The notes beneath the pieces are model-generated. The model did no database searches. It was not told the DNA's origin and worked only from the letters and a program-made list of their open reading frames with translations. This document shows positions 1 through 64,000 of a stretch of DNA of 64,000 bases, one piece after another. The DNA comes from Mycolicibacterium flavescens. Lineage in GTDB: Bacteria > Actinomycetota > Actinomycetes > Mycobacteriales > Mycobacteriaceae. Position numbers and translations under genes: made by a program. Numbering within the stretch: the stretch's first letter is position 1; the number at the start of each line of letters is the position of its first letter. Location of the stretch: assembly GCF_001722335.1 (NCBI RefSeq), contig NZ_MIHA01000014.1:1-64000 (forward strand). Direction: 5' to 3'.

Positions 1-123
1 AGGTGCCACGCTCAACACGGCGGGGTGACCTCGTACTGTCGACCCAGCGGGTCTGACTAAAACCCACGCGCCACAGAGCGCTCCGAGGCACCCCGCCCCA
101 AACACCCCTAATTCAGCAGACTC

Positions 124-765
124 CTAGCGCCTCAGCAGTATCGGGCTGATGAACCGCTCGGCGAACTGCAGAACCTGTTGTTCGTCGTCGAGGTCGAGCG
201 CGCTCGCCGGCAGCAGGTAGTAGCCGACGATGACGTGCATCAGCGCGTCGGCCTGCCACTGCGGCTCGCCGGGCGGCAGCACCCCCGCCGCCTGCTGCGC
301 GGCGATCGCGGCGGCCACCACGTCGCGGCCGCGGTCGAACAGCGAGGGTGCGCCCTCGGTGAACGCCGACGCCAGTTCGGCCCGGCGCGCGGCGCTGCCG
401 TGATGGAACGGCGGGCGGCGCAGCGCCCGGATACACAGCGCGAACGCCTCGGCGGTCTGCTCGGCGGGCGCCAGCGGGGTGGCCAGCACCTCACCGAACG
501 AGGTGAGGATCGTGCGTAGTTCGCGCGACAACGCGTGCTGGAACAGTTCGTCCTTGGTCGCGAACCGCCGATGCAGGGTGGCCCGCCCGACCCCCGCCCG
601 CTCGGCGATCTGCGACGTCGTCGCGCTGCGGGTGCCGCGTTCGGCCAGGATCTCGAGACCGGCCTGCATGATCCGGACGTCGACGTCGTCATAGGCGCGG
701 GCCTGGAAGTCCGGGCCCGCCGCGGCCGACAGCAGATCTTTCATCGGCGCGCCGGGACGGGTCAT
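124..765 (-). CDS. TetR family transcriptional regulator
   Basis: A 213-residue TetR-family repressor. Residues ~27-75 form the N-terminal HTH, with the recognition stretch IAERAGVGRATLHRRF; the C-terminal ligand domain is divergent, as is usual. It is transcribed divergently from an MpaB-type oxygenase gene and its ferredoxin, so it probably controls that pair; the ligand is unknown. A -10-like TACAGT (minus strand, 778-773) ends 7 bases before the ATG, which suggests a leaderless transcript starting at this ATG. A second in-frame ATG lies 7 codons in. No other gene is visible in bases 1-123. Confidence 0.9.
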   Translation of the reverse strand: MTRPGAPMKDLLSAAAGPDFQARAYDDVDVRIMQAGLEILAERGTRSATTSQIAERAGVGRATLHRRFATKDELFQHALSRELRTILTSFGEVLATPLAPAEQTAEAFALCIRALRRPPFHHGSAARRAELASAFTEGAPSLFDRGRDVVAAAIAAQQAAGVLPPGEPQWQADALMHVIVGYYLLPASALDLDDEQQVLQFAERFISPILLRR

Positions 766-791
766 GACCGGAACTGTAGTGATCCCGCATC

Positions 792-823
792 GATGAGACG
801 ACTATGGTACTAATTGACTCATC
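792..823. promoter_or_regulatory. Candidate TetR operator in divergent promoter
   Basis: GATGAG (792-797) and CTCATC (818-823) form an inverted repeat with a 20-bp spacer, between the divergent TetR and oxygenase genes. An AGGAG ribosome-binding site (831-835) follows for the oxygenase. The role as operator is inferred from position only; the arms are short. Confidence 0.4.
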
Positions 824-842
824 CGATCGAAGGAGCCTGTCG

Positions 843-2201
843 ATGGCCCAACTGGTTCGCGCTACGACGTCGGCCCATCCCTACGACTACTACTGGACGC
901 CCGACACCCCGCTGCGGCCCGCTCCCCCGCGGACCGAGGACGCCGGCGGGCTGTGGCAGCACTCCTGCGACCTGGTGCTGTCCGGATGGCTCGACACCCG
1001 CGAAACGCCCGCCGACACCCGCCTGAACCGCCTGTTCGGCGACCACTTCTGGCAGGGCGACGCGCTGATGGACGCCGTCGTCGAGGCGTTCCGAGGCATC
1101 GGCATGGAGCAGGGCCGGGCGATGCTGGACCGCGCCCTGGAGAACGGCATCGACGCTGTCGAAGACGCCCCGCTGGCGCTCATCGACCTCTTCGCAGTCT
1201 TGGACAACCCGCCCGACTGGTACGACCCGCGCCAGTGGGAGCGCGGCAGACAGGTGTGGACGCGCTCGTCGTTCAGCGGCAAGTTGTGCATGGCGGTGCT
1301 CGACTTCATGGCGACCTTCGTCGGGATGGAGGTCTCCAGCGCGGTGGGTGCGACCGGCCGCTACGTCGAGGAGTTCGCCACCCGAAACCTCGAGACCAAC
1401 CTGTGGTTCGCGAACATGGCCGAACCCGACGCGGTCTCGCGTACCTCGCCGCGGTTCCACGACACGATCCGGGTCCGGCTGATGCACGCCCAGGTGCGGG
1501 CAGGCCTGCGCCGGTCCTGGGGCACAGAGCATTTCGCTCACCACGGCAACCCGATCTCGAACACCTCGATCATGGGCGCCTCGCTGTCGTTCGGCTTGTT
1601 CCCGGTACTTCTCGACCACGCGCTGGGGCGGCGCTACACCCGTCAAGACCTCTACGACGTCACGATGTACTGGGCGTACATCGGCTACATCTTCGGTGCG
1701 GCCGAGGAACTGGTCCCCGAGAGCCTCGACGAGGCCCTGCACGCACTGCACTACCAGTTCAGCACCGTAGGCGGCCCGTCGCCGTGGACCGGGCCGATGA
1801 CCGCGACCGCGTCGGAGAACCTCGGCGAACCGGGACTGGGCCGACGCCTCAAGACCGCCGTCGCGGCGCCGGTGTTCGGGATCATCGGTTACTACAGCGG
1901 CGAGCCCGCCGTCCGCGCGCTGCTGGAGCACACACCGCTGCGCGACGTGCCGATTCGGTTGTCTCAGAACATCACCCGCTGCGCGGTGACGGCCAACGTG
2001 ACGTTCCGCCGGCTCGGCGACCGTCTTCCCGGGGCCGCCCGGCGCGCCGAACGCCAACTCGCCAAAGGGGACCTCTTCTGGCGGCTGATCGTCTGGTACA
2101 CCCAGCGCATCGCCGCGAAAAAGGGCGTCACCGAGACGTCGTACTCGCATCACAACCACACCGCAGAGACCGGTGTCGGTTGCCCGCACCGGGCCGGGTA
2201 G
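843..2201 (+). CDS. Oxygenase MpaB family protein (DUF2236)
   Basis: A 452-residue protein resembling the DUF2236/MpaB family, which includes heme-dependent oxygenases such as the latex-clearing protein Lcp. Seen in the sequence: a helical protein with the conserved central stretch EHFAHHGNPISNTSIMGAS and a C-terminal region with TSYSHHNHTAE. I chose the ATG at 843 because AGGAG sits 7 bases upstream; an in-frame ATG at 804 lacks such a site. The gene is followed 6 bases later by a 2Fe-2S ferredoxin, which suggests an electron-fed oxygenation, and is divergent from a TetR gene. The substrate cannot be told from sequence. Confidence 0.8.
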   Translation: MAQLVRATTSAHPYDYYWTPDTPLRPAPPRTEDAGGLWQHSCDLVLSGWLDTRETPADTRLNRLFGDHFWQGDALMDAVVEAFRGIGMEQGRAMLDRALENGIDAVEDAPLALIDLFAVLDNPPDWYDPRQWERGRQVWTRSSFSGKLCMAVLDFMATFVGMEVSSAVGATGRYVEEFATRNLETNLWFANMAEPDAVSRTSPRFHDTIRVRLMHAQVRAGLRRSWGTEHFAHHGNPISNTSIMGASLSFGLFPVLLDHALGRRYTRQDLYDVTMYWAYIGYIFGAAEELVPESLDEALHALHYQFSTVGGPSPWTGPMTATASENLGEPGLGRRLKTAVAAPVFGIIGYYSGEPAVRALLEHTPLRDVPIRLSQNITRCAVTANVTFRRLGDRLPGAARRAERQLAKGDLFWRLIVWYTQRIAAKKGVTETSYSHHNHTAETGVGCPHRAG

Positions 2202-2207
2202 AGCGCG

Positions 2208-2549
2208 GTGGGCGCACTCGGCCGGCTACGACGGCTCGTCGCCCGCGACGACGGGACACCACCGGCTACTCCGCGGATCCCGGAGTTCACCGTCTACCTG
2301 GACCGCTCACAGCGTGAACTCGCTGTCGCACAGGATGTCTCGGTGCTCGAGGCGATCGAGGCGGCCGGTGTCGAGGCGCCGAACTCCTGCCGCAACGGTA
2401 TCTGCGGCAGCTGTGAGACGCGGATCATCAGCGGCGCTCCCGTGCACCGCGACTGGTATCTCGACGACGAACAACGTCGCTCCGGTGCCGTGATGACCAT
2501 CTGCGTCTCGCGCGCTGAGCCCGGCAGCCACCTCGTCCTCGACCTCTGA
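2208..2549 (+). CDS. 2Fe-2S ferredoxin
   Basis: A 113-residue plant-type ferredoxin. The cluster-binding signature is visible as CRNGICGSC with a fourth cysteine about 30 residues later in MTICVSR (C-x4-C-x2-C...C). The GTG start is 6 bases after the oxygenase stop, so the two are almost certainly cotranscribed and this protein is the likely electron donor. The N-terminus carries about 25 residues before the ferredoxin fold begins (EFTVYLDRSQ). Confidence 0.88.
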   Translation: MGALGRLRRLVARDDGTPPATPRIPEFTVYLDRSQRELAVAQDVSVLEAIEAAGVEAPNSCRNGICGSCETRIISGAPVHRDWYLDDEQRRSGAVMTICVSRAEPGSHLVLDL

Positions 2550-2558
2550 CCCCGGCGA

Positions 2559-2610
2559 TTGGAACCTCGGCTCACCTCGACGTATAGTGGATTGCGAATT
2601 TGTTCAATCC
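2559..2610 (+). promoter_or_regulatory. Promoter and candidate ArsR operator
   Basis: A -35-like TTGGAA (2559-2564) and a -10-like TATAGT (2583-2588) are separated by 18 bp. Directly after the -10 lies the inverted repeat GGATTG-N10-CAATCC (2589-2610), covering the expected transcription start of the arsR-like gene. This fits autorepression by the downstream ArsR-family protein; the assignment is by position. Confidence 0.55.
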
Positions 2611-2632
2611 GTAAAGTCCTGAAATTGAGTCC

Positions 2633-3010
2633 ATGCCGAACCGATTTGTCGACAACCCCGAACGACCGCTGTACGAGATCAAGGCCAACCTCTTCAAGGC
2701 GCTCGCCCACCCGGCCCGCATCCGGATCCTCGAAATCCTTTCCGCCAGCGCCCATCCGACGCCGGTCAGCACGATCCTCGCCGAAACCGAACTCGAGCCG
2801 ACCCTGCTGTCCCAGCACCTCGCCGTCCTCAAGCGCCACCGTGTGGTGACCGCCGAGCGCACCGGCAACGCGGTGCTCTACGAGCTCGCGCATCCGAAGG
2901 TCTCCGAGCTGCTGGTCATCGCCCGGGCGTTCCTCGCCGACGTCCTGGGGTCGCAGCGGGATCAGTACGAGGCCCTCAAATCGCTGCCGCCGCTGGGACG
3001 GCCCGAATGA
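2633..3010 (+). CDS. ArsR-family winged-helix regulator
   Basis: A 125-residue ArsR/SmtB-type repressor. The winged helix is clear: LFKALAHPARIRILEIL, then the recognition helix region PTLLSQHLAVLKRHRVV and the wing ERTGNAVLYEL. No cysteine pair for metal sensing (such as CVC) is present, so it may respond to something other than a thiolate-bound metal. Its stop overlaps the SulP start by 4 bases, so regulator and transporter form an operon. A palindrome over the promoter is the likely self-operator. Confidence 0.88.
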   Translation: MPNRFVDNPERPLYEIKANLFKALAHPARIRILEILSASAHPTPVSTILAETELEPTLLSQHLAVLKRHRVVTAERTGNAVLYELAHPKVSELLVIARAFLADVLGSQRDQYEALKSLPPLGRPE

Positions 3011-4644
3011 TCAAACACGCCGCGCGCCTGCTGCCCAGCCGCCGTGACTACGCCGAGCTGCCCCGGTCCTGGCGCCAGGACATCCTGGCCGGGATCACCG
3101 TCGGCGTGGTGGCGCTGCCGCTGGCACTGGCGTTCGGCATCAGCTCGGGTGTGGGCGCCGCGGCCGGCCTGATCACCGCGGTGGTCGCCGGCCTGGTCGC
3201 CGCGGTCTTCGGCGGCTCGCACGTCCAGGTGTCCGGGCCGACCGGCGCGATGGCGGTGATCCTGGCGCCCGTCGTCGCCCAGCACGGGCTGGGCAGCATC
3301 GCGCTGGTCACCGTGCTCGCCGGCCTGATCGTGCTGGGCGCCGGCGTCACCGGCCTCGGTCGCGCGGTGACGTTCATCCCCTGGCCCGTCATCGAGGGGT
3401 TCACGCTCGGTATCGCGGTGATCATCGGCCTTCAGCAGGTCCCGGCGGCCTTCGGCCAGGACGCTCCCGCCGGGAGCCGCACCCTGGTCGCGGCGTGGCA
3501 CGTGGTCAGCCACGCCGACTGGTCCGCGGCGATCTACCCCCTGGGCGTGGTCGCGGTCGTCGCGGTCCTGATGGTGGTGCTGCCCCGCCTGCACCGCGGC
3601 ATCCCCGAGTCGCTGACCGCCGTCGTCGTGGTCACGGTGCTCGTCGCCGTGTTCAGCCTGCCCGTCGCCGACATCGGCGAGTTGCCGTCGCAGCTGCCGG
3701 CGCCGGTGCTGCCGCACGCCGACGTCGCGGCGCTGCGCACGCTGGTCGGCGCGGCGCTGGCGATCGCGGCGCTGGCGGCCATCGAGTCTCTGTTGTCGGC
3801 GCGCGTCGCGGCCACCATGGCGCCGACCGGACCGTACGACCCCGACCGCGAACTGGTGGGCCAGGGCCTGGCCTCGGTGGCTTCGGGGGTCTTCGGCGGC
3901 ATGCCGGCGACGGGCGCGATCGCGCGCACCGCGGTCAACATCCGGTCCGGGGCGCGCACCCGGATGGCGGCGATCGTGCACTCGCTGGTGCTGCTGGCCG
4001 TCGTCTACCTGGCCACCGGCCCGGTCTCGACGGTGCCGCTGTCCGCGCTGGCGGGCGTGCTGGTGGTCACCTCGTTCCGGATGATCTCGGTGGGCACGGC
4101 GCGAACGATCCTGCGCTCGACGCGTTCTGACGCGGTGACCTTCGTGCTGACCGCGGTGATCACCGTGTGCTTCGACCTGGTCGACGCGGTCGTGATCGGC
4201 ATCCTCGTCGCCGCGTTCTTCGCGCTGCGCGGCGTCGCCAACCGCAGCAGCGTGGTCCGCGAGGAGCTGCCCGGCCCGCCGCAGCCCGGTGACGACCGGA
4301 TCGCCCTCCTGCGACTGGACGGCGCGATGTTCTTCGGTGTGGCCGACCGGATCTCGAACGCGATCAGCGAAACCGGGCACCCGCAGACGTCGGTGGTCGT
4401 GATCCGGTTGTCACGCCTGGGGATGCTCGACGCCACCGGTGCGCACACGCTCGCCCAGATCGCCGCCGAACTCGAGGCGCGCGGGATCACCGTCATCATC
4501 AAGGGCGTCCAACCCGAGCACATGAACCTGCTCACCAATGTCGGTGTGCTCGAATCACTTCGGCACGAAAACCACCTGCTCGACTCGCTGGACGAAGCGA
4601 TCACGCACGCCCGCAGCCACGCGGTCCGGTCAGCGTCCGGGTGA
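3007..4644 (+). CDS. SulP family anion transporter with STAS domain
   Basis: A 545-residue SLC26/SulP permease. About ten to twelve hydrophobic segments fill residues ~20-420, with the family-typical FGGSHVQVSGPTGAMAVI early motif. A STAS domain follows (residues ~430-535: VVVIRLSRLGMLDATGAHTL). It lies in the inner membrane and moves sulfate, bicarbonate or a related anion; the exact anion is not determinable. It is translationally coupled to the ArsR-type gene (ATGA overlap). Its 3' end overlaps the convergent gene by 15 bases. Confidence 0.9.
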   Translation: MIKHAARLLPSRRDYAELPRSWRQDILAGITVGVVALPLALAFGISSGVGAAAGLITAVVAGLVAAVFGGSHVQVSGPTGAMAVILAPVVAQHGLGSIALVTVLAGLIVLGAGVTGLGRAVTFIPWPVIEGFTLGIAVIIGLQQVPAAFGQDAPAGSRTLVAAWHVVSHADWSAAIYPLGVVAVVAVLMVVLPRLHRGIPESLTAVVVVTVLVAVFSLPVADIGELPSQLPAPVLPHADVAALRTLVGAALAIAALAAIESLLSARVAATMAPTGPYDPDRELVGQGLASVASGVFGGMPATGAIARTAVNIRSGARTRMAAIVHSLVLLAVVYLATGPVSTVPLSALAGVLVVTSFRMISVGTARTILRSTRSDAVTFVLTAVITVCFDLVDAVVIGILVAAFFALRGVANRSSVVREELPGPPQPGDDRIALLRLDGAMFFGVADRISNAISETGHPQTSVVVIRLSRLGMLDATGAHTLAQIAAELEARGITVIIKGVQPEHMNLLTNVGVLESLRHENHLLDSLDEAITHARSHAVRSASG

Positions 4645-5211
4645 CCACCCGGGGTCGCGGCCGGTCATCGCGACGAGACGGTCCAGCGCCGGGGCGTCGT
4701 CGGCGACCGGCACGGCGCGCGCGAACAGCCCCTCGACCGGGCCCTCCGCGGCGATCTGGGTGACGTGCGGCAGGACGACGGCGGCGGTGTCCGCGTCGAC
4801 CTGATACGGCAGGCCCGCCGCGCGCGCCACATCCCAGCCGTGGATGACGACCTCGGTCAGCGCCACCATCCCGGCGACTTCGGCCGGGAAGTCGACCGTG
4901 CCCGCCCGCGTCATGCCCTGCCATGCGGCGGGGCGGGAGAACGCCAGCGCCAACTCGGTGAGCCGCGCCGGATAGCGCACGCGCCAGTCCTCGTCGAGCG
5001 GGGCGTCGAAGCTGGGCGGGGTGTCGGTCAGCGGGCCGAACTCCTTGCGCGCGGCGGCGTTGAACGCCAGCGCGAGCCCGCCGATGTGTGCCAGCAACGC
5101 GTCAAGGCGCAGGTCCTGGCACGGTGTCGGCGCGGTCAACTGGTCGTCGGTCACCTGCACCAGCACATCGGCGGTGCGTTGGCAGGCTGTAGTCAGATCG
5201 ATCATGCCCAT
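4630..5211 (-). CDS. TIGR03086 family metal-binding protein (DinB/MDMPI-like)
   Basis: A 193-residue protein with the maleylpyruvate-isomerase N-terminal/DinB-like four-helix fold as seen in actinobacterial TIGR03086 proteins. Candidate metal ligands are the His in LLAHIGGLALAF and the His/Asp in EVVIHGWDVARA. Family members are thought to be mycothiol-linked enzymes, but no substrate is known for this one. It is convergent with the SulP gene (15-bp overlap). Confidence 0.75.
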   Translation of the reverse strand: MGMIDLTTACQRTADVLVQVTDDQLTAPTPCQDLRLDALLAHIGGLALAFNAAARKEFGPLTDTPPSFDAPLDEDWRVRYPARLTELALAFSRPAAWQGMTRAGTVDFPAEVAGMVALTEVVIHGWDVARAAGLPYQVDADTAAVVLPHVTQIAAEGPVEGLFARAVPVADDAPALDRLVAMTGRDPGWSPGR

Positions 5212-5235
5212 ACCGACTCGATCAGATGCGGGAAG

Positions 5236-5916
5236 TCATCGCTCGGGCAGCGGATCGAGGGCCCCCTGCACCAGCCCCCGAACCTCGCCGGTGCCGGAAC
5301 CGCCCACCAGGAACAGCATCTCGTCGCCCGCCTGCAGCTCGTCGTCGGGTGTGGGCAGCAGGATCCCGCTGTCGCGGATGACGATCGCCAGCATCGTGTT
5401 GTCCGGCAGCGGCAGCTCACGCATCCGGCGCCCCACCAGCCGATCCCCCTCGGGCAGTGTGAGTTTCGCGAGGCTGACCTGCCCGCGGCGCAGCTGCATC
5501 AGCCGCACCACGTGCCCGATGTCGATGGCGCCCTCGATCGCCGCGACCATCGCGCTGGGCGCCGACACGGCGACGTCGACGCCCCACGCCTCGGTGAACA
5601 GCCACTCGTTGCGCAGGTCGTTGACCCTGGCCACCACGCGGGAGACGCCGAACTCGGTTTTGGCCAGCAGCGACGCCGCCAGGTTGACCTTGTCGTCGCC
5701 GGTGGCGGCGATCACCACGTCGCACATCTGCAACCCGGACTCTTCGAGCGCGGACAACTCGCAGGCGTCGGCCAGCAGCCATTCGGCGCCGGGCACGCTG
5801 TTCGGTTCGTAGTGGCGGGTGTTGTGCTCGATCAGCAGCACCTTGTGGCCGTAGCCGAGCAGTTCCTGCGCGACCGACCGGCCGACCGCACCGGCCCCGG
5901 CGATGCCGACCCGCAT
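5236..5916 (-). CDS. TrkA-type NAD-binding potassium channel/transport regulator
   Basis: A 226-residue TrkA/KTN protein: N-terminal Rossmann RCK domain (MRVGIAGAGAVGRSVAQELL, with the acidic end of strand 2 in LLIEHN) and a C-terminal TrkA-C domain (residues ~150-220). It senses nucleotide and gates K+ uptake or antiport. The frame stays open far upstream, but the protein plainly begins at the ATG at 5916; the extension is the antisense shadow of the antiporter gene. It is divergent from a CPA antiporter that also carries a TrkA-C domain, so the two probably work together in K+/pH homeostasis. Confidence 0.87.
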   Translation of the reverse strand: MRVGIAGAGAVGRSVAQELLGYGHKVLLIEHNTRHYEPNSVPGAEWLLADACELSALEESGLQMCDVVIAATGDDKVNLAASLLAKTEFGVSRVVARVNDLRNEWLFTEAWGVDVAVSAPSAMVAAIEGAIDIGHVVRLMQLRRGQVSLAKLTLPEGDRLVGRRMRELPLPDNTMLAIVIRDSGILLPTPDDELQAGDEMLFLVGGSGTGEVRGLVQGALDPLPER

Positions 5917-6099
5917 GACCGTGCGCTCGTCGACGGGGCGCGCGGTCTGCGGTCGCCGCCGGATGAGCCGGATCACGACTTCATACTGACCGATGCGGCC
6001 CGCCCTGCGCGCGGCGACCACGTCAGAACATCGGTCCGGCCTGCGTGGTAGGTGTTTACTGCACGTCAGACCGACCGCACAGTCCCGAACGGCGAGAAT

Positions 6100-7596
6100 A
6101 TGACCCTTGAGCAGCTGTATCTGATACTGCTGCTCGCGGGAGTGGTGCTGCTGGCCAGCATCGTCGCCACCCGGGCCGCCGGCCGCGTCGGCCTGCCCAG
6201 CCTGCTGCTGTTCCTCGGGGTCGGCGTCATCGTCGGCGAGGACGGGTTGGGGCTGAGCTTCGACAACTACCTGCTCGCCGACCACCTCGGCACCGTCGCG
6301 CTGGCGGTCATCCTGATCGAGGGCGGCCTGACCACCCGGTTCTCCGACATCCGGCGGCTGCTCGCGCCCGCGGGGATGCTCGCGACGGTCGGGGTCGGGG
6401 TCAGCATGCTGGTGACCGCCGTCGGCGCCCATCTGCTGATCGGGCTCGACTGGCAATTGGCGCTGCTGCTCGGGGCCGTCGTCTCGGTCACCGACGCCGC
6501 GGCGGTGTTCTCGGTGCTGCGGGTGGTGCCGCTGCCGCGCCGGGTGGCCGGTCTGCTCGAAGCCGAATCCGGGTTCAACGACGCGCCCGCGGTGATCCTG
6601 GTGCTGATGTTCAGCGTGACCCCTCTGGAGTTGTCCCCGGTACACGCGCTTGTCGAACTGGTCTACGAGTTGGTGGTCGGCGCGGCGGTGGGCCTGGGCA
6701 TCGGGTACCTCGGCGCGCTCGCGTTGCGCCGCATCGCCCTTCCCGCCTCGGGGCTGTACCCGCTGGCCACGTTTGGGCTGGGCATGGTGGCGTTCGCGGC
6801 CGGCGGCAGCGCGCACGCCAGCGGGTTCCTCGCCGCGTATCTGGCCGCGGTGGTGCTCGCCAACTCCGGGCTGCCGCACCGCTCGGCGATTCGGTCGTTC
6901 GCCGAGGGGTTGGGCTGGCTCGCGCAGATCGGTCTGTTCGTGCTGCTGGGTCTGCTCGTCGACCCCAGCGATCTGGGCGCGGCGATCGTTCCGGGCATCG
7001 TCACCGGGCTGGTGCTGCTGCTCGTGGCCAGGCCGCTGTCGGTCGCGGTGTCGCTGATCCCGTTCCGGATCCCGTGGCGCGAACAGGTCTTCGTGTCGTG
7101 GGCCGGGCTGCGCGGCGCGGTGCCGATCGTGTTGGCGACGTTCCCGATCGTCGGCGGTGTGCCGGACAGCGTGTACCTGCTCAACATCGTGTTCATCCTC
7201 GTCGTGGTATTCACGCTGGTGCAGGGGCCGAGTCTGCGTCCGCTCGCGCACCGGCTGGGGTTGATCCCGAAGGAGGCCACACGGGAGATCCAGGTGGAGT
7301 CGGCGCCGCTGGACGTGCTCGATGCCGAACTGCTGACGATGACGGTGCAGGCGCCGTCGCGGTTGCACAACGTCACCGTGCTGGAGTTGCGGCTGCCCGA
7401 CCCGAGCGTGATCACGTTGATCATCCGTAACGGGCGCACGTTCGTCCCGCAGCCCGACACCCGCATCGCGATCGGCGACGAACTCCTGATCGTCACGACC
7501 TCGGCGACCAGGGCCATCGCCGAACGCCGGCTGCGCGCGGTCAGTCGTCGCGGCAAGCTCGCGCACTGGTTCGACGAGTACGGCGAAGCGGAGTAG
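6100..7596 (+). CDS. K+/H+ (CPA1/CPA2-type) antiporter with C-terminal TrkA-C domain
   Basis: A 498-residue membrane antiporter of the NhaP2/CvrA type. Twelve or so hydrophobic helices fill residues 1-395, including the acidic motifs VSVTDAAAVFSVL and ESGFNDAPAVILV typical of cation/proton exchangers. A TrkA-C domain follows (residues ~410-480). I start at the ATG at 6100 because the first helix begins there (MTLEQLYLILLLAG); a GTG 16 codons upstream would add a polar tail. It probably exports K+ or Na+ for H+ under control of nucleotide binding and the divergent TrkA protein. Confidence 0.87.
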   Translation: MTLEQLYLILLLAGVVLLASIVATRAAGRVGLPSLLLFLGVGVIVGEDGLGLSFDNYLLADHLGTVALAVILIEGGLTTRFSDIRRLLAPAGMLATVGVGVSMLVTAVGAHLLIGLDWQLALLLGAVVSVTDAAAVFSVLRVVPLPRRVAGLLEAESGFNDAPAVILVLMFSVTPLELSPVHALVELVYELVVGAAVGLGIGYLGALALRRIALPASGLYPLATFGLGMVAFAAGGSAHASGFLAAYLAAVVLANSGLPHRSAIRSFAEGLGWLAQIGLFVLLGLLVDPSDLGAAIVPGIVTGLVLLLVARPLSVAVSLIPFRIPWREQVFVSWAGLRGAVPIVLATFPIVGGVPDSVYLLNIVFILVVVFTLVQGPSLRPLAHRLGLIPKEATREIQVESAPLDVLDAELLTMTVQAPSRLHNVTVLELRLPDPSVITLIIRNGRTFVPQPDTRIAIGDELLIVTTSATRAIAERRLRAVSRRGKLAHWFDEYGEAE

Positions 7597-7618
7597 GCGT
7601 CTGGGGGTTCGGGCGCCG

Positions 7619-7671
7619 AGTGGCCACTTGCCGCGCGGAATCCGCTCGGACGCGCCACATAACTGGCCACC
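7619..7671 (-). repeat. 53-bp spaced inverted repeat, copy 1
   Basis: The outer arms are AGTGGCCACTT (7619-7629) and AACTGGCCACC (7661-7671), separated by 31 bp. The same 11-31-11 layout occurs at 48168, 48252 and 49216, all in the same orientation. This copy begins 22 bases after the antiporter stop codon. Its loop differs most from the other three. Confidence 0.8.
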
Positions 7672-7740
7672 CGCGGGACAAGCTTGAGGCCCGCGATAAT
7701 CACAGGCGGCTACCAGGATGGCGGGTCTAACGTGGACACA

Positions 7741-8589
7741 ATGAGATTCGCGTTCAAGACGTCACCGCAGAACACCACCTGGTCGGACATGCTCGCGGTG
7801 TGGCAGGCGGCTGACGACATCGAAGTCTTCGAATCCGGGTGGACCTTCGACCACTTCTACCCGATCTTCTCCGATCCGACCGGCCCGTGTCTGGAGGGCT
7901 GGATCACGCTGACCGCGCTGGCGCAGGCCACCAAGCGGTTGCGGGTCGGTGTACTCGTCACCGGCATCCACTACCGCCATCCCGCGGTTCTCGCGAACAT
8001 GGCCTCGGCGCTGGACATCGTCTCCGGCGGTCGGCTCGAACTCGGCATCGGTGCGGGCTGGAACGAGGAGGAGTCCGACGCGTACGGCATCGAACTCGGC
8101 ACCGTCAAGGAACGCTTCGACCGGTTCGAGGAGGCCTGCGAGGTGCTCACCGGTTTACTGAGCCAGGAGACGACGACGTTCGACGGCAGGTACTACCAAC
8201 TCAAGGACGCCCGCAACGAGCCCAAGGGTCCGCAGCAGCCGCATCCCCCGATCTGCATCGGCGGCAGCGGTGAGAAGCGCACGCTGAGGATCACCGCGAA
8301 GTACACCGACCACTGGAACTTCGTCGGCGGGACCCCCGAGGAATTCGCCCACAAGCGTGACGTGCTCGCGTCGCACTGCGCCGACATCGGCCGCGACCCC
8401 ACGGAGATCATGCTGTCGGCGCATGTCCGCCTCGACGCCGAGCGCAACTACGCCAAGGTCGTCGAGGAAGCCGGGGCACTCGGCAAGGAGGGTCTCGACC
8501 TGGCGATCATCTACCTTCCGCCGCCGTACGATCCGGCCGTCCTCCAGCCGCTGGCCGACGAAATCGCCGCCTCGGGGCTACGTGGCTAG
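7741..8589 (+). CDS. LLM class F420-dependent oxidoreductase
   Basis: A 282-residue luciferase-like monooxygenase fold (TIM barrel) protein. The family signature is visible as LGIGAGWNEEESDAYG, followed by RFDRFEEACEVL; C-terminally PPICIGGSGEKRTLRI is also typical. In mycobacteria such proteins usually use coenzyme F420, sometimes FMN. I start at ATG 7741 (MRFAFKTSPQ), preceded in frame by a GTG 3 codons upstream. No clear ribosome-binding site is seen, so it may be leaderless. It stands alone; the substrate is unknown. Confidence 0.85.
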   Translation: MRFAFKTSPQNTTWSDMLAVWQAADDIEVFESGWTFDHFYPIFSDPTGPCLEGWITLTALAQATKRLRVGVLVTGIHYRHPAVLANMASALDIVSGGRLELGIGAGWNEEESDAYGIELGTVKERFDRFEEACEVLTGLLSQETTTFDGRYYQLKDARNEPKGPQQPHPPICIGGSGEKRTLRITAKYTDHWNFVGGTPEEFAHKRDVLASHCADIGRDPTEIMLSAHVRLDAERNYAKVVEEAGALGKEGLDLAIIYLPPPYDPAVLQPLADEIAASGLRG

Positions 8590-8983
8590 CAAACTGTTCT
8601 GACGGTCACGAAAATATAACGATTCGGCAAAGGCGCGGTTACACGGCGTCGCTGGCCGGCCCTGCTGAAGCTTCTGTTCGCTAGACGCCGTACAGACGGA
8701 GTTCGTCCGCGGTGATCAGGCGCTCGGCCTTGGCCGGGAATTCGCGGCTCTTCAGGGGATGTCGCAATAGTGACCAGGCGATTCGACTCACCCGTGACCT
8801 TGATAGCGGGTTGTGGTACACGGAACTGACTCCTGCGTCGATACCGATTGCTGACCAAGGGCTCACCCTACCTCAGCACCCTCAGGAAGTCATTAGACAC
8901 CCGTGCGTTGGCAAACTGTGGTAGGCGCGCCGAGAAATCATCAGATGTTTCTGGAGTGACAGATGTGACTCAATCCCTGCCCG
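8590..8983. other. 394-bp region with no secure gene
   Basis: The stretch between the LLM gene and the deacetylase is less GC-rich than its surroundings. It contains one possible small minus-strand ORF (8681-8866). I see no tRNA, repeat or terminator in it. Confidence 0.6.
8681..8866 (-). CDS. Possible small hypothetical protein (61 aa)
   Basis: A 61-residue frame starting with GTG, with GAGG four bases before it. The composition (SRIAWSLLRHPLKSREFPAKAERLITADELRLYGV) looks more protein-like than the shadows nearby: mixed charged and hydrophobic residues and little Ala/Arg/Pro runaway. I do not recognise the protein. It could also be the remnant 3' end of a longer gene. Confidence 0.35.
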   Translation of the reverse strand: MSPWSAIGIDAGVSSVYHNPLSRSRVSRIAWSLLRHPLKSREFPAKAERLITADELRLYGV

Positions 8984-9814
8984 TCACGGTCGCAGAAACA
9001 CGTCATCCAGCGTGACGGTCCGTAGTCGTCGAGCCCGGATGATGTCGACCAACTGCCCGTACACCTGCGTGACGGGGTCATGGTTGAGGTGGCCGATGAC
9101 GATGGTCTGCGCCGTGAAGTACCGGTCCGCCATGGCGACCACCTCCGGCGCCGGGATCCAGACGTGGTCCTCCAGCGTGCCCGACCACAGGGTGTTCACC
9201 GTGTAGCCCAACTCACCGGCCACCTTCTCGACGTGCGCGGTGTGCGCGCCGTACGGCGGCCGGAAGTATGGCCTGACGTCGACTCCGTATGTCTTCCAAA
9301 GGAATTCGTGGTTGCGACGGAATTCCTCGGCAACGTCCGTGAGCGGCAGCTTGGTCAGGTTCGGATGTGACCAGGTGTGGTTCGCCAGTTGGATCTGACC
9401 GCTGTCGACCAGCGGCCGCAGCAGGTCGACGTGGTCGGTCCAGGACCGGTAGATCCCGTTGACGAAGAACGTCAGCCGCGCCCCGGTGTCCTTCGCGAAC
9501 TGGGTGTACCCGCGGACCACCTCGCTGTTCACCCCATCATCGACCGTCAGCGCCAACAGGTCCCCGTCCCCGGGCAGCCGGCTCAACACGCCGCCGGGCA
9601 GCGCCACCCGCGCCGAGCCCGGCGGTGGCGGCAGTAATCCGGCTGACGGCTTCGGGACCTCGGCGGCGACCCCGGTCACCGCAGGAGATCCGTCGGCGCC
9701 GCACCGGCTCAGGCCGACCGCGCCCAGCGTTGCTACCGACAGCGCAACCAGGAAGTTGCGCCGGTTGAGGTCCACGACGGGACCGGCGGTTCGGTAGCGG
9801 CCGATCATCGCCAC
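8984..9814 (-). CDS. Exported polysaccharide deacetylase (NodB domain)
   Basis: A 276-residue carbohydrate-esterase-4 (NodB) protein. The N-terminus has a Tat-like signal (NRRNFLVALSVATLGAVGL) followed by Cys; the residue before that Cys is Arg, so lipidation is doubtful. The catalytic motifs are visible: TVDDG (metal-binding and catalytic Asp pair), HTWSH (metal-binding His pair) and RPPYG. It probably removes acetyl groups from a cell-wall or other polysaccharide outside the membrane. A GTG at 9814 or an ATG two codons later may be the start. It has no obvious operon partner. Confidence 0.87.
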   Translation of the reverse strand: MAMIGRYRTAGPVVDLNRRNFLVALSVATLGAVGLSRCGADGSPAVTGVAAEVPKPSAGLLPPPPGSARVALPGGVLSRLPGDGDLLALTVDDGVNSEVVRGYTQFAKDTGARLTFFVNGIYRSWTDHVDLLRPLVDSGQIQLANHTWSHPNLTKLPLTDVAEEFRRNHEFLWKTYGVDVRPYFRPPYGAHTAHVEKVAGELGYTVNTLWSGTLEDHVWIPAPEVVAMADRYFTAQTIVIGHLNHDPVTQVYGQLVDIIRARRLRTVTLDDVFLRP

Positions 9815-9888
9815 TACTGTCCCGCGCGGGCACCGAAAAGCCGCCCATTGCGCCGCGTGTCGCGGCGGTATTCAGGGCTGCCGAACCG

Positions 9889-11347
9889 TCAGCGCTGCGG
9901 AACCGCGGTCGGCTTGATCGGGGCGGGCAGCGCCGAGTGTCCCATCAGGTAGCGGTCGACGCCCGCGGCCGCGGCCCGTCCTTCGGCGATCGCCCACACG
10001 ATCAGCGACTGTCCGCGACCCATGTCGCCCGCCACGAACACGCCGGGCACCGACGTCGCGAAGTTCGCGTCGCGTGTGACGTTGCCGCGCTCGTTGATCT
10101 CGACGCGCAGGTCGCTGAGCAACCCCTCGCGCTCCGGGCCGGTGAAGCCCATGGCCAGCAGCACCAGGTCGGCGTCCATCTCGAACTCGGTGCCGTCGAC
10201 CTTCTCGAACTTGCCCGCGACCATCTTGACCTCGTGGCCGCGTAGCCCGGTGACGTGTCCGTCGCGGCCGATGAACTCCTCGGTGTTGACCGAGTAGACG
10301 CGCTCGCCGCCCTCTTCGTGCGCCGAGGACACCCGGAACATCAGCGGGTAGACCGGCCACGGGGTGGAGTCGGCGCGGGTCTCGGGCGGCCGCGGCATGA
10401 TCTCGAACTGGTGCACGCTCTCGCAGCCCTGCCGGTGCGCGGTGCCCAGGCAGTCGGCGCCGGTGTCACCGCCACCGATGATGATGACCTTCTTGCCTTT
10501 GGCGTGGATGGGCGGCAGGCCGTTCTCGTCGCCGACGGGGTCGCCGAGCTGCAGGCGGTTGGCCCACGGCAGGTACTCCATCGCCTGGTGGATGCCGTCG
10601 AGATCGCGGCCCGGGATCGGCAGGTCGCGACGGGCCGTGGCACCGCCGGCCAGCACCACCGCGTCGAACTCCTTGCGCAGCTCCTGCGCGGTGATGTCGA
10701 CGCCGACGTTGACCGAGGTGCGGAACTCGGTGCCTTCGGCCGCCATCTGCTCGAGGCGACGGTCGATGTGGCGCTTTTCCATCTTGAACTCGGGGATGCC
10801 GTAGCGCAGCAGGCCGCCGATGCGGTCGTCGCGCTCGAACACGGTGACCGTGTGTCCCGCGCGGGTCAACTGCTGCGCGGCGGCCAGCCCGGCCGGTCCG
10901 GAGCCGATGACGGCGACCTTCTTGCCGGTTTTGACCTCCGGCGGGTGCGGCGTGACCCAGCCCTCGTCGAAGGCCTTGTCGATGATCTCGACCTCGACCT
11001 GTTTGATCGTGACCGGATCCTGGTTGATGCCCAGCACACACGACCCCTCGCACGGCGCCGGGCACAGTCGGCCGGTGAACTCGGGGAAGTTGTTGGTGGC
11101 GTGCAACCGCTCGATCGCGTCGCGCCAGCGGTCGGTGCGTACCAGGTCGTTCCACTCGGGGATCAGGTTGCCCAGCGGGCACCCGTTGTGGCAGAACGGG
11201 ATCCCGCAGTCCATGCAGCGGCTGGCCTGCTCGCGCAGCGTGTCGTGGGAGAAGTCTTCGTAGACCTCTTTCCAGTCGCGCAGCCGCAGCGGGACGGGGC
11301 GCCGCTGCGGTGTCTCGCGCTGAGTGTGCTTGAGGAAACCGCGGGGA

Positions 11348-11355
<8 letters not shown>
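9889..11355 (-). CDS. gltD: Glutamate synthase (NADPH) small subunit
   Basis: A 488-residue beta subunit of glutamate synthase. It passes electrons from NADPH through FAD and 4Fe-4S clusters to the large subunit, completing ammonium assimilation with glutamine synthetase. Seen: the N-terminal cysteine clusters [17 protein letters not shown] and [12 protein letters not shown]; an FAD-binding [13 protein letters not shown]; a second dinucleotide fold [12 protein letters not shown] for NADPH; and the C-terminal [18 protein letters not shown]. It follows gltB on the same strand with an 8-base overlap, so the two are translationally coupled. It corresponds to Rv3858c. Confidence 0.97.
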
Positions 11356-15931
<4,576 letters not shown>

Positions 15932-15937
15932 TCCCAC

Positions 15938-16331
15938 CTACCTATACGAAGCTTCTGCCTGGCAGCCGCTGACAAACGGCAATTCGCCGGTCCGGGCTGT
16001 GGAGTACCTTCGTGCAGCATCGAACGCCGGCCTGAACCCACTTGCCTCAAGTGAAGAAAACGATATGACAAACATTGGGTGACATGCCAACTTAGTCATA
16101 CCTAACTAGGCTCGTAGCGGCTGGATCGGGCCCGATCGCCGCATGCGCTCGTCAGCGATGAAAAGCGTTGCTGGCATTGATATTTGACCGGCAGCCCGAA
16201 TGGGTCGGGTGGATGCGGCGTTCGTCACACCGAGCGCGGCCACCGGAAGCAGGTTTGCTGGACTCTAAGCGCATGGCGTAAGAACTGCGCAAATGTCTCG
16301 CTGGAGGTTTGCATAAAGCCTAGCCAACTTC
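15938..16331. other. gltB upstream region, no gene seen
   Basis: About 390 bp between the gltB start and the 3' end of the copper ATPase. It must hold the gltBD promoter. It includes an AT-richer patch near 16055-16115 with a short inverted repeat TAGT-N8-ACTA (around 16094). No confident GlnR or IdeR box could be made out and no gene is visible. Confidence 0.55.
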
Positions 16332-18389
16332 TTAAGAAAGCGTCCTCAGCACGGCGTCGGGGCTCAGATCCAGACGACGCAACAGTTGCGCATTGAGCGC
16401 CACCACCACCGTCGACGCGCTCATCAAGATCGCGCCCACCGACATCGGCATCACGAACCCGATCGGGGCCAGCACACCGGCCGCCAGCGGTACCGACACG
16501 AGGTTGTATCCCGCTGCCCACCAGAGGTTTTGACGCATCTTGCGATAGGCCTGCCGTGACAGCAGCACGACCGAGAGCACCGAGCGCGGATCGGACCCGG
16601 CCAGGATCACCCCCGCCGAGGCGATCGCCACATCGGTGCCGGCACCGATCGCGATACCCACACCGCCCTCGGCGGCGGCCGCCGCGATCGCCGGGGCGTC
16701 GTTGACACCGTCGCCGACCATCGCGACCTTGCGGCCCTCGCGCGCGAGTTCGGTCAGCTTCGCCGCCTTGTCCTCGGGCCGCACCTGAGCGAACACCCGG
16801 TCGATGCCGAGTTCGGAGGCCACCGCGTCCGCCACCGATTCGGCGTCGCCGGTGATCAGCACGGTCTCGATACCGAGGTCGTGCAGCGCCGCCACCGCCT
16901 GGCGCGACTCGGGACGGATCTCGTCGGCGAGTTTCAGCGCGCCGGCCACCTCGTCGTCGACGACGACGTGCAGCACCGTCGCGCCCTCGTCGCGCCACGG
17001 CGCGGTCTCCGCGAGTGCGCTCAGACCACGTTCGGCCAGCAGCCGCGGCCCGCCGACCCGCACGGTGGCACCGTCCACGCGCGCGGTGACGCCGACGGCA
17101 GGCGAGGAGCTGAAGTCGGTCGCAGCCGGCACCTCCAACCCGCGCTCGCGGGCGTGCGCGACGATCGCGCGGGCCAGCGGATGTTCGGAGTCGGCCTCGG
17201 CGGCCGCGGCCAGGCGCAACAGCGCGTCCTCGGAGCGTCCACCGCGGGCCACCGCGCCGGTGACCGCCGGGCGGCCCTCCGTCAGCGTGCCGGTCTTGTC
17301 GAACAGCACGGTCTGGACGGTGCGCATGTTCTCCAGCGCGAGCCGGTCCTTGACCAGCACCCCGGCCCGCGCGGCGCGCTCGGTGGCGATCGACACCACC
17401 AGCGGGATCGCCAGCCCCAGCGCGTGCGGGCACGCGATCACCAACACCGTGATGGTCCGGATGACCGCTTCGGACGGCTGGCCGATGGACGCCCACACCG
17501 CCGCGGTGAGGATCGCCGCCGTCAGCGCGAACCAGAACAGCCACCCCGCCGCGCGGTCGGCCAACCGCTGCGCCCGCGACGACGAGTTCTGCGCCTCGGC
17601 GACCAGCCGGCGGATCCCGGCGAGAGTGGTGTCGTCTCCGGTGGCGGTGACGGTCACCCGCAGCGCCGAGTCGGTGGCGACGGTTCCGGCGACGACGTGA
17701 TCGCCGACGCTGCGGCGCACCGGTGTGGACTCGCCGGTGACCATCGACTCGTCGACATCGGCGGAACCGTCGACCACCTCACCGTCGGCCGGCACGCTGG
17801 CCCCGGGCCGCACCAGCACTGTGTCGCCGGTCCTGAGCTCGGAAGGCGCGACGGTCTGGGTGTGGTCCCCGACGATCCGTTCCGCTTCGTCGGGCAGCAA
17901 CGCCGCCAGCGAGTCGAGCGCCGAACTGGTCTGCGCCAGCGAGCGCATCTCGATCCAGTGGCCGAGCAGCATGATCACGATCAGCAGCGCCAGCTCCCAC
18001 CAGAACTCCAGCTGATGCTGCAGCACACCGATACTCGCGCCCCACGACGAGACGAACGCCACCGTGATCGCCAGACCGATCAGCAGCATCATTCCCGGTG
18101 CGCGCGAACGGATTTCGTCGACCGCGCCGAATAGGAACGGGCGTCCTCCCCAGACGTACATCACGGTGCCCAGCACCGGCGACACCCACGTCACGCCCGT
18201 CGGCAGCGAGTAGCCGAGGATCGACGCGAACATGCCCGAGGCCGACACCGTGGGGACGGCGAGCACAGCCATGATCCAGAACAGGCGGCGGAACTGGGCG
18301 ACATGCTCGCCGTGACTGTGCTCGCCATGCCCGTGCTCGCCGTGACCGGCGTCGTGCTCGGCGTGGGTCATCGCTGCGTGTTCCGACAT
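16332..18389 (-). CDS. CopB-like copper-translocating P-type ATPase (CPH type)
   Basis: A 685-residue P1B-type ATPase in the cytoplasmic membrane. The N-terminus is histidine-rich (HGEHGHGEHSHGEH), as in CopB exporters, with no CxxC heavy-metal domain. The transmembrane metal site is CPH (ACPHALGLAIP), typical of the CopB/P1B-3 class. Also visible are the phosphorylation motif DKTGTLTEG, the phosphatase motif TGES and the hinge GDGVNDAPA. It probably exports copper. The ATG at 18389 is chosen because an operator-like box lies just upstream; a perfect palindrome CCGACATGTCGG (18383-18394) overlaps this start. No csoR gene is nearby. Confidence 0.9.
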   Translation of the reverse strand: MSEHAAMTHAEHDAGHGEHGHGEHSHGEHVAQFRRLFWIMAVLAVPTVSASGMFASILGYSLPTGVTWVSPVLGTVMYVWGGRPFLFGAVDEIRSRAPGMMLLIGLAITVAFVSSWGASIGVLQHQLEFWWELALLIVIMLLGHWIEMRSLAQTSSALDSLAALLPDEAERIVGDHTQTVAPSELRTGDTVLVRPGASVPADGEVVDGSADVDESMVTGESTPVRRSVGDHVVAGTVATDSALRVTVTATGDDTTLAGIRRLVAEAQNSSSRAQRLADRAAGWLFWFALTAAILTAAVWASIGQPSEAVIRTITVLVIACPHALGLAIPLVVSIATERAARAGVLVKDRLALENMRTVQTVLFDKTGTLTEGRPAVTGAVARGGRSEDALLRLAAAAEADSEHPLARAIVAHARERGLEVPAATDFSSSPAVGVTARVDGATVRVGGPRLLAERGLSALAETAPWRDEGATVLHVVVDDEVAGALKLADEIRPESRQAVAALHDLGIETVLITGDAESVADAVASELGIDRVFAQVRPEDKAAKLTELAREGRKVAMVGDGVNDAPAIAAAAAEGGVGIAIGAGTDVAIASAGVILAGSDPRSVLSVVLLSRQAYRKMRQNLWWAAGYNLVSVPLAAGVLAPIGFVMPMSVGAILMSASTVVVALNAQLLRRLDLSPDAVLRTLS

Positions 18390-18400
18390 GTCGGGATCGT

Positions 18401-18417
18401 ATACCCCCTGGGGGTAT
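18401..18417. promoter_or_regulatory. CsoR/RicR-like copper operator
   Basis: ATACCCCCTGGGGGTAT is a perfect palindrome with 8-bp arms around one central base, matching the G/C-tract form of CsoR-family operators. It lies 12 bp upstream of the copper ATPase start and 34 bp before the divergent thioesterase start. The regulator must act from elsewhere on the chromosome. Both genes could be affected. Confidence 0.7.
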
Positions 18418-18450
18418 CTTGTCGACGGCTGTCGGTCACGCTGTATCGCG

Positions 18451-19254
18451 ATGCCACATCCGCTGAACACACCGCTGGGCCGGTTCGGGATCGAGACGTC
18501 CGTGGACGGCCCCGCCGAATGCGTGGCGTCCATCCCGGCCGGCGGCATGGTGAACGCACTGACCGGTGCCCCGACGATCGCTCCGCTGGCGATGCTGGTC
18601 GATCACGCCTGCGGGTTGGTCAACCACCGCCGGCGCGACGGCGATGAGTGGACGGTGTCGAGCGAACTGTCCCTCGAGGTCGACCCCGATGCAGCCGCGA
18701 TCATCGCCGAGGCTCCCGACCAACCCGTGATCGCCACGGGCCGGCCGTTCGGCACGAAGATTGATGTCGCGCTGGCGCTCTGCGAGCTCGCGCATCGTGA
18801 CACCGTGCTGGGCACCGCGACCGTGCGTTCGTTCTACATCCGCACGCCGGGCGACCTCGAGTCGTTCAGCGAAGGCCCCACCGGCCCCATGCCGCCGGGG
18901 ACACTCGCAGACCGGATGCGGGTGCGGGTCGCCGAAAGCGGCGGCAGCGCACGGGCACTCGTACAAGACGCTGATCCGGTTCTCAACAACTTGATCGGCA
19001 TCGTGCACGGCGGCGTGTCGGCGATGGCCCTCGAAATGGTGGCTTCGGCCGCGATCAACGCCGGACGCGACGACGAACCGCTGCGCACGGCGTCGCTGCG
19101 GATCAACTTCCTGCGGCCGTTCCACAGTGGCGCCGAGTCCCGCTACGTCGGAACGCCCGTGCGGGTCGGACGCGGCTCGGGCGTCGGCGAGGCGCAGGCG
19201 ATCGGCCCCGGTGGTGCGACCGCGATCATCGCGCGCCTGACCGCCTACCGCTGA
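18451..19254 (+). CDS. PaaI-like acyl-CoA thioesterase (double hot-dog)
   Basis: A 267-residue protein with two hot-dog halves. The second half has the PaaI-type signature NNLIGIVHGGVSAMALEMVASAA followed by RINFLRPF; the first half carries the matching MVNALTGAPTIAPLAMLVDHA. It probably hydrolyses an acyl-CoA or aryl-CoA thioester; the substrate is unknown. The ATG at 18451 starts MPHPLNTPLGRFGIET. It is divergent from the copper ATPase across a CsoR-like box, and a strong terminator follows. Confidence 0.82.
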   Translation: MPHPLNTPLGRFGIETSVDGPAECVASIPAGGMVNALTGAPTIAPLAMLVDHACGLVNHRRRDGDEWTVSSELSLEVDPDAAAIIAEAPDQPVIATGRPFGTKIDVALALCELAHRDTVLGTATVRSFYIRTPGDLESFSEGPTGPMPPGTLADRMRVRVAESGGSARALVQDADPVLNNLIGIVHGGVSAMALEMVASAAINAGRDDEPLRTASLRINFLRPFHSGAESRYVGTPVRVGRGSGVGEAQAIGPGGATAIIARLTAYR

Positions 19255-19264
19255 CCCCGGGCAC

Positions 19265-19287
19265 ATCAGCCGCCCCGGCTGATTTTT
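19265..19287 (+). terminator. Intrinsic terminator after thioesterase gene
   Basis: ATCAGCCG (19265-19272), loop CCC, CGGCTGAT (19276-19283), then TTTT. The perfect 8-bp stem with a T run lies 11 bp after the stop codon. Confidence 0.85.
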
Positions 19288-19621
19288 ACGCTCGCTGGAC
19301 AGTTTGCTCATTGCGCATTCAAGCTCCGTTCGGGCGTGACTTGGGCCCGCTACGGTGAATTTCGCACGTGATGGCCTTAATGATTGCTGAATCTGTCCAA
19401 AAATGTTTGCAAACTGGCGGCGCCGATCTGGCGATGTTGCCGGTCTGCGCATCGAAAGCCCATGTCATTGCGGTAATTATTTAACCCGTCAGTCAATTGA
19501 ATTTGTTTGCCAGAATTAGCTATTCATGGCTCTTGTTGTGTGCTAAAAATTGTGGTTACACCCTGTGTATCGTTGGTCAGCTAAGAGTCCACTGCGGTCT
19601 CTTCCACGAAAGGACCCGGCA
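19288..19621 (+). promoter_or_regulatory. AT-rich upstream region of the PGRS-like gene
   Basis: About 330 bp that is clearly richer in A and T than the rest of the window (for example around 19370-19560: tracts such as AATTATTTAA and CTAAAAATTG). It ends with a good ribosome-binding site, AAAGGA, 8 bases before the ATG at 19622. Such AT-rich DNA ahead of a cell-surface gene is a plausible target for a nucleoid silencer such as Lsr2; this is inference. Confidence 0.5.
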
Positions 19622-21079
19622 ATGAAGATTGCCAAGCAGAAGTCAGTCGCAACGGCGACCCTGGCCATGGGCGCGTTGGCCGCGGCCAGCGCCGCGGCCT
19701 ACCTCGTCGACCCCCCGGCGACCGTTGCCAAGCCGAACCCCCTGGTGGTGCAGCAGCAGGAGCACGACGTGGAGCTCGTGCTGTTCGGCCTGCTGTTCAC
19801 GCCTCCCAAGCCCGCCACGACCACGACGGTCGCGGCGGCACCTCCGCCGTCGGACCCGCTCAGCGCGCTGCTCGGCGGCCTGGTGCACGCGCTGATCAGC
19901 AACGGCGATGAGCCCGGTGAGAACGGCGGCCTGCTGATCGGCAGCGGCGCCACCGGCGCGGCCGGCCAGACCGGCGGCAACGGCGGCCTGCTGCTCGGCA
20001 ATGGCGGCGCCGGCGGTGCGGCCGCGGACGGCACGCAGACCGGCGGCGACGGCGGTAGCGCGGGCCTGATCGGCACCGGCGGCGCGGGCGGCGCCGGCTA
20101 CACGCCGCCCGTCGCCGGAGTGGGCGATGTGACCGGCACCGCGGGTGGCGACGGCGGCCACGGCGGCATCGTCCTCGGTGACGGCGGCGCGGGCGGTGCG
20201 GGCGGCGGGGCGGGCACCTTCGTCGGCGACGCGACCGGCGGCGCGGGTGGTGACGGCGGCGGCGGCGGCATCATCGGTGCCGGCGGTACGGGCGGCACCG
20301 GCGGTGACGGGGCCACGATCATCGGCGACGCGACCGGCGGCGCGGGCGGCGACGGCGGCGAAGGTGGTCTTGTCGGCGGCGGCGGAACCGGCGGCGAAGG
20401 CGGCGACGGCGAGGTCATCCCGATCGGCGGCGCCACCGGCGTCGGCAACGGTACCGGCGGTGAAGGCGGCGAGGGCGGCGGCGGTGGTGTCGTGCTCGGC
20501 GACGGCGGAACCGGTGGTGAGGGCGGCTCCGGCACGGCCGGCAACGGCACGGGCACCGGCGGCGACGGCGGCGACGGCGGCGACAGCAACGGGGTGATCA
20601 GCAGCGGCGGCACCGGCGGCGAAGGCGGCGCGGGCGCGGTCGGCACCGGAACGTCTGACGGCGGCGACGGCGGCGAGGGCGGCGACGCCGGAGTGATCGG
20701 TGGCGGCGGCGTCGGCGGTGAGGGCGGCGACTCCGCCGCGGGTATCGGCACCGCAGACCCGGACATCGACACCGAAGGCGGCGACGGCGGCGAAGGCGGC
20801 CAGGGCGGTGGCCTGCTCGGTGGCGGCGGTGCGGGCGGCGACGCCGGCGACGCGACCGGCGGTCTGGCATCGGCCGGTGGTGGAACGGGCGGCGACGGCG
20901 GCAACGCGGGCGGCCTGCTCAGCAGCGGCGGTGACGGCGGCGACGGCGGTGACGGTGTCTCCGGCGTCGGCCTCGGGCAGGGCGGCGACGGCGGCGACGG
21001 CGGCTCACCGAACGGTAGCGGCGGTGCCGGCGGCGACGGCAGCGGCAACAACGACGGCAGCGACGGCGCCGACGACTAG
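19622..21079 (+). CDS. Glycine-rich PGRS-like exported protein without a PE domain
   Basis: A 485-residue protein. An N-terminal signal-like stretch (KQKSVATATLAMGALAAASAAAYLV) is followed by ~70 residues of ordinary sequence. From about residue 95 to the end it consists of GG-x-GG repeats rich in Gly, Asp, Glu, Ala and Thr, as in PGRS domains. There is no PE domain and no YxxxD/E motif before the repeats, so export is likely by Sec rather than ESX-5. Glycine-rich beads often adopt PGII-helix sandwiches that bind Ca2+; that function is not shown here. AAAGGA precedes the ATG; a bidirectional hairpin terminator follows. Confidence 0.75.
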   Translation: MKIAKQKSVATATLAMGALAAASAAAYLVDPPATVAKPNPLVVQQQEHDVELVLFGLLFTPPKPATTTTVAAAPPPSDPLSALLGGLVHALISNGDEPGENGGLLIGSGATGAAGQTGGNGGLLLGNGGAGGAAADGTQTGGDGGSAGLIGTGGAGGAGYTPPVAGVGDVTGTAGGDGGHGGIVLGDGGAGGAGGGAGTFVGDATGGAGGDGGGGGIIGAGGTGGTGGDGATIIGDATGGAGGDGGEGGLVGGGGTGGEGGDGEVIPIGGATGVGNGTGGEGGEGGGGGVVLGDGGTGGEGGSGTAGNGTGTGGDGGDGGDSNGVISSGGTGGEGGAGAVGTGTSDGGDGGEGGDAGVIGGGGVGGEGGDSAAGIGTADPDIDTEGGDGGEGGQGGGLLGGGGAGGDAGDATGGLASAGGGTGGDGGNAGGLLSSGGDGGDGGDGVSGVGLGQGGDGGDGGSPNGSGGAGGDGSGNNDGSDGADD

Positions 21080-21094
21080 CCGATAGCAACAGCA

Positions 21095-21129
21095 GGGGCC
21101 GGGACGTAATGTCCCGGCCCCCACTGTTT
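21095..21129. terminator. Hairpin terminator between PGRS-like gene and dps
   Basis: GGGGCCGGGAC (21095-21105), loop GTAAT, GTCCCGGCCCC (21111-21121), then ACTGTTTT. The perfect 11-bp stem between two convergent genes can serve both strands. Confidence 0.85.
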
Positions 21130-21146
21130 TCGGCTGTGTGCGTCGG

Positions 21147-21710
21147 CTACTTGTCCGACGACTTCTTCTTGGCCTGGCTGGCGGCGCCCTTCTCGGTGGA
21201 GGCGCCCTTGTTGGCCAACTGGCCGCCCGCGTTCTCCAGATGCGCTCGCACGAACCACTGGAACTTCTCGAGTTCGGCCGAATGACCGATCAGCATGTCC
21301 TCGGTCACCGGGTCGGCGTCCTCGGCCTCTTCGATGTTGTTGCGGGTGTCCTCGATGATCCCGTCGTACACCAGATCGAGCGCGGCGAGGTGCGCCTGCA
21401 CGGTGTCACGGTCCAGCGAGTAGTCGTCCCAGGTCCGGTCGCTGATGATCGCGCCGGGCGTGCCCTTCGGTGAGAAGCCCAGCGTCGCGATGCGCTCGGC
21501 GACCTCGTCGGCGTATCCACGGACCAGCTCGACCTGTGGGTCGATCATCTCGTGGACGCCGATGAAGTTCGGTCCCACCACATTCCAGTGAATGTGCTTG
21601 AGGGTCAGGTGCAGATCGTTGTATCGGCTCAGCTGCTTCTGCAACAGCTCGGCCACCGTGGCCGCGTCCTTGTCGGTCATACCGGGAACGGTGTATTCAG
21701 ATTGAGGCAT
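21147..21710 (-). CDS. dps: DNA starvation/stationary-phase protection protein
   Basis: A 187-residue Dps-family mini-ferritin. The ferroxidase-site region is clear: LKHIHWNVVGPNFIGVHEMIDPQ with YADEVAERIATLG, giving the His/Asp/Glu ligands. It closely resembles the M. smegmatis Dps with the lysine-rich DNA-binding C-terminal tail (AKKKSSDK). It forms a dodecamer that oxidises and stores iron and coats DNA in stationary phase. The ATG at 21710 has AAGGAG 6 bases upstream. It is monocistronic. Confidence 0.95.
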   Translation of the reverse strand: MPQSEYTVPGMTDKDAATVAELLQKQLSRYNDLHLTLKHIHWNVVGPNFIGVHEMIDPQVELVRGYADEVAERIATLGFSPKGTPGAIISDRTWDDYSLDRDTVQAHLAALDLVYDGIIEDTRNNIEEAEDADPVTEDMLIGHSAELEKFQWFVRAHLENAGGQLANKGASTEKGAASQAKKKSSDK

Positions 21711-21791
21711 CAAAAACTCCTTCGCACGCAAACGGTGTCGCCCATCCGACTACCCGCTGCCGGGGCGCGATAATCACCGACGCCGGCGACG

Positions 21792-22703
21792 TCACAGGTC
21801 GACGAGGTTCGGGATCGCCATCCGCGGACCGAACCGCGGCAGCACCGCCAGCCCGCTGGTCTCCAGGAGCCGCACGGCGCGGTGGCGGTGCGGGCGCAGC
21901 GGCGCGAGCAACTCGACCATCGCCGGATCGTCGATCGGATGGCCGAGCAGGCTCCAGCCCACCATCTTGGCCAGGTGGTAGTCGCCGACCGAGAGCGCAT
22001 CGGGGTCGCCGAACGCGCGCTGGGCGGTCTCGGCGGCCGTCCACTCCCCCACCCCGGGCAGCGACATCATCGCGGTGCGCGCGCGGGCGGGTGAACGGGA
22101 GCCGAGCCGTTCCAGCGAGTCCGCGCGCTGCGCACAGCCGACGATGGTGCGGGCCCGGCCGGGGTCGACGTTGGCGCGGTGGAACTCCCAGGACGGGATG
22201 CGGGTCCACACGTCCCCGGGTGGGGGCACCCGCATGTGTTGGGGTGCCGGGCCGGGCGCCGGCGCCCCGAACCGCGTGACGAGCAGGCGCCACGCCCGTC
22301 GGGCGTCCTTGCCGTACACGCGCTGTTCGAGCACCGCGGGGACGAGCGCCTCCAGGACACGGTCGGTGCGGCCGAGGCGCAGATGCGGCACCCGGCGGTG
22401 CGCGGCCGCGATCGTCGGCTCGGCCGGGTCGAATCCGGTGCCGTCGTCGAACGCCCCGAGCAGCGCGGGCACGCGCTCGACGAATTCCCTCGCCCCGGCG
22501 CCCCACGCCTCACAGTCGACGGTGTCGACGGCCGGGCGGGTGAGCCGCGCGGTGACCGGACCGCTGCGCATCAGGCTGGTCCGCCAGATGGCGCCGTCGG
22601 GCGCGTCGTAGAAGCAGGGATCCTTGCGGCCGCGCCGCAGCGGCGCCAGCGTCAGCGCGGGGCTGACCGGCCCGGCGAAGCGGACGCTGACCGAGATGGA
22701 CAC
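21792..22703 (-). CDS. AlkA-like DNA-3-methyladenine glycosylase family protein
   Basis: A 303-residue HhH-GPD-superfamily protein. The hairpin and catalytic part is visible as [20 protein letters not shown] followed by [11 protein letters not shown], whose Asp is the expected catalytic residue. An AlkA-type N-terminal domain precedes it. It probably excises alkylated bases. It corresponds in position to Rv0142, beside a DUF427 gene. It lies 19 bp downstream of that gene on the same strand, so they may be cotranscribed. Confidence 0.8.
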
Positions 22704-22722
22704 CGGCCAAGGTTATGCCGGG

Positions 22723-23103
22723 TCATGGCCCGGCGACGGCGACGTCCGCCTTATCCGGGTAGAACGCGACGTGACCGGCGATCTGCTCGACGGCCGGGTA
22801 CGGCTGCGGGTAGGTCCAGATCACGTCCTCGACGGTGCGGCCCGACGAGTCCACGACGTGGTAGTAGTCCGCCTCCCCCTTGAAGGGGCAGTACGTATGG
22901 GTGTCGCTGGGCCGCAGGCGCTCGGCGTCGACGTCATCGAGCGGGATGTACTGGACCGCCGGATACGCGGCTTCCTGCAGCGTCAACGCGCGGTCGGTCT
23001 CGGCGATGACCACGCCGTCGAACCGGACAGTGACGCGCGAGCCCGTCGCTTCCACGGTGATCGGATGCTCGGCGGTGGGTTCGAGTACTGGGCGGTCGCT
23101 CAT
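22723..23103 (-). CDS. DUF427 domain protein
   Basis: A 126-residue single-domain DUF427 protein, with the family-typical TYCPFKGEADYYHV and AVEQIAGHVAFYPDKADV. The biochemical role is unknown. The start at 23103 (MSDRPVLEP) is preferred over an upstream in-frame ATG, which would overlap the promoter of the divergent HNH gene. Corresponds to Rv0140. Confidence 0.82.
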   Translation of the reverse strand: MSDRPVLEPTAEHPITVEATGSRVTVRFDGVVIAETDRALTLQEAAYPAVQYIPLDDVDAERLRPSDTHTYCPFKGEADYYHVVDSSGRTVEDVIWTYPQPYPAVEQIAGHVAFYPDKADVAVAGP

Positions 23104-23158
23104 GAAACCGCCAACGCACGAGGTGGCGCGAGAATTCCGACTTGTCACACGCTCCATC

Positions 23159-23179
23159 TAGTATCGAACGTATGTTCGG
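23159..23179 (+). promoter_or_regulatory. Leaderless promoter with LexA (SOS) box
   Basis: TCGAAC-GTAT-GTTCGG (23164-23179) matches 11 of 12 fixed positions of the mycobacterial SOS box TCGAAC-N4-GTTCGA. A -10-like TAGTAT (23159-23164) ends 7 bases before the ATG at 23172, which itself lies inside the box. LexA bound here would cover the transcription start and start codon. Confidence 0.75.
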
Positions 23180-24611
23180 CTCGCAGTTCGCGGATGTTGA
23201 CGACGCCGCTCTCGTCGCCGCGATCGCGGAAAGCACCCGCGCGGAGGCGCAGGCCGCCGCGCGACGGCTCGCCGCCACTGCGGAATTCGTTCGGCGCAAG
23301 GTCCGCGATCCCGACGAAGACGGACACGATCGGTGCGCGTTCGATCCGTGGGACAGCGTCGCGGCCGAGGTGGCTGCGGCGATGACGGTCGGTCACCGGC
23401 GCGCCTCCGGGCAGATGCGGATCGCGCAGGCATTACGTGAGCGGCTCCCCCAGGTGGCGGCGTTGTTCGAGCGGGGCGGAATCAGCGCGCGGATCGTCTC
23501 GACGATCACGTGGCGCACGCAGCTGATCGAGGACGCTGACGCGTTGGCGCTCATCGACGCGGTACTCGCGCAACGGGCGTCTCGGTTGGGGCCGCTCTCC
23601 GAGCAGCGCCTCGAATCGGCGATCGACGCCCTGGTCCTACGGTTCGATCCGCTCGCGGTGCGGAACACCGAAACGGCCACGCGCACCCGAGATTTCAATG
23701 TCGGTGACGTCGACGACCCGACGGCCACGACATCGGTGTGGGGCAAGTTGTTGGCCACTGACGCCGCGGTCCTCAAACGTCGGCTCGACGAGATGGCCAA
23801 CGGCGTCTGCGACGACGATCCGCGCAGTCTGGCTGAGCGGCGGGCAGATGCGCTCGGCGCGTTGGCCGCCGGTCAAGACCGGTTGGGCTGCGCATGCGGA
23901 TCGCCGACCTGCGACGCCGCCGGCCCGAAGACGTCGAATGTCGTCGTGCACGTGGTGGCCGACCAGAGCGCAATCGATGCTGCCGGTGACGCTGTCGAAC
24001 CCGCCGACAAGCCGCGGGTCGCTTCCGAGCGCAGGGGTACGGCGGTGCTGTTGGGCCGCGGAGCCCTGCCGCCGTCCCTTTTACCCTCGCTGATCCGCGG
24101 CGGCGCGAAGGTCCGTCCCGTCGCGAAGCCAGGGAGTGACGCCGAACCGGGCTACCACCCGTCTGCGGCGCTGGCGTTGTTCGTGCGGGTGCGCGATATG
24201 TATTGCCGCGCACCGGGATGCGACGTGCCCGCTGAACTCTGCGACATCGACCACACCATCCCCTGGCCGCTGGGGCCGACGCACCCGTCGAACCTCAAAT
24301 GTCTGTGCCGCAAGAACCACCTGATGAAGACTTTCCGTGGGGGACCTGACGGGTGGCGCGACGTTCAGTTGCCGGACGGCACCGTCATCTGGACCTCACC
24401 GAGCGGCCACACCTACACCACCCGTCCCGGCAGCATGGTGTTCTTCGACTGGGACACGACCACCGCCGATCTCCCGCCCCCACCGCTGGTTTCGCCGCCG
24501 CGGCCTGATCGCATGGCGAAGATGCCGAAGCGAAAACGCACGCGCGCCGCTGAGTTCGCCGCACGGATCAGGGCCGAGCGGATGCGCAATGCCGCCCCGA
24601 CACCTTTCTGA
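23172..24611 (+). CDS. 13E12/DUF222 HNH endonuclease-domain protein
   Basis: A 479-residue protein of the mycobacterial 13E12 repeat family. DUF222 fills the N-terminal two-thirds (FDPWDSVAAEVAAAM...RQMRIAQALRERLP-like region), and a C-terminal HNH nuclease follows: RDMYCRAPGCDVPAELCDIDHTIPWPLGPTH with the second metal pair in LKCLCRKNHLMKT. It is likely mobile or recently inserted, since it interrupts an otherwise Rv0140-Rv0137c-like order. A LexA box over its start indicates damage induction. Known 13E12 proteins in M. tuberculosis are also LexA-regulated; their function is unresolved. Confidence 0.88.
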   Translation: MFGSQFADVDDAALVAAIAESTRAEAQAAARRLAATAEFVRRKVRDPDEDGHDRCAFDPWDSVAAEVAAAMTVGHRRASGQMRIAQALRERLPQVAALFERGGISARIVSTITWRTQLIEDADALALIDAVLAQRASRLGPLSEQRLESAIDALVLRFDPLAVRNTETATRTRDFNVGDVDDPTATTSVWGKLLATDAAVLKRRLDEMANGVCDDDPRSLAERRADALGALAAGQDRLGCACGSPTCDAAGPKTSNVVVHVVADQSAIDAAGDAVEPADKPRVASERRGTAVLLGRGALPPSLLPSLIRGGAKVRPVAKPGSDAEPGYHPSAALALFVRVRDMYCRAPGCDVPAELCDIDHTIPWPLGPTHPSNLKCLCRKNHLMKTFRGGPDGWRDVQLPDGTVIWTSPSGHTYTTRPGSMVFFDWDTTTADLPPPPLVSPPRPDRMAKMPKRKRTRAAEFAARIRAERMRNAAPTPF

Positions 24612-24630
24612 CCGACGTTACTATCGCGGC

Positions 24631-25107
24631 ATGACCGAACGCGGAAATCCGTCCGCCCGTGCCGAGGTGAGCATCGACGCCGACGCCGCCACGGTGTACC
24701 GGATGATCACCGATCTGCCGACGATGGCGTCGCTGGCCGAGGAGGCGCACGCCATGGAGTGGTCGAAAGGCGACCGCCCGGAACCGGGCGCGGTCTTCAA
24801 GGGCCACAACCGCAGTGGTTCACGGACGTGGACGACGCGGTGCACCGTCACCGCCGCCGAGCCCGGCCGGGTCTTCGCGTTCGACGTGCGCAGCGCGGTG
24901 ATCCCGGTCGCCCACTGGCGGTATGACATCGAGTCGACCGGTGAGGGGGCCTGCCGGGTCACCGAGAGCACCTGGGACCGTCGTCCGGGCTGGTTCAAGG
25001 TTCCCGCCGGCTGGGCCACCGGGGTGCGCGACCGTGACGCCGCCAACGCCGAGCACATCCGGTTGACGCTGCAGCGCCTGAAGGAAGCCGCCGAAGCGGG
25101 TCAGTGA
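24631..25107 (+). CDS. SRPBCC (polyketide cyclase-like) family protein
   Basis: A 158-residue START/SRPBCC-fold protein (RAEVSIDADAATVYRMITDLPTMASL... and C-terminal long helix NAEHIRLTLQRLKEAAEA). It probably binds a hydrophobic ligand in a cavity; the ligand is unknown. TACTAT (24619-24624) ends exactly 6 bases before the ATG, so the transcript is probably leaderless. The 3' end overlaps the convergent FAD gene by 7 bases. Confidence 0.8.
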   Translation: MTERGNPSARAEVSIDADAATVYRMITDLPTMASLAEEAHAMEWSKGDRPEPGAVFKGHNRSGSRTWTTRCTVTAAEPGRVFAFDVRSAVIPVAHWRYDIESTGEGACRVTESTWDRRPGWFKVPAGWATGVRDRDAANAEHIRLTLQRLKEAAEAGQ

Positions 25108-26417
25108 GGTCGGCCGGCGATCTTGTCGGCAAGCACAGCGATCGGCGATGTCGTTGTGCGCCCGCGTGATTCGTGCCAGTCGGCCGCCTTGTAGGCCAGG
25201 TACATCCCGCGCACGCCCAGCCAGCGCAACGGTTCGGGCTCCCAGGTGCGCGACCGGTGCCCCACCCACGGCAGGTCGGTCAGCGCGCTGCGCCGGTCGA
25301 GCACCAGATCGGTCAGCGTGCGGCCGGCCAGGTTGGTGGCCGTGACGCCGTGTCCGACGTAGCCGCCGGCCCAACCGGACCCGGTGCGCGCGTCGAACGC
25401 CACGGTCGCCTGCCAGTCGCGCGGCACGGCGAGGACGCCGCACCATCCGTGTGCGATCGGGATGTCGCGGATCTGCGGCAGTAGGGAGTGCAGCACCCTG
25501 CTCAGGTGTCCGATGGTGCGCGGCGGCACCCGGCCGTCGCGGTCGATGCGCGAACCGAACCGGTACGGCACGCTGCGTCCACCGATCGCGATCCGGTCGT
25601 CGACGGTGCGCTGGGCGTAGAAGAACCCGTGCGCGGTGTCGCCGAGCGTCGCACGGTCCTGCCAGCCGATCGCCGCCCACCGCTGCGGCGGCAGCGGTTC
25701 GGTGACGATCATCGAACTGTTCATCGGCAGCCAGCGGCGCCGCAGCCCGGGCAGCGTCGCGGTGAAACCCTCCGTCGCGCGCAGCACTATCGGCGCGCGG
25801 ACCACGCCGTGCGGGGTGCGCACCCGGCCCGTGTCGATCGCGACGGCCGGTGTCTGTTCGTAGATGTCGACGCCCAGCCGTTGTACGGCCTCGGCCAGTC
25901 CGCGTGCCAGCCGGGCCGGTTGGATGCGCGCGCAGTGCGGAGTGTGGTAGCCCGATACCACGCCGTCGAGCTGGATACGTTCGGCCACTTGGGCTTTGGA
26001 CAGCCGCGTGATGCCGTCGACCTTCCATGCCAGTTCCTCGTCGACTTCGACGGACAGCCGGCTGGCTTGGGCGCGGTTGCGGGCCACGTGCAGTGTCCCG
26101 CCCTTGACGATGCCCGCGTCGATGCCTTCGGCGGCGGCGACGGCGATCACCTCGTCGACGCTGTCGTTGAGGGCCTGCTGCCACGCGATCACCGCGGGCT
26201 CGCCGTTGCGGCCGGACGCGCCGAACCCGGCGAAGCGCGCTTCGAGCACGCTGATCCGCAGCGACGGGTCGGCCTTCTTCAGGTAGTAGGCCGTCCACAG
26301 CCCGGTGTAGCCGGCGCCGACGATGCATACGTCGGCGTCACGGTCACCGGGCAGCGCGGGGCGCGGCGGCGGTTCTTCGGCGAACCAGTGCGAGACCGCG
26401 CCGTTGATAGGGGACAC
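25101..26417 (-). CDS. FAD-dependent oxidoreductase (DAO family)
   Basis: A 438-residue amine/amino-acid oxidase-type flavoprotein. It has an N-terminal dinucleotide fold (ADVCIVGAGYTGLWTAYYLKK), the second conserved stretch FGASGRNGEPAVI, and the C-terminal FAD/substrate signature GWAGGYVGHGVTATNLAGRTLTDLVL. It resembles PuuB-like gamma-glutamylputrescine oxidases and related enzymes that oxidise a C-N bond; the substrate is not determinable. GTG start. It is divergent from an enoyl-CoA hydratase gene 37 bp away. Confidence 0.85.
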   Translation of the reverse strand: MSPINGAVSHWFAEEPPPRPALPGDRDADVCIVGAGYTGLWTAYYLKKADPSLRISVLEARFAGFGASGRNGEPAVIAWQQALNDSVDEVIAVAAAEGIDAGIVKGGTLHVARNRAQASRLSVEVDEELAWKVDGITRLSKAQVAERIQLDGVVSGYHTPHCARIQPARLARGLAEAVQRLGVDIYEQTPAVAIDTGRVRTPHGVVRAPIVLRATEGFTATLPGLRRRWLPMNSSMIVTEPLPPQRWAAIGWQDRATLGDTAHGFFYAQRTVDDRIAIGGRSVPYRFGSRIDRDGRVPPRTIGHLSRVLHSLLPQIRDIPIAHGWCGVLAVPRDWQATVAFDARTGSGWAGGYVGHGVTATNLAGRTLTDLVLDRRSALTDLPWVGHRSRTWEPEPLRWLGVRGMYLAYKAADWHESRGRTTTSPIAVLADKIAGRPH

Positions 26418-26454
26418 CGCCCGATTCTGTCAGCACCGGTGGTGTAATCGGCTG

Positions 26455-27120
26455 ATGACGCAAGCGGCGGGGTTGGACAAGCGCGGCGCGGTGTTCGTGC
26501 TGACGCTCGGCGACGACGAGAACCGCTTCCACCCCGACCGACTGCGCGCGATTAACGCCGCGCTCGACGAGGTGGAGGCCGCCGACGGGCCCAGGGCGGT
26601 GGTGACGACGGGCGTCGGCAAGTTCTACTCCAATGGACTCGACCTCGACTTCATGGCGGCTCATCCCGACGCGGCGGAGGCGAACCTGGCGGAGGTGCAC
26701 GCGCTGTTCGCGCGGGTGCTGGCGTTTCCGGCGCCGATCGTGGCCGCGGTGCAGGGCCACGCTTTCGCCGCGGGCGCCATGCTTGCGCTGGCCCACGATC
26801 AGATCGTGATGCGCGCGGACCGCGGCTACTTCTGTCTGCCCGAGGTCGACCTCGGCATCCCGTTCACGTCGGGGATGAACGCGCTGATCCGGGCGCGGCT
26901 GCCGATCGCGACCGCACACGAGGCGATGACGACCGCGCGCCGCTACGGAGGCACCGACGCCTGCGCGGCCGGTATCGCGGCTGCGGCGGCGGGTGAGGCG
27001 GAGCTGCTCGACACCGCGGTGGCGCGCGCTGAGGCGTTGGCGGCCAAGGCGGGCGCGGTGTTCGGGACGATCAAGGCGCGGTTGTACGCCGAGGTGATCG
27101 CCGAACTACGGGTTTCGTAG
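26455..27120 (+). CDS. Enoyl-CoA hydratase/isomerase family protein
   Basis: A 221-residue crotonase-fold protein, slightly short for the family. Oxyanion-hole elements are seen in GKFYSNGLDLDFM and VQGHAFAAGAMLALAHD; PEVDLGIPFTSG contains the Glu used by delta3,delta2-enoyl-CoA isomerases. The trimer-forming C-terminal helices seem shortened. Isomerase or hydratase action on fatty acyl-CoA is likely. The ATG at 26455 is preferred over a long upstream extension, which would run into the divergent FAD gene. Confidence 0.82.
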   Translation: MTQAAGLDKRGAVFVLTLGDDENRFHPDRLRAINAALDEVEAADGPRAVVTTGVGKFYSNGLDLDFMAAHPDAAEANLAEVHALFARVLAFPAPIVAAVQGHAFAAGAMLALAHDQIVMRADRGYFCLPEVDLGIPFTSGMNALIRARLPIATAHEAMTTARRYGGTDACAAGIAAAAAGEAELLDTAVARAEALAAKAGAVFGTIKARLYAEVIAELRVS

Positions 27121-27163
27121 CCGGCCTGGCTGCCCGGGCGGCGCATCCGCGTCGCACCCCGCA

Positions 27164-27222
27164 CCGAGCGTCGGAAGTTTGGCGCGAATTCGCCCAAAAC
27201 CCACCAAAAACCCGACGCTCGG
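27164..27222. repeat. 59-bp inverted repeat, tandem copy A
   Basis: CCGAGCGTCGG (27164-27174) and CCGACGCTCGG (27212-27222) are perfect 11-bp inverted arms. Between them is a palindromic CGAATTCG and an A-rich strand CCAAAAACCC. The whole element recurs 128 bp later with few differences. No gene covers it. Confidence 0.85.
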
Positions 27223-27291
27223 CGAACCCCGAAACCCGACGCCGCGGGACCATGCGCACCGTCGCCGACAACCAGACCACGCGACCCCGCA

Positions 27292-27350
27292 CCGAGCGTC
27301 GGAAAATTGGCGCGAATTCGCCCAAAACCCACCACAAACCCGACGCTCGG
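27292..27350. repeat. 59-bp inverted repeat, tandem copy B
   Basis: CCGAGCGTCGG (27292-27302) and CCGACGCTCGG (27340-27350) with the same central CGAATTCG. Flanking bases GCGACCCCGCA and CGAACCCCG also match copy A. The two copies fill the gap between a rightward and a leftward gene, where they may also act as terminators. Confidence 0.85.
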
Positions 27351-27408
27351 CGAACCCCGGAGCCCGACGCGCCCCGCGCCGCAGCGGCCTAGTGTCCGGA
27401 TGGCCGCA

Positions 27409-28416
27409 TCAGCCGGCCTTGCTGCGGCGCCGCGCGTCGCGCAGACCGGCCCAGAACCGCGCCGCGTCGCGGATCGATTCCTCCACCGGGCGCGGCTGCC
27501 AACCGAGTTCGCGAACTGCCTTACTGTGGTCGACGGGCGCCTCGGCGCGCATCAGCCGCAGCGAGCCCAGCGACATCTGCTGGTCGGTGCCGGTCAGCTT
27601 CGCCTTGACCGTGCCGAGTGTGGCCATCGCGTAGGACAGCGGCAGCGGAATCGACCTGCGCGGCACCGGCATTCCGGCGGCCTCGGCGGCGATCCGCACC
27701 ACCTCGGCGTTGCTGATCATCTTCTCCGAGATCAGGTAGCGCTCGCCGACGCGGCCCTGTTCGGCGGCGAGAACCATTGCGCGGGCAGCGTCGTCGACGC
27801 CGACGGCCTCGAGTTCGATCCCACTCATCACGAACGGCAGCTTGCCGAATGCCGCGCCGGCGATGATCGCGCCGTGCGGGGTGCGGCCCCAGTCTCCGCT
27901 GCCGTATGTGGTCGACACGCACATGGCGACCGCGGGCAGTCCACGCTCGCGCGCGTACTGCATCACCAGCTTCTCGGCCTGCACCCGCGAGCGCACATAC
28001 GGCGTCAGCTTCTTCTCGTCGCCGATCACGTCGTCCTCGGTGGCCACGTGCCCGCGCCGACGTCCCACGGTGACGTAGCTGCTGGTGTACACGAACCGGT
28101 GAAGTCCTGCCTCACAGGCGATTTCGAGCACGTTTCGGGTGCCGTCGACGTTGGTGCGGAACAGCGGAGCCGGGTCCCGGAGCCAGCCGCGGGTGTCGAC
28201 GACGCAGTAGTACACGTCGTCGACACCGTCCATCGCGGCGCGCAGCGCGTCGTCGTCCCAGATGTCGCCGTGCACACGCTCGACGTCCAGGTCGTCGATG
28301 CCGGTGGTCTTCGCGGTGGGTCGCACCATCGCGCGCACCTGATGGCCGTCACCCACGAGCAACCGTGTCACATGTGAACCGAGGAACCCGTTGGCCCCGA
28401 TGACCAGCTTGGTCAC
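27409..28416 (-). CDS. NAD-dependent epimerase / 3-beta-hydroxysteroid dehydrogenase-like
   Basis: A 335-residue extended short-chain dehydrogenase. The NAD-binding motif is LVIGANGFLGSHVTRLL; the catalytic Ser/Tyr/Lys are in YTSSYVTVG and PYVRSRVQAEKLV, where the Tyr-x3-Lys spacing is altered, so the active-site Tyr needs checking. The GTG start overlaps the stop of the SnoaL gene by 4 bases, so the two form an operon. Corresponds to Rv0139. A KstR-type box ahead of the operon suggests steroid metabolism. Confidence 0.85.
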   Translation of the reverse strand: MTKLVIGANGFLGSHVTRLLVGDGHQVRAMVRPTAKTTGIDDLDVERVHGDIWDDDALRAAMDGVDDVYYCVVDTRGWLRDPAPLFRTNVDGTRNVLEIACEAGLHRFVYTSSYVTVGRRRGHVATEDDVIGDEKKLTPYVRSRVQAEKLVMQYARERGLPAVAMCVSTTYGSGDWGRTPHGAIIAGAAFGKLPFVMSGIELEAVGVDDAARAMVLAAEQGRVGERYLISEKMISNAEVVRIAAEAAGMPVPRRSIPLPLSYAMATLGTVKAKLTGTDQQMSLGSLRLMRAEAPVDHSKAVRELGWQPRPVEESIRDAARFWAGLRDARRRSKAG

Positions 28417-28919
28417 TCGCCGCCTCCGTACTGCTTCATCCACGTGTCGGCCTCGGCGGGCAGCGTGCCGAGTTCGGCGGCCTTGCGGCACCACTTGAGC
28501 GTCGCCTTGACGAAGCGCAGCGGGTTGTAGACGTCTTCCTGGCGGCGCCACAGGCCGTCGCCTGCGTAAGTCAGGATCGAGATGTTGGTGGCGCTGATGA
28601 CGCTGCCGTCGCCGGGGTCGCGCATGGGGTTGTCGAGTTCACAGATGATCCGGCCGGTGGCCTCGTCGATCACCGTCCACAGCGACGGGAACGACGTCAT
28701 GTAGCTGCCGGGGAACGACTCCATCGTCCGCCAGATCCACGGCCGTACCTCCTCGCGGCCGCGCATCGTGCCTGCGGCGTGCTCGACGTAGGTGACGTCG
28801 GGGGTGTACTGGTCAACCCATGGATCCCAGTCGCGGGTCTGGGCGGCGCGGTCGACGGTCGCCTCGAAGGTCGCGAAGGCGGCGGCGAGTTCGTCCCGGC
28901 TGAAGGTGCTGCTCGTCAC
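28413..28919 (-). CDS. SnoaL/NTF2-like protein
   Basis: A 168-residue NTF2-fold protein (AAAFATFEATVDRAAQTRDWDPWVDQYTPDVTYVEHAAGTMRG-type start and GLWRRQEDVYNP). Members act as small cyclases, isomerases or ligand-binding proteins. I start at GTG 28919 because the frame upstream runs through a KstR-type operator; an ATG at 28946 lies beyond that operator. It is the first gene of a two-gene operon with the epimerase. Corresponds to Rv0138. Confidence 0.78.
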   Translation of the reverse strand: MTSSTFSRDELAAAFATFEATVDRAAQTRDWDPWVDQYTPDVTYVEHAAGTMRGREEVRPWIWRTMESFPGSYMTSFPSLWTVIDEATGRIICELDNPMRDPGDGSVISATNISILTYAGDGLWRRQEDVYNPLRFVKATLKWCRKAAELGTLPAEADTWMKQYGGGE

Positions 28920-28928
28920 ATCCAGAAC

Positions 28929-28942
28929 TAGAACACGTTCTA
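28929..28942. promoter_or_regulatory. KstR-type operator
   Basis: TAGAACACGTTCTA is a near-perfect palindrome and matches the KstR consensus TNNAACNNGTTNNA at every fixed position. It lies 9 bp upstream of the SnoaL gene start, where a bound repressor would block transcription. Confidence 0.72.
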
Positions 28943-28959
28943 CCAAGGTTTGTCGAGGG

Positions 28960-29358
28960 TCAGAACGCCGTCAGCACCTGTCGCGCGCCGAGCGGGTTCT
29001 GCAGCGGGACGTCGACGGTGCCTGCGACGGCGATCAGGATGCAGGCCTGCCCGACGGCTTCGGGCAGGGTGCCGCTGCGCAGGTCGACGGTGACGGTCTC
29101 GGGGGTTTCGGCGACGGTGGCGTGCACGCCGTAGCACTGCGGCGTCCCGGTGGTGAAGTGCACCGCGACCGCCCGGTCGTCGGCGACGCGGCTGAACGAC
29201 TCCGCGCGCATCGGGAGCGGGTCGACGATCGCGGGGTTGTCGGTGAACACCACCCCGGCGCCGCCGGGCCGCTCGGGCAGCACCGCGGTCTCCGCCGACG
29301 CGGCGGGTGCGGTCGACACGGCCAGCACAGCGGCGGTCAGAGCGAGCAGTGTGCGCAT
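28960..29358 (-). CDS. Small secreted protein of unknown function
   Basis: A 132-residue protein with a Sec signal peptide ([21 protein letters not shown], predicted cut after ASA). The mature part of ~105 residues has two cysteines (PQCYG and GQACIL) that could form a disulfide. I do not recognise the family. ATG at 29358 or a GTG one codon earlier. It is divergent from msrB, 59 bp away. Confidence 0.7.
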
Positions 29359-29417
29359 CACACAACCGTAATCGGCGGCTGGAACACCGCGGTCGGTTCG
29401 GCAGTTATACAGGCACT

Positions 29418-29879
29418 ATGGCAAAGCAATACAACAGGAATCCGGCCGCGGTGAACGCGTTGTCGCCGGAGCAGTATTACGTCACGCAGAAAAACGGCAC
29501 CGAGCGGCCGTTCACCGGCGAGTACTGGGACAACCACGAGCCGGGCATCTACGTCGACGTGGTGTCGGGTGAACCGCTGTTCGCGTCGACCGACAAGTTC
29601 GAGAGCGGGTCGGGTTGGCCGAGCTTCACCAAGCCGATCGAAGCAGCGAACGTCGTCGAGAAGCGCGACTTCTCGCACCTGATGATCCGCACCGAGGTGC
29701 GCTCGGCGCACGGCGACAGCCACCTCGGGCACGTGTTCACCGACGGGCCCCGCGACCGGGGAGGGTTGCGCTACTGCATCAACTCGGCTTCGCTGAGGTT
29801 CATCCACCTCGACGATCTCGACGCCGAGGGATACGGGGAGTACCGGAAGCTTTTCGAGACGGAGGAGGCGCAGGCATGA
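29418..29879 (+). CDS. msrB: Peptide-methionine (R)-S-oxide reductase
   Basis: A 153-residue MsrB that reduces methionine-R-sulfoxide. Catalytic Cys is in [11 protein letters not shown]; the substrate-site stretch is [10 protein letters not shown]. The usual zinc-binding CxxC pairs are missing ([11 protein letters not shown] and [11 protein letters not shown] where CxxC would be), and the resolving Cys of GCGWPSF is Ser. It is thus a non-zinc form, probably regenerated through another route. It overlaps msrA by 4 bases. Confidence 0.93.
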
Positions 29880-30391
29880 GCGAGCACAAGAAGGCGATCC
29901 TGGCGGGCGGTTGTTTCTGGGGTATGCAGGATCTGATCCGTAAGCAGCCAGGTGTGGTGTCCACCCGCGTCGGCTATACCGGCGGCGAGAACGACCACCC
30001 CACCTATCGCAACCATCCGGGGCACGCGGAGGCGATCGAGATCGTCTACGACCCCGCGCAGACCGATTACCGCGCGCTGCTGGAGTTCTTCTTCCAGATC
30101 CACGATCCGACGACGAAGAACCGTCAGGGTAACGACGTCGGCACCAGCTACCGCTCGGAGATCTTCTATCTCGACGAGGACCAGCAGCGCGTCGCGCTGG
30201 ACACCATCGCCGACGTCGACGCCTCGGGGCTGTGGCCCGGCAAGGTCGTCACCGCGGTGAGCCCGGCCGTCGAGTTCTGGGAGGCCGAACCCGAGCACCA
30301 GGACTACCTGGAGCGCTACCCGAACGGGTACACGTGTCACTTCCCGCGCCCGGGCTGGAAGCTGCCGCGGCGCGAGAACGCCCAGGCCTGA
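29876..30391 (+). CDS. msrA: Peptide-methionine (S)-S-oxide reductase
   Basis: A 171-residue MsrA with the active-site GCFWG (Cys13) and the typical [22 protein letters not shown]. It reduces methionine-S-sulfoxide in proteins, complementing MsrB. ATGA overlap with msrB shows translational coupling. Like Rv0137c, it neighbours cyp138. Only a YTCHFPRP cysteine is available near the C-terminus as resolving residue. Confidence 0.96.
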
Positions 30392-30411
30392 CACCCCGGC
30401 CCAGACACTGC

Positions 30412-30469
30412 CGAGCAGACGCGAACTGCCCTACTTTCGCGAGTTTTCGCGGCAGTTTGCGTCTGTTCG
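30412..30469. repeat. 58-bp inverted repeat between msrA and cyp138 (terminator-like)
   Basis: Arms of 19 bp (30412-30430 and 30451-30469), e.g. GCAGACGCGAACTGCC against GGCAGTTTGCGTCTG, match with two differences, both allowing G-U pairs in RNA. The loop is 20 bases. The element lies between two convergent genes, ending 3 bp from the P450 stop. Sequences of this GCAGACGC type are scattered in mycobacterial intergenic DNA. Confidence 0.8.
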
Positions 30470-30472
30470 CGG

Positions 30473-31804
30473 TCAAACCCGGCGTCGCACCGTGATCTTG
30501 CCGCCGGCTTTCGGGGTGAACGCGATGCCGCGGAAGTGGACCTTCTCGTCGGGTGCGTTGTCGGTCTCAATCGTGAAGTGCGCCAGCACGGTTCGTAGGA
30601 CGACGTCCATCTCGACGTTGGCGAACGCTGCGCCGATGCAGCGGCGGGTGCCGCCGCCGAACGGAATCCACGCGGTGGGCGTGCGGGTGCCGAGGAACCG
30701 CTCGGGGTCGAAGCGCTGCGGGTCGGGGAAGACGTCGGCGTTGGCGTGCACGTTGGCGATCGCGATCATCACCGTGTAGCCGTGCGGGATCCGCCACGGG
30801 CCCAGATCGAAGTGCGGCGCCAGCACGTGGCGGCCGGAGAAGTCGATGACCGTCCGGTGGCGCTGCACCTCCTGCAGAAACGCCTGCCGGTACTCGTTGG
30901 TCTCGCCGCGGTCGTTCTCCCCGACCAGCCGCGCCAGCACCTCGGGGTGGCGTCGCAACCGCTCGAACACCCAGGCCAGCGTCGACGCGGTGGTCTCATG
31001 ACCCGCGCCCAGCAGGGTCAGCAGCTCGTCGGAGACGTCCTGGCGCGACATCGGCGTGCCGTCTTCGTAGGTGCTGCGCAGCAGCAGCGACAGGATGTCG
31101 GTGCGCTCCTCGAACCGCGGGTCGGCCTCGGCCTGGTCGATCAGCGTGAACACCGTGCGGTCGAAGTTGCGGCGGAACGACTGCAGCCGGCCCCACGGGC
31201 TGTAGCGGCCGGTCGAGAACGACGGTTCGGGCAGGGTGGCCATCCGCGATCCGAGCTTGGCCCAGGGCGGGATGATCTCGCGCAGGTAGTCGAGTTCGGC
31301 TCCGTCCGCGCCGAACACGGTGCGCAGGATGACGTTGAGCGTGACCCGGTTCATCGGTTCGAGCGTGGCGAACTCGGTGTGCTCGGGCCACGACGCCGTC
31401 TCGCGCAGCGTCTCCTCCTCGATCACCTTCTCGTAGTTCTTGATGCTCTGCCCGTGGAACGGCGGCGCCAGCAGCTTGCGGCGCTTGCGGTGTTCCGAGC
31501 CGTCGAGCGCGAACACCGAACCGGGCCCGAAGATTCGGCTGAGGTTGGGCTGCACGTTGATCAGGTCGTCGGTGCTGGCCAAAAACACCTGCCGCGCCAA
31601 CGCCGGGTCGGCGACGACGACGCTGCGCCCGAAGAACGGCACGTTGATCGCGAACACCGACCCGTAGCGCTTGATCGCGTTGCGCAGGTACCAGCGGCGG
31701 AAGCCCGCCATCAGCACCATCTGCACCGGTCGGGGCAGCGGCACGGCGGGCGGCGGCCCGCCCGGCGTGACGGTCTCCGGTGTCGTGACGGCTGCGTTGG
31801 TCAT
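30473..31804 (-). CDS. cyp138: Cytochrome P450, CYP138-like (copy 1)
   Basis: A 443-residue P450. Seen: the I-helix AGHETTASTLAW, heme-ligand loop FGGGTRRCIGAAFA, and PERF/ PDPQRFDPERF upstream of it. It is soluble, without an N-terminal anchor. Position next to msrA and a TetR gene matches Rv0136 (cyp138). A second, clearly paralogous P450 gene lies immediately upstream with a 4-base overlap. The substrate is unknown; the redox partner is not encoded nearby. Confidence 0.9.
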   Translation of the reverse strand: MTNAAVTTPETVTPGGPPPAVPLPRPVQMVLMAGFRRWYLRNAIKRYGSVFAINVPFFGRSVVVADPALARQVFLASTDDLINVQPNLSRIFGPGSVFALDGSEHRKRRKLLAPPFHGQSIKNYEKVIEEETLRETASWPEHTEFATLEPMNRVTLNVILRTVFGADGAELDYLREIIPPWAKLGSRMATLPEPSFSTGRYSPWGRLQSFRRNFDRTVFTLIDQAEADPRFEERTDILSLLLRSTYEDGTPMSRQDVSDELLTLLGAGHETTASTLAWVFERLRRHPEVLARLVGENDRGETNEYRQAFLQEVQRHRTVIDFSGRHVLAPHFDLGPWRIPHGYTVMIAIANVHANADVFPDPQRFDPERFLGTRTPTAWIPFGGGTRRCIGAAFANVEMDVVLRTVLAHFTIETDNAPDEKVHFRGIAFTPKAGGKITVRRRV

Positions 31805-33171
31805 CGGCCCTCCTCTGTCAGCGGGGTACCGCGGCGGTGCACGACAATGCGACCGCCGTCCTTCGGGGTGTAGGCCACCCCGCGGGAGTGCACCTTTTCA
31901 CCGGGTGCACTGGTGGTTTCGATCTCGAAGTGACGCAACACTGTTCGTAACACCACGTCCATCTCGACGTTGGCGAACACCGCGCCGACGCAGCGCCGGG
32001 TGCCGCCGCCGAACGGGATGAACGCGAAGGTCGACGGCCTGGTCCCGAGGTGGCGCTGCGGGTCGAAGCGGTCCGGGTCGGCGAAGTCGTCGGCCCGGTC
32101 GTGCATCAGCGAGATGCTGGCCAGTATCGAATAGCCTCGCGGGACAACCCATTCGCCGAGCTCCACGGTCGGTGCGTAGACGTGCCGGCCGGCGAAGTCG
32201 ATGACCGTGCGGGCGCGCTGGACCTCGGCGAGCACGGCCTGCCGGTAGTCGCCGTCGTCGGTCGCGGCCTCCTCGACGAGCCGCTTCAGCACCTCGGGGT
32301 GCCGGGTGATGCGCTCGAACGCCCACGCCAGCGTCGAGGCGGTGGTCTCGTGGCCGGCGGCAAGCAGAGTCAGCAGCTCGTCACCGATGTCGTTGCGCGA
32401 CATGGCCGATCCGTCTTCGTAGGTGCTGCGTAACAGCAGCGCCAGCACGTCGTCGCGGGCATCGAGATTCGGATCTGCGGCCACCCGGTCGATCAGCCTG
32501 TCGATGACGGCGTCGTAGCGCTTGCGGTACTCGGCCAGCCTGCCCCACGGGCTGAACCGGCCGTAGGTGCGCGACGGCGCCGGCAGCGAGGCGACCCGCG
32601 ACCCCAGCGTCACCCAAGGCGGGATGATGCGGCGCAGCTCGTCGAGCTGTTCACCGTCGGCGCCGAACACCGCGCGCAGGATCGCGTTGAGCGTGATCCT
32701 CATCATCGGTTCGAGGGTGGCGAACGCCTGACCCTGCGGCCAGTCCGCGACCTCGCGCAGCGTCTCCTCTTCGAAGATCTTCTCGTAGTTCTTGATGCTG
32801 CGGCCGTGGAAGGGCGGGGTGAGCAGGCGGCGACGACGCCGGTGCTCGGTTCCATCGAGCGCGAACACCGACCCGGGGCCCAGTACCCGCGACAGGTTCG
32901 GCTGGATGTTGCCGACGTCGTCGGTGTTGGCCATGAACAGTTGCTTGGCCAGTTGCGGTTCGCCGAGCACGACGGTGGGACCGAAGACCGGCAGGTTCAG
33001 CGTGAACGCCGACCCGTATCGGCGCGCGAACAGGGCGACCGTCCGGCGGCGTGAGATCGAGAATGCCAGCGCCAGAAGTGGTTTCGGTATCGGCGGGCGG
33101 GGCGGCAGCCGCACCGCGCGCGGCGGCGCGATTTCCTCGATGGGCGATTCGGCGGTGACGGATTCGCTCAT
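31801..33171 (-). CDS. Cytochrome P450, CYP138-like (copy 2)
   Basis: A 456-residue P450 closely similar to the next gene: shared blocks such as FGPGSVFALDG and FHGRSIKNYEKI against FHGQSIKNYEKV show tandem duplication. Heme loop FGGGTRRCVGAVFA and I-helix AGHETTASTLAW are intact. It is first in the two-P450 operon and is divergent from a TetR gene across a GGTACC-rich region. The ATG at 33171 (MSESVTAES) is preferred; the frame upstream overlaps the promoter. Confidence 0.9.
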   Translation of the reverse strand: MSESVTAESPIEEIAPPRAVRLPPRPPIPKPLLALAFSISRRRTVALFARRYGSAFTLNLPVFGPTVVLGEPQLAKQLFMANTDDVGNIQPNLSRVLGPGSVFALDGTEHRRRRRLLTPPFHGRSIKNYEKIFEEETLREVADWPQGQAFATLEPMMRITLNAILRAVFGADGEQLDELRRIIPPWVTLGSRVASLPAPSRTYGRFSPWGRLAEYRKRYDAVIDRLIDRVAADPNLDARDDVLALLLRSTYEDGSAMSRNDIGDELLTLLAAGHETTASTLAWAFERITRHPEVLKRLVEEAATDDGDYRQAVLAEVQRARTVIDFAGRHVYAPTVELGEWVVPRGYSILASISLMHDRADDFADPDRFDPQRHLGTRPSTFAFIPFGGGTRRCVGAVFANVEMDVVLRTVLRHFEIETTSAPGEKVHSRGVAYTPKDGGRIVVHRRGTPLTEEGR

Positions 33172-33187
33172 GACGCTCCCAGGCTCT

Positions 33188-33236
33188 GGTACTACGATGT
33201 ACCGCAGGTTCGTGTAGTACGGTACCGGTTGGTACC
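33188..33236. promoter_or_regulatory. GGTACC-rich operator region between P450s and TetR
   Basis: GGTAC-N6-GTACC (33188-33203), then GGTACC at 33221-33226 and again at 33231-33236. The cluster of inverted and direct repeats fills the gap between divergent genes and is a good candidate for TetR binding. Confidence 0.55.
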
Positions 33237-33266
33237 AGCGGCCGCAAGGGTCTATCGGGAGGCGCA

Positions 33267-33872
33267 ATGAGCACAGCACTGGACAACGGTGCGCGCGCCG
33301 CCGCCGACCACCCGTTCCGGGACCGCCTCCTCGACGGGCTGGCCTCCTCGATCAACGAACGCGGCTACCGCGACACCACCGTCGCCGACATCGTGCGCGA
33401 CGCCCGCACCTCCAAGCGCACGTTCTACGAGCAGTTCGCAAGCAAAGAGGAATGCCTGATCGAACTGCTGCGCCGCAACAACGACAACCTGATCGCCAGC
33501 ATCGTCGCGGCCGTCGACCCCGAAACCGACTGGCGCGCACAGGTCCGCCAGGCCGTCACCGCCTACGTCGACTACATCTCCGCGCGCCAGGCGATCACGC
33601 TGACCTGGATCCGCGAGGCACCCGCGCTCGGCGCGGTGGCCCACCCGCTGCACCGCACCGCGATGGAGCACCTGACCGACATGCTGGTTGAGCTGACCGC
33701 CAACCCCGGCTTCCGGCGCGCCGGCCTGGCGCCGGTCTCTCGCCCGCTGGCCCTGATCATCCTGGGCGGACTGCGCGAACTGACCGCGCTGCTCGTCGAG
33801 GACGGTCATGATCTGCGGGGCATCATCGAACCGGCGATCACCGCATCCGAGGCAGTCCTCGGCGGACGCTGA
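33267..33872 (+). CDS. TetR regulator of the P450 pair (Rv0135c-like)
   Basis: A 201-residue TetR protein, HTH in residues ~17-65 (INERGYRDTTVADIVRDARTSKRTFYEQFASKEE). GGGAGG precedes the ATG. The divergent arrangement with cyp138 copies matches Rv0135c-Rv0136, so it most likely represses the P450 operon and itself. The stop is 1 base from the convergent TetR gene. Confidence 0.88.
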   Translation: MSTALDNGARAAADHPFRDRLLDGLASSINERGYRDTTVADIVRDARTSKRTFYEQFASKEECLIELLRRNNDNLIASIVAAVDPETDWRAQVRQAVTAYVDYISARQAITLTWIREAPALGAVAHPLHRTAMEHLTDMLVELTANPGFRRAGLAPVSRPLALIILGGLRELTALLVEDGHDLRGIIEPAITASEAVLGGR

Positions 33873-33873
33873 G

Positions 33874-35164
<1,291 letters not shown>

Positions 35165-35166
35165 CG

Positions 35167-36237
35167 CTACCGGTCGCTGGTGGCGCACTCGCAGTCGTAG
35201 GAACCTTCGAGACCGCGCGGCAGGTCGACGCCGCGGAAGATGCCGCTCGCCGGCGTCGTGCGCGACAGTGCGTCGGCGGCCAGGATCATCGCGGCGCCGG
35301 TCCACGTCGTGCGTTCCTCGGGCCACCGCTTGCCGTCGGCGAACACCAGGCCGGTCCAGTACGACCCGTCGTCCTCACGCAGGTGGTGCATGGCAGTGAA
35401 CTGTTCGCGGGCCCGCACCGAGTCGCCGACCGCGTCCAAAGCCAGGACCAGTTCACAGGTTTCGGCACCGGTCACCCAGGGCCGGTCATCCACGCAGCGG
35501 ATGCCCAGACCGGGTACGACGAAGTCGTCCCACCGCTCGTCGATGCGAGCCCTGGCCGCCGCGCCGCGTATCGCACCGCCCAGGACGGGGTAGTACCACT
35601 CCATCGACCACCGGTCCTTGACCGTGAACGCCTCGGGGTGGTGCGCGATCGCGTGTCCGAGCCGACCGACCGCGACCTCCCACTCGGGTTGGGGGTCGTC
35701 GAAGTAGTCGGCCAGCGCCAGCGCGCAGCGGATGCTGTGGTAGATGCTCGCACAGCCGGTCATCAGCGCCTCGGGTTCGAGCCCGGAAGCGCTGCGTGCC
35801 CACGCGATTTCGCCCCCGCTGAGCTGCATGTCCAGCACGAAGTCGACGGCCTTGGTGACCACCGGCCACATCGTCTCGGCGAAGCGCCGGTCACCGGTCA
35901 CCAGCACGTGGTGCCAGACGCCGGTGGCGATGTACGCGCAGAAGTTGCTGTCGCTGTTGGCGTCCTCGATCACGCCGTTGCGAAACTGGATGGGCCATGA
36001 CCCGTCGGGACGCTGGGTCCTGCGTGACCACTCGAAGGCCGCGCGGGCCGGTTCGAGCAGGCCGGCCGCGGTGAGCGCCATCGCGTTCTCGACGTGGTCC
36101 CACGGGTCGGTGTGCCCGCCGTCGAACCACGGGAGCGCGCCGGTGGACTCCTGGGTCGCCGCGATGGACTGCGCGGTCTGCCGACACTGCGCAGGCGTCA
36201 GTACGCCCGGGACGCCGGGGATCTCAGAGGTCAGCAC
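35167..36237 (-). CDS. Prenyltransferase/terpenoid-cyclase-like (alpha/alpha) toroid protein
   Basis: A 356-residue, mostly helical protein with recurrent Gly/Trp-rich turns, such as RTQRPDGSWPIQ and LREDDGSYWTG, of the kind seen in prenyltransferase/squalene-cyclase repeats and six-hairpin glycosidases. No DxDD cyclase motif or zinc site is evident, so enzyme type is open. A His-rich CECATSDR tail with two cysteines ends the protein. It is third in an operon with a methyltransferase and a GT4 glycosyltransferase; its GTG start overlaps the preceding gene by 14 bases. Confidence 0.65.
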   Translation of the reverse strand: MLTSEIPGVPGVLTPAQCRQTAQSIAATQESTGALPWFDGGHTDPWDHVENAMALTAAGLLEPARAAFEWSRRTQRPDGSWPIQFRNGVIEDANSDSNFCAYIATGVWHHVLVTGDRRFAETMWPVVTKAVDFVLDMQLSGGEIAWARSASGLEPEALMTGCASIYHSIRCALALADYFDDPQPEWEVAVGRLGHAIAHHPEAFTVKDRWSMEWYYPVLGGAIRGAAARARIDERWDDFVVPGLGIRCVDDRPWVTGAETCELVLALDAVGDSVRAREQFTAMHHLREDDGSYWTGLVFADGKRWPEERTTWTGAAMILAADALSRTTPASGIFRGVDLPRGLEGSYDCECATSDR

Positions 36238-36955
36238 CGTCGGCCACCGGCTTCTCGAAATACAGCGCGACGCTCTTGCCGATCAACGGGTTCAGCAGTG
36301 ACTCGGCCGTCCGCGTCAACCACGGCCGACTCATCATGTCCCACACCAGCATCCGGTGATAGGCCTTGACCGCGACGTGGTCGGGGTTCTCGGTGCCGAC
36401 CGCGCATTTGAGCCACCAGTACGGCGAGTGCAGGGCGTGCGCGTGGTCGACGTGCGTCAGCCGCAGACCGTGTGCGAGGACTTTGTCGCGCAGTCGGTCG
36501 GCGTGGTAGATCCGGACGTGGCCGCCCTCGTTGGCGTGGTACTCGTCGGACAGCACCCAGCAGATCTTCTCCGGCAGCCAGCGCGGCACGGTGATCGCCA
36601 GCGCCCCACCGGGTTTGAGTATCCGCACCAGTTCGGCGATCGCCTCGTCGTCCTGCGGCACGTGCTCGAGGATCTCCGAGGCGATGACGCAGTCGAACGT
36701 CCCGTCGTCGTACGGCAGCGCGAGCGCGTCACCCTTGACGGTCTCGGCCCTGGCCGACAGCGGGGCTTCGCCCTCGGCGCGCATGGCGGTCAGGATCTCG
36801 TCGACGTCGTTGAGGTCCGAGGCGTTCTGGTCGAAGGCGATCACGTCGGCGCCGCGGCGGTAGGCCTCGAAGCTGTGCCGGCCCGCGCCGCAGCCCACAT
36901 CGATCACCTTGGTGCCCGCGCCGACACCGAGCCGGTCGAAGTCGACGGTCAGCAT
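36224..36955 (-). CDS. Class I SAM-dependent methyltransferase
   Basis: A 243-residue methyltransferase, Methyltransf_11-like. Motif I is KVIDVGCGAGRHSFEAYRRG, motif II region DVIAFDQNASDL, motif IV DGTFDCVIASEILEHVPQDD, motif V LKPGGALAITVPRWLPE. Later residues (SPYWWLKCAVG) may contact a membrane. The ATG at 36955 overlaps the glycosyltransferase stop by 7 bases and its stop overlaps the prenyltransferase-like start. The acceptor molecule is unknown, probably a lipid or glycan. Confidence 0.85.
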   Translation of the reverse strand: MLTVDFDRLGVGAGTKVIDVGCGAGRHSFEAYRRGADVIAFDQNASDLNDVDEILTAMRAEGEAPLSARAETVKGDALALPYDDGTFDCVIASEILEHVPQDDEAIAELVRILKPGGALAITVPRWLPEKICWVLSDEYHANEGGHVRIYHADRLRDKVLAHGLRLTHVDHAHALHSPYWWLKCAVGTENPDHVAVKAYHRMLVWDMMSRPWLTRTAESLLNPLIGKSVALYFEKPVADGADL

Positions 36956-38184
36956 GCGCCCACCCGCTGACGAGCCCGCTCGTAGACCGCAACCGTCTGC
37001 GCGGCAACCGATTCCCAACTGAACACCTCGAGCGCGCGCTTACGCCCGTTCGCGCCGAGCCGGGCCAGTTCGCGTGGGGAGTCGAGCAGTTCGCCGAGCA
37101 CCGAGGTCAATTCGTCGACGTCGGCGGGCCGGACCAAGCGCGCGCACTCGCCGTCGGGGCCGACGACCTCGGGCAGTGCGCCCGCGCGGCTCGCGACGAT
37201 CGGGGTGCCGCTGGCCATCGCCTCCACCGCCGGAAGCGAAAAGCCCTCGTAAAGCGAAGGGATACAGGCGACTTCGGCGGAGGCCAGCAGATCGGCCAGT
37301 TCCTGGTCGGTCAGCCCGCTGGAGCTGTGCACGATGTCGGAGATGCCCAGTTCGGCGATCAGCTTCTCGGTCGGCCCGTTGGGTTCGAGCTTGGCGACGA
37401 GCTGCAGTTCCAGGTCCCGCTCGACACGCAACCGGGCGACCGCGTGCAGCAGGTGGCTGACGCCCTTGAGCGGGACGTCGGCGCTGGCGATCGCGATGAT
37501 GCGGTTGCGCACGCGTTCGGCGGCCGGTTTGAAGGCCGCGGTGTCGACGCCCAGCGGCACCACGTGCAGTTGGCTCGGCGCGACGCCGAAGTCCTCGGAG
37601 ATGTCGGCCGCCGATGTCGAGGAGACCGTGAGCAGTTCGGGGATCTCGCAGGCGACCTGCTTCTGCATCTCGGCGAAGCCGTACCAGCGGCGCACCAGCG
37701 GCTTGCGCCACCAGGGTGCGGCGGCGACGTCGACCACCTTGTCGCGGGTGATCGGGTGGTGCACGGTGGCGACCAGGGGCAGTCCGAGCGCGGCGATGCG
37801 GCGCAGCCCAGTGCCCAGGCACTGGTTGTCGTGCACGACGTCGAACTCGTCGCGGCGTTCGGCCAGCAGGCGGGCGGCGCGCAGGCTGAAGGTGCGCGGC
37901 TCGGGGAAGCCCGCGGTCCAGGTGGTCAGCAGTTCGAGGGCGTCGATGGAGGTCTTGATCTCATTCGGCCACGGGATGCGGAAGGGGTCCGGTTCCCGGT
38001 ACAGGTCCAGGCTCGGCACCTTCGTCAGCCGCACGCGCGGGTCGAGGCCGTCGGGGTAGGGCTGGCCGGAGAACACCTCGACGTCGTGGCCCAGCTCGAC
38101 GAGTCCGCGGCTGAGGTAGCGGACGTAGACCCCCTGCCCGCCGCAGTGGGTCTTGCTTCGATACGACAACAAGGCGATGCGCAT
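36949..38184 (-). CDS. GT4-family glycosyltransferase
   Basis: A 411-residue GT-B-fold glycosyltransferase. The N-terminal domain begins MRIALLSYRSKTHCGGQGVYVRYLSRGL. The donor-binding site carries the E-x7-E signature in YEGFSLPAVEAMASGTPIVAS. It is cytoplasmic or membrane-associated, uses a nucleotide-sugar donor and is first in a coupled three-gene operon. A promoter with a palindromic operator lies 80-120 bp upstream. Acceptor not known. Confidence 0.88.
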   Translation of the reverse strand: MRIALLSYRSKTHCGGQGVYVRYLSRGLVELGHDVEVFSGQPYPDGLDPRVRLTKVPSLDLYREPDPFRIPWPNEIKTSIDALELLTTWTAGFPEPRTFSLRAARLLAERRDEFDVVHDNQCLGTGLRRIAALGLPLVATVHHPITRDKVVDVAAAPWWRKPLVRRWYGFAEMQKQVACEIPELLTVSSTSAADISEDFGVAPSQLHVVPLGVDTAAFKPAAERVRNRIIAIASADVPLKGVSHLLHAVARLRVERDLELQLVAKLEPNGPTEKLIAELGISDIVHSSSGLTDQELADLLASAEVACIPSLYEGFSLPAVEAMASGTPIVASRAGALPEVVGPDGECARLVRPADVDELTSVLGELLDSPRELARLGANGRKRALEVFSWESVAAQTVAVYERARQRVGAC

Positions 38185-38260
38185 GTTCAGCTCACGACGG
38201 TGTGCAGATATCCAGGGCCGCTGAGCTGGACAAACGGTGTCACGCAGAAACTCCGAACCT

Positions 38261-38306
38261 TCTGGACATGTGTCCAGACTATAGTTTGACGTGCTATCGG
38301 ACGCAA
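38261..38306 (-). promoter_or_regulatory. Promoter of the glycosyltransferase operon with TetR operator, site 2
   Basis: On the minus strand: -35-like TTGCGT (38306-38301), 17-bp spacer, -10 TATAGT (38283-38278), then TCTGGACATGTGTCCAGA (38278-38261), a palindrome with 8-bp arms over the expected transcription start. Its core is identical to the box over the TetR gene start at 34437. Confidence 0.78.
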
Positions 38307-38364
38307 CGCGGCCGTGCTGCTCTGACTATCACACAGTCGTCGTCGCCGCCTCGTCCCGGCCCGG

Positions 38365-38835
38365 TCATCGCGCCTGATCTTGAGGCGGCGGGAATCCGCC
38401 GGTGGCGACCGGACCCCAGCGCCGCGGACTGACCCGGATCAGGCACTTGCCCTGATCGGTCATCGCCTGGCGGTATTCCGCCCAGTCGGGGTGCTCGCCG
38501 GCGATCGCCCGGTAGTAGTCCACGAGCGGTTCGACCGCGTCGGGCAGGCCGATGACCTCGGCGTCGCCGTCGACCTGGACGTACGGGCCGTTGAACTCGT
38601 CGGAGAGCACGACGACGCTGGCCCGGCCGGCGCGCCGCACGTTGGCCGATTTGGCGCGCTGCGGATAACTCGCGATCACGATGCGGCCTGCGCCGTCGAC
38701 ACCGCCGGACACCGGTGAACTCTGCAGCGACCCGTCGGCGCGGAAGGTGGTCAGCACCATGCGGTGCCGGGGGCGGACGAACTCGAGGAGTCCGGCCAGG
38801 TCGACGGTCTCGGCGGTCGCGTAGGTGCGGGCCAT
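38365..38835 (-). CDS. PPOX-class F420-dependent flavin-fold protein
   Basis: A 156-residue split-barrel protein of the pyridoxamine-oxidase-like class (RHRMVLTTFRADGSLQSSPVSGGVDGAGRIVIASYPQRAKSANVRR pattern). Related mycobacterial proteins (Rv1155, Rv2074) bind F420 or heme-breakdown products. The frame continues far upstream, but the protein clearly begins at the ATG at 38835 (MARTYATAE). It stands alone. Confidence 0.83.
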   Translation of the reverse strand: MARTYATAETVDLAGLLEFVRPRHRMVLTTFRADGSLQSSPVSGGVDGAGRIVIASYPQRAKSANVRRAGRASVVVLSDEFNGPYVQVDGDAEVIGLPDAVEPLVDYYRAIAGEHPDWAEYRQAMTDQGKCLIRVSPRRWGPVATGGFPPPQDQAR

Positions 38836-39316
38836 ACCGTCGACCCTAATCAGCGCGGCGGGACACCACCCTCGCCCGCACGCCCAGCAAGCACCTTTCG
38901 AGTTGCTCCGCGCTGACGTCCTGCTGCCCGCGGGGCGGCCCGGCCGGCGCGGCCCGTCGTCGCTGTACGCGCCGTCGGCGGTCGCAGCGCGACGACCCGT
39001 GATCCGCCGCCGAGCTGCCGGTCCACCGAGAAGCCCGGGACACCTGGGCTCAGCCCGGTCTCGCGGTCGGCACGCGATCCGGCGGCTGCCCGGCACCCCA
39101 CTCCATGGGGCTTCAGCTGCACCGATCCCGGGTTTCGCGGATGGGGGAAGGCGCGGGTGCCGAAGAATGCGGAACTGCTGCCCCCGAGAGCCGCTTAAGA
39201 TTGGCTGCGTGCATTCGGCCGATCGGCTTGACGTGAGACTTTGCCGCCCCAACCGCGTACCTAAGAGTTTGCTGTGTATCGTCCAGCACACTCGCGCGCC
39301 GGGGGGTGCGTGACGC
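38836..39316. other. 480-bp region without a credible gene, upstream of mycP1
   Basis: Both strands contain open frames here, but their translations are Arg/Pro/Ala-rich in the manner of GC-rich shadows and are not accepted as genes. The last ~150 bp must hold the mycP1 promoter; the sequence GGGGGG just before the GTG start can act as ribosome-binding site. No other part of an ESX locus is present here. Confidence 0.55.
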
Positions 39317-40678
39317 GTGCGGCGTATCGGTGTGCTGTTGGCGGCGGTCCTGCTGGCCTTGGTGTCGGCCCCGCCCGCCGTGGCGATCGAGCCCCCGACC
39401 ATCGACCCGGGCGCCGTTCCGCCCGACGAGACCGGGCCCGACCAGCCGATGGAGCTGCGCCGTGCGTGCTCGTCACCGCACGTGTTCCCGAACTCGAACT
39501 TCGCCGACCGTCCGTGGGCCAATGACTATCTGCGGATCAGCGAGGCGCAGAAGTTCGCCAACGGCGCCGGGATCACCGTCGCGGTGATCGACACCGGGGT
39601 CAACGGCTCGCCGCGGGTCCCGGCCGAACCGGGCGGCGACTTCGTCGACCAGGCCGGCAACGGCATGTCCGACTGCGACGCCCACGGCACGCTGACCGCG
39701 TCGATCATCGCGGGCCGGCCCTCCCCGACCGACGGTTTCGTCGGGGTCGCACCGGCCGCGCGCATCCTTTCGCTGCGCCAGACGTCCTCGGCGTTCCAGC
39801 CGGTCGGGTCGCGCCCGGACCCCAACGACCCGAACACCACGGTGACCGCGGGATCGCTGCGCAGCCTGGCGCGCGCCGTCGTGCACGCCGCCAACCTCGG
39901 CGCGCAGGTCATCAACATCAGCGAGGCCGCCTGCTACAAGGTGACCCGCCCGATCGACGAGACCGGTCTGGGCGCCGCGATCAACTACGCGGTGCACGTC
40001 AAAGGCTCGGTGATCATCATCGCCGCGGGAAACACCGGCCAGGACTGCACGCAGAACCCGCCGCCGGACCCGGCGGTGCCGTCGGATCCGCGCGGCTGGC
40101 GCGAGGTGCAGACAATCGTCAGCCCGGCCTGGTACTCGCCGCTGGTGCTGACCGTCGGCGGCATCGCCCAGAACGGCCAGCCCAGCACGTTCTCGATGGC
40201 GGGTCCGTGGGTCGACGCGGCGGCGCCCGCCGAGAACCTGGTGGCCCTCGGCTACGACGGCAACCCGGTCAACGCCCTGCAGGGCCAGGACGGACTGATC
40301 CCGATCAGCGGCACGTCGTTCGCCGCGGCGTACGTGTCCGGGTTGGCCGCGCTGGTCAAGCAGCGGTTCCCGACACTGACCCCCGCGCAGGTGATCAACC
40401 GGATCACCGCCACCGCACGGCATCCCGGCGGCGGCGTCGACAACTACGTCGGCGCCGGCGTCGTCGACCCGGTGGCAGCGCTGACGTGGGATGTGCCCGC
40501 CGGCCCCGAGCGCGCGCCCTACAAGGTCAAGGAGATCCCGCCGCCCGTGCACATCCCGCCGCCGGACCGCGGGCCGATCACCGCCGTGGTGATCGCCGGT
40601 TCGGTGCTGGCGGTGGTGCTGGGCCTGGGCGCCCTGACCCGACGCGCCCTGACCCGACGTCCCCAGGGGCGCCGATGA
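39317..40678 (+). CDS. mycP1: Mycosin-1, type VII secretion subtilisin-like protease
   Basis: A 453-residue membrane-anchored serine protease of the ESX-1 type VII secretion system. Signal peptide at residues 1-23; catalytic triad visible in VAVIDTGVNG (Asp), DCDAHGTLTASII (His) and ISGTSFAAAYVSG (Ser); oxyanion Asn in IIAAGNTG. A Pro-rich linker and a C-terminal transmembrane helix (VVIAGSVLAVVLGLGAL) end it. It sits in the periplasm, caps the ESX membrane pore and can process EspB. GTG start; the stop overlaps eccE1 by 4 bases. Corresponds to Rv3883c. Confidence 0.93.
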   Translation: MRRIGVLLAAVLLALVSAPPAVAIEPPTIDPGAVPPDETGPDQPMELRRACSSPHVFPNSNFADRPWANDYLRISEAQKFANGAGITVAVIDTGVNGSPRVPAEPGGDFVDQAGNGMSDCDAHGTLTASIIAGRPSPTDGFVGVAPAARILSLRQTSSAFQPVGSRPDPNDPNTTVTAGSLRSLARAVVHAANLGAQVINISEAACYKVTRPIDETGLGAAINYAVHVKGSVIIIAAGNTGQDCTQNPPPDPAVPSDPRGWREVQTIVSPAWYSPLVLTVGGIAQNGQPSTFSMAGPWVDAAAPAENLVALGYDGNPVNALQGQDGLIPISGTSFAAAYVSGLAALVKQRFPTLTPAQVINRITATARHPGGGVDNYVGAGVVDPVAALTWDVPAGPERAPYKVKEIPPPVHIPPPDRGPITAVVIAGSVLAVVLGLGALTRRALTRRPQGRR

Positions 40679-42072
40679 CCGACGTGGCGGGGTGGTTCGG
40701 CCTGAGGTTCACGACCGGGCACGCGATCTGGGCGGCGGTGCTGATCCCGGCCGTGATTCTGCTGTTCGGTCGCCTCGACCTGCTGTGGCTGGGCATCACG
40801 CTGGCGGTGCTGATCGCGCTGGGGTCGGTGGTGACCGTGCGCGGCCGTCGGATCACCGGGTGGGTGGCCGCGGTGTTCGCCTGGCGGCGACGGCACCGCA
40901 ACGTGCCCGACCGGCCGTCCGAGCCGGCGGTCGGAGCCACCGTGATGCCGGGCGACCACGTCGCGGTGCGCTGGCACGACGACCATCTGGTGGCCGGCAT
41001 CGAACTGGTCCCGCGGCCGTTCACCCCGACGGTCATCGTCAACGGTGAGGCGTTCACCGACGACGTCGTCGACACCCGACTCGTCGAACAGCTGATCGCC
41101 GCGCACTGCCCCGATCTGGAGGCCGACGTCGTGTCGGCCGGCTACCGCGTCGGCAAAACCGCTCCGGCCACCCTGATTTCGCTCTACGAGCAGGTGATCG
41201 GGCCGTATCCGGCGCCGGCCAACCGCCGCACCTGGATCGTGCTGCGCGCCGAACCCGAGAGCACCCGCCGGTCGTCGCTGCGCCGCGAGGCCGGTGTCGC
41301 CGGGTTGGCGCGCTACCTGGTGGCCTCCGCGACACGGATCGCAGATCAACTGGCCAGCAACGGAATCGATGCACGCCCGCTGCGCAGTTTCGACGATCTC
41401 GACCGCGCCACCGAGATCAGCTTCGAACGCGAGACGTGGTCGGCGATCAAGGGGCGCAGCACGTTCACCGCCGCCTACAGTGCGCCCGGCGGGCCGGACG
41501 TGTGGTGGTCGGCGCGGGCGGACCACACGATCACCCGGGTCCGGGTGCGGCCCGGGACCGCGCCCACCTCGACGGTGTTGTTGACCACTTTGGCGAATCC
41601 GACGACACCGCGCGGGTTTTCGTGTCTGTTCGGAGGGCAGCGGGCGGCGCTGCACGGCATCAGCCCGGTCAACGACCGGCACTACGAACTGCCGATCGGG
41701 TCGGCGGGCGTACTCGTCGGGGAGACCGCGGACCGCTACCCGGTGTACCTGCCGTTCGACGACGTCGACGTCAGCATCAACCTCGGCGATGCCCGGCTGT
41801 TCACCCAGTTCATCGTGCGGTCGGCGGCCGCGGGCGCCGTCATCACGCTGCTGCCGCAGTTCTCCGAGTTCGCGGGATACGTCAATGCACGGATCGGGCA
41901 GGTGGCCAAGGTGGCGTGGCCGACCGCGACGACGTATCTGGGACCGCACCCGGGTGTCGGGCGGGTTGTGCTGCGGCACAACTTCATCGACACGCCGCGC
42001 CATCGGCAGTTGCCGATCCGGCTGATCAATCCGCGCGAGGAAAGCCGCTATCAGATGGCGCTCGAAGGCTGA
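40675..42072 (+). CDS. eccE1: ESX-1 type VII secretion protein EccE
   Basis: A 465-residue membrane component of the ESX-1 channel. Two N-terminal transmembrane helices (residues ~15-58, AIWAAVLIPAVILLFG and LWLGITLAVLIALG) are followed by a soluble domain of ~390 residues. Its place directly after mycP1 with an ATGA overlap and before espB matches Rv3882c. It stabilises the periphery of the EccB-EccC-EccD-EccE complex. Confidence 0.9.
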   Translation: MTDVAGWFGLRFTTGHAIWAAVLIPAVILLFGRLDLLWLGITLAVLIALGSVVTVRGRRITGWVAAVFAWRRRHRNVPDRPSEPAVGATVMPGDHVAVRWHDDHLVAGIELVPRPFTPTVIVNGEAFTDDVVDTRLVEQLIAAHCPDLEADVVSAGYRVGKTAPATLISLYEQVIGPYPAPANRRTWIVLRAEPESTRRSSLRREAGVAGLARYLVASATRIADQLASNGIDARPLRSFDDLDRATEISFERETWSAIKGRSTFTAAYSAPGGPDVWWSARADHTITRVRVRPGTAPTSTVLLTTLANPTTPRGFSCLFGGQRAALHGISPVNDRHYELPIGSAGVLVGETADRYPVYLPFDDVDVSINLGDARLFTQFIVRSAAAGAVITLLPQFSEFAGYVNARIGQVAKVAWPTATTYLGPHPGVGRVVLRHNFIDTPRHRQLPIRLINPREESRYQMALEG

Positions 42073-42108
42073 GAGGACGGGGGTGTAGTCATTTCTGGTG
42101 AGCAGCGA

Positions 42109-43638
42109 GTGGTGCCCGAATCGCTTGAACGGCAAGCGAAAGAGATGGACGACGGCCAACCGTGGCACAACCCCGCTGCCGAGGCCGTCCAGCCGCCGGA
42201 CGCGCTGCCGTCGTCCAGCGCCGCGGCGGCCAACCTCAACGCGAACGCCGAATCGCTGCTGGCGTTCCAGAATTGGGCCGAGGCGGAGAACAAGCGGATC
42301 GCCGAGATGCTGACGATCGCCGCGCAGGGGTACCGCAGGGTCGACGAGCAGTACGGGCAGGCGATGGACAACCCGGAGCGCAGGGCCGCGGTCGAAGCGA
42401 TCACGCTTCCCGCCCCGTCCACCCCGCCGGCCCCGACACCGACGCCCGTCGGTTCCCCGCAGGCCTTGGACGCGGGCGGCTACAGCGACGTCTACAAGAC
42501 GCAGGCCGATCTCACCTCCCCTGACGACGGCGCTTCGCTGAAGACGGCCATGCTGCAGTGGGCGCTGGCCTCGAAGCGGGCGGCCGACAAGACGCCCAGC
42601 CCGCCGCCGGGCGACTGGGAGGGCGAGGCCGCCGACGCCGCGTTCTCCCGGATGACCGAGTTCGCCGGGCATCTGCGCCAGCTGTCGGAAGCGTGGGAAG
42701 ACCTGGCCGAGGCGGCGGCCAAGATCCTTGAGGCCCACACCTCCGCGAAGTCACGGCACACCGAGATCCACGCCGAGTACCAGAAACTCGATGAGCTCCT
42801 CAAGAAGGCCGCCGCGGAGATCACCGCCGAGAACGCCGCCGCGGTGCAGCTGGCGATGGAGATGATCCGCAAGCGGATGGAGGTGCTGCAGCGCGAATCC
42901 GACGAGGTGCGTGAGCAGTACGCGAATTCCGCGACGTTCTCCCCGGTGCGTCCCGAGTTGCCCAAGGCCCGCGGTGCGGACAGCCCCACCACCGCCGGGG
43001 GCGGGGGCGGCAGCGACGGCGGGCAGCCGACCGGTGACCCGAAGGCGATGGCCGAGAAGATGGCGCAGTCCCTCGGTGGGCCGTCCGCGGGCGCGCCTGC
43101 GAAGGCCGCTGGTGGGGCGCCCGCGGGTGGTGGCGCGCCGTCCGGCGGCGGTGGTGGTTCCCCGTCCGGCGGCAGCGGCTCCGGTGGCGGCGCACCGTCC
43201 GGGGTGCCCGGCGGACCGGCCACCCCGAAGTTGCCGACCGACCCGTCGCTGCGTCCGGCGGCGGCCTCGGGTGCGGGTGGCGGCGCCGGCGGCGGGGCCG
43301 GCGGGGGCGCCGGCGGTGGCGGGATGCCGGCCACCCCGATGTCGGCTCCGGTGACGGCCGAGACGGTGGCACCCGCGCCGACGGTGCCGGCCGCCGCGTC
43401 CGCGGCTCCCGCACAGGGCGGTGGCGGCGGCGCGATGGGCGGTATGGGCGGCGGCATGGCGCCGATGGGTCACGGTGCGGGCGCGCAGCAGGGCAAGGAG
43501 AAGAAGCGCGACGCGCGGTTGGCGCCCGATGAGGATCTCTACGTCGAAGACCGGCCGTGGACGGAGGCGGTCATCGGTAACCGCCGTCGCCGAGAGGCCG
43601 GCAAGGGTGACAGCGGCGAGGGCGGTGACACCAGATGA
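42109..43638 (+). CDS. espB: ESX-1 secretion-associated protein EspB-like
   Basis: A 509-residue secreted protein. N-terminal helical hairpin modules resemble a PE-PPE fusion: the export signal is YRRVDEQYG (YxxxD) and the WxG motif is in DWEGEAADAAF. The helical part ends around residue 285, followed by a low-complexity Gly/Pro/Ala/Ser tail and a charged C-terminus, as in EspB, where MycP1 trims the tail. GTG start; the gene overlaps espL by 4 bases. It is the expected substrate of the neighbouring MycP1. Confidence 0.85.
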   Translation: MVPESLERQAKEMDDGQPWHNPAAEAVQPPDALPSSSAAAANLNANAESLLAFQNWAEAENKRIAEMLTIAAQGYRRVDEQYGQAMDNPERRAAVEAITLPAPSTPPAPTPTPVGSPQALDAGGYSDVYKTQADLTSPDDGASLKTAMLQWALASKRAADKTPSPPPGDWEGEAADAAFSRMTEFAGHLRQLSEAWEDLAEAAAKILEAHTSAKSRHTEIHAEYQKLDELLKKAAAEITAENAAAVQLAMEMIRKRMEVLQRESDEVREQYANSATFSPVRPELPKARGADSPTTAGGGGGSDGGQPTGDPKAMAEKMAQSLGGPSAGAPAKAAGGAPAGGGAPSGGGGGSPSGGSGSGGGAPSGVPGGPATPKLPTDPSLRPAAASGAGGGAGGGAGGGAGGGGMPATPMSAPVTAETVAPAPTVPAAASAAPAQGGGGGAMGGMGGGMAPMGHGAGAQQGKEKKRDARLAPDEDLYVEDRPWTEAVIGNRRRREAGKGDSGEGGDTR

Positions 43639-43973
43639 GCGAGGACATGCATCCCGAGGTGGCCGCCGTGTTGCGGCAGGCCCAGCGGCTGCAGTCGGTC
43701 ATGGACGATCAGCTGCACCGGATGAACACCCAGACATTCACCGCCACAGATGAATCCGAGACCGTCGAGGTGACGCTGAACGGTCACCACCACCTCATCG
43801 GGGCGTTCATCGAGGACGGCCTGCTGCGGCTCGGGGTCGAGACGGTCCAGCAGCGACTCAACGAGGCACTGCAGAACGCGCTCGCCGCGGCGAGCGCCTC
43901 CATCGAGGCCGACCGCGAGCGCATCGACGCCGTCGTCGCCCAGATCACCGACCTTCCTCGCGAAAGCGGTTAA
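43635..43973 (+). CDS. espL: ESX-1 associated protein EspL, YbaB/EbfC-like
   Basis: A 112-residue protein of the YbaB-like fold: helix, short beta sheet (ESETVEVTLNGHHHLIGAFIEDG), helix. Corresponds to Rv3880c, a cytosolic factor needed for stable EspB-type substrates in M. tuberculosis. The ATG overlaps the espB stop. espK, which follows espL in M. tuberculosis, is absent. Confidence 0.83.
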   Translation: MSEDMHPEVAAVLRQAQRLQSVMDDQLHRMNTQTFTATDESETVEVTLNGHHHLIGAFIEDGLLRLGVETVQQRLNEALQNALAAASASIEADRERIDAVVAQITDLPRESG

Positions 43974-44464
43974 CGCACCCCTTCTTTCGCGTACACCACC
44001 CTCAACACGTGGGCCACCTCCGGCCCCATCACGGTCTCGGCCAGCTCGCAGAAGGTGGCGACGAAGTGCGGCCCGTGCGGGGGCGGCACCGCGCTGAGGT
44101 GGTGCGCGATCTCGTGCAGGATCACCAGTTCGCGTAGCGCCCACCGGCTGTGGGCTTCGGGAACCGCGACGACCGCGCCTCCGTCGCTGAGCTCGTAGTG
44201 CGCGGCCGTCGCCCCGCGTCGAGCCCGGATGTGCAGGGGGCCGGCCCCCGGCCACCGCTGCCGCACCGCGGGCAGCGCGAGCACGTCGTCGACATAGCGT
44301 TGCACCGAGTCGATCGAGGCGAACCGCGCCTCGGGCGGCAGGGTCAGCGAGGTGCCGAAGAACTCGACGGCGCGCGAACCGCGCTCGGCGGCGCGGTCGA
44401 ACAGGACACGCACGAACTCCTCGGCCGCGTAGACCTTGGCCCGCTGCGTGTCTCGTCGGCTCAC
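43970..44464 (-). CDS. TIGR04338-type putative zinc metallohydrolase
   Basis: A 164-residue protein with a HEIAHH metallopeptidase-type motif in LVILHEIAHHLSAVPPPHGPHF, where the third ligand could be the later His. Residues 1-90 are mostly helix and hydrophobic sheet. The GTG start overlaps the DUF2786 gene stop by 4 bases, so the two are coupled. It is convergent with espL. Function unknown. Confidence 0.75.
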   Translation of the reverse strand: MSRRDTQRAKVYAAEEFVRVLFDRAAERGSRAVEFFGTSLTLPPEARFASIDSVQRYVDDVLALPAVRQRWPGAGPLHIRARRGATAAHYELSDGGAVVAVPEAHSRWALRELVILHEIAHHLSAVPPPHGPHFVATFCELAETVMGPEVAHVLRVVYAKEGVR

Positions 44465-45228
44465 GTGGTGCGGCGGCGCCGACCTGTCAGTGCCGACCGG
44501 GCGCCCGCCAGTTCGGTGCTGGGGCCGAGCTTGGCTTGCCGTCCCGCGCGATCACCCGCGCGCCGCGCGGCGGAGGAGTAGCCCGCCGTCGCGCTGGTGG
44601 CCCGCCAGGTACCCCTGGCCTCGGACGTCTGCCGGTAGAAGTCACGCAGCTCGAGATCCTTGTCGCGCAACGCGATTGCCGTACCGGGCTGCGAGTCGGC
44701 GCCTGCGGTGGCTGCCTGCCGGGCCTCTTCGCGGGCCTGGGCGAGCCGCTGGCCGATGCGGGCACCGAACGCCAGCTGGAAGTTGATCCGCGCCGTGATC
44801 GTCGGGGTGGGGCGGTGGGCACCCGAGGCGATGTACGCCTCGGAGGCCCGCACCATCTGCATCACCAGGCTGGCGTACAGCGCGTGGCTGGCGTCGATGT
44901 CCTCGGCGAAGCCGTAGGCGTAGACGAAGGTCGAGTTCGACGCCACGTCGCATTTGACGTCGTTGGCGAGCGCGATCACGGTGAACAGCTGGACATAGGT
45001 GCGCAGTCCCCTGGTGCCGGCGTTACCGATCGTGATGGTGCGCTGAACGGGCATCTGCGATTTGGTGCGCTGCTCCGAATGTGACCGGGCCACAGCGAGA
45101 TCGATGGACGTCGCGGTGGCCAGCCGCTGCGCTGCCGCCATGAAGGCGTCCGCCTCGTGCGGATTGTCGGTGCCCTCGGCCTGGCGCAGCAGCGCCGCGA
45201 TGCGCGCCAGCATCTTGTCGTCACTCAT
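44461..45228 (-). CDS. DUF2786 domain protein
   Basis: A 255-residue protein whose first ~40 residues (MLARIAALLRQAEGTDNPHEADAFMAAAQRLA) match the DUF2786 domain. The rest is helical with an Arg-rich basic tail (RAGDRAGRQAKLGP...TGRRRRTT), suggesting nucleic-acid contact. Its partner downstream is the HEIAHH protein. Not characterised biochemically. Confidence 0.75.
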   Translation of the reverse strand: MSDDKMLARIAALLRQAEGTDNPHEADAFMAAAQRLATATSIDLAVARSHSEQRTKSQMPVQRTITIGNAGTRGLRTYVQLFTVIALANDVKCDVASNSTFVYAYGFAEDIDASHALYASLVMQMVRASEAYIASGAHRPTPTITARINFQLAFGARIGQRLAQAREEARQAATAGADSQPGTAIALRDKDLELRDFYRQTSEARGTWRATSATAGYSSAARRAGDRAGRQAKLGPSTELAGARSALTGRRRRTT

Positions 45229-45270
45229 ACCCGGTCCACTCCGTTGCCCTCATGCGAATCCACACTAGGG

Positions 45271-47111
<1,841 letters not shown>

Positions 47112-47172
47112 CTAGCGGGCAGGCACCTACACCAGCCTGTCGGTTGCGTTCCGCTTGTCGGAGGCAGTGATT

Positions 47173-48180
47173 ATGCTCGCCGCCATGACGGTCCTGACCC
47201 GCGAGGTCGATGACGGCAGCGCTGCAGACGCCTTTCTCGCCGATGCTCAGCAGTACCGCAGGGAACTGCTGGCGCACTGCTACCGGATGACGGGTTCACT
47301 GCATGACGCTGAGGATCTGGTCCAGGAAACCTATCTGCGTGCGTGGAAGTCGTACAACAACTTTCAGGGCAAATCGTCGGTGCGGACGTGGTTGTACCGG
47401 ATCGCCACCAACACCTGCCTGACGGCGCTGGACAGCCGCCAGCGCCGGCCGCTGCCGACGGGGTTGGGGGCGCCGAGTTCGGACCCGACCGATGACATCG
47501 TCGCGCGCGGTGAGGTGCCGTGGCTGGAGCCGCTGCCGGACGATTCGACGGACCCGTCGAACATCGTGGGCTCGCGGGAGTCGGTGCGGTTGGCGTTCGT
47601 CGCGGCGCTGCAACATCTCTCACCGCGCCAGCGCGCGGTGCTGGTGTTGCGGGAGGTGCTGCAGTGGAAGGCGGCTGAGGTCGCGGATGCCATCGGCTCG
47701 TCCACCGCGGCGGTCAACAGCTTGCTCCAGCGGGCCCGCGCGCAGCTCGACGAGGTCGGGCCCAGCCAGGACGACGGGCTGCAACTGCCGGACTCCGCGG
47801 AAGCGCAGGATCTGCTGACGCGCTACATCGATGCGTTCGAGAGCTACAACATCGAGCAGCTGGTCGAGTTGTTCACCGCGGACGCGGTCTGGGAGATGCC
47901 GCCGTTCGATGGTTGGTACCAGGGCCCGCAGGACATCGTGCTGTTGTCGAAGACGCACTGCCCGGCGCAGGGCCCTGGGGACATGCGGTTCCTGCGGACC
48001 ACCGCCAATGGTCAAACCGCTGCGGCGGTGTACCTGCTCAACAGGGAGACGGGTGTATTCGAGCCGCTGCAGTTGCACGTGCTGGCCATTGGCAGTGACG
48101 GGATCAACCATGTGGTGGCGTTCCACATGACGAGCTTCGAGAAGTGGGGCCTACCCGACACTCTTCCAGTGGCCACTTAA
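47173..48180 (+). CDS. sigG: ECF RNA polymerase sigma factor SigG
   Basis: A 335-residue ECF sigma factor. Region 2 is LAHCYRMTGSLHDAEDLVQETYLRAWKSYNNF; region 4 is LSPRQRAVLVLREVLQWKAAEVADAIGSSTAAVNSLLQRARAQL. A SnoaL/NTF2-like domain follows (residues ~210-335), as in SigG and related C-terminally extended ECFs, which often work without a separate anti-sigma. GGAGG (47160-47164) is best spaced for the ATG at 47173. The last four codons and the stop lie inside a 53-bp repeat (48168-48220). Corresponds to Rv0182c. Confidence 0.92.
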   Translation: MLAAMTVLTREVDDGSAADAFLADAQQYRRELLAHCYRMTGSLHDAEDLVQETYLRAWKSYNNFQGKSSVRTWLYRIATNTCLTALDSRQRRPLPTGLGAPSSDPTDDIVARGEVPWLEPLPDDSTDPSNIVGSRESVRLAFVAALQHLSPRQRAVLVLREVLQWKAAEVADAIGSSTAAVNSLLQRARAQLDEVGPSQDDGLQLPDSAEAQDLLTRYIDAFESYNIEQLVELFTADAVWEMPPFDGWYQGPQDIVLLSKTHCPAQGPGDMRFLRTTANGQTAAAVYLLNRETGVFEPLQLHVLAIGSDGINHVVAFHMTSFEKWGLPDTLPVAT

Positions 48181-48220
48181 GCAGCGTCAACCCGCAAAAC
48201 CCGCGCGACAACTGGCCACT
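48168..48220 (-). repeat. 53-bp spaced inverted repeat, copy 2
   Basis: AGTGGCCACTT (48168-48178) and AACTGGCCACT (48210-48220), 31-bp loop. It overlaps the last codons and the TAA of sigG. Read on the minus strand it keeps an open frame ending Ala-Ala-stop, as in copies 3 and 4. Confidence 0.85.
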
Positions 48221-48251
48221 CGCGAGAATTGGGCTTGCCCAACCCCCCGCC

Positions 48252-48304
48252 AGTGGCCACTTACGCAGCAAGATCCTCCAGAATTTGCGCGACAACTGGC
48301 CACT
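48252..48304 (-). repeat. 53-bp spaced inverted repeat, copy 3
   Basis: AGTGGCCACTT (48252-48262) and AACTGGCCACT (48294-48304). It forms the 3' end of the DUF559 gene: the frame reads EWPVVAQILEDLAA, then the TAA falls within the left arm. It lies 31 bp from copy 2. Confidence 0.85.
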
Positions 48305-49142
48305 CGGCGCCGGCCTGATGCAGCGCCTGGCACACCCGCATCAGGATCACATGCGGCCTGAACCGCAGCATCTCAGCACTGACCCGGATGATCAGCCAGC
48401 CGCGTGCCTGCAACTGTGCTTGCCGCTCGATGTCCTTGGCCCGGATGAACGGGTCCGTCCAATGCTGGGCGCCGTCGTACTCGACGCCGACCTTGAACTC
48501 CTCGTAACCCATGTCGATCCGCCAGATGTCCACGCAGATCTGCGTCTGCGGTCTCGGCAACCCGCCCTCGATCAGCACCAGCCGCGTTCGCGTCTCCTGC
48601 GGCGACTCCGCACCGGTGTCCATCACCGCCAACGCGCGGCGCAACTGCACCAACCCTCGAACCCCCGGGTGGTCCTCGATCACGTTCCCCACAGCCGCCG
48701 GGGCCAGGCCGGTGGCGCGTCCGAGGGCATCCAGCCGCGTGACCGCTTCGACGTAAGGTCCCCACCGACCCAGGTCGAACGCCGTGCGTGCCGGCGTCGT
48801 CAGCTTGATGCCCCGCGCCGACGTCACTTCGTGGTCCAACAACTCATCGCGGTGGATCAGAATCCCGCGAGTCGGCTTGCCGTTGCGGCGGAACATCTCG
48901 GCGGGCAGGTGCTTGTCGATCCACTCGGTCTCGTACAACGCCGCCGCGGACAGACCGCCCATCGTCGCCTGCCGTCCCGACCACAGCCATGCCGCGACCG
49001 CCCTGCTGCTCGCAGTCAGCTCCGCGTCCTTCGACAGGTAGACGTCGCGGTAGATGCGGTCGTTTCGACTCAGCAGTGTGCGTGGCCCGAACAGCCTGCT
49101 CGTCAACGCCTCAGTCCCCAGAAACGGCTGGTCGCTTCTCAT
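48261..49142 (-). CDS. DUF559 (Vsr-like PD-(D/E)XK) nuclease-domain protein
   Basis: A 293-residue protein. The C-terminal DUF559 domain, related to Vsr and other PD-(D/E)XK nucleases, has GVEYDGAQHWTD as likely catalytic acidic site and ERQAQLQARGWLIIRVSAEML. The N-terminal ~180 residues resemble the AbiEi-like antitoxin-type winged-helix part (LTTPARTAFDLGRW). The ATG start is followed by MRSDQPFLGTEAL. Copies of the 53-bp repeat flank it: copy 3 is its 3' end and copy 4 lies 73 bp before its start. Such genes are numerous in mycobacteria and have no assigned function. Confidence 0.78.
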   Translation of the reverse strand: MRSDQPFLGTEALTSRLFGPRTLLSRNDRIYRDVYLSKDAELTASSRAVAAWLWSGRQATMGGLSAAALYETEWIDKHLPAEMFRRNGKPTRGILIHRDELLDHEVTSARGIKLTTPARTAFDLGRWGPYVEAVTRLDALGRATGLAPAAVGNVIEDHPGVRGLVQLRRALAVMDTGAESPQETRTRLVLIEGGLPRPQTQICVDIWRIDMGYEEFKVGVEYDGAQHWTDPFIRAKDIERQAQLQARGWLIIRVSAEMLRFRPHVILMRVCQALHQAGAEWPVVAQILEDLAA

Positions 49143-49215
49143 GGATCGACCGTCGCCGCCGGCACCGACAACTCCGCCCGACGAGCCAACAGTTATCCAC
49201 AGGGCTAGGACGCCG

Positions 49216-49268
49216 AGTGGCCACTTATGCAGCGCGATCCCGCGAAACCCGCGCGATAACTGGCCACT
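49216..49268 (-). repeat. 53-bp spaced inverted repeat, copy 4
   Basis: AGTGGCCACTT (49216-49226) and AACTGGCCACT (49258-49268). On the minus strand it begins 10 bases after the marR stop and reads EWPVIARVSRDRAA-stop in the same frame as the DUF559 gene end. Confidence 0.85.
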
Positions 49269-49278
49269 CGGCCAAAAG

Positions 49279-49725
49279 TCAGCCGGCCAACCGTCCGAGC
49301 ATCGCGTCCAGCACCTCTCCGAACGCCTCCAACTGCGTCGGCGACAGACCCTCGAACACCGTCGTCCGCACCAACTCGACGTGCCCCGCCGCCGCCTTCT
49401 CCAAGGTGGTGCGGCCGCCGTCGGTCAGCGAGACACTCGCTCCGCGGCGGTCGTCGCCGCTGTCCCGACGCTGCACCAGGCCGCGGCCGCGCATCCGGCG
49501 GATCTGGTGCGACAGCCGGCTCTGCTCCCACCCGAGCGTGTCGGCCAGCTCGTTGACCCGCTGCTCGCCGCGTTCGGACAGCGCGACCAGCACGTCGTAG
49601 TCTGCCAGCGACAGCTCGCAGTCCTGCTGAAGTTGTCGGTGCATCGCGGTCTGCAGCAGGCTCGTCGCCGCCAGATACTTCCGCCACACCTGCTGCTGCT
49701 GCGCCGTCAACCACACGGAATACAT
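49279..49725 (-). CDS. MarR-family transcriptional regulator
   Basis: A 148-residue MarR protein: winged helix with ADYDVLVALSERGEQRVNELADTLGWEQSRLSHQIRRM and the wing DDRRGASVSLTDGG. It is divergent from the pirin gene, with a palindrome directly at its start, so it probably controls the pirin/beta-propeller operon and itself. MarR proteins near pirins often respond to phenolic or oxidative signals. Confidence 0.88.
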   Translation of the reverse strand: MYSVWLTAQQQQVWRKYLAATSLLQTAMHRQLQQDCELSLADYDVLVALSERGEQRVNELADTLGWEQSRLSHQIRRMRGRGLVQRRDSGDDRRGASVSLTDGGRTTLEKAAAGHVELVRTTVFEGLSPTQLEAFGEVLDAMLGRLAG

Positions 49726-49745
49726 GACACATCATCTATGTTGTC
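49726..49745. promoter_or_regulatory. Candidate MarR operator
   Basis: GACACAT-CATCT-ATGTTGTC is an inverted repeat with one unmatched base, placed immediately upstream of the marR start codon and 50 bp before the pirin ATG. Confidence 0.55.
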
Positions 49746-49794
49746 GCGTCCAGTAGCCGCCCTTAGGCTGGGCCCTCAGAGCGAGAGGTACGCC

Positions 49795-50556
49795 ATGACC
49801 GCCCCCACCATCGACATCCGCCGCGCCGACGAGCGCGCGAAGACCACTATCGACTGGCTGGACTCCAAGCATTCGTTCTCGTTCGGCAGCCACTACGAAC
49901 CCGAGAACACCCACCACGGTCTGCTGCTGGTCAACAACGACGACATCGTGACACCCGGGCAAGGCTTCGACACCCATCCGCACCGCGACATGGAAATCGT
50001 GACGTGGGTGCTGCGCGGTTCGCTGGTGCATCAGGACTCCACCGGACACTCCGGAGTCATCTATCCCGGTCTGGCGCAACGAATGTCGGCCGGTCGCGGC
50101 ATCTTGCACTCGGAGAAGAACGACTCCTGGACGCTGACCGGTGAGCAATCCCATTCCGAGCCGGTGCATTTCGTGCAGATGTGGGTGGTGCCCGACGAGT
50201 CGGGAATCGATCCTGGCTATCAGCAACTCGAAATCGACGACGAGCTGCTGCGCGGCGGCCTGGTGACCATCGCGTCGGGCATGCCCGAGCACCGCGACCA
50301 AGCCGCGATCGCCATCCGCAACAAGTACGCCGCGCTGCACGGCGCCCGACTGCAGGCCGGTGACAGCGTCGCGTTGCCCGACGCGCCGTATCTGCACCTG
50401 TTCGTTCCCCGCGGCGAGGTCACGCTCGAGGGTGCCGGCGTGCTGCACCAGGGCGACGCCGTGCGGTTCACCGCATCGGGCGGGCAGCGCGTCACCGCGA
50501 CCGAGTCAGCCGAGATCCTGGTCTGGGAGATGCATGCGAGTCTTGCTGCGGCGTAA
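49795..50556 (+). CDS. Pirin family protein
   Basis: A 253-residue bicupin. Metal ligands of the N-terminal cupin are seen in FDTHPHRDMEIVTWVLRG and HQDSTGHSGV, then EKNDSWTLTG with the fourth acid. Bacterial pirins can act as quercetin dioxygenases or redox cofactors. GAGAGG precedes the ATG. It is the first gene of an operon with the exported beta-propeller gene, whose start overlaps its end by 23 bases. Confidence 0.9.
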   Translation: MTAPTIDIRRADERAKTTIDWLDSKHSFSFGSHYEPENTHHGLLLVNNDDIVTPGQGFDTHPHRDMEIVTWVLRGSLVHQDSTGHSGVIYPGLAQRMSAGRGILHSEKNDSWTLTGEQSHSEPVHFVQMWVVPDESGIDPGYQQLEIDDELLRGGLVTIASGMPEHRDQAAIAIRNKYAALHGARLQAGDSVALPDAPYLHLFVPRGEVTLEGAGVLHQGDAVRFTASGGQRVTATESAEILVWEMHASLAAA

Positions 50557-51832
50557 CGCAATTGCCGGGTGCCTGCTCGCGACGACAGTGTTGGCCGCCT
50601 GCGCGACGAGCCCGGCCCCGCAGCAACCGTCACCCACCCCACCTCCGAGTACACCAGCGAGCACCGAAGACCTGACAACCGCGACGGTCGCCGTCGACCC
50701 CGCTCTCGCGCAGGCCCCGTTCGACGAGCCACGCAAGGCGCTGATCCCGGCCGGCTGGTCGATGTCGGTGTGGGCCCGCATTCCCCGCGCCAGGCTGATG
50801 GCGTGGGCACCCGACGGCGCACTGCTGGTCAGCCAGCCCAGCACGGGCACGGTCCTCCGCCTCGAACCCGGCACGTCGCCGCCGCGCCAGACCACCCTGC
50901 TCGAGGGCCTCGACCAACCGCACGGGTTGACCTTCGTCGGTGACACGCTCTACGTCGCAGAGAGCGACCAGGTCGACGCGTACGTCTACGTGAACGGCGC
51001 TGTGACCCAGCGACGCACCCTCGCCGACGGCCTGCCGGACGCGAAGAGCCCCGACCTCAAGGGCGCCTACGCCCACGCGCTCAAGTCGGTGGCCGTCGGA
51101 CCCGACGGCAGCGTCTACTTCTCGATCGGCTCGACCGGCAACATCTCGGCCGAGGACCGCGACGCCGACCCGCCGCGCGCCTCGATCATGCGCATACCGC
51201 CCGACGGCGGGCCGGCGGAACCGTTCGCGACCGGCGTGCGTAACGGCACCGGCCTGGCCGTCGCTCCGGACGGCGCACTGTGGACCGCAGTCAACAACCG
51301 CGACAACGTTGCCGACCCCGCGACCGGAGAGGTCACCACCGAATACGTCAGCGGCCATCCTCCCGAGTCGGTGGCCAGGCTGACGCCCGGTCGCGAATTG
51401 GGTTGGCCCTTCTGCAATCCCGACGGCGGACCCGCCGATCTGCCGCTGATCCGCGACGTGCAGACCAACCCCGACGGTGACCGTCTCGACTGCGCGGCGC
51501 TCCCGCCGATCGAGCAGAGCCTTCCCGCGCACGCTGCGCCGCTCGGGATGACCTTCACCGACGGCGTGCTACCCGGGCCGTACGCCAGCGGTGCCCTCAT
51601 CGGCGTGCACGGTTCGTGGAACCGTGAACCGCCGCTCGCCCCCGAGGTCGCGTTCTTCCCCTGGCGCAACGGCGAACTCGCCGACCAGCAGACGCTGGTC
51701 AGCGGGTTCCAGGCCGACGACGGATCCCGGTGGGGCCGTCCGGTCGCCGCGACCGTCGGTCCCGACGGCGCGGTCTACGTCAGCGACGACTACGCCGACG
51801 CGGTGTACCGACTGGCCCCACCCGGCCGCTAG
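50534..51832 (+). CDS. Exported lipoprotein, soluble sugar-dehydrogenase-like beta-propeller
   Basis: A 432-residue exported protein with a lipobox (LLATTVLAAC, Cys near residue 22), a Pro/Thr/Ser-rich linker and a six-bladed propeller of the PQQ-dependent sugar dehydrogenase/NHL kind: GLTFVGDTLYVAES, SVAVGPDGSVYFSIGST, GLAVAPDGALWTAVNN, LIGVHGSWNRE and AAVGPDGAVYVSDD. The metal/PQQ site residues are not sure. The ATG at 50534 lies within the pirin 3' end, so both are cotranscribed. Confidence 0.82.
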   Translation: MRVLLRRNAIAGCLLATTVLAACATSPAPQQPSPTPPPSTPASTEDLTTATVAVDPALAQAPFDEPRKALIPAGWSMSVWARIPRARLMAWAPDGALLVSQPSTGTVLRLEPGTSPPRQTTLLEGLDQPHGLTFVGDTLYVAESDQVDAYVYVNGAVTQRRTLADGLPDAKSPDLKGAYAHALKSVAVGPDGSVYFSIGSTGNISAEDRDADPPRASIMRIPPDGGPAEPFATGVRNGTGLAVAPDGALWTAVNNRDNVADPATGEVTTEYVSGHPPESVARLTPGRELGWPFCNPDGGPADLPLIRDVQTNPDGDRLDCAALPPIEQSLPAHAAPLGMTFTDGVLPGPYASGALIGVHGSWNREPPLAPEVAFFPWRNGELADQQTLVSGFQADDGSRWGRPVAATVGPDGAVYVSDDYADAVYRLAPPGR

Positions 51833-52126
51833 CTACCGGACCGCGGTGCCGCGCGGCGTCCCGGTGCGCTTACCGGTGATGCCGACGTAGATCGCGATCA
51901 GCACGATTGCGACGATGATCCCGACCAGGAACGGGATCACTTCCCAGCCGCCGTTGGAATTCGAGTAGCCGACCTGGTAGGTAAGCCAGCTACCGATGAA
52001 CGAACCGAGCGCGCCCAGCACGATCGTCATGATCAAGCCGATGTTCTGTTTGCCCGGCATGATGAGCCGAGCCAGCGCGCCGACGATCAACCCGACGACG
52101 AGCGCGCTCAGGATGGTGCCGATCAT
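51833..52126 (-). CDS. GlsB/YeaQ/YmgE stress-response membrane protein
   Basis: A 97-residue integral membrane protein with three hydrophobic segments (GTILSALVVGLIVGALARLIMPG, then IGLIMTIVLGALGSFIGSWL, then PFLVGIIVAIVLIAIYVGI). This is the transglycosylase-associated (YeaQ) family, linked to envelope stress and glutamate-dependent acid resistance in enterobacteria. Its stop abuts that of the convergent gene. Confidence 0.85.
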   Translation of the reverse strand: MIGTILSALVVGLIVGALARLIMPGKQNIGLIMTIVLGALGSFIGSWLTYQVGYSNSNGGWEVIPFLVGIIVAIVLIAIYVGITGKRTGTPRGTAVR

Positions 52127-52229
52127 TTCTGCTCCCTCTGTTGTGCGGTCGCTGGCCGATTACCCGTTAACCCGGTAAAAAACGCTTCTCTTCAGGCGAG
52201 ACCCGATTGTGATGTCGCTGTGACGAAAG

Positions 52230-52258
52230 TTGACAGTGTTCAAGGTGTGATTGATGGT
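52230..52258 (+). promoter_or_regulatory. Candidate promoter of the NAGPA gene
   Basis: TTGACA (52230-52235) and a weak -10-like GATGGT (52253-52258), 17 bp apart. If real, the upstream in-frame GTG at 52220 cannot be the start, which favours the GTG at 52295. Confidence 0.4.
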
Positions 52259-52294
52259 GTCTCTATTTCTGCTGGCGTTCCGAAAGGGTCGACG

Positions 52295-53377
52295 GTGTCC
52301 TCGACAACCGCAAACATCCGGCGATTCGCGGTCTCAGCTGCGGCGCTGCTGCTGTGCGCGGTGATGTCGACGTCGGCGGGTGTGCCGACGGCGGCCGCGG
52401 CGGGCGCGCGCGAACTGCTCGCCAACGCGATCGCCGCGACCCGCGGGGCGTACCTGGTCTACAACTTCGGGTCCGGGCACCCCGCGCCGATGCTCAACGC
52501 CGGCGGCAATTGGTACGAGGCGAACGGCGGCGGCCGCCTGATGATCATCAAAGGCGCATCCAGCCGGCTGGCGCCCCGGTTGCTGGTCGACTCGCACCGC
52601 GGGTATCAGTCCCGCTGCGAGCGCGATCCGCGCGCCCGGACCGGTGAGGGCCTGTGGCAGGCGTCGGAGATCTTCACACCGCTGCAGGCGTGGCAGGCGC
52701 TCGGCCAGCCGACCATCGCGATCAACGCCAACTTCTTCGACGTGCGCGGCCAGAAGGGCGGCTCGTGGAAAACCACCGGCTGCAGTTCACCGCTCGGCGC
52801 CTACGTCGACAACACCCGCGGTCAGGGCAAGGCCAACGCCGCGGTCACCGGCACCATCGCCTACGCGGGTAAGCAGGGGCTCTCCGGCGGCAACGAGCAC
52901 TGGAGGGCGCTGTCGACGATGATCATGCCGGTCAGCGGCGCCCCCTACGTGGTTCCGCCAAAGACTCCCGACGACTACGACGCGGCCTCACCGGTGATCC
53001 AGGACCTGGTCGACAAGGGCACGCGGTTCGTCGCGGTCGCCGGGATCGGGTTGCTCGCACCGGGCGACACCGGTCAGCTCAACGACGGCGGCCCCAGCGC
53101 GGCGCGCACCGCGATCGCCTACGCCCGGGACAAGGACGAGATGTACGTCTTCCAGGGCGGCAGCTACACCCCCGACCAGATCCAGGACCTGTTCCGGGGG
53201 TTGGGAAGTGACACCGCGGTGCTGCTCGACGGCGGCGGATCGTCGTCGATCGTGCTGCGCCGCGACACCGGCGGCATGTGGACCGGTGCGGGCGTTCCCC
53301 GCGGCTCGTGCGACACCCGTCAGGTGCTGTGCGACTCGCGGGAACGCGCCCTTCCCAGCTGGCTCGCCTTCAACTAG
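52295..53377 (+). CDS. Exported NAGPA (phosphodiester glycosidase) domain protein
   Basis: A 360-residue exported protein. The signal peptide is at residues ~10-38 (RRFAVSAAALLLCAVMSTSAGVPTAAAAGA). The NAGPA domain shows AINANFFDVRGQ, GGPSAARTAIAYARD and TAVLLDGGGSSSIVLRR. These proteins hydrolyse sugar phosphodiesters, in bacteria probably on cell-wall or exopolysaccharide-linked substrates. GTG at 52295 with GAAAGGG 6 bases upstream. It is convergent and overlaps the next gene by 4 bases. Confidence 0.8.
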   Translation: MSSTTANIRRFAVSAAALLLCAVMSTSAGVPTAAAAGARELLANAIAATRGAYLVYNFGSGHPAPMLNAGGNWYEANGGGRLMIIKGASSRLAPRLLVDSHRGYQSRCERDPRARTGEGLWQASEIFTPLQAWQALGQPTIAINANFFDVRGQKGGSWKTTGCSSPLGAYVDNTRGQGKANAAVTGTIAYAGKQGLSGGNEHWRALSTMIMPVSGAPYVVPPKTPDDYDAASPVIQDLVDKGTRFVAVAGIGLLAPGDTGQLNDGGPSAARTAIAYARDKDEMYVFQGGSYTPDQIQDLFRGLGSDTAVLLDGGGSSSIVLRRDTGGMWTGAGVPRGSCDTRQVLCDSRERALPSWLAFN

Positions 53378-55968
53378 GCAGCGGCTCCGCCCGCGTCTCC
53401 GTCGTTGTCGGCGCCACCGTCGTCGTTCGAGTCGTTGTCCGCCTTGACTTGCTGCGGAGCCGACCCACCGACCGCCGTGGTGGACGCATCGTTGCCCTGC
53501 TTGGCGTCGTTGGGCCCGAACTTGTTGCCGCTCTTGAGATTTGCGCCCTCGTCCTCGTCGTCGGCGGCACCGTCGTCGGCGGCACCCTCATCGACGGCGT
53601 CCTCATCCGCGGCGTCCTCGTCAACGACGTCCTCATCGACGGCGTCCTCGTCAACGACGTCCTCATCGACGACGTCCTCATCGACGACGTCCTCGTCGTC
53701 GGTGCCGTCCTGGTCGGTGCCGTCCTGCTCGTCGCCACTCGAAGGCGGCGTCTCCGCTGCCGGCTCTTCTTCCTGCGCGGGCTCTTCCGCCGGCTGCTCC
53801 TCGTTCGGTTCCTCGTCGGCCGGGGCCTTGTCGTCGACGACGTCGCCGTCCTTCTCCTCACCGTCGGTGCCGTCGAGCTCGTCGCCGCCGAGCGACTCGT
53901 CACCGGTGCCGAGCGAGAGCATGCGTGCGCCCGAGTCAGGCAGCGACGACGCCTCGGCCAACCCGCTGCGCAGCGCCGACGCCTGCGGTGTGAGCCCACC
54001 GAGCAGACCTCCGAGCAGACCGCCCACCACGTCGTTGACGATGTCCTCGAGCCCGCCGACAAGTCCGCCGAGCAGGCCGCCACCGATCAGACCGCCGAGG
54101 CCGCCGCCGAGACCGCCGCCGCTCGGGGCGCCGCCGAGCAGACCGCCCAGCCCGCCGCCCGCGAGGATATTGAGCAGGTTGCTGATGACGTTCGGCGTGC
54201 CCGTGGTCGGGTTGCCGCTGAAGAACTCCTTCTGGATGCCGGCCACCAGCTGGTTGAACACCACGCCCGGCACCGCGCTCCAGTTCACGTTCGGGAACGA
54301 GAAGAACGGCGTCGGGATGCCCGCTTCGGTGAGCGTGCGCTCGTACGCGCCCGTCTCCGGGTTGAACACGACGTCGGTGTAGCCGAGGTTCACCAGACTG
54401 GTCAGCGCCGGCGCCAACGCGTTGGCCACCAGGCTGAACGGGTTCATCCGAGCCAGCGCGCCCAGCGTCACGATGTTGACGACGTCGGCGGCCAGGTACA
54501 GCGGTTCCAACAGCGGCAGCGTGGCCGACGGCAGTGTCAGGAACAGGTTGATCGCCAACGGATCCGGGCCGAGCACCGGGCCGAGGATGTCGTCGAGCTG
54601 CGAAAGGATCTGCTCGGTGACCGTGTCCAGCGTGATGCCGCGCAGCATGTAGGTCGGCAGCAGGCCCGCAGCGAGGTTGTTCAACAACGAGAACGGGTTC
54701 GGCCATGCCGCGAAGTCGGACAGGATGTCGTACTCGATCGCGCCGTCGACCTTGATCGGGATCAGGTTCGCGCCGCCGACCGACAGCCCGGTGTTCAGCA
54801 GCGGGATGCCGCCGGAGTGCTGCACCTCGGTGTCCGGCGTGACGGTGTCGATGCCGAACAGCCGGAACAGCGGGTACATCCGGGCGAGCAGACCGCCGTT
54901 CGCGCGGCCCGGGTTCTGCAGCAGGATCAGCGGAAGCACCGTGAAGCTGCCCAACAGCGCGTCCTGCGCGTTCGGGCCGAGCCCACCCGGCTGGTTCGCC
55001 AGGTTGTCGACCACCTGCTGGTAGGCATCGCCCGCGGCGAACGCGCCCATCCCGATGCCGACAGTGACCGGGACCCGCAGGTGCACGACGTCCGGAAGGT
55101 CGATCGGCGGATTGTCGAGGATGGCCTCCAGACCGCTCAGGATCGGGCCGAGCGTGACACCCAGCAGCGGGTTCTCCGACAGCACGTCATTGATCCGGCC
55201 GACCAGGTCGGCGACCAGGTCCAGGCTGCCGACGCCGAGGTAGGGGGTGTTGTCGATCTCGTCGGCGACCGAGTTTGGCAGCGACGGCACCCAGCCGAGG
55301 TCGACGCCGAGCAGTTTCAGCGCGGTGAAGATCGGGCTGGCAGTGATGACGTTGAGCCCGGGGATGTCGAGGTTGGCGAGGTTCAGCGGGTCGCTCAGGT
55401 CCAGACCGACCAGGCCGAGCAGGCCGAGCAGCGTGACCTCACCGTCTTCATTGGTGATCCCGAGAAGGTCCAGCACCGGGACGAGCAGGCCCGCGAGCAC
55501 CGGGCCGAGGACCGTGTTGAGGACCGGCGTCAGATCGATCGGGACCGCGCCGAGGACTCCGCCGAGGATCTCGTTGAGGAGGAAGTTCGGGTCGCCGACC
55601 AGCTGGCCGAGCAGGCTGGGCAGGTCGAGCCCGGCGGCGTCGGCAAGCGCGGCCAGGTTGAAGTTCTCGACCACGGCGCGCAGCAGCAGGTCGCTGACGA
55701 ACTGCGCGAAGTCGTAGCCGACGGTGCCCAAACCGCCGGTGATGTCGGGGATCTGGTCCGGGTCCGGCCACTGGTTGATCGCGGCCAGCAGGTCGACTTG
55801 CGCGTCAACTACACGCCTGACCTCGGGGTTTGTTGGGTCCGGGAGCGGCTCCGAAAGCGGGAGGGCGGTGACTGTCAGCGCGGTCGCGGTCGCGGTGGCG
55901 GCGCCGAGCGCAGCGAACTTCTTGGCTTGACCGCTGCGCTTGTGGTGCGTTCCGTGTCGTCCGGCCAC
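53374..55968 (-). CDS. Large exported protein with acidic repeat tail
   Basis: An 864-residue protein of unknown function. An N-terminal signal-like stretch (KKFAALGAATATATALTVTALPL) precedes a ~580-residue region rich in Leu, Val, Gly and Pro with recurring LLG, DLP and PIL patterns. Residues ~600-660 are Gly/Leu repeats (GGLGGLLGGAPS-like). The tail is strongly acidic, with VDED-type pentapeptide repeats, ending in an Asp/Asn/Gly-rich stretch. GTG at 55968 has AAAGGA 7 bases before it. The composition resembles PE-PPE-linked proteins but no PE domain or WxG is seen. Probably cell-surface. Confidence 0.7.
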   Translation of the reverse strand: MAGRHGTHHKRSGQAKKFAALGAATATATALTVTALPLSEPLPDPTNPEVRRVVDAQVDLLAAINQWPDPDQIPDITGGLGTVGYDFAQFVSDLLLRAVVENFNLAALADAAGLDLPSLLGQLVGDPNFLLNEILGGVLGAVPIDLTPVLNTVLGPVLAGLLVPVLDLLGITNEDGEVTLLGLLGLVGLDLSDPLNLANLDIPGLNVITASPIFTALKLLGVDLGWVPSLPNSVADEIDNTPYLGVGSLDLVADLVGRINDVLSENPLLGVTLGPILSGLEAILDNPPIDLPDVVHLRVPVTVGIGMGAFAAGDAYQQVVDNLANQPGGLGPNAQDALLGSFTVLPLILLQNPGRANGGLLARMYPLFRLFGIDTVTPDTEVQHSGGIPLLNTGLSVGGANLIPIKVDGAIEYDILSDFAAWPNPFSLLNNLAAGLLPTYMLRGITLDTVTEQILSQLDDILGPVLGPDPLAINLFLTLPSATLPLLEPLYLAADVVNIVTLGALARMNPFSLVANALAPALTSLVNLGYTDVVFNPETGAYERTLTEAGIPTPFFSFPNVNWSAVPGVVFNQLVAGIQKEFFSGNPTTGTPNVISNLLNILAGGGLGGLLGGAPSGGGLGGGLGGLIGGGLLGGLVGGLEDIVNDVVGGLLGGLLGGLTPQASALRSGLAEASSLPDSGARMLSLGTGDESLGGDELDGTDGEEKDGDVVDDKAPADEEPNEEQPAEEPAQEEEPAAETPPSSGDEQDGTDQDGTDDEDVVDEDVVDEDVVDEDAVDEDVVDEDAADEDAVDEGAADDGAADDEDEGANLKSGNKFGPNDAKQGNDASTTAVGGSAPQQVKADNDSNDDGGADNDGDAGGAAA
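53596..53700. repeat. Seven 15-bp tandem repeats
   Basis: Seven consecutive 15-bp units of the type GGCGTCCTCGTCAAC / GACGTCCTCATCGAC encode the VDED[VA] pentapeptides of the acidic tail. Length change by units of 15 bp would keep the frame, so this is a likely variable-number locus. Confidence 0.85.
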
Positions 55969-56103
55969 GAGAGCATCCTTTCCGAGGCAAATTCGTATTG
56001 ACGTGACCGTAACACTCCAGACCTGAAGGTATGGAAAAACCCGCAAATTCTTGCTAACACAAAGACGGCGGTGACGCTGCCCGGCAGGGCGCCGAGCAAC
56101 CTC

Positions 56104-56879
56104 TCAGCGCGCCGCCGTCAACGCACTGCGCGCCGCGCCCGTCGCCTGCCGGGCGAAGCCGCCGCCGAACAGTGCGACGTGTGCGAGCAGCGGATACAGC
56201 TGGTGCAGGGCCGCCCGTTCGCGCCATCCCTCCCGCAACGGCTGTACCGACTCATAGCCGTCGAGCACCGCGTCGAGGTGCGGACACCCGAACAGCGCCA
56301 ACATCGCCAGGTCGGTCTCGCGGTGCCCGCCGTGCGCGGCCGGATCGATCAGCACCACCCCGTCCGGCGTCCACGTGACGTTGCCGCTCCACAGGTCACC
56401 GTGAAGTCGCGCCGGCTGATCGGCGTCGTCGAACTCCCCCGCCTCGCAGCGATCCGCGACCGCGTCGACCGTCGCAACCGCGTCCGCGCCGAGACGTGCC
56501 GCCGCTCGCTTGGCCATCGGCCGCAGGCGCTCGCGCGCGTAGGGGGACCCCAGGAGTCATGCCCGCGCAGCGACATCGGCAGCGGCTGCTGCAGGGGTCC
56601 GAAGAAGCCGGGCCCGGTCCATCCTGCGGGCGGTGCGCCGAACTGGTCGGCGCCCGCGTTGTGGGTGCGCGCCAGGCGCGCTCCGAACTCCGCGGCGGCC
56701 TCCCAGTCCGGACGCCCGCTCGGCAGGTGTTCGAGGGTCAGGCTGGCCTCGTCGTAGCCGATCACCCGTGCGCACGGGACGCCGTCGGGGGCGTTCGCCA
56801 GCCACTGCAACCCGGCGGCTTCACAGGCGAAGAACCCGGCCGGGGCGGCCTGGTTGCGTTTGACGAATTCGGCCGTCAT
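56104..56879 (-). pseudogene. Fructosamine kinase family gene with a single-base frameshift
   Basis: Homologous to fructosamine-3-kinases, which remove early glycation products from proteins. The N-terminal half reads MTAEFVKRNQAAPAGFFACEAAGLQWLANAPDGV, to HDSWGP; then the frame changes at a run of five G (56542-56546) and continues as YARERLRPMAKRAAARL, later RLHGDLWSGNVTWTPDGVVLIDPA. One base is missing in that run. Both halves keep catalytic residues, so either the gene is recently inactivated or this is a homopolymer sequencing error. ATG at 56879 overlaps the DUF1275 stop by 4 bases. Confidence 0.85.
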
Positions 56880-57556
56880 CGGCGAACTCGGCTGCCGTGC
56901 CAGAGGATCGCGCCGCTGAGCGCGACCAGCGCTGCCGCCAGGGCGATCACGGGAGCGACGGTGAAGCGCGTCATCGTCGCGCCGACCGCAGCGCCTGCGC
57001 ACATCGTCAGCACCACGCCGATCCGCAGGCGCTCGCGCTGACCGGTGCCGCCCGCCAGCCGGCTGTCGAATCCGATCCGCACAATCGTCGTGGTCAGCAC
57101 CGTGGTCGACAGTTCCTGGATGCCGAACTGCTGCGCGGTCGAGTTCTGCACACCGAACGTCAGCGCCAACCCGCCGATCAGCAGCAGCTTGCGGTTGTCG
57201 TGGTAGTCGAGGATCCCGGCGCCGGCGAGGGCCGCCAGCGCGGACAGCATGACGACCTCGAAGCCCATCGTGATCGCCAACCAGCGGTGGACCTGCGCGT
57301 TGAGGTGCCGCGACAGCCGGCCGCCGATCACGGCGCCGAGAACGAAACAGACGAACGCGACCAGCGCGCCGGTGACGTCGACGCCGGAGTGCGGCACCAG
57401 CCAGAAACCGAGGAAGATGACGTTGCCGGTCATGTTGGCGACGAACACGTGCCCGAGTTCGAGCACGCTGACCGCGTCGACCAACCCGGTCGCGAACGTC
57501 AGCAGCAGCAGGCAGCCGACCGTCATCCGTTGCGACAGAGGCGATTCGACTGCCAC
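56876..57556 (-). CDS. DUF1275 (YoaK) family membrane protein
   Basis: A 226-residue membrane protein with about six hydrophobic helices, beginning LLLLTFATGLVDAVSVLELGHVFVANMTGNVIFLG, typical for DUF1275. Function unproven. The ATG starts in front of the Mam1D gene stop with a 6-base gap, so it may share the mce1 transcript. Confidence 0.85.
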   Translation of the reverse strand: MAVESPLSQRMTVGCLLLLTFATGLVDAVSVLELGHVFVANMTGNVIFLGFWLVPHSGVDVTGALVAFVCFVLGAVIGGRLSRHLNAQVHRWLAITMGFEVVMLSALAALAGAGILDYHDNRKLLLIGGLALTFGVQNSTAQQFGIQELSTTVLTTTIVRIGFDSRLAGGTGQRERLRIGVVLTMCAGAAVGATMTRFTVAPVIALAAALVALSGAILWHGSRVRR

Positions 57557-57562
57557 GACCGG

Positions 57563-58384
57563 CTACAGCTGCGGCGTGAGATCCAGCGACGTGATCGTCG
57601 ACATCCGGGTGATCAACCACTTCGCGTCGCGGCGCTCCATCGTCAACCGGTACGACAGATACCGCAGCGACGGGATGTTCTTGGTCAGCGGGCTGGTGGC
57701 CACCGAGTTGGTGTAGACGATCGCGGAGGCCTCGGTCGGGGTCAGCGTCTCGACTGCGGCGCCGAGCACCTGGGTAGTGTTGGTGACCTGTGCCTGCTTG
57801 TTCGACGCGACGATCGCGTCGATGTACTTGCGGTACTCGAAAGCGAAGTCGCCGCCGAGGAATCCGGCCGACCGTTCCGGCAGTTGTTCCATGTTCTCGG
57901 GTGTGTAGGTCCACAGCGTCGAGATCGCGCTGGCGGCGGTAAGTGCGACGTCGAGTTTGGTGTCGACCTCGGCGCGCTCGGCGAGGTACGGCTGCAGCGT
58001 TGCCGCCGCGAACCCGGCCGCGCCGACGAACAGGACCGCTGCGATCAACACCGCGACGGTCAGCCTGCGGCCCGCAGGCCGGTGCGGTACGAACCGAACC
58101 TCCTGCGGCGTCACCTCGTCGGTCTCAGGCTGCTCACCGTCTGTGGTCGGCTCCTCGACAACGTCCTCGGCCTGCTCCGGTTCGGATTTCGCGGTGCGGG
58201 CGGCCTTGCCCATCGGCATCTTCGGAGCGGGCGCAGGCTCTTCGGCGGCCACCTCCTCCGCCTCCGGGGTAACCGTGCGGCGCTTGAACCAACGGCGCCG
58301 ACGCGGGGCTGCCTTGACGTCGTCGGCCGGGGTCTCGTCAGCGTCGGTGGTCAGATCACCTGGATCAGCTGGCTGATCTTCCAC
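57563..58384 (-). CDS. mam1D: Mce-associated membrane protein (Rv0178-like)
   Basis: A 273-residue protein: acidic N-terminal region, one transmembrane helix (LTVAVLIAAVLFVGAAGFAAATLQPY, around residue 110-135) and an extracytoplasmic NTF2-like domain of ~130 residues. GTG start overlaps the previous gene by 34 bases. It is the last of the four Mce-associated genes that follow mce1F; they support the Mce1 lipid transporter. Confidence 0.83.
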   Translation of the reverse strand: MEDQPADPGDLTTDADETPADDVKAAPRRRRWFKRRTVTPEAEEVAAEEPAPAPKMPMGKAARTAKSEPEQAEDVVEEPTTDGEQPETDEVTPQEVRFVPHRPAGRRLTVAVLIAAVLFVGAAGFAAATLQPYLAERAEVDTKLDVALTAASAISTLWTYTPENMEQLPERSAGFLGGDFAFEYRKYIDAIVASNKQAQVTNTTQVLGAAVETLTPTEASAIVYTNSVATSPLTKNIPSLRYLSYRLTMERRDAKWLITRMSTITSLDLTPQL

Positions 58385-58902
58385 TGCTGTCCTTCCTTGA
58401 TAGCCGTTGCCACCCAGCGGTTTCCGCTTTCGACCGTGGACTTGCCGTCCGGCGCCTTGGTGGAGATCTTGGTGGCGACCAGGATGTCGGCGCTACCGTT
58501 GTCGTTCCACCGCTGCACTCCCGCGGCCACCACGCTGCCGGTGGTGGGTTCGGCCTGGGCGACCTGGATCAGGATCTCGTTCTGCTTCTCCTTGAACGCC
58601 GTCGCGAACTCACCGGTGCCCTCCCCGAGGATCCGGTCCACGTAGGCGTTGGCGTTGAACGGATCCAGCGTCGTGTAGTTGGTCATGAACTCGCTGACGT
58701 AGCCCAGCGCGGCGGCGTCGCGGACCATCGCACGCCGGTCGGTCTCATGGCTGACGAGCATCAGCGCCGCCGCGGTGATCGCCGCGGTCATCAGCAGCGC
58801 GGTCACGACGGCCACCACCGGCAGGCCCCACCGCCGCGGCGCCGGTGGCGCCACCTCGAAGTAGTCCTGCTCGTCGGCGTCGACTCTGCGGCGCGGGCTC
58901 AT
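58351..58902 (-). CDS. mam1C: Mce-associated membrane protein (Rv0177-like)
   Basis: A 183-residue protein with one transmembrane helix (LPVVAVVTALLMTAAITAAALML) and an extracytoplasmic NTF2-like domain. The ATG at 58902 overlaps the preceding gene stop by 4 bases and was preferred over an upstream in-frame start. Part of the mce1 operon. Confidence 0.83.
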   Translation of the reverse strand: MSPRRRVDADEQDYFEVAPPAPRRWGLPVVAVVTALLMTAAITAAALMLVSHETDRRAMVRDAAALGYVSEFMTNYTTLDPFNANAYVDRILGEGTGEFATAFKEKQNEILIQVAQAEPTTGSVVAAGVQRWNDNGSADILVATKISTKAPDGKSTVESGNRWVATAIKEGQQWKISQLIQVI

Positions 58903-59873
58903 TGCCCCTGCACATTCATCTGCGGCTTCTTCAACACGGTGAGATTCGCGACGCGCCACTGGCCGTCGCCGGACTTCTCGAACTCCACCCGCACCGTGGC
59001 GGTGATGAACTTGAGCTCCTCGGTCTTGTTGCCGCGCTGACCCTGCATGGCCAGCAGCATCTCGGCGGTGTCGGGCGCCGCGGCCAGTACCGCGCTGCTG
59101 ACCGCCCAGTACTCGTTGGTGACACCGCCGGTCTCCTGCACCACTTTCTGCTGCGCTTCCAACTGCGGTCGGTAGCCGTCGGTCGTCAACGACTGGGCGC
59201 GCGAGAAGTCCTCCTGCAGCGACTCTTGGCGGTAGCTGAGCATCTCCTCGACGATCCGCGGTCCGTCTTCGGCGATCTGCGCGCGGGTGTTCTCCACGGC
59301 GCGCTCATGCCGGTAGACCACTGTGTAGCTCAACGCGATCGCCGCAGCGCACACGACGGTCGCGGCCACCAGCGCCGCCGCGGCGATCTTGCGCACCTGG
59401 CGCTGCGGCCGCGGAACGGAATGAACCTCGGTGCGCGCCAACAGATCCGCGAACGTGCGGTTGCGCCGCTCCCACAGCGGCCACAGCCAGCCGACGAAGA
59501 GCGCCGCGGTGTCCAGCAGATGCGCGATGTCACGCAACAGCAGCCGCCACACCCCCGGTGCGGACCCGCCGCGCCGACGCACCGCGATCCCGAGGACCGC
59601 GCGGCCCAGCGAGAACCCGGTGATCGTCGGCAGCACAAGGCGATTGACCGCCATCAGCAGAACCACCACCGCGGCGGTCACGGTGTAGCTCCACCACAGC
59701 GAACTGCGCACCGGCGCGGCCAACGCCACCAGCGCCAGCGTCGCCAGTACCGCCCACCCGAGCAGCACGTCGATGGCGAATGCGCCGGCCCGCGCGCCCC
59801 AGGAGGCGAGCGGGTCCTCGACGGCCCGTTCGGGTTCCGTCTCCTCCGGTGCCAGGGTCGACGTCGTGGTCAC
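58899..59873 (-). CDS. mam1B: RDD-domain Mce-associated membrane protein (Rv0176-like)
   Basis: A 324-residue protein. The N-terminal ~150 residues form an RDD domain with three transmembrane helices, including ARAGAFAIDVLLGWAVLATLALV and the Asp-rich RRNRTFADLLARTEV; a further helix (residues ~165-190) leads to an NTF2-like domain. Overlaps both neighbours by 4 bases. Confidence 0.85.
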   Translation of the reverse strand: MTTTSTLAPEETEPERAVEDPLASWGARAGAFAIDVLLGWAVLATLALVALAAPVRSSLWWSYTVTAAVVVLLMAVNRLVLPTITGFSLGRAVLGIAVRRRGGSAPGVWRLLLRDIAHLLDTAALFVGWLWPLWERRNRTFADLLARTEVHSVPRPQRQVRKIAAAALVAATVVCAAAIALSYTVVYRHERAVENTRAQIAEDGPRIVEEMLSYRQESLQEDFSRAQSLTTDGYRPQLEAQQKVVQETGGVTNEYWAVSSAVLAAAPDTAEMLLAMQGQRGNKTEELKFITATVRVEFEKSGDGQWRVANLTVLKKPQMNVQGQ

Positions 59874-60502
59874 GACGTGACCTGGTCCAGCTTGGCGACC
59901 TTGTAGGTGCCCTCGTCGGGCGCCATCTGCACGCGCAACCGGTAGCCCTGCTCCTGATCGGCGGTGTCGGAGTTGGTGACTTTGACCCGGACGGCGACCA
60001 GCACGTCGAACGATCCGTCGTCGTTGTGCTTCTCCACTGCCGCCCGCATGTCCGCCACCTGCACGGTGACGTTGGCGGCCTGGTACGCGTCGACCAGCAC
60101 CCCGGCGTACAGCGACGACTGCACGGCGAAGTCACCCGTCGAGCATTGGATGATCTTGGACTGGGCGGCAGTCATCGCGGCGGTGTCGGGGGCGTGGGTG
60201 GCCGCCACGCAGTCCTTGGCGGCCTGCAGCGCGGCTGCCTCGGCCTGTTCGGTGGCCTGGTTCTGCCGGTCGGACTTCAGCAGGAAATAACCTGCCACCC
60301 CGCCGGCCGCCGCCAGCGCCAGCAGCGTCGCGCAGATGCCGGCGGCCAGGCCGCGGCCGATCCGCGAGGGCCTGCGCTCGGCGGCCGGGGTCTCGTCTGG
60401 GGTCTGTTGTTCGTCTGTGTCCTGCTCCGGGGCTAACGGCTCGTCGGGCGTCTCATCAGCATCGGTGGGGTTCAGCTGGCGGGTGCCAGCATCTCCTTCC
60501 AT
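59870..60502 (-). CDS. mam1A: Mce-associated membrane protein (Rv0175-like)
   Basis: A 210-residue protein with an acidic Glu/Asp/Thr/Pro-rich N-terminus, a transmembrane helix (GLAAGICATLLALAAAGGVAGYFLL) and an NTF2-like outer domain. The ATG at 60502 overlaps the mce1F 3' end by 31 bases. First of the four Mce-associated genes. Confidence 0.84.
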   Translation of the reverse strand: MEGDAGTRQLNPTDADETPDEPLAPEQDTDEQQTPDETPAAERRPSRIGRGLAAGICATLLALAAAGGVAGYFLLKSDRQNQATEQAEAAALQAAKDCVAATHAPDTAAMTAAQSKIIQCSTGDFAVQSSLYAGVLVDAYQAANVTVQVADMRAAVEKHNDDGSFDVLVAVRVKVTNSDTADQEQGYRLRVQMAPDEGTYKVAKLDQVTS

Positions 60503-62037
60503 CCGTCGTCTCCTGGGTTACTCGAGTTGCTGACGTTGTACCTCACGCCGTCAGGTCCGACCACCTGGCCGCTGGTCGGGCTGTACACCGCCGTGGAGCC
60601 GGGTGGCCCCGGTGCCGGAGTGTAGATGCAGGGGTTGGGCTGCTGTCCACTGCAGCTCACGCTGCCCTGCCCCGGCGGGCTCAGCGGATCACTGACCGGC
60701 GCCGTCGAGTTCGGCGGGGGCAGATCGCTGGCCGGTGCCGGGTTGCGGCCACTGTTGACCGACGGTGCCGGGATCACGCCGCGGCCCGGGTTGACCCCCT
60801 GGTCGCAGCGGGCGCCGGGCGCCGGGCACGACAGGATCTGGTTGGGATCGCCGTACCAGGGGTTGGTGCCCAGCGGAACGTAGGGCTCCTCGCTGCGGCA
60901 CTCCATCGGGGTCGCCGCGCGCTTGCCGGGAACGTCGACGCACGGATAGTTGCGCGCGCCGCGCACCACGTTGCCCTGGTAGTCCTTCGGGATCTTGCAG
61001 TAGGTGCCGCGCGGCAGCGGCGCCATGCTGGTGTCGGCAGGCGAGCGCCACTCCGAGGCGGGCAGGAAGCCGGTCAGACACGGGGGCGGCTGGTTGATCG
61101 ACAGCGCCAGCGGCAGCTGGCCCAAGTCCTCGAACAGCGTGCCGGCCTGGCTCGCCGAACTGCCCTGCGACAGCACCACCAGGGTCTGCTCGAGGCCCTT
61201 GTTGTAGCGCTTGAGCATGTCGATGACGACCGCGAGGTTGGCCAGCGTCTGCGGCAGCGACTCGCGCACCCCGCCGAACACCGAGTTCAGCTGGTCCAGC
61301 GTCGGCGGCGCCTGCTGCAGCCCGCTGCGCAGCGCCGCGTCCTGTTCGGCCGACTGCGAAGCGATCACGTTGAGGTTGCGCGACCACTGCTCGATGTTGT
61401 CGCCGGAGCGGACCTGGCTGTCGAGGATCGGCGCCGCGTTCTCGATGATGTCGTTGACCTGCGGCAGGTTCTCCTGGAAGCCCTGCGCGATCGCGGTGGT
61501 CGAGTCGACCAGCCGCTGCAGCGCCGGGCCCAGCCCGCCGACGGCCTGCGACGTCTCGGTCAGCAGAGCGTCGATTTTCTCCTTCGGCAGCACCGCCAGG
61601 CCCTCGTTGGCGGCGTCGAGCGCGGGCCCGACCTCGCTGGGCACGGTGCTGTTGGTGATCGTCGTCCCCGGCTCCAGGTAGGTGCCGGGGTTGCCGGTGG
61701 AGACCAGGTCCAGGTACTGCTCGCCGATAGCCGACACCGAGTGCACGTTGGCCGACGCGTCCGAGGGGATCTTGTAGCGGTCGTCGATGCTCATCACCGC
61801 CAGCGCGCCACGCTCGGTCGGCTCGACCGACGTCACCTTGCCGATCTGGGTGCCGCGGTAGGTGACGTTGGCCGTGCCGTACAGACCGCCCGAGCGGGGC
61901 AGTTCGGCCTTGAGCTCGTACTGGCCGATGCCGACCATGCTCGGGATCCGCAGGTAGTACCAGCCGAGCACGACGAGCGCGATGACCGTCAGGATCGTGA
62001 ACAGCACCAGCTGAATCTTGATGAACCGGGTCAGCAC
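60472..62037 (-). CDS. mce1F: Mce1F substrate-binding protein
   Basis: A 521-residue subunit of the Mce1 transporter, which takes up fatty/mycolic acids. N-terminal membrane helix (IQLVLFTILTVIALVVLGWYYL), MlaD domain at residues ~36-115 (YELKAELPRSGGLYGTANVTYRGTQIGKV), long helical region and a Pro-rich C-terminal tail. GTG start 3 bases after the lprK stop. Corresponds to Rv0174. Confidence 0.93.
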   Translation of the reverse strand: MLTRFIKIQLVLFTILTVIALVVLGWYYLRIPSMVGIGQYELKAELPRSGGLYGTANVTYRGTQIGKVTSVEPTERGALAVMSIDDRYKIPSDASANVHSVSAIGEQYLDLVSTGNPGTYLEPGTTITNSTVPSEVGPALDAANEGLAVLPKEKIDALLTETSQAVGGLGPALQRLVDSTTAIAQGFQENLPQVNDIIENAAPILDSQVRSGDNIEQWSRNLNVIASQSAEQDAALRSGLQQAPPTLDQLNSVFGGVRESLPQTLANLAVVIDMLKRYNKGLEQTLVVLSQGSSASQAGTLFEDLGQLPLALSINQPPPCLTGFLPASEWRSPADTSMAPLPRGTYCKIPKDYQGNVVRGARNYPCVDVPGKRAATPMECRSEEPYVPLGTNPWYGDPNQILSCPAPGARCDQGVNPGRGVIPAPSVNSGRNPAPASDLPPPNSTAPVSDPLSPPGQGSVSCSGQQPNPCIYTPAPGPPGSTAVYSPTSGQVVGPDGVRYNVSNSSNPGDDGWKEMLAPAS

Positions 62038-62040
62038 CGC

Positions 62041-63186
62041 TCACTCACCCCTTTCCACCAGCGGACCGCCGGGTGCGTTGTGCGGGTTCGGCGTGAACCG
62101 GACGTCCGGGATCATCGTCGCCGGGTCGCGACCCCAGGCCTGCTCGAGCGCGCGCAGCATGCCCGAGACGCCGGTGCCGGTGAGGATGCCGTTGTCGATC
62201 GCCGACAGGGTCAGGTCGACCATCAGCGACACGTTCAGGTAGTCGCCGCGGACCACCTTCGGCACGTTCTCGATCGAGAACGGCGCGGTCAGCATCAGCT
62301 TGAGCGCACCGATCAGGTACGGCGACGCCCGGCCCAGCTGCTTGAGCGGCCGCTGCAGGTTCTGCAGGTTGGTGTTCAGGTTGTCGCTCGCCGGCGCCAG
62401 CGCGTCGTCGGCGGCCTTGCTGATCCGGCCCAGCGCCACGACCGCGTCGGTGAACAGCGCCTGCGTCTCGTTGAAATGTTTGATCAGCGGCGGGAACTCG
62501 GTCAGCACCCGGTCCAGCGTGTCGTTGCGCTGGGCGACGATCGACAGAAGCCGGTCGGTGGAGTCGATCGCGCGGGTGATGTCGGCGCGCTGCTGGTTGA
62601 GTTCGTCGGTGAAGACGTCCAGCTTGCCGAGGAACTCCTTGATCTGGTCGGCCCGGCCGTTGAGCACGTTGAAGATCTCGGTCTGGATGACCTCGAGGTT
62701 CTGCACCCCGCCGCCGCGCAGGATCGTCGCGATGCTGGCCAGCACCCGCTCGGTCGACGGGTAGGCGCTCGCATTCTCCAGCGGGATCGTGTCCCCGGAG
62801 CGCAACGCCTCCGACGACGGGTCCTCCGGGGTGTCCAGCTCGACGTGCTGGGACCCGAGCAGGCTGGTCTGGCCGATGCGGGCCAACGCGTTTCGCGGAA
62901 GCTCGATTCCCGGCTCCAGGTCCAGCGTCAGCGTCGGCACCCAGTTCTTCAGCTCGATGGCACGCACCCGCCCGACGTAGACGTCGGCGACGCGGACCCG
63001 GCTGTTGACGTTGAGCGCCAACGTGTCCGGCATCTGCACGTAGATCGTCATACTGTTCGACCCGGTGCCCGGACCGCCCGGCAGCGGGACGTTCGCGATG
63101 CCCTTCCACGAACTGCACGAGCTCAGCACGAGCGCCACGGCGCCCATCGCCAGCACTCGCTGCGCCACCCTGCGCCACCTACTCAT
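62041..63186 (-). CDS. lprK: Mce1E lipoprotein LprK
   Basis: A 381-residue lipoprotein of the Mce1 complex. The lipobox is LVLSSC (Cys at about residue 24). The MlaD domain follows (MTIYVQMPDTLALNVNSRVRVADVYVG), then a helical arm. ATG overlaps the mce1D stop by 4 bases. Corresponds to Rv0173. Confidence 0.94.
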   Translation of the reverse strand: MSRWRRVAQRVLAMGAVALVLSSCSSWKGIANVPLPGGPGTGSNSMTIYVQMPDTLALNVNSRVRVADVYVGRVRAIELKNWVPTLTLDLEPGIELPRNALARIGQTSLLGSQHVELDTPEDPSSEALRSGDTIPLENASAYPSTERVLASIATILRGGGVQNLEVIQTEIFNVLNGRADQIKEFLGKLDVFTDELNQQRADITRAIDSTDRLLSIVAQRNDTLDRVLTEFPPLIKHFNETQALFTDAVVALGRISKAADDALAPASDNLNTNLQNLQRPLKQLGRASPYLIGALKLMLTAPFSIENVPKVVRGDYLNVSLMVDLTLSAIDNGILTGTGVSGMLRALEQAWGRDPATMIPDVRFTPNPHNAPGGPLVERGE

Positions 63187-64000
63187 CGCACACCTGCCTC
63201 TGCGGGTAGCGGCGGCCCGGCCGGGGCGGGGGCCGCCGGTGCGGGCGGACCGACGTAGGGCGCGGGCACCGGACCGGCCAGCGCCGCACCGCCCGGATCG
63301 CCCGGGATGACGCCCGGTGCCGGTGGCGGCGGCGGACCCGGCTGCGGGTACCACGGCGGGGGCAACGGGTTGTTCTGGTCGAACGCGTTCGGCGGACCGG
63401 GCAGGTTGCCGCCGCGGGTGGTGCCGAACGCCGGCGGCGCGGCCGGGACGACGCAGTTGGGCCCGCCGAGCAGTTCGGCCAGGCACTCCGGGGTCATCAT
63501 GTTCGCGGTGAACGGCTGCACCTCGACGCCCTGCATGCCCGGTGCCGAAACCCAGCCCGGCTCGTGGTTGCCGTGGGAGAACAGCGTGTCGCGCGACCAG
63601 ATGCCGGGCACCGTCGTGTCCTTGTACCCGGGCGGGGGCTGCAGCCGCGGTTCGGAGTAGGCGATCTGCTTGGGCAGCGTCAGCGCCGAGGTGAACTGGT
63701 TGAGGCCGAACGGCGGGAAGTTGAACTTGATCGCATCGAGGATCGGCGCCAGGTACTGCGCGCACATCTCCGCCGACTCCTGATAGCCGAGCCGGCTGCC
63801 GGCCTGGATCGAACTGCACACGAACTGCAGCGGGTTGGCGAAGTTGTTGATCACCGGGATGCTCATCACGCCACCGGTGTTCGGCGAGATGATGTTCATC
63901 AGGTTCGCGCCCAGCGTCGGGAACACGTGCAGCGCGGTTTCCAGGCCGTTGCGCGGTTCGGGCTGCAGGATCGCGGTTGTCGCCTCCGACAGGTTGTTGA
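63183..64000 (-). CDS. mce1D: Mce1D, 3' part (5' end beyond the window)
   Basis: The C-terminal ~270 residues of an MCE-family protein; the frame remains open through base 64000. The helical part contains NPLQFVCSSIQAGSRLGYQE and NFPPFGLNQFTSALTLPKQI, typical of Mce1D, followed by a Pro-rich tail. The N-terminal transmembrane helix and MlaD domain lie outside. It overlaps lprK by 4 bases. Corresponds to Rv0172. Confidence 0.9.
   Translation of the reverse strand, partial: NNLSEATTAILQPEPRNGLETALHVFPTLGANLMNIISPNTGGVMSIPVINNFANPLQFVCSSIQAGSRLGYQESAEMCAQYLAPILDAIKFNFPPFGLNQFTSALTLPKQIAYSEPRLQPPPGYKDTTVPGIWSRDTLFSHGNHEPGWVSAPGMQGVEVQPFTANMMTPECLAELLGGPNCVVPAAPPAFGTTRGGNLPGPPNAFDQNNPLPPPWYPQPGPPPPPAPGVIPGDPGGAALAGPVPAPYVGPPAPAAPAPAGPPLPAEAGVR

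Follow-up and report, generated by a model that had tools for sequence, protein, structure and literature searches.

DUF559 nuclease genes of mycobacteria and relatives are usually bracketed by lineage-specific dyads and probably form a selfish pair with them

The window, a stretch of 64,000 nucleotides from Mycolicibacterium flavescens, holds a DUF559 gene between genes for an ECF-type sigma factor and a MarR-family regulator, together with four copies of a large inverted repeat, here called dyads:

7614..7676, no strand: solo dyad between the antiporter gene and an LLM-type gene (the LLM-type name comes from sequence reading only)
47155..48180, + strand: neighbouring ECF-type sigma factor with a SnoaL domain ("sigG"; Pfam Sigma70_r2, r4_2 and SnoaL_2)
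48163..48225, no strand: second, tandem dyad at the sigma-factor 3' end, supplying the TAA stop of the sigma factor
48247..48309, no strand: dyad downstream of DUF559, encoding its last residues, AEWPVVAQILEDLAA, and its stop codon; hairpin fold
48261..49142, - strand: DUF559 / MTES_1575 protein, 293 amino acids (Pfam, PADLOC and fold matches)
49211..49273, no strand: dyad upstream of DUF559, about 70 bp before its start codon, and also 3' of marR; hairpin fold
49279..49725, - strand: neighbouring MarR-family regulator (Pfam MarR_2)

The original prediction was of four exact repeats with 11-bp arms and a 31-bp spacer, placed at gene 3' ends. All four are present and three are exact (48168-48220, 48252-48304 and 49216-49268; none was expected from 100 dinucleotide shuffles), but the 7619-7671 copy is a one-base variant, with C instead of T as the final base of its right arm. 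Their positions relative to stop codons were correctly given: the 7619 copy lies 22 bp past the antiporter stop and the 49216 copy 10 bp from the marR stop, and the sigma-factor stop TAA and the DUF559 stop fall inside 48168-48220 and 48252-48304, respectively. What had gone unremarked is that the 48252 and 49216 dyads bracket the DUF559 gene (48261-49142). The sigma-factor TAA (48168-48180) and the DUF559 stop both come from dyads, which can therefore rewrite the C-termini of neighbouring proteins.

Alignment of 49 copies revealed a larger dyad of ~63 bp, with the 11-bp arms as just its core; it consists of a 25-bp half-site, a 13-bp spacer and a second 25-bp half-site, with the consensus CGCCGAGTGGCCACTTATGnCACGC-13 nt-GCGTGnnATAACTGGCCACTCGGCG. 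The core columns of this consensus are invariant because the search pattern demanded them; the pattern imposed nothing on the outer CCGA..TCGG and inner CACG..CGTG columns. Within the window, the half-sites of a dyad agree at 14 to 19 of 25 positions, and a half-site scan of the 64 kb found only these four pairs, at a loose cut-off that gave 7 pairs in 5 block-shuffled windows. That the copies share an orientation, as had been claimed, means little because the dyad is near-symmetric: by hand count over 72 copies from an open-pattern search, the orienting position is C..C or G..G in 30 and paired in 42.

The 293-residue protein matches Pfam DUF559 above its cut-off (3.4e-6) and MTES_1575 at 2.6e-9 (37.5 bits, cut-off 38.2). 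Fold matches divide it into an AbiEi-like N-terminal part (~1-174) and a Vsr / I-Bth0305I-like nuclease (~178-278), bounds given in model numbering (full protein, +1), and PADLOC places an AbiEi match at residues 25-135 (7.6e-10). The nuclease part has a Vsr-like catalytic fold in which the conserved E, D, H and D residues are found, and its closest fold is a homing endonuclease. Scans of the protein with Pfam, NCBIfam and PADLOC gave no name beyond DUF559, MTES_1575 and AbiEi-like, and a sequence search of solved structures returned a single weak, unrelated match (E 0.58). DUF559 matches are multicopy, with 2-19 per genome in 60/60 genomes of the genus.

Among 47 loci taken as mycobacterial and chosen only for the repeat, 10 have a DUF559 gene within ~110 bp of it, and we therefore compared the flanks of DUF559 genes. 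An ungapped dyad finder (26/138 flanks at a score of at least 9, against 2/138 shuffled) proved too crude and was replaced by flank-to-flank alignment. The 71 loci sampled, from the better DUF559 matches and the window, came to 69 genes after removal of one duplicate and one short upstream flank. Flanks of the same gene scored a mean of 55.3, against 22.9 between genes; the own flank was best-scoring in 35 of the 69 and among the top three in 50. Scores of at least 40 were reached by 46/69 own pairs and by 0/68 control pairs from DNA 360-620 bp away. The closest genome compared (G022), colinear with the window and 83-88% identical to it, has six DUF559 genes, each with its own matching flanks. 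Upstream dyads lie mostly within ~200 bp before the DUF559 start codon.

Dyad sequence varies by DUF559 lineage, for example TGGCCA, GTGGGTTACC, AACGTCGAGTTGTTG and CGAAACTGA, and dyad similarity increases with protein identity, with a modest overall correlation (Spearman 0.225). TGGCCA-type genes cluster on the protein tree (10 labelled rows; L146, of TGGCCA type downstream and with its upstream flank beyond the region, was left unlabelled). The GTGGGTTACC type occurs in 6/118 genomes, each of which has a DUF559 gene flanked by that type, the flanks in G077 being near-variants of the strict pattern. Of its 23 copies, 6 are, by coordinates, no more than 120 bp from its DUF559 gene and 17 are farther away, these 17 being judged against the listed DUF559 genes and possibly adjoining unlisted ones. 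Elsewhere in the order, at protein identities of 31-42%, the own flank was the best in 14/23 cases, with scores of at least 40 in 12/23 own pairs, 4/506 pairs between genes and 0/22 far controls. Of 11 Humibacillus/Intrasporangium loci 9 were analysable; the own flank came first in 7 and scored at least 40 in 4. Three DUF559 homologues of this last group (L286, L287 and L290) are bordered by tandem arrays of short repeats, similar on either side of the gene in L286 and L290. Taken over all these comparisons, about a third to half of the DUF559 genes have an own-flank score below 40. We conclude that a DUF559 gene usually has on either side a ~63-bp dyad particular to its lineage, a strong and general association that is well supported.

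The repeats had been taken for a dispersed family, and copies are indeed present in many genomes beyond the window's four. A strict pattern run over genome contigs matched 105 stretches; among the 80 with titles listed, 38 are Mycobacteriaceae (mostly 51 bp) and 16 Humibacillus/Intrasporangium (mostly ~42 bp), and the other 26 resemble scattered chance matches. With the mismatch position left open, the pattern found 72 copies in 22/118 genomes of the genus, at most 15 per genome, and the reversed control found none in the same 118. The strict Humibacillus/Intrasporangium copies (loci among L008-L099) have total lengths clustering at 41-45, 50-53 and 62, about one helical turn apart, steps that would be compatible with a protein binding duplex DNA from a specific side; the pair of 62-bp copies may be related by descent.

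Solo TGGCCA dyads occur mainly in genomes holding a matching DUF559 gene: 13/18 such genomes have them, against 7/100 in which none was seen (a table compiled by hand, over genomes that share ancestry). The seven (G046, G077, G079, G082, G105, G109 and G127) carry 1-3 TGGCCA copies each, and in G077 a DUF559 fragment adjoins the sigma gene (L226); dyad copies may outlive the DUF559 gene. G045 holds an identical dyad pair (C1:2705-2755 and 5777650-5777700), possibly a recent copy event or a local duplication. A phage origin was rejected, the IMG/VR scan having yielded just one viral contig with a TGGCCA dyad (L339, 3284-3329).

We examined 69 places with a home-made gene caller, 20 at DUF559 genes and 49 solo. 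The predicted 3'-end placement is borne out, 43/49 solos lying within 25 bp of a stop codon (same-gap null 26.2, s.d. 2.1, maximum 35). Between tandem genes, 22/24 hug the stop of the upstream gene (null 9.8); only 4/48 lie between divergent genes and 7/49 within 25 bp of a start. A comparable pattern is described for REPs in the cited section of PMC3733652. Several solos can accompany the one matching DUF559 gene seen in a genome (5 in G071, 13 in G098).

A mobile unit, as originally suggested, is plausible, the 7619 copy being missing in 12/12 comparable relatives. At this site 12 of 30 loci were comparable on both sides, and all are without the dyad (gaps of 20-93 bp versus 144); nor do these 12 have a DUF559 gene there, and the scar of a lost gene is therefore not an easy explanation. 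The sigma factor-marR slot was matched in 96/118 genomes, from which 30 orthologous loci were taken. DUF559 or a fragment of it lies beside the sigma gene in 13 of these. In two loci (L209, L210) marR directly follows the sigma factor, and both DUF559 and dyad are missing, L217 has a DUF559 gene of a different lineage with a different dyad type, and L207 has a lone degraded dyad. Dyads at the sigma-factor junction number two in the window and one in G022, and L224 and L225 have additional dyads there. Between relatives, presence varies both for the gene with its dyads and for a solo.

The arms had also been proposed to form a hairpin acting in termination or mRNA stability. Three of the window's four dyads form better folds than their shuffled versions on at least one of the strands tested (both strands for two of the four), with z of -5.3 (+) and -6.7 (-) for 49211..49273, -4.5 for 48247..48309, and -0.7 (+) and -2.9 (-) for 7614..7676; 48163..48225 was no better than shuffles on one strand (-1.0). 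Hairpin formation is possible. As read from the sequence, there is no T-run on either side of the four dyads, and Rfam gave 0 matches above gathering score in the window. Pairing covariation is weak (paired cells 84.5% vs 83.3% shuffled, 17 of 500; covariation score 11 of 500). A stem mismatch that seemed conserved, like the bulges of REPs, was dismissed, having been forced by the first search pattern; with the open pattern it occurs in 30/72 copies, against 30.6 expected for independent half-sites (half-site frequency 0.69, hand calculation). Weak covariation and a mismatch column fitting independent half-sites therefore favour recognition of half-sites in duplex DNA. With no T-run, weak covariation and half-sites apparently varying independently, a primary function in termination or mRNA stability is not supported.

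In REP/RAYT systems (TnpA-REP; REPtrons, REPINs, TIRtrons), too, an enzyme gene is flanked by palindromes and each enzyme has a distinct palindrome family, and in the species examined in the cited sections solo REPs sit <20 bp from stop codons, either between genes that converge or behind genes in tandem (PMC3733652, PMC3116915, PMC8266576). The dyads are likewise extragenic and near the 3' ends of flanking genes (43/49 solos). However, the enzyme here is a Vsr/EDxHD-fold nuclease with an AbiEi-like domain rather than an HUH Y1 transposase; the dyads end CGCCGA..TCGGCG in the 49-copy consensus, without the GTAG or CGTC end tag given as a REP criterion in the section cited (PMC3733652); and they have a 25-13-25 half-site geometry, with few strict copies per genome. 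With no Y1 transposase and no tag, the dyad family is not a member of REP/RAYT; by analogy, it reads as closest in working to a REPtron built from a different enzyme.

EDxHD homing endonucleases share with the DUF559 protein the Vsr-like catalytic fold and the E, D, H and D residues, and the free-standing position of the DUF559 gene, between conserved sigma factor and marR genes in a slot empty in L209 and L210, is a further likeness. In contrast to these enzymes (I-Bth0305I) and to Vsr, the DUF559 protein begins with a putative AbiEi-like DNA-binding domain, neither intron nor intein was noticed at its gene, and matching dyads both flank the gene and are scattered elsewhere in its genome. I-Bth0305I forms a dimer on a target nearly 60 bp long, according to the cited section of PMC3943268. 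The N-terminal part appears similar to AbiE type IV toxin-antitoxin proteins (AbiEi / Rv2827c). In the part of PMC7319586 cited here, AbiEi-family Rv2827c binds paired 23-bp inverted repeats, 13 bp apart (23-13-23), in its own promoter, the repeats of AbiEi itself are 3 bp apart, and both proteins autoregulate via inverted repeats. Here, however, the AbiEi-like part is fused to a nuclease, and the sites flank the gene on both sides and are also dispersed. The neighbours of DUF559 in the window are the sigma factor and MarR genes, with no DUF1814 nucleotidyltransferase toxin gene beside it; lacking an adjoining toxin gene, the DUF559 locus of the window is not an AbiE system.

On balance we lean towards the dyads being the cognate DNA sites of the DUF559 nuclease that they flank, the two together making up a selfish system of two parts, resembling REP/RAYT. 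The tag sequence is particular to each nuclease lineage, and nuclease and tag therefore appear to be a so far undescribed and probably selfish pair in mycobacteria and relatives. We found no prior description of DUF559-dyad pairing in the open-licence PMC literature, a weak negative given that scope. The 23-13-23 sites of Rv2827c, the 25-13-25 dyad before the start codon and the I-Bth0305I dimer on ~60 bp make two DUF559 protomers per dyad a natural model, in which the AbiEi-like N-terminal domain would bind each half-site. Binding at the upstream dyad would repress the gene's own promoter, and the EDxHD-type nuclease domain, held on the dyad, would cut DNA. By analogy with REP/RAYT, repair of the break may copy or move dyads, and sometimes the gene, to new sites, so that the nuclease would disperse its dyads. 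Copies behind stop codons would persist because they do little harm there.

The main rival is a pure homing cycle, in which a free-standing DUF559 homing endonuclease cuts alleles that lack it, for instance the sigma factor-marR junction, and recombination then copies it in with its flanks; dyads would then be operator or protection sites, and solos the scars of lost genes. The homing-endonuclease fold, the presence or absence of gene plus dyads between two conserved genes (L209 and L210 empty) and the lone degraded dyad in the L207 slot are all consistent with it. Against it, the 7619 solo is wholly missing, with no DUF559 there, in 12 comparable relatives, and several solos per genome go with the one matching gene seen (the 5 in G071 and 13 in G098), and we consider homing by itself unlikely. 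A purely regulatory role, with dyads as operators of the AbiEi-like domain, an autoregulating gene and solos as its regulon, seems to us distinctly improbable. The autoregulation described for AbiEi and Rv2827c (PMC7319586, section cited) and the upstream dyads, mostly within ~200 bp before the start codon, would suit it, but the solos sit behind stops (43/49) rather than between divergent genes (4/48) or within 25 bp of starts (7/49), DUF559 has a matching dyad at its own 3' end as well, and relatives lack the 7619 solo.

Terminators or mRNA 3'-end hairpins, with the DUF559 association secondary, would account for the placement at 3' ends and for the folding of three of the four window dyads on at least one strand tested. 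This is very improbable: the window copies have no T-run beside them, covariation is weak, and the lineage-specific pairing with DUF559 is left unexplained. We give least credence of all to the idea that the dyads are REPs moved by some RAYT (Y1 tyrosine transposase) or other transposase that escaped notice, DUF559 being a passenger. The location pattern resembles that of REPs in the cited section of PMC3733652, but a Y1_Tnp match is absent in 14/15 dyad-carrying genomes, that in G031 being split in two pieces, and dyad type tracks DUF559 lineage; a Y1 transposase as mobiliser is largely refuted.

We tentatively suggest, at a little less than even odds, that DUF559/MTES_1575 proteins bearing an AbiEi-like domain could constitute a second class of bacterial enzymes that mobilise palindromes, independent of the first: guided by its AbiEi-type DNA-binding domain to lineage-specific 25-13-25 dyads, the Vsr-fold nuclease would scatter them as REP-like elements through the mycobacterial order and relatives, with several co-evolving nuclease-dyad pairs able to coexist in one genome. 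A large family of nuclease genes that had lacked an explanation (2-19 matches per genome in 60 genomes of the genus) thereby gains a concrete partner and a testable job. The pairing suggests more than one origin of the REP/RAYT lifestyle, from unrelated enzymes, and the many natural nuclease-dyad pairs of differing specificity would serve the study of DNA-recognition co-evolution.
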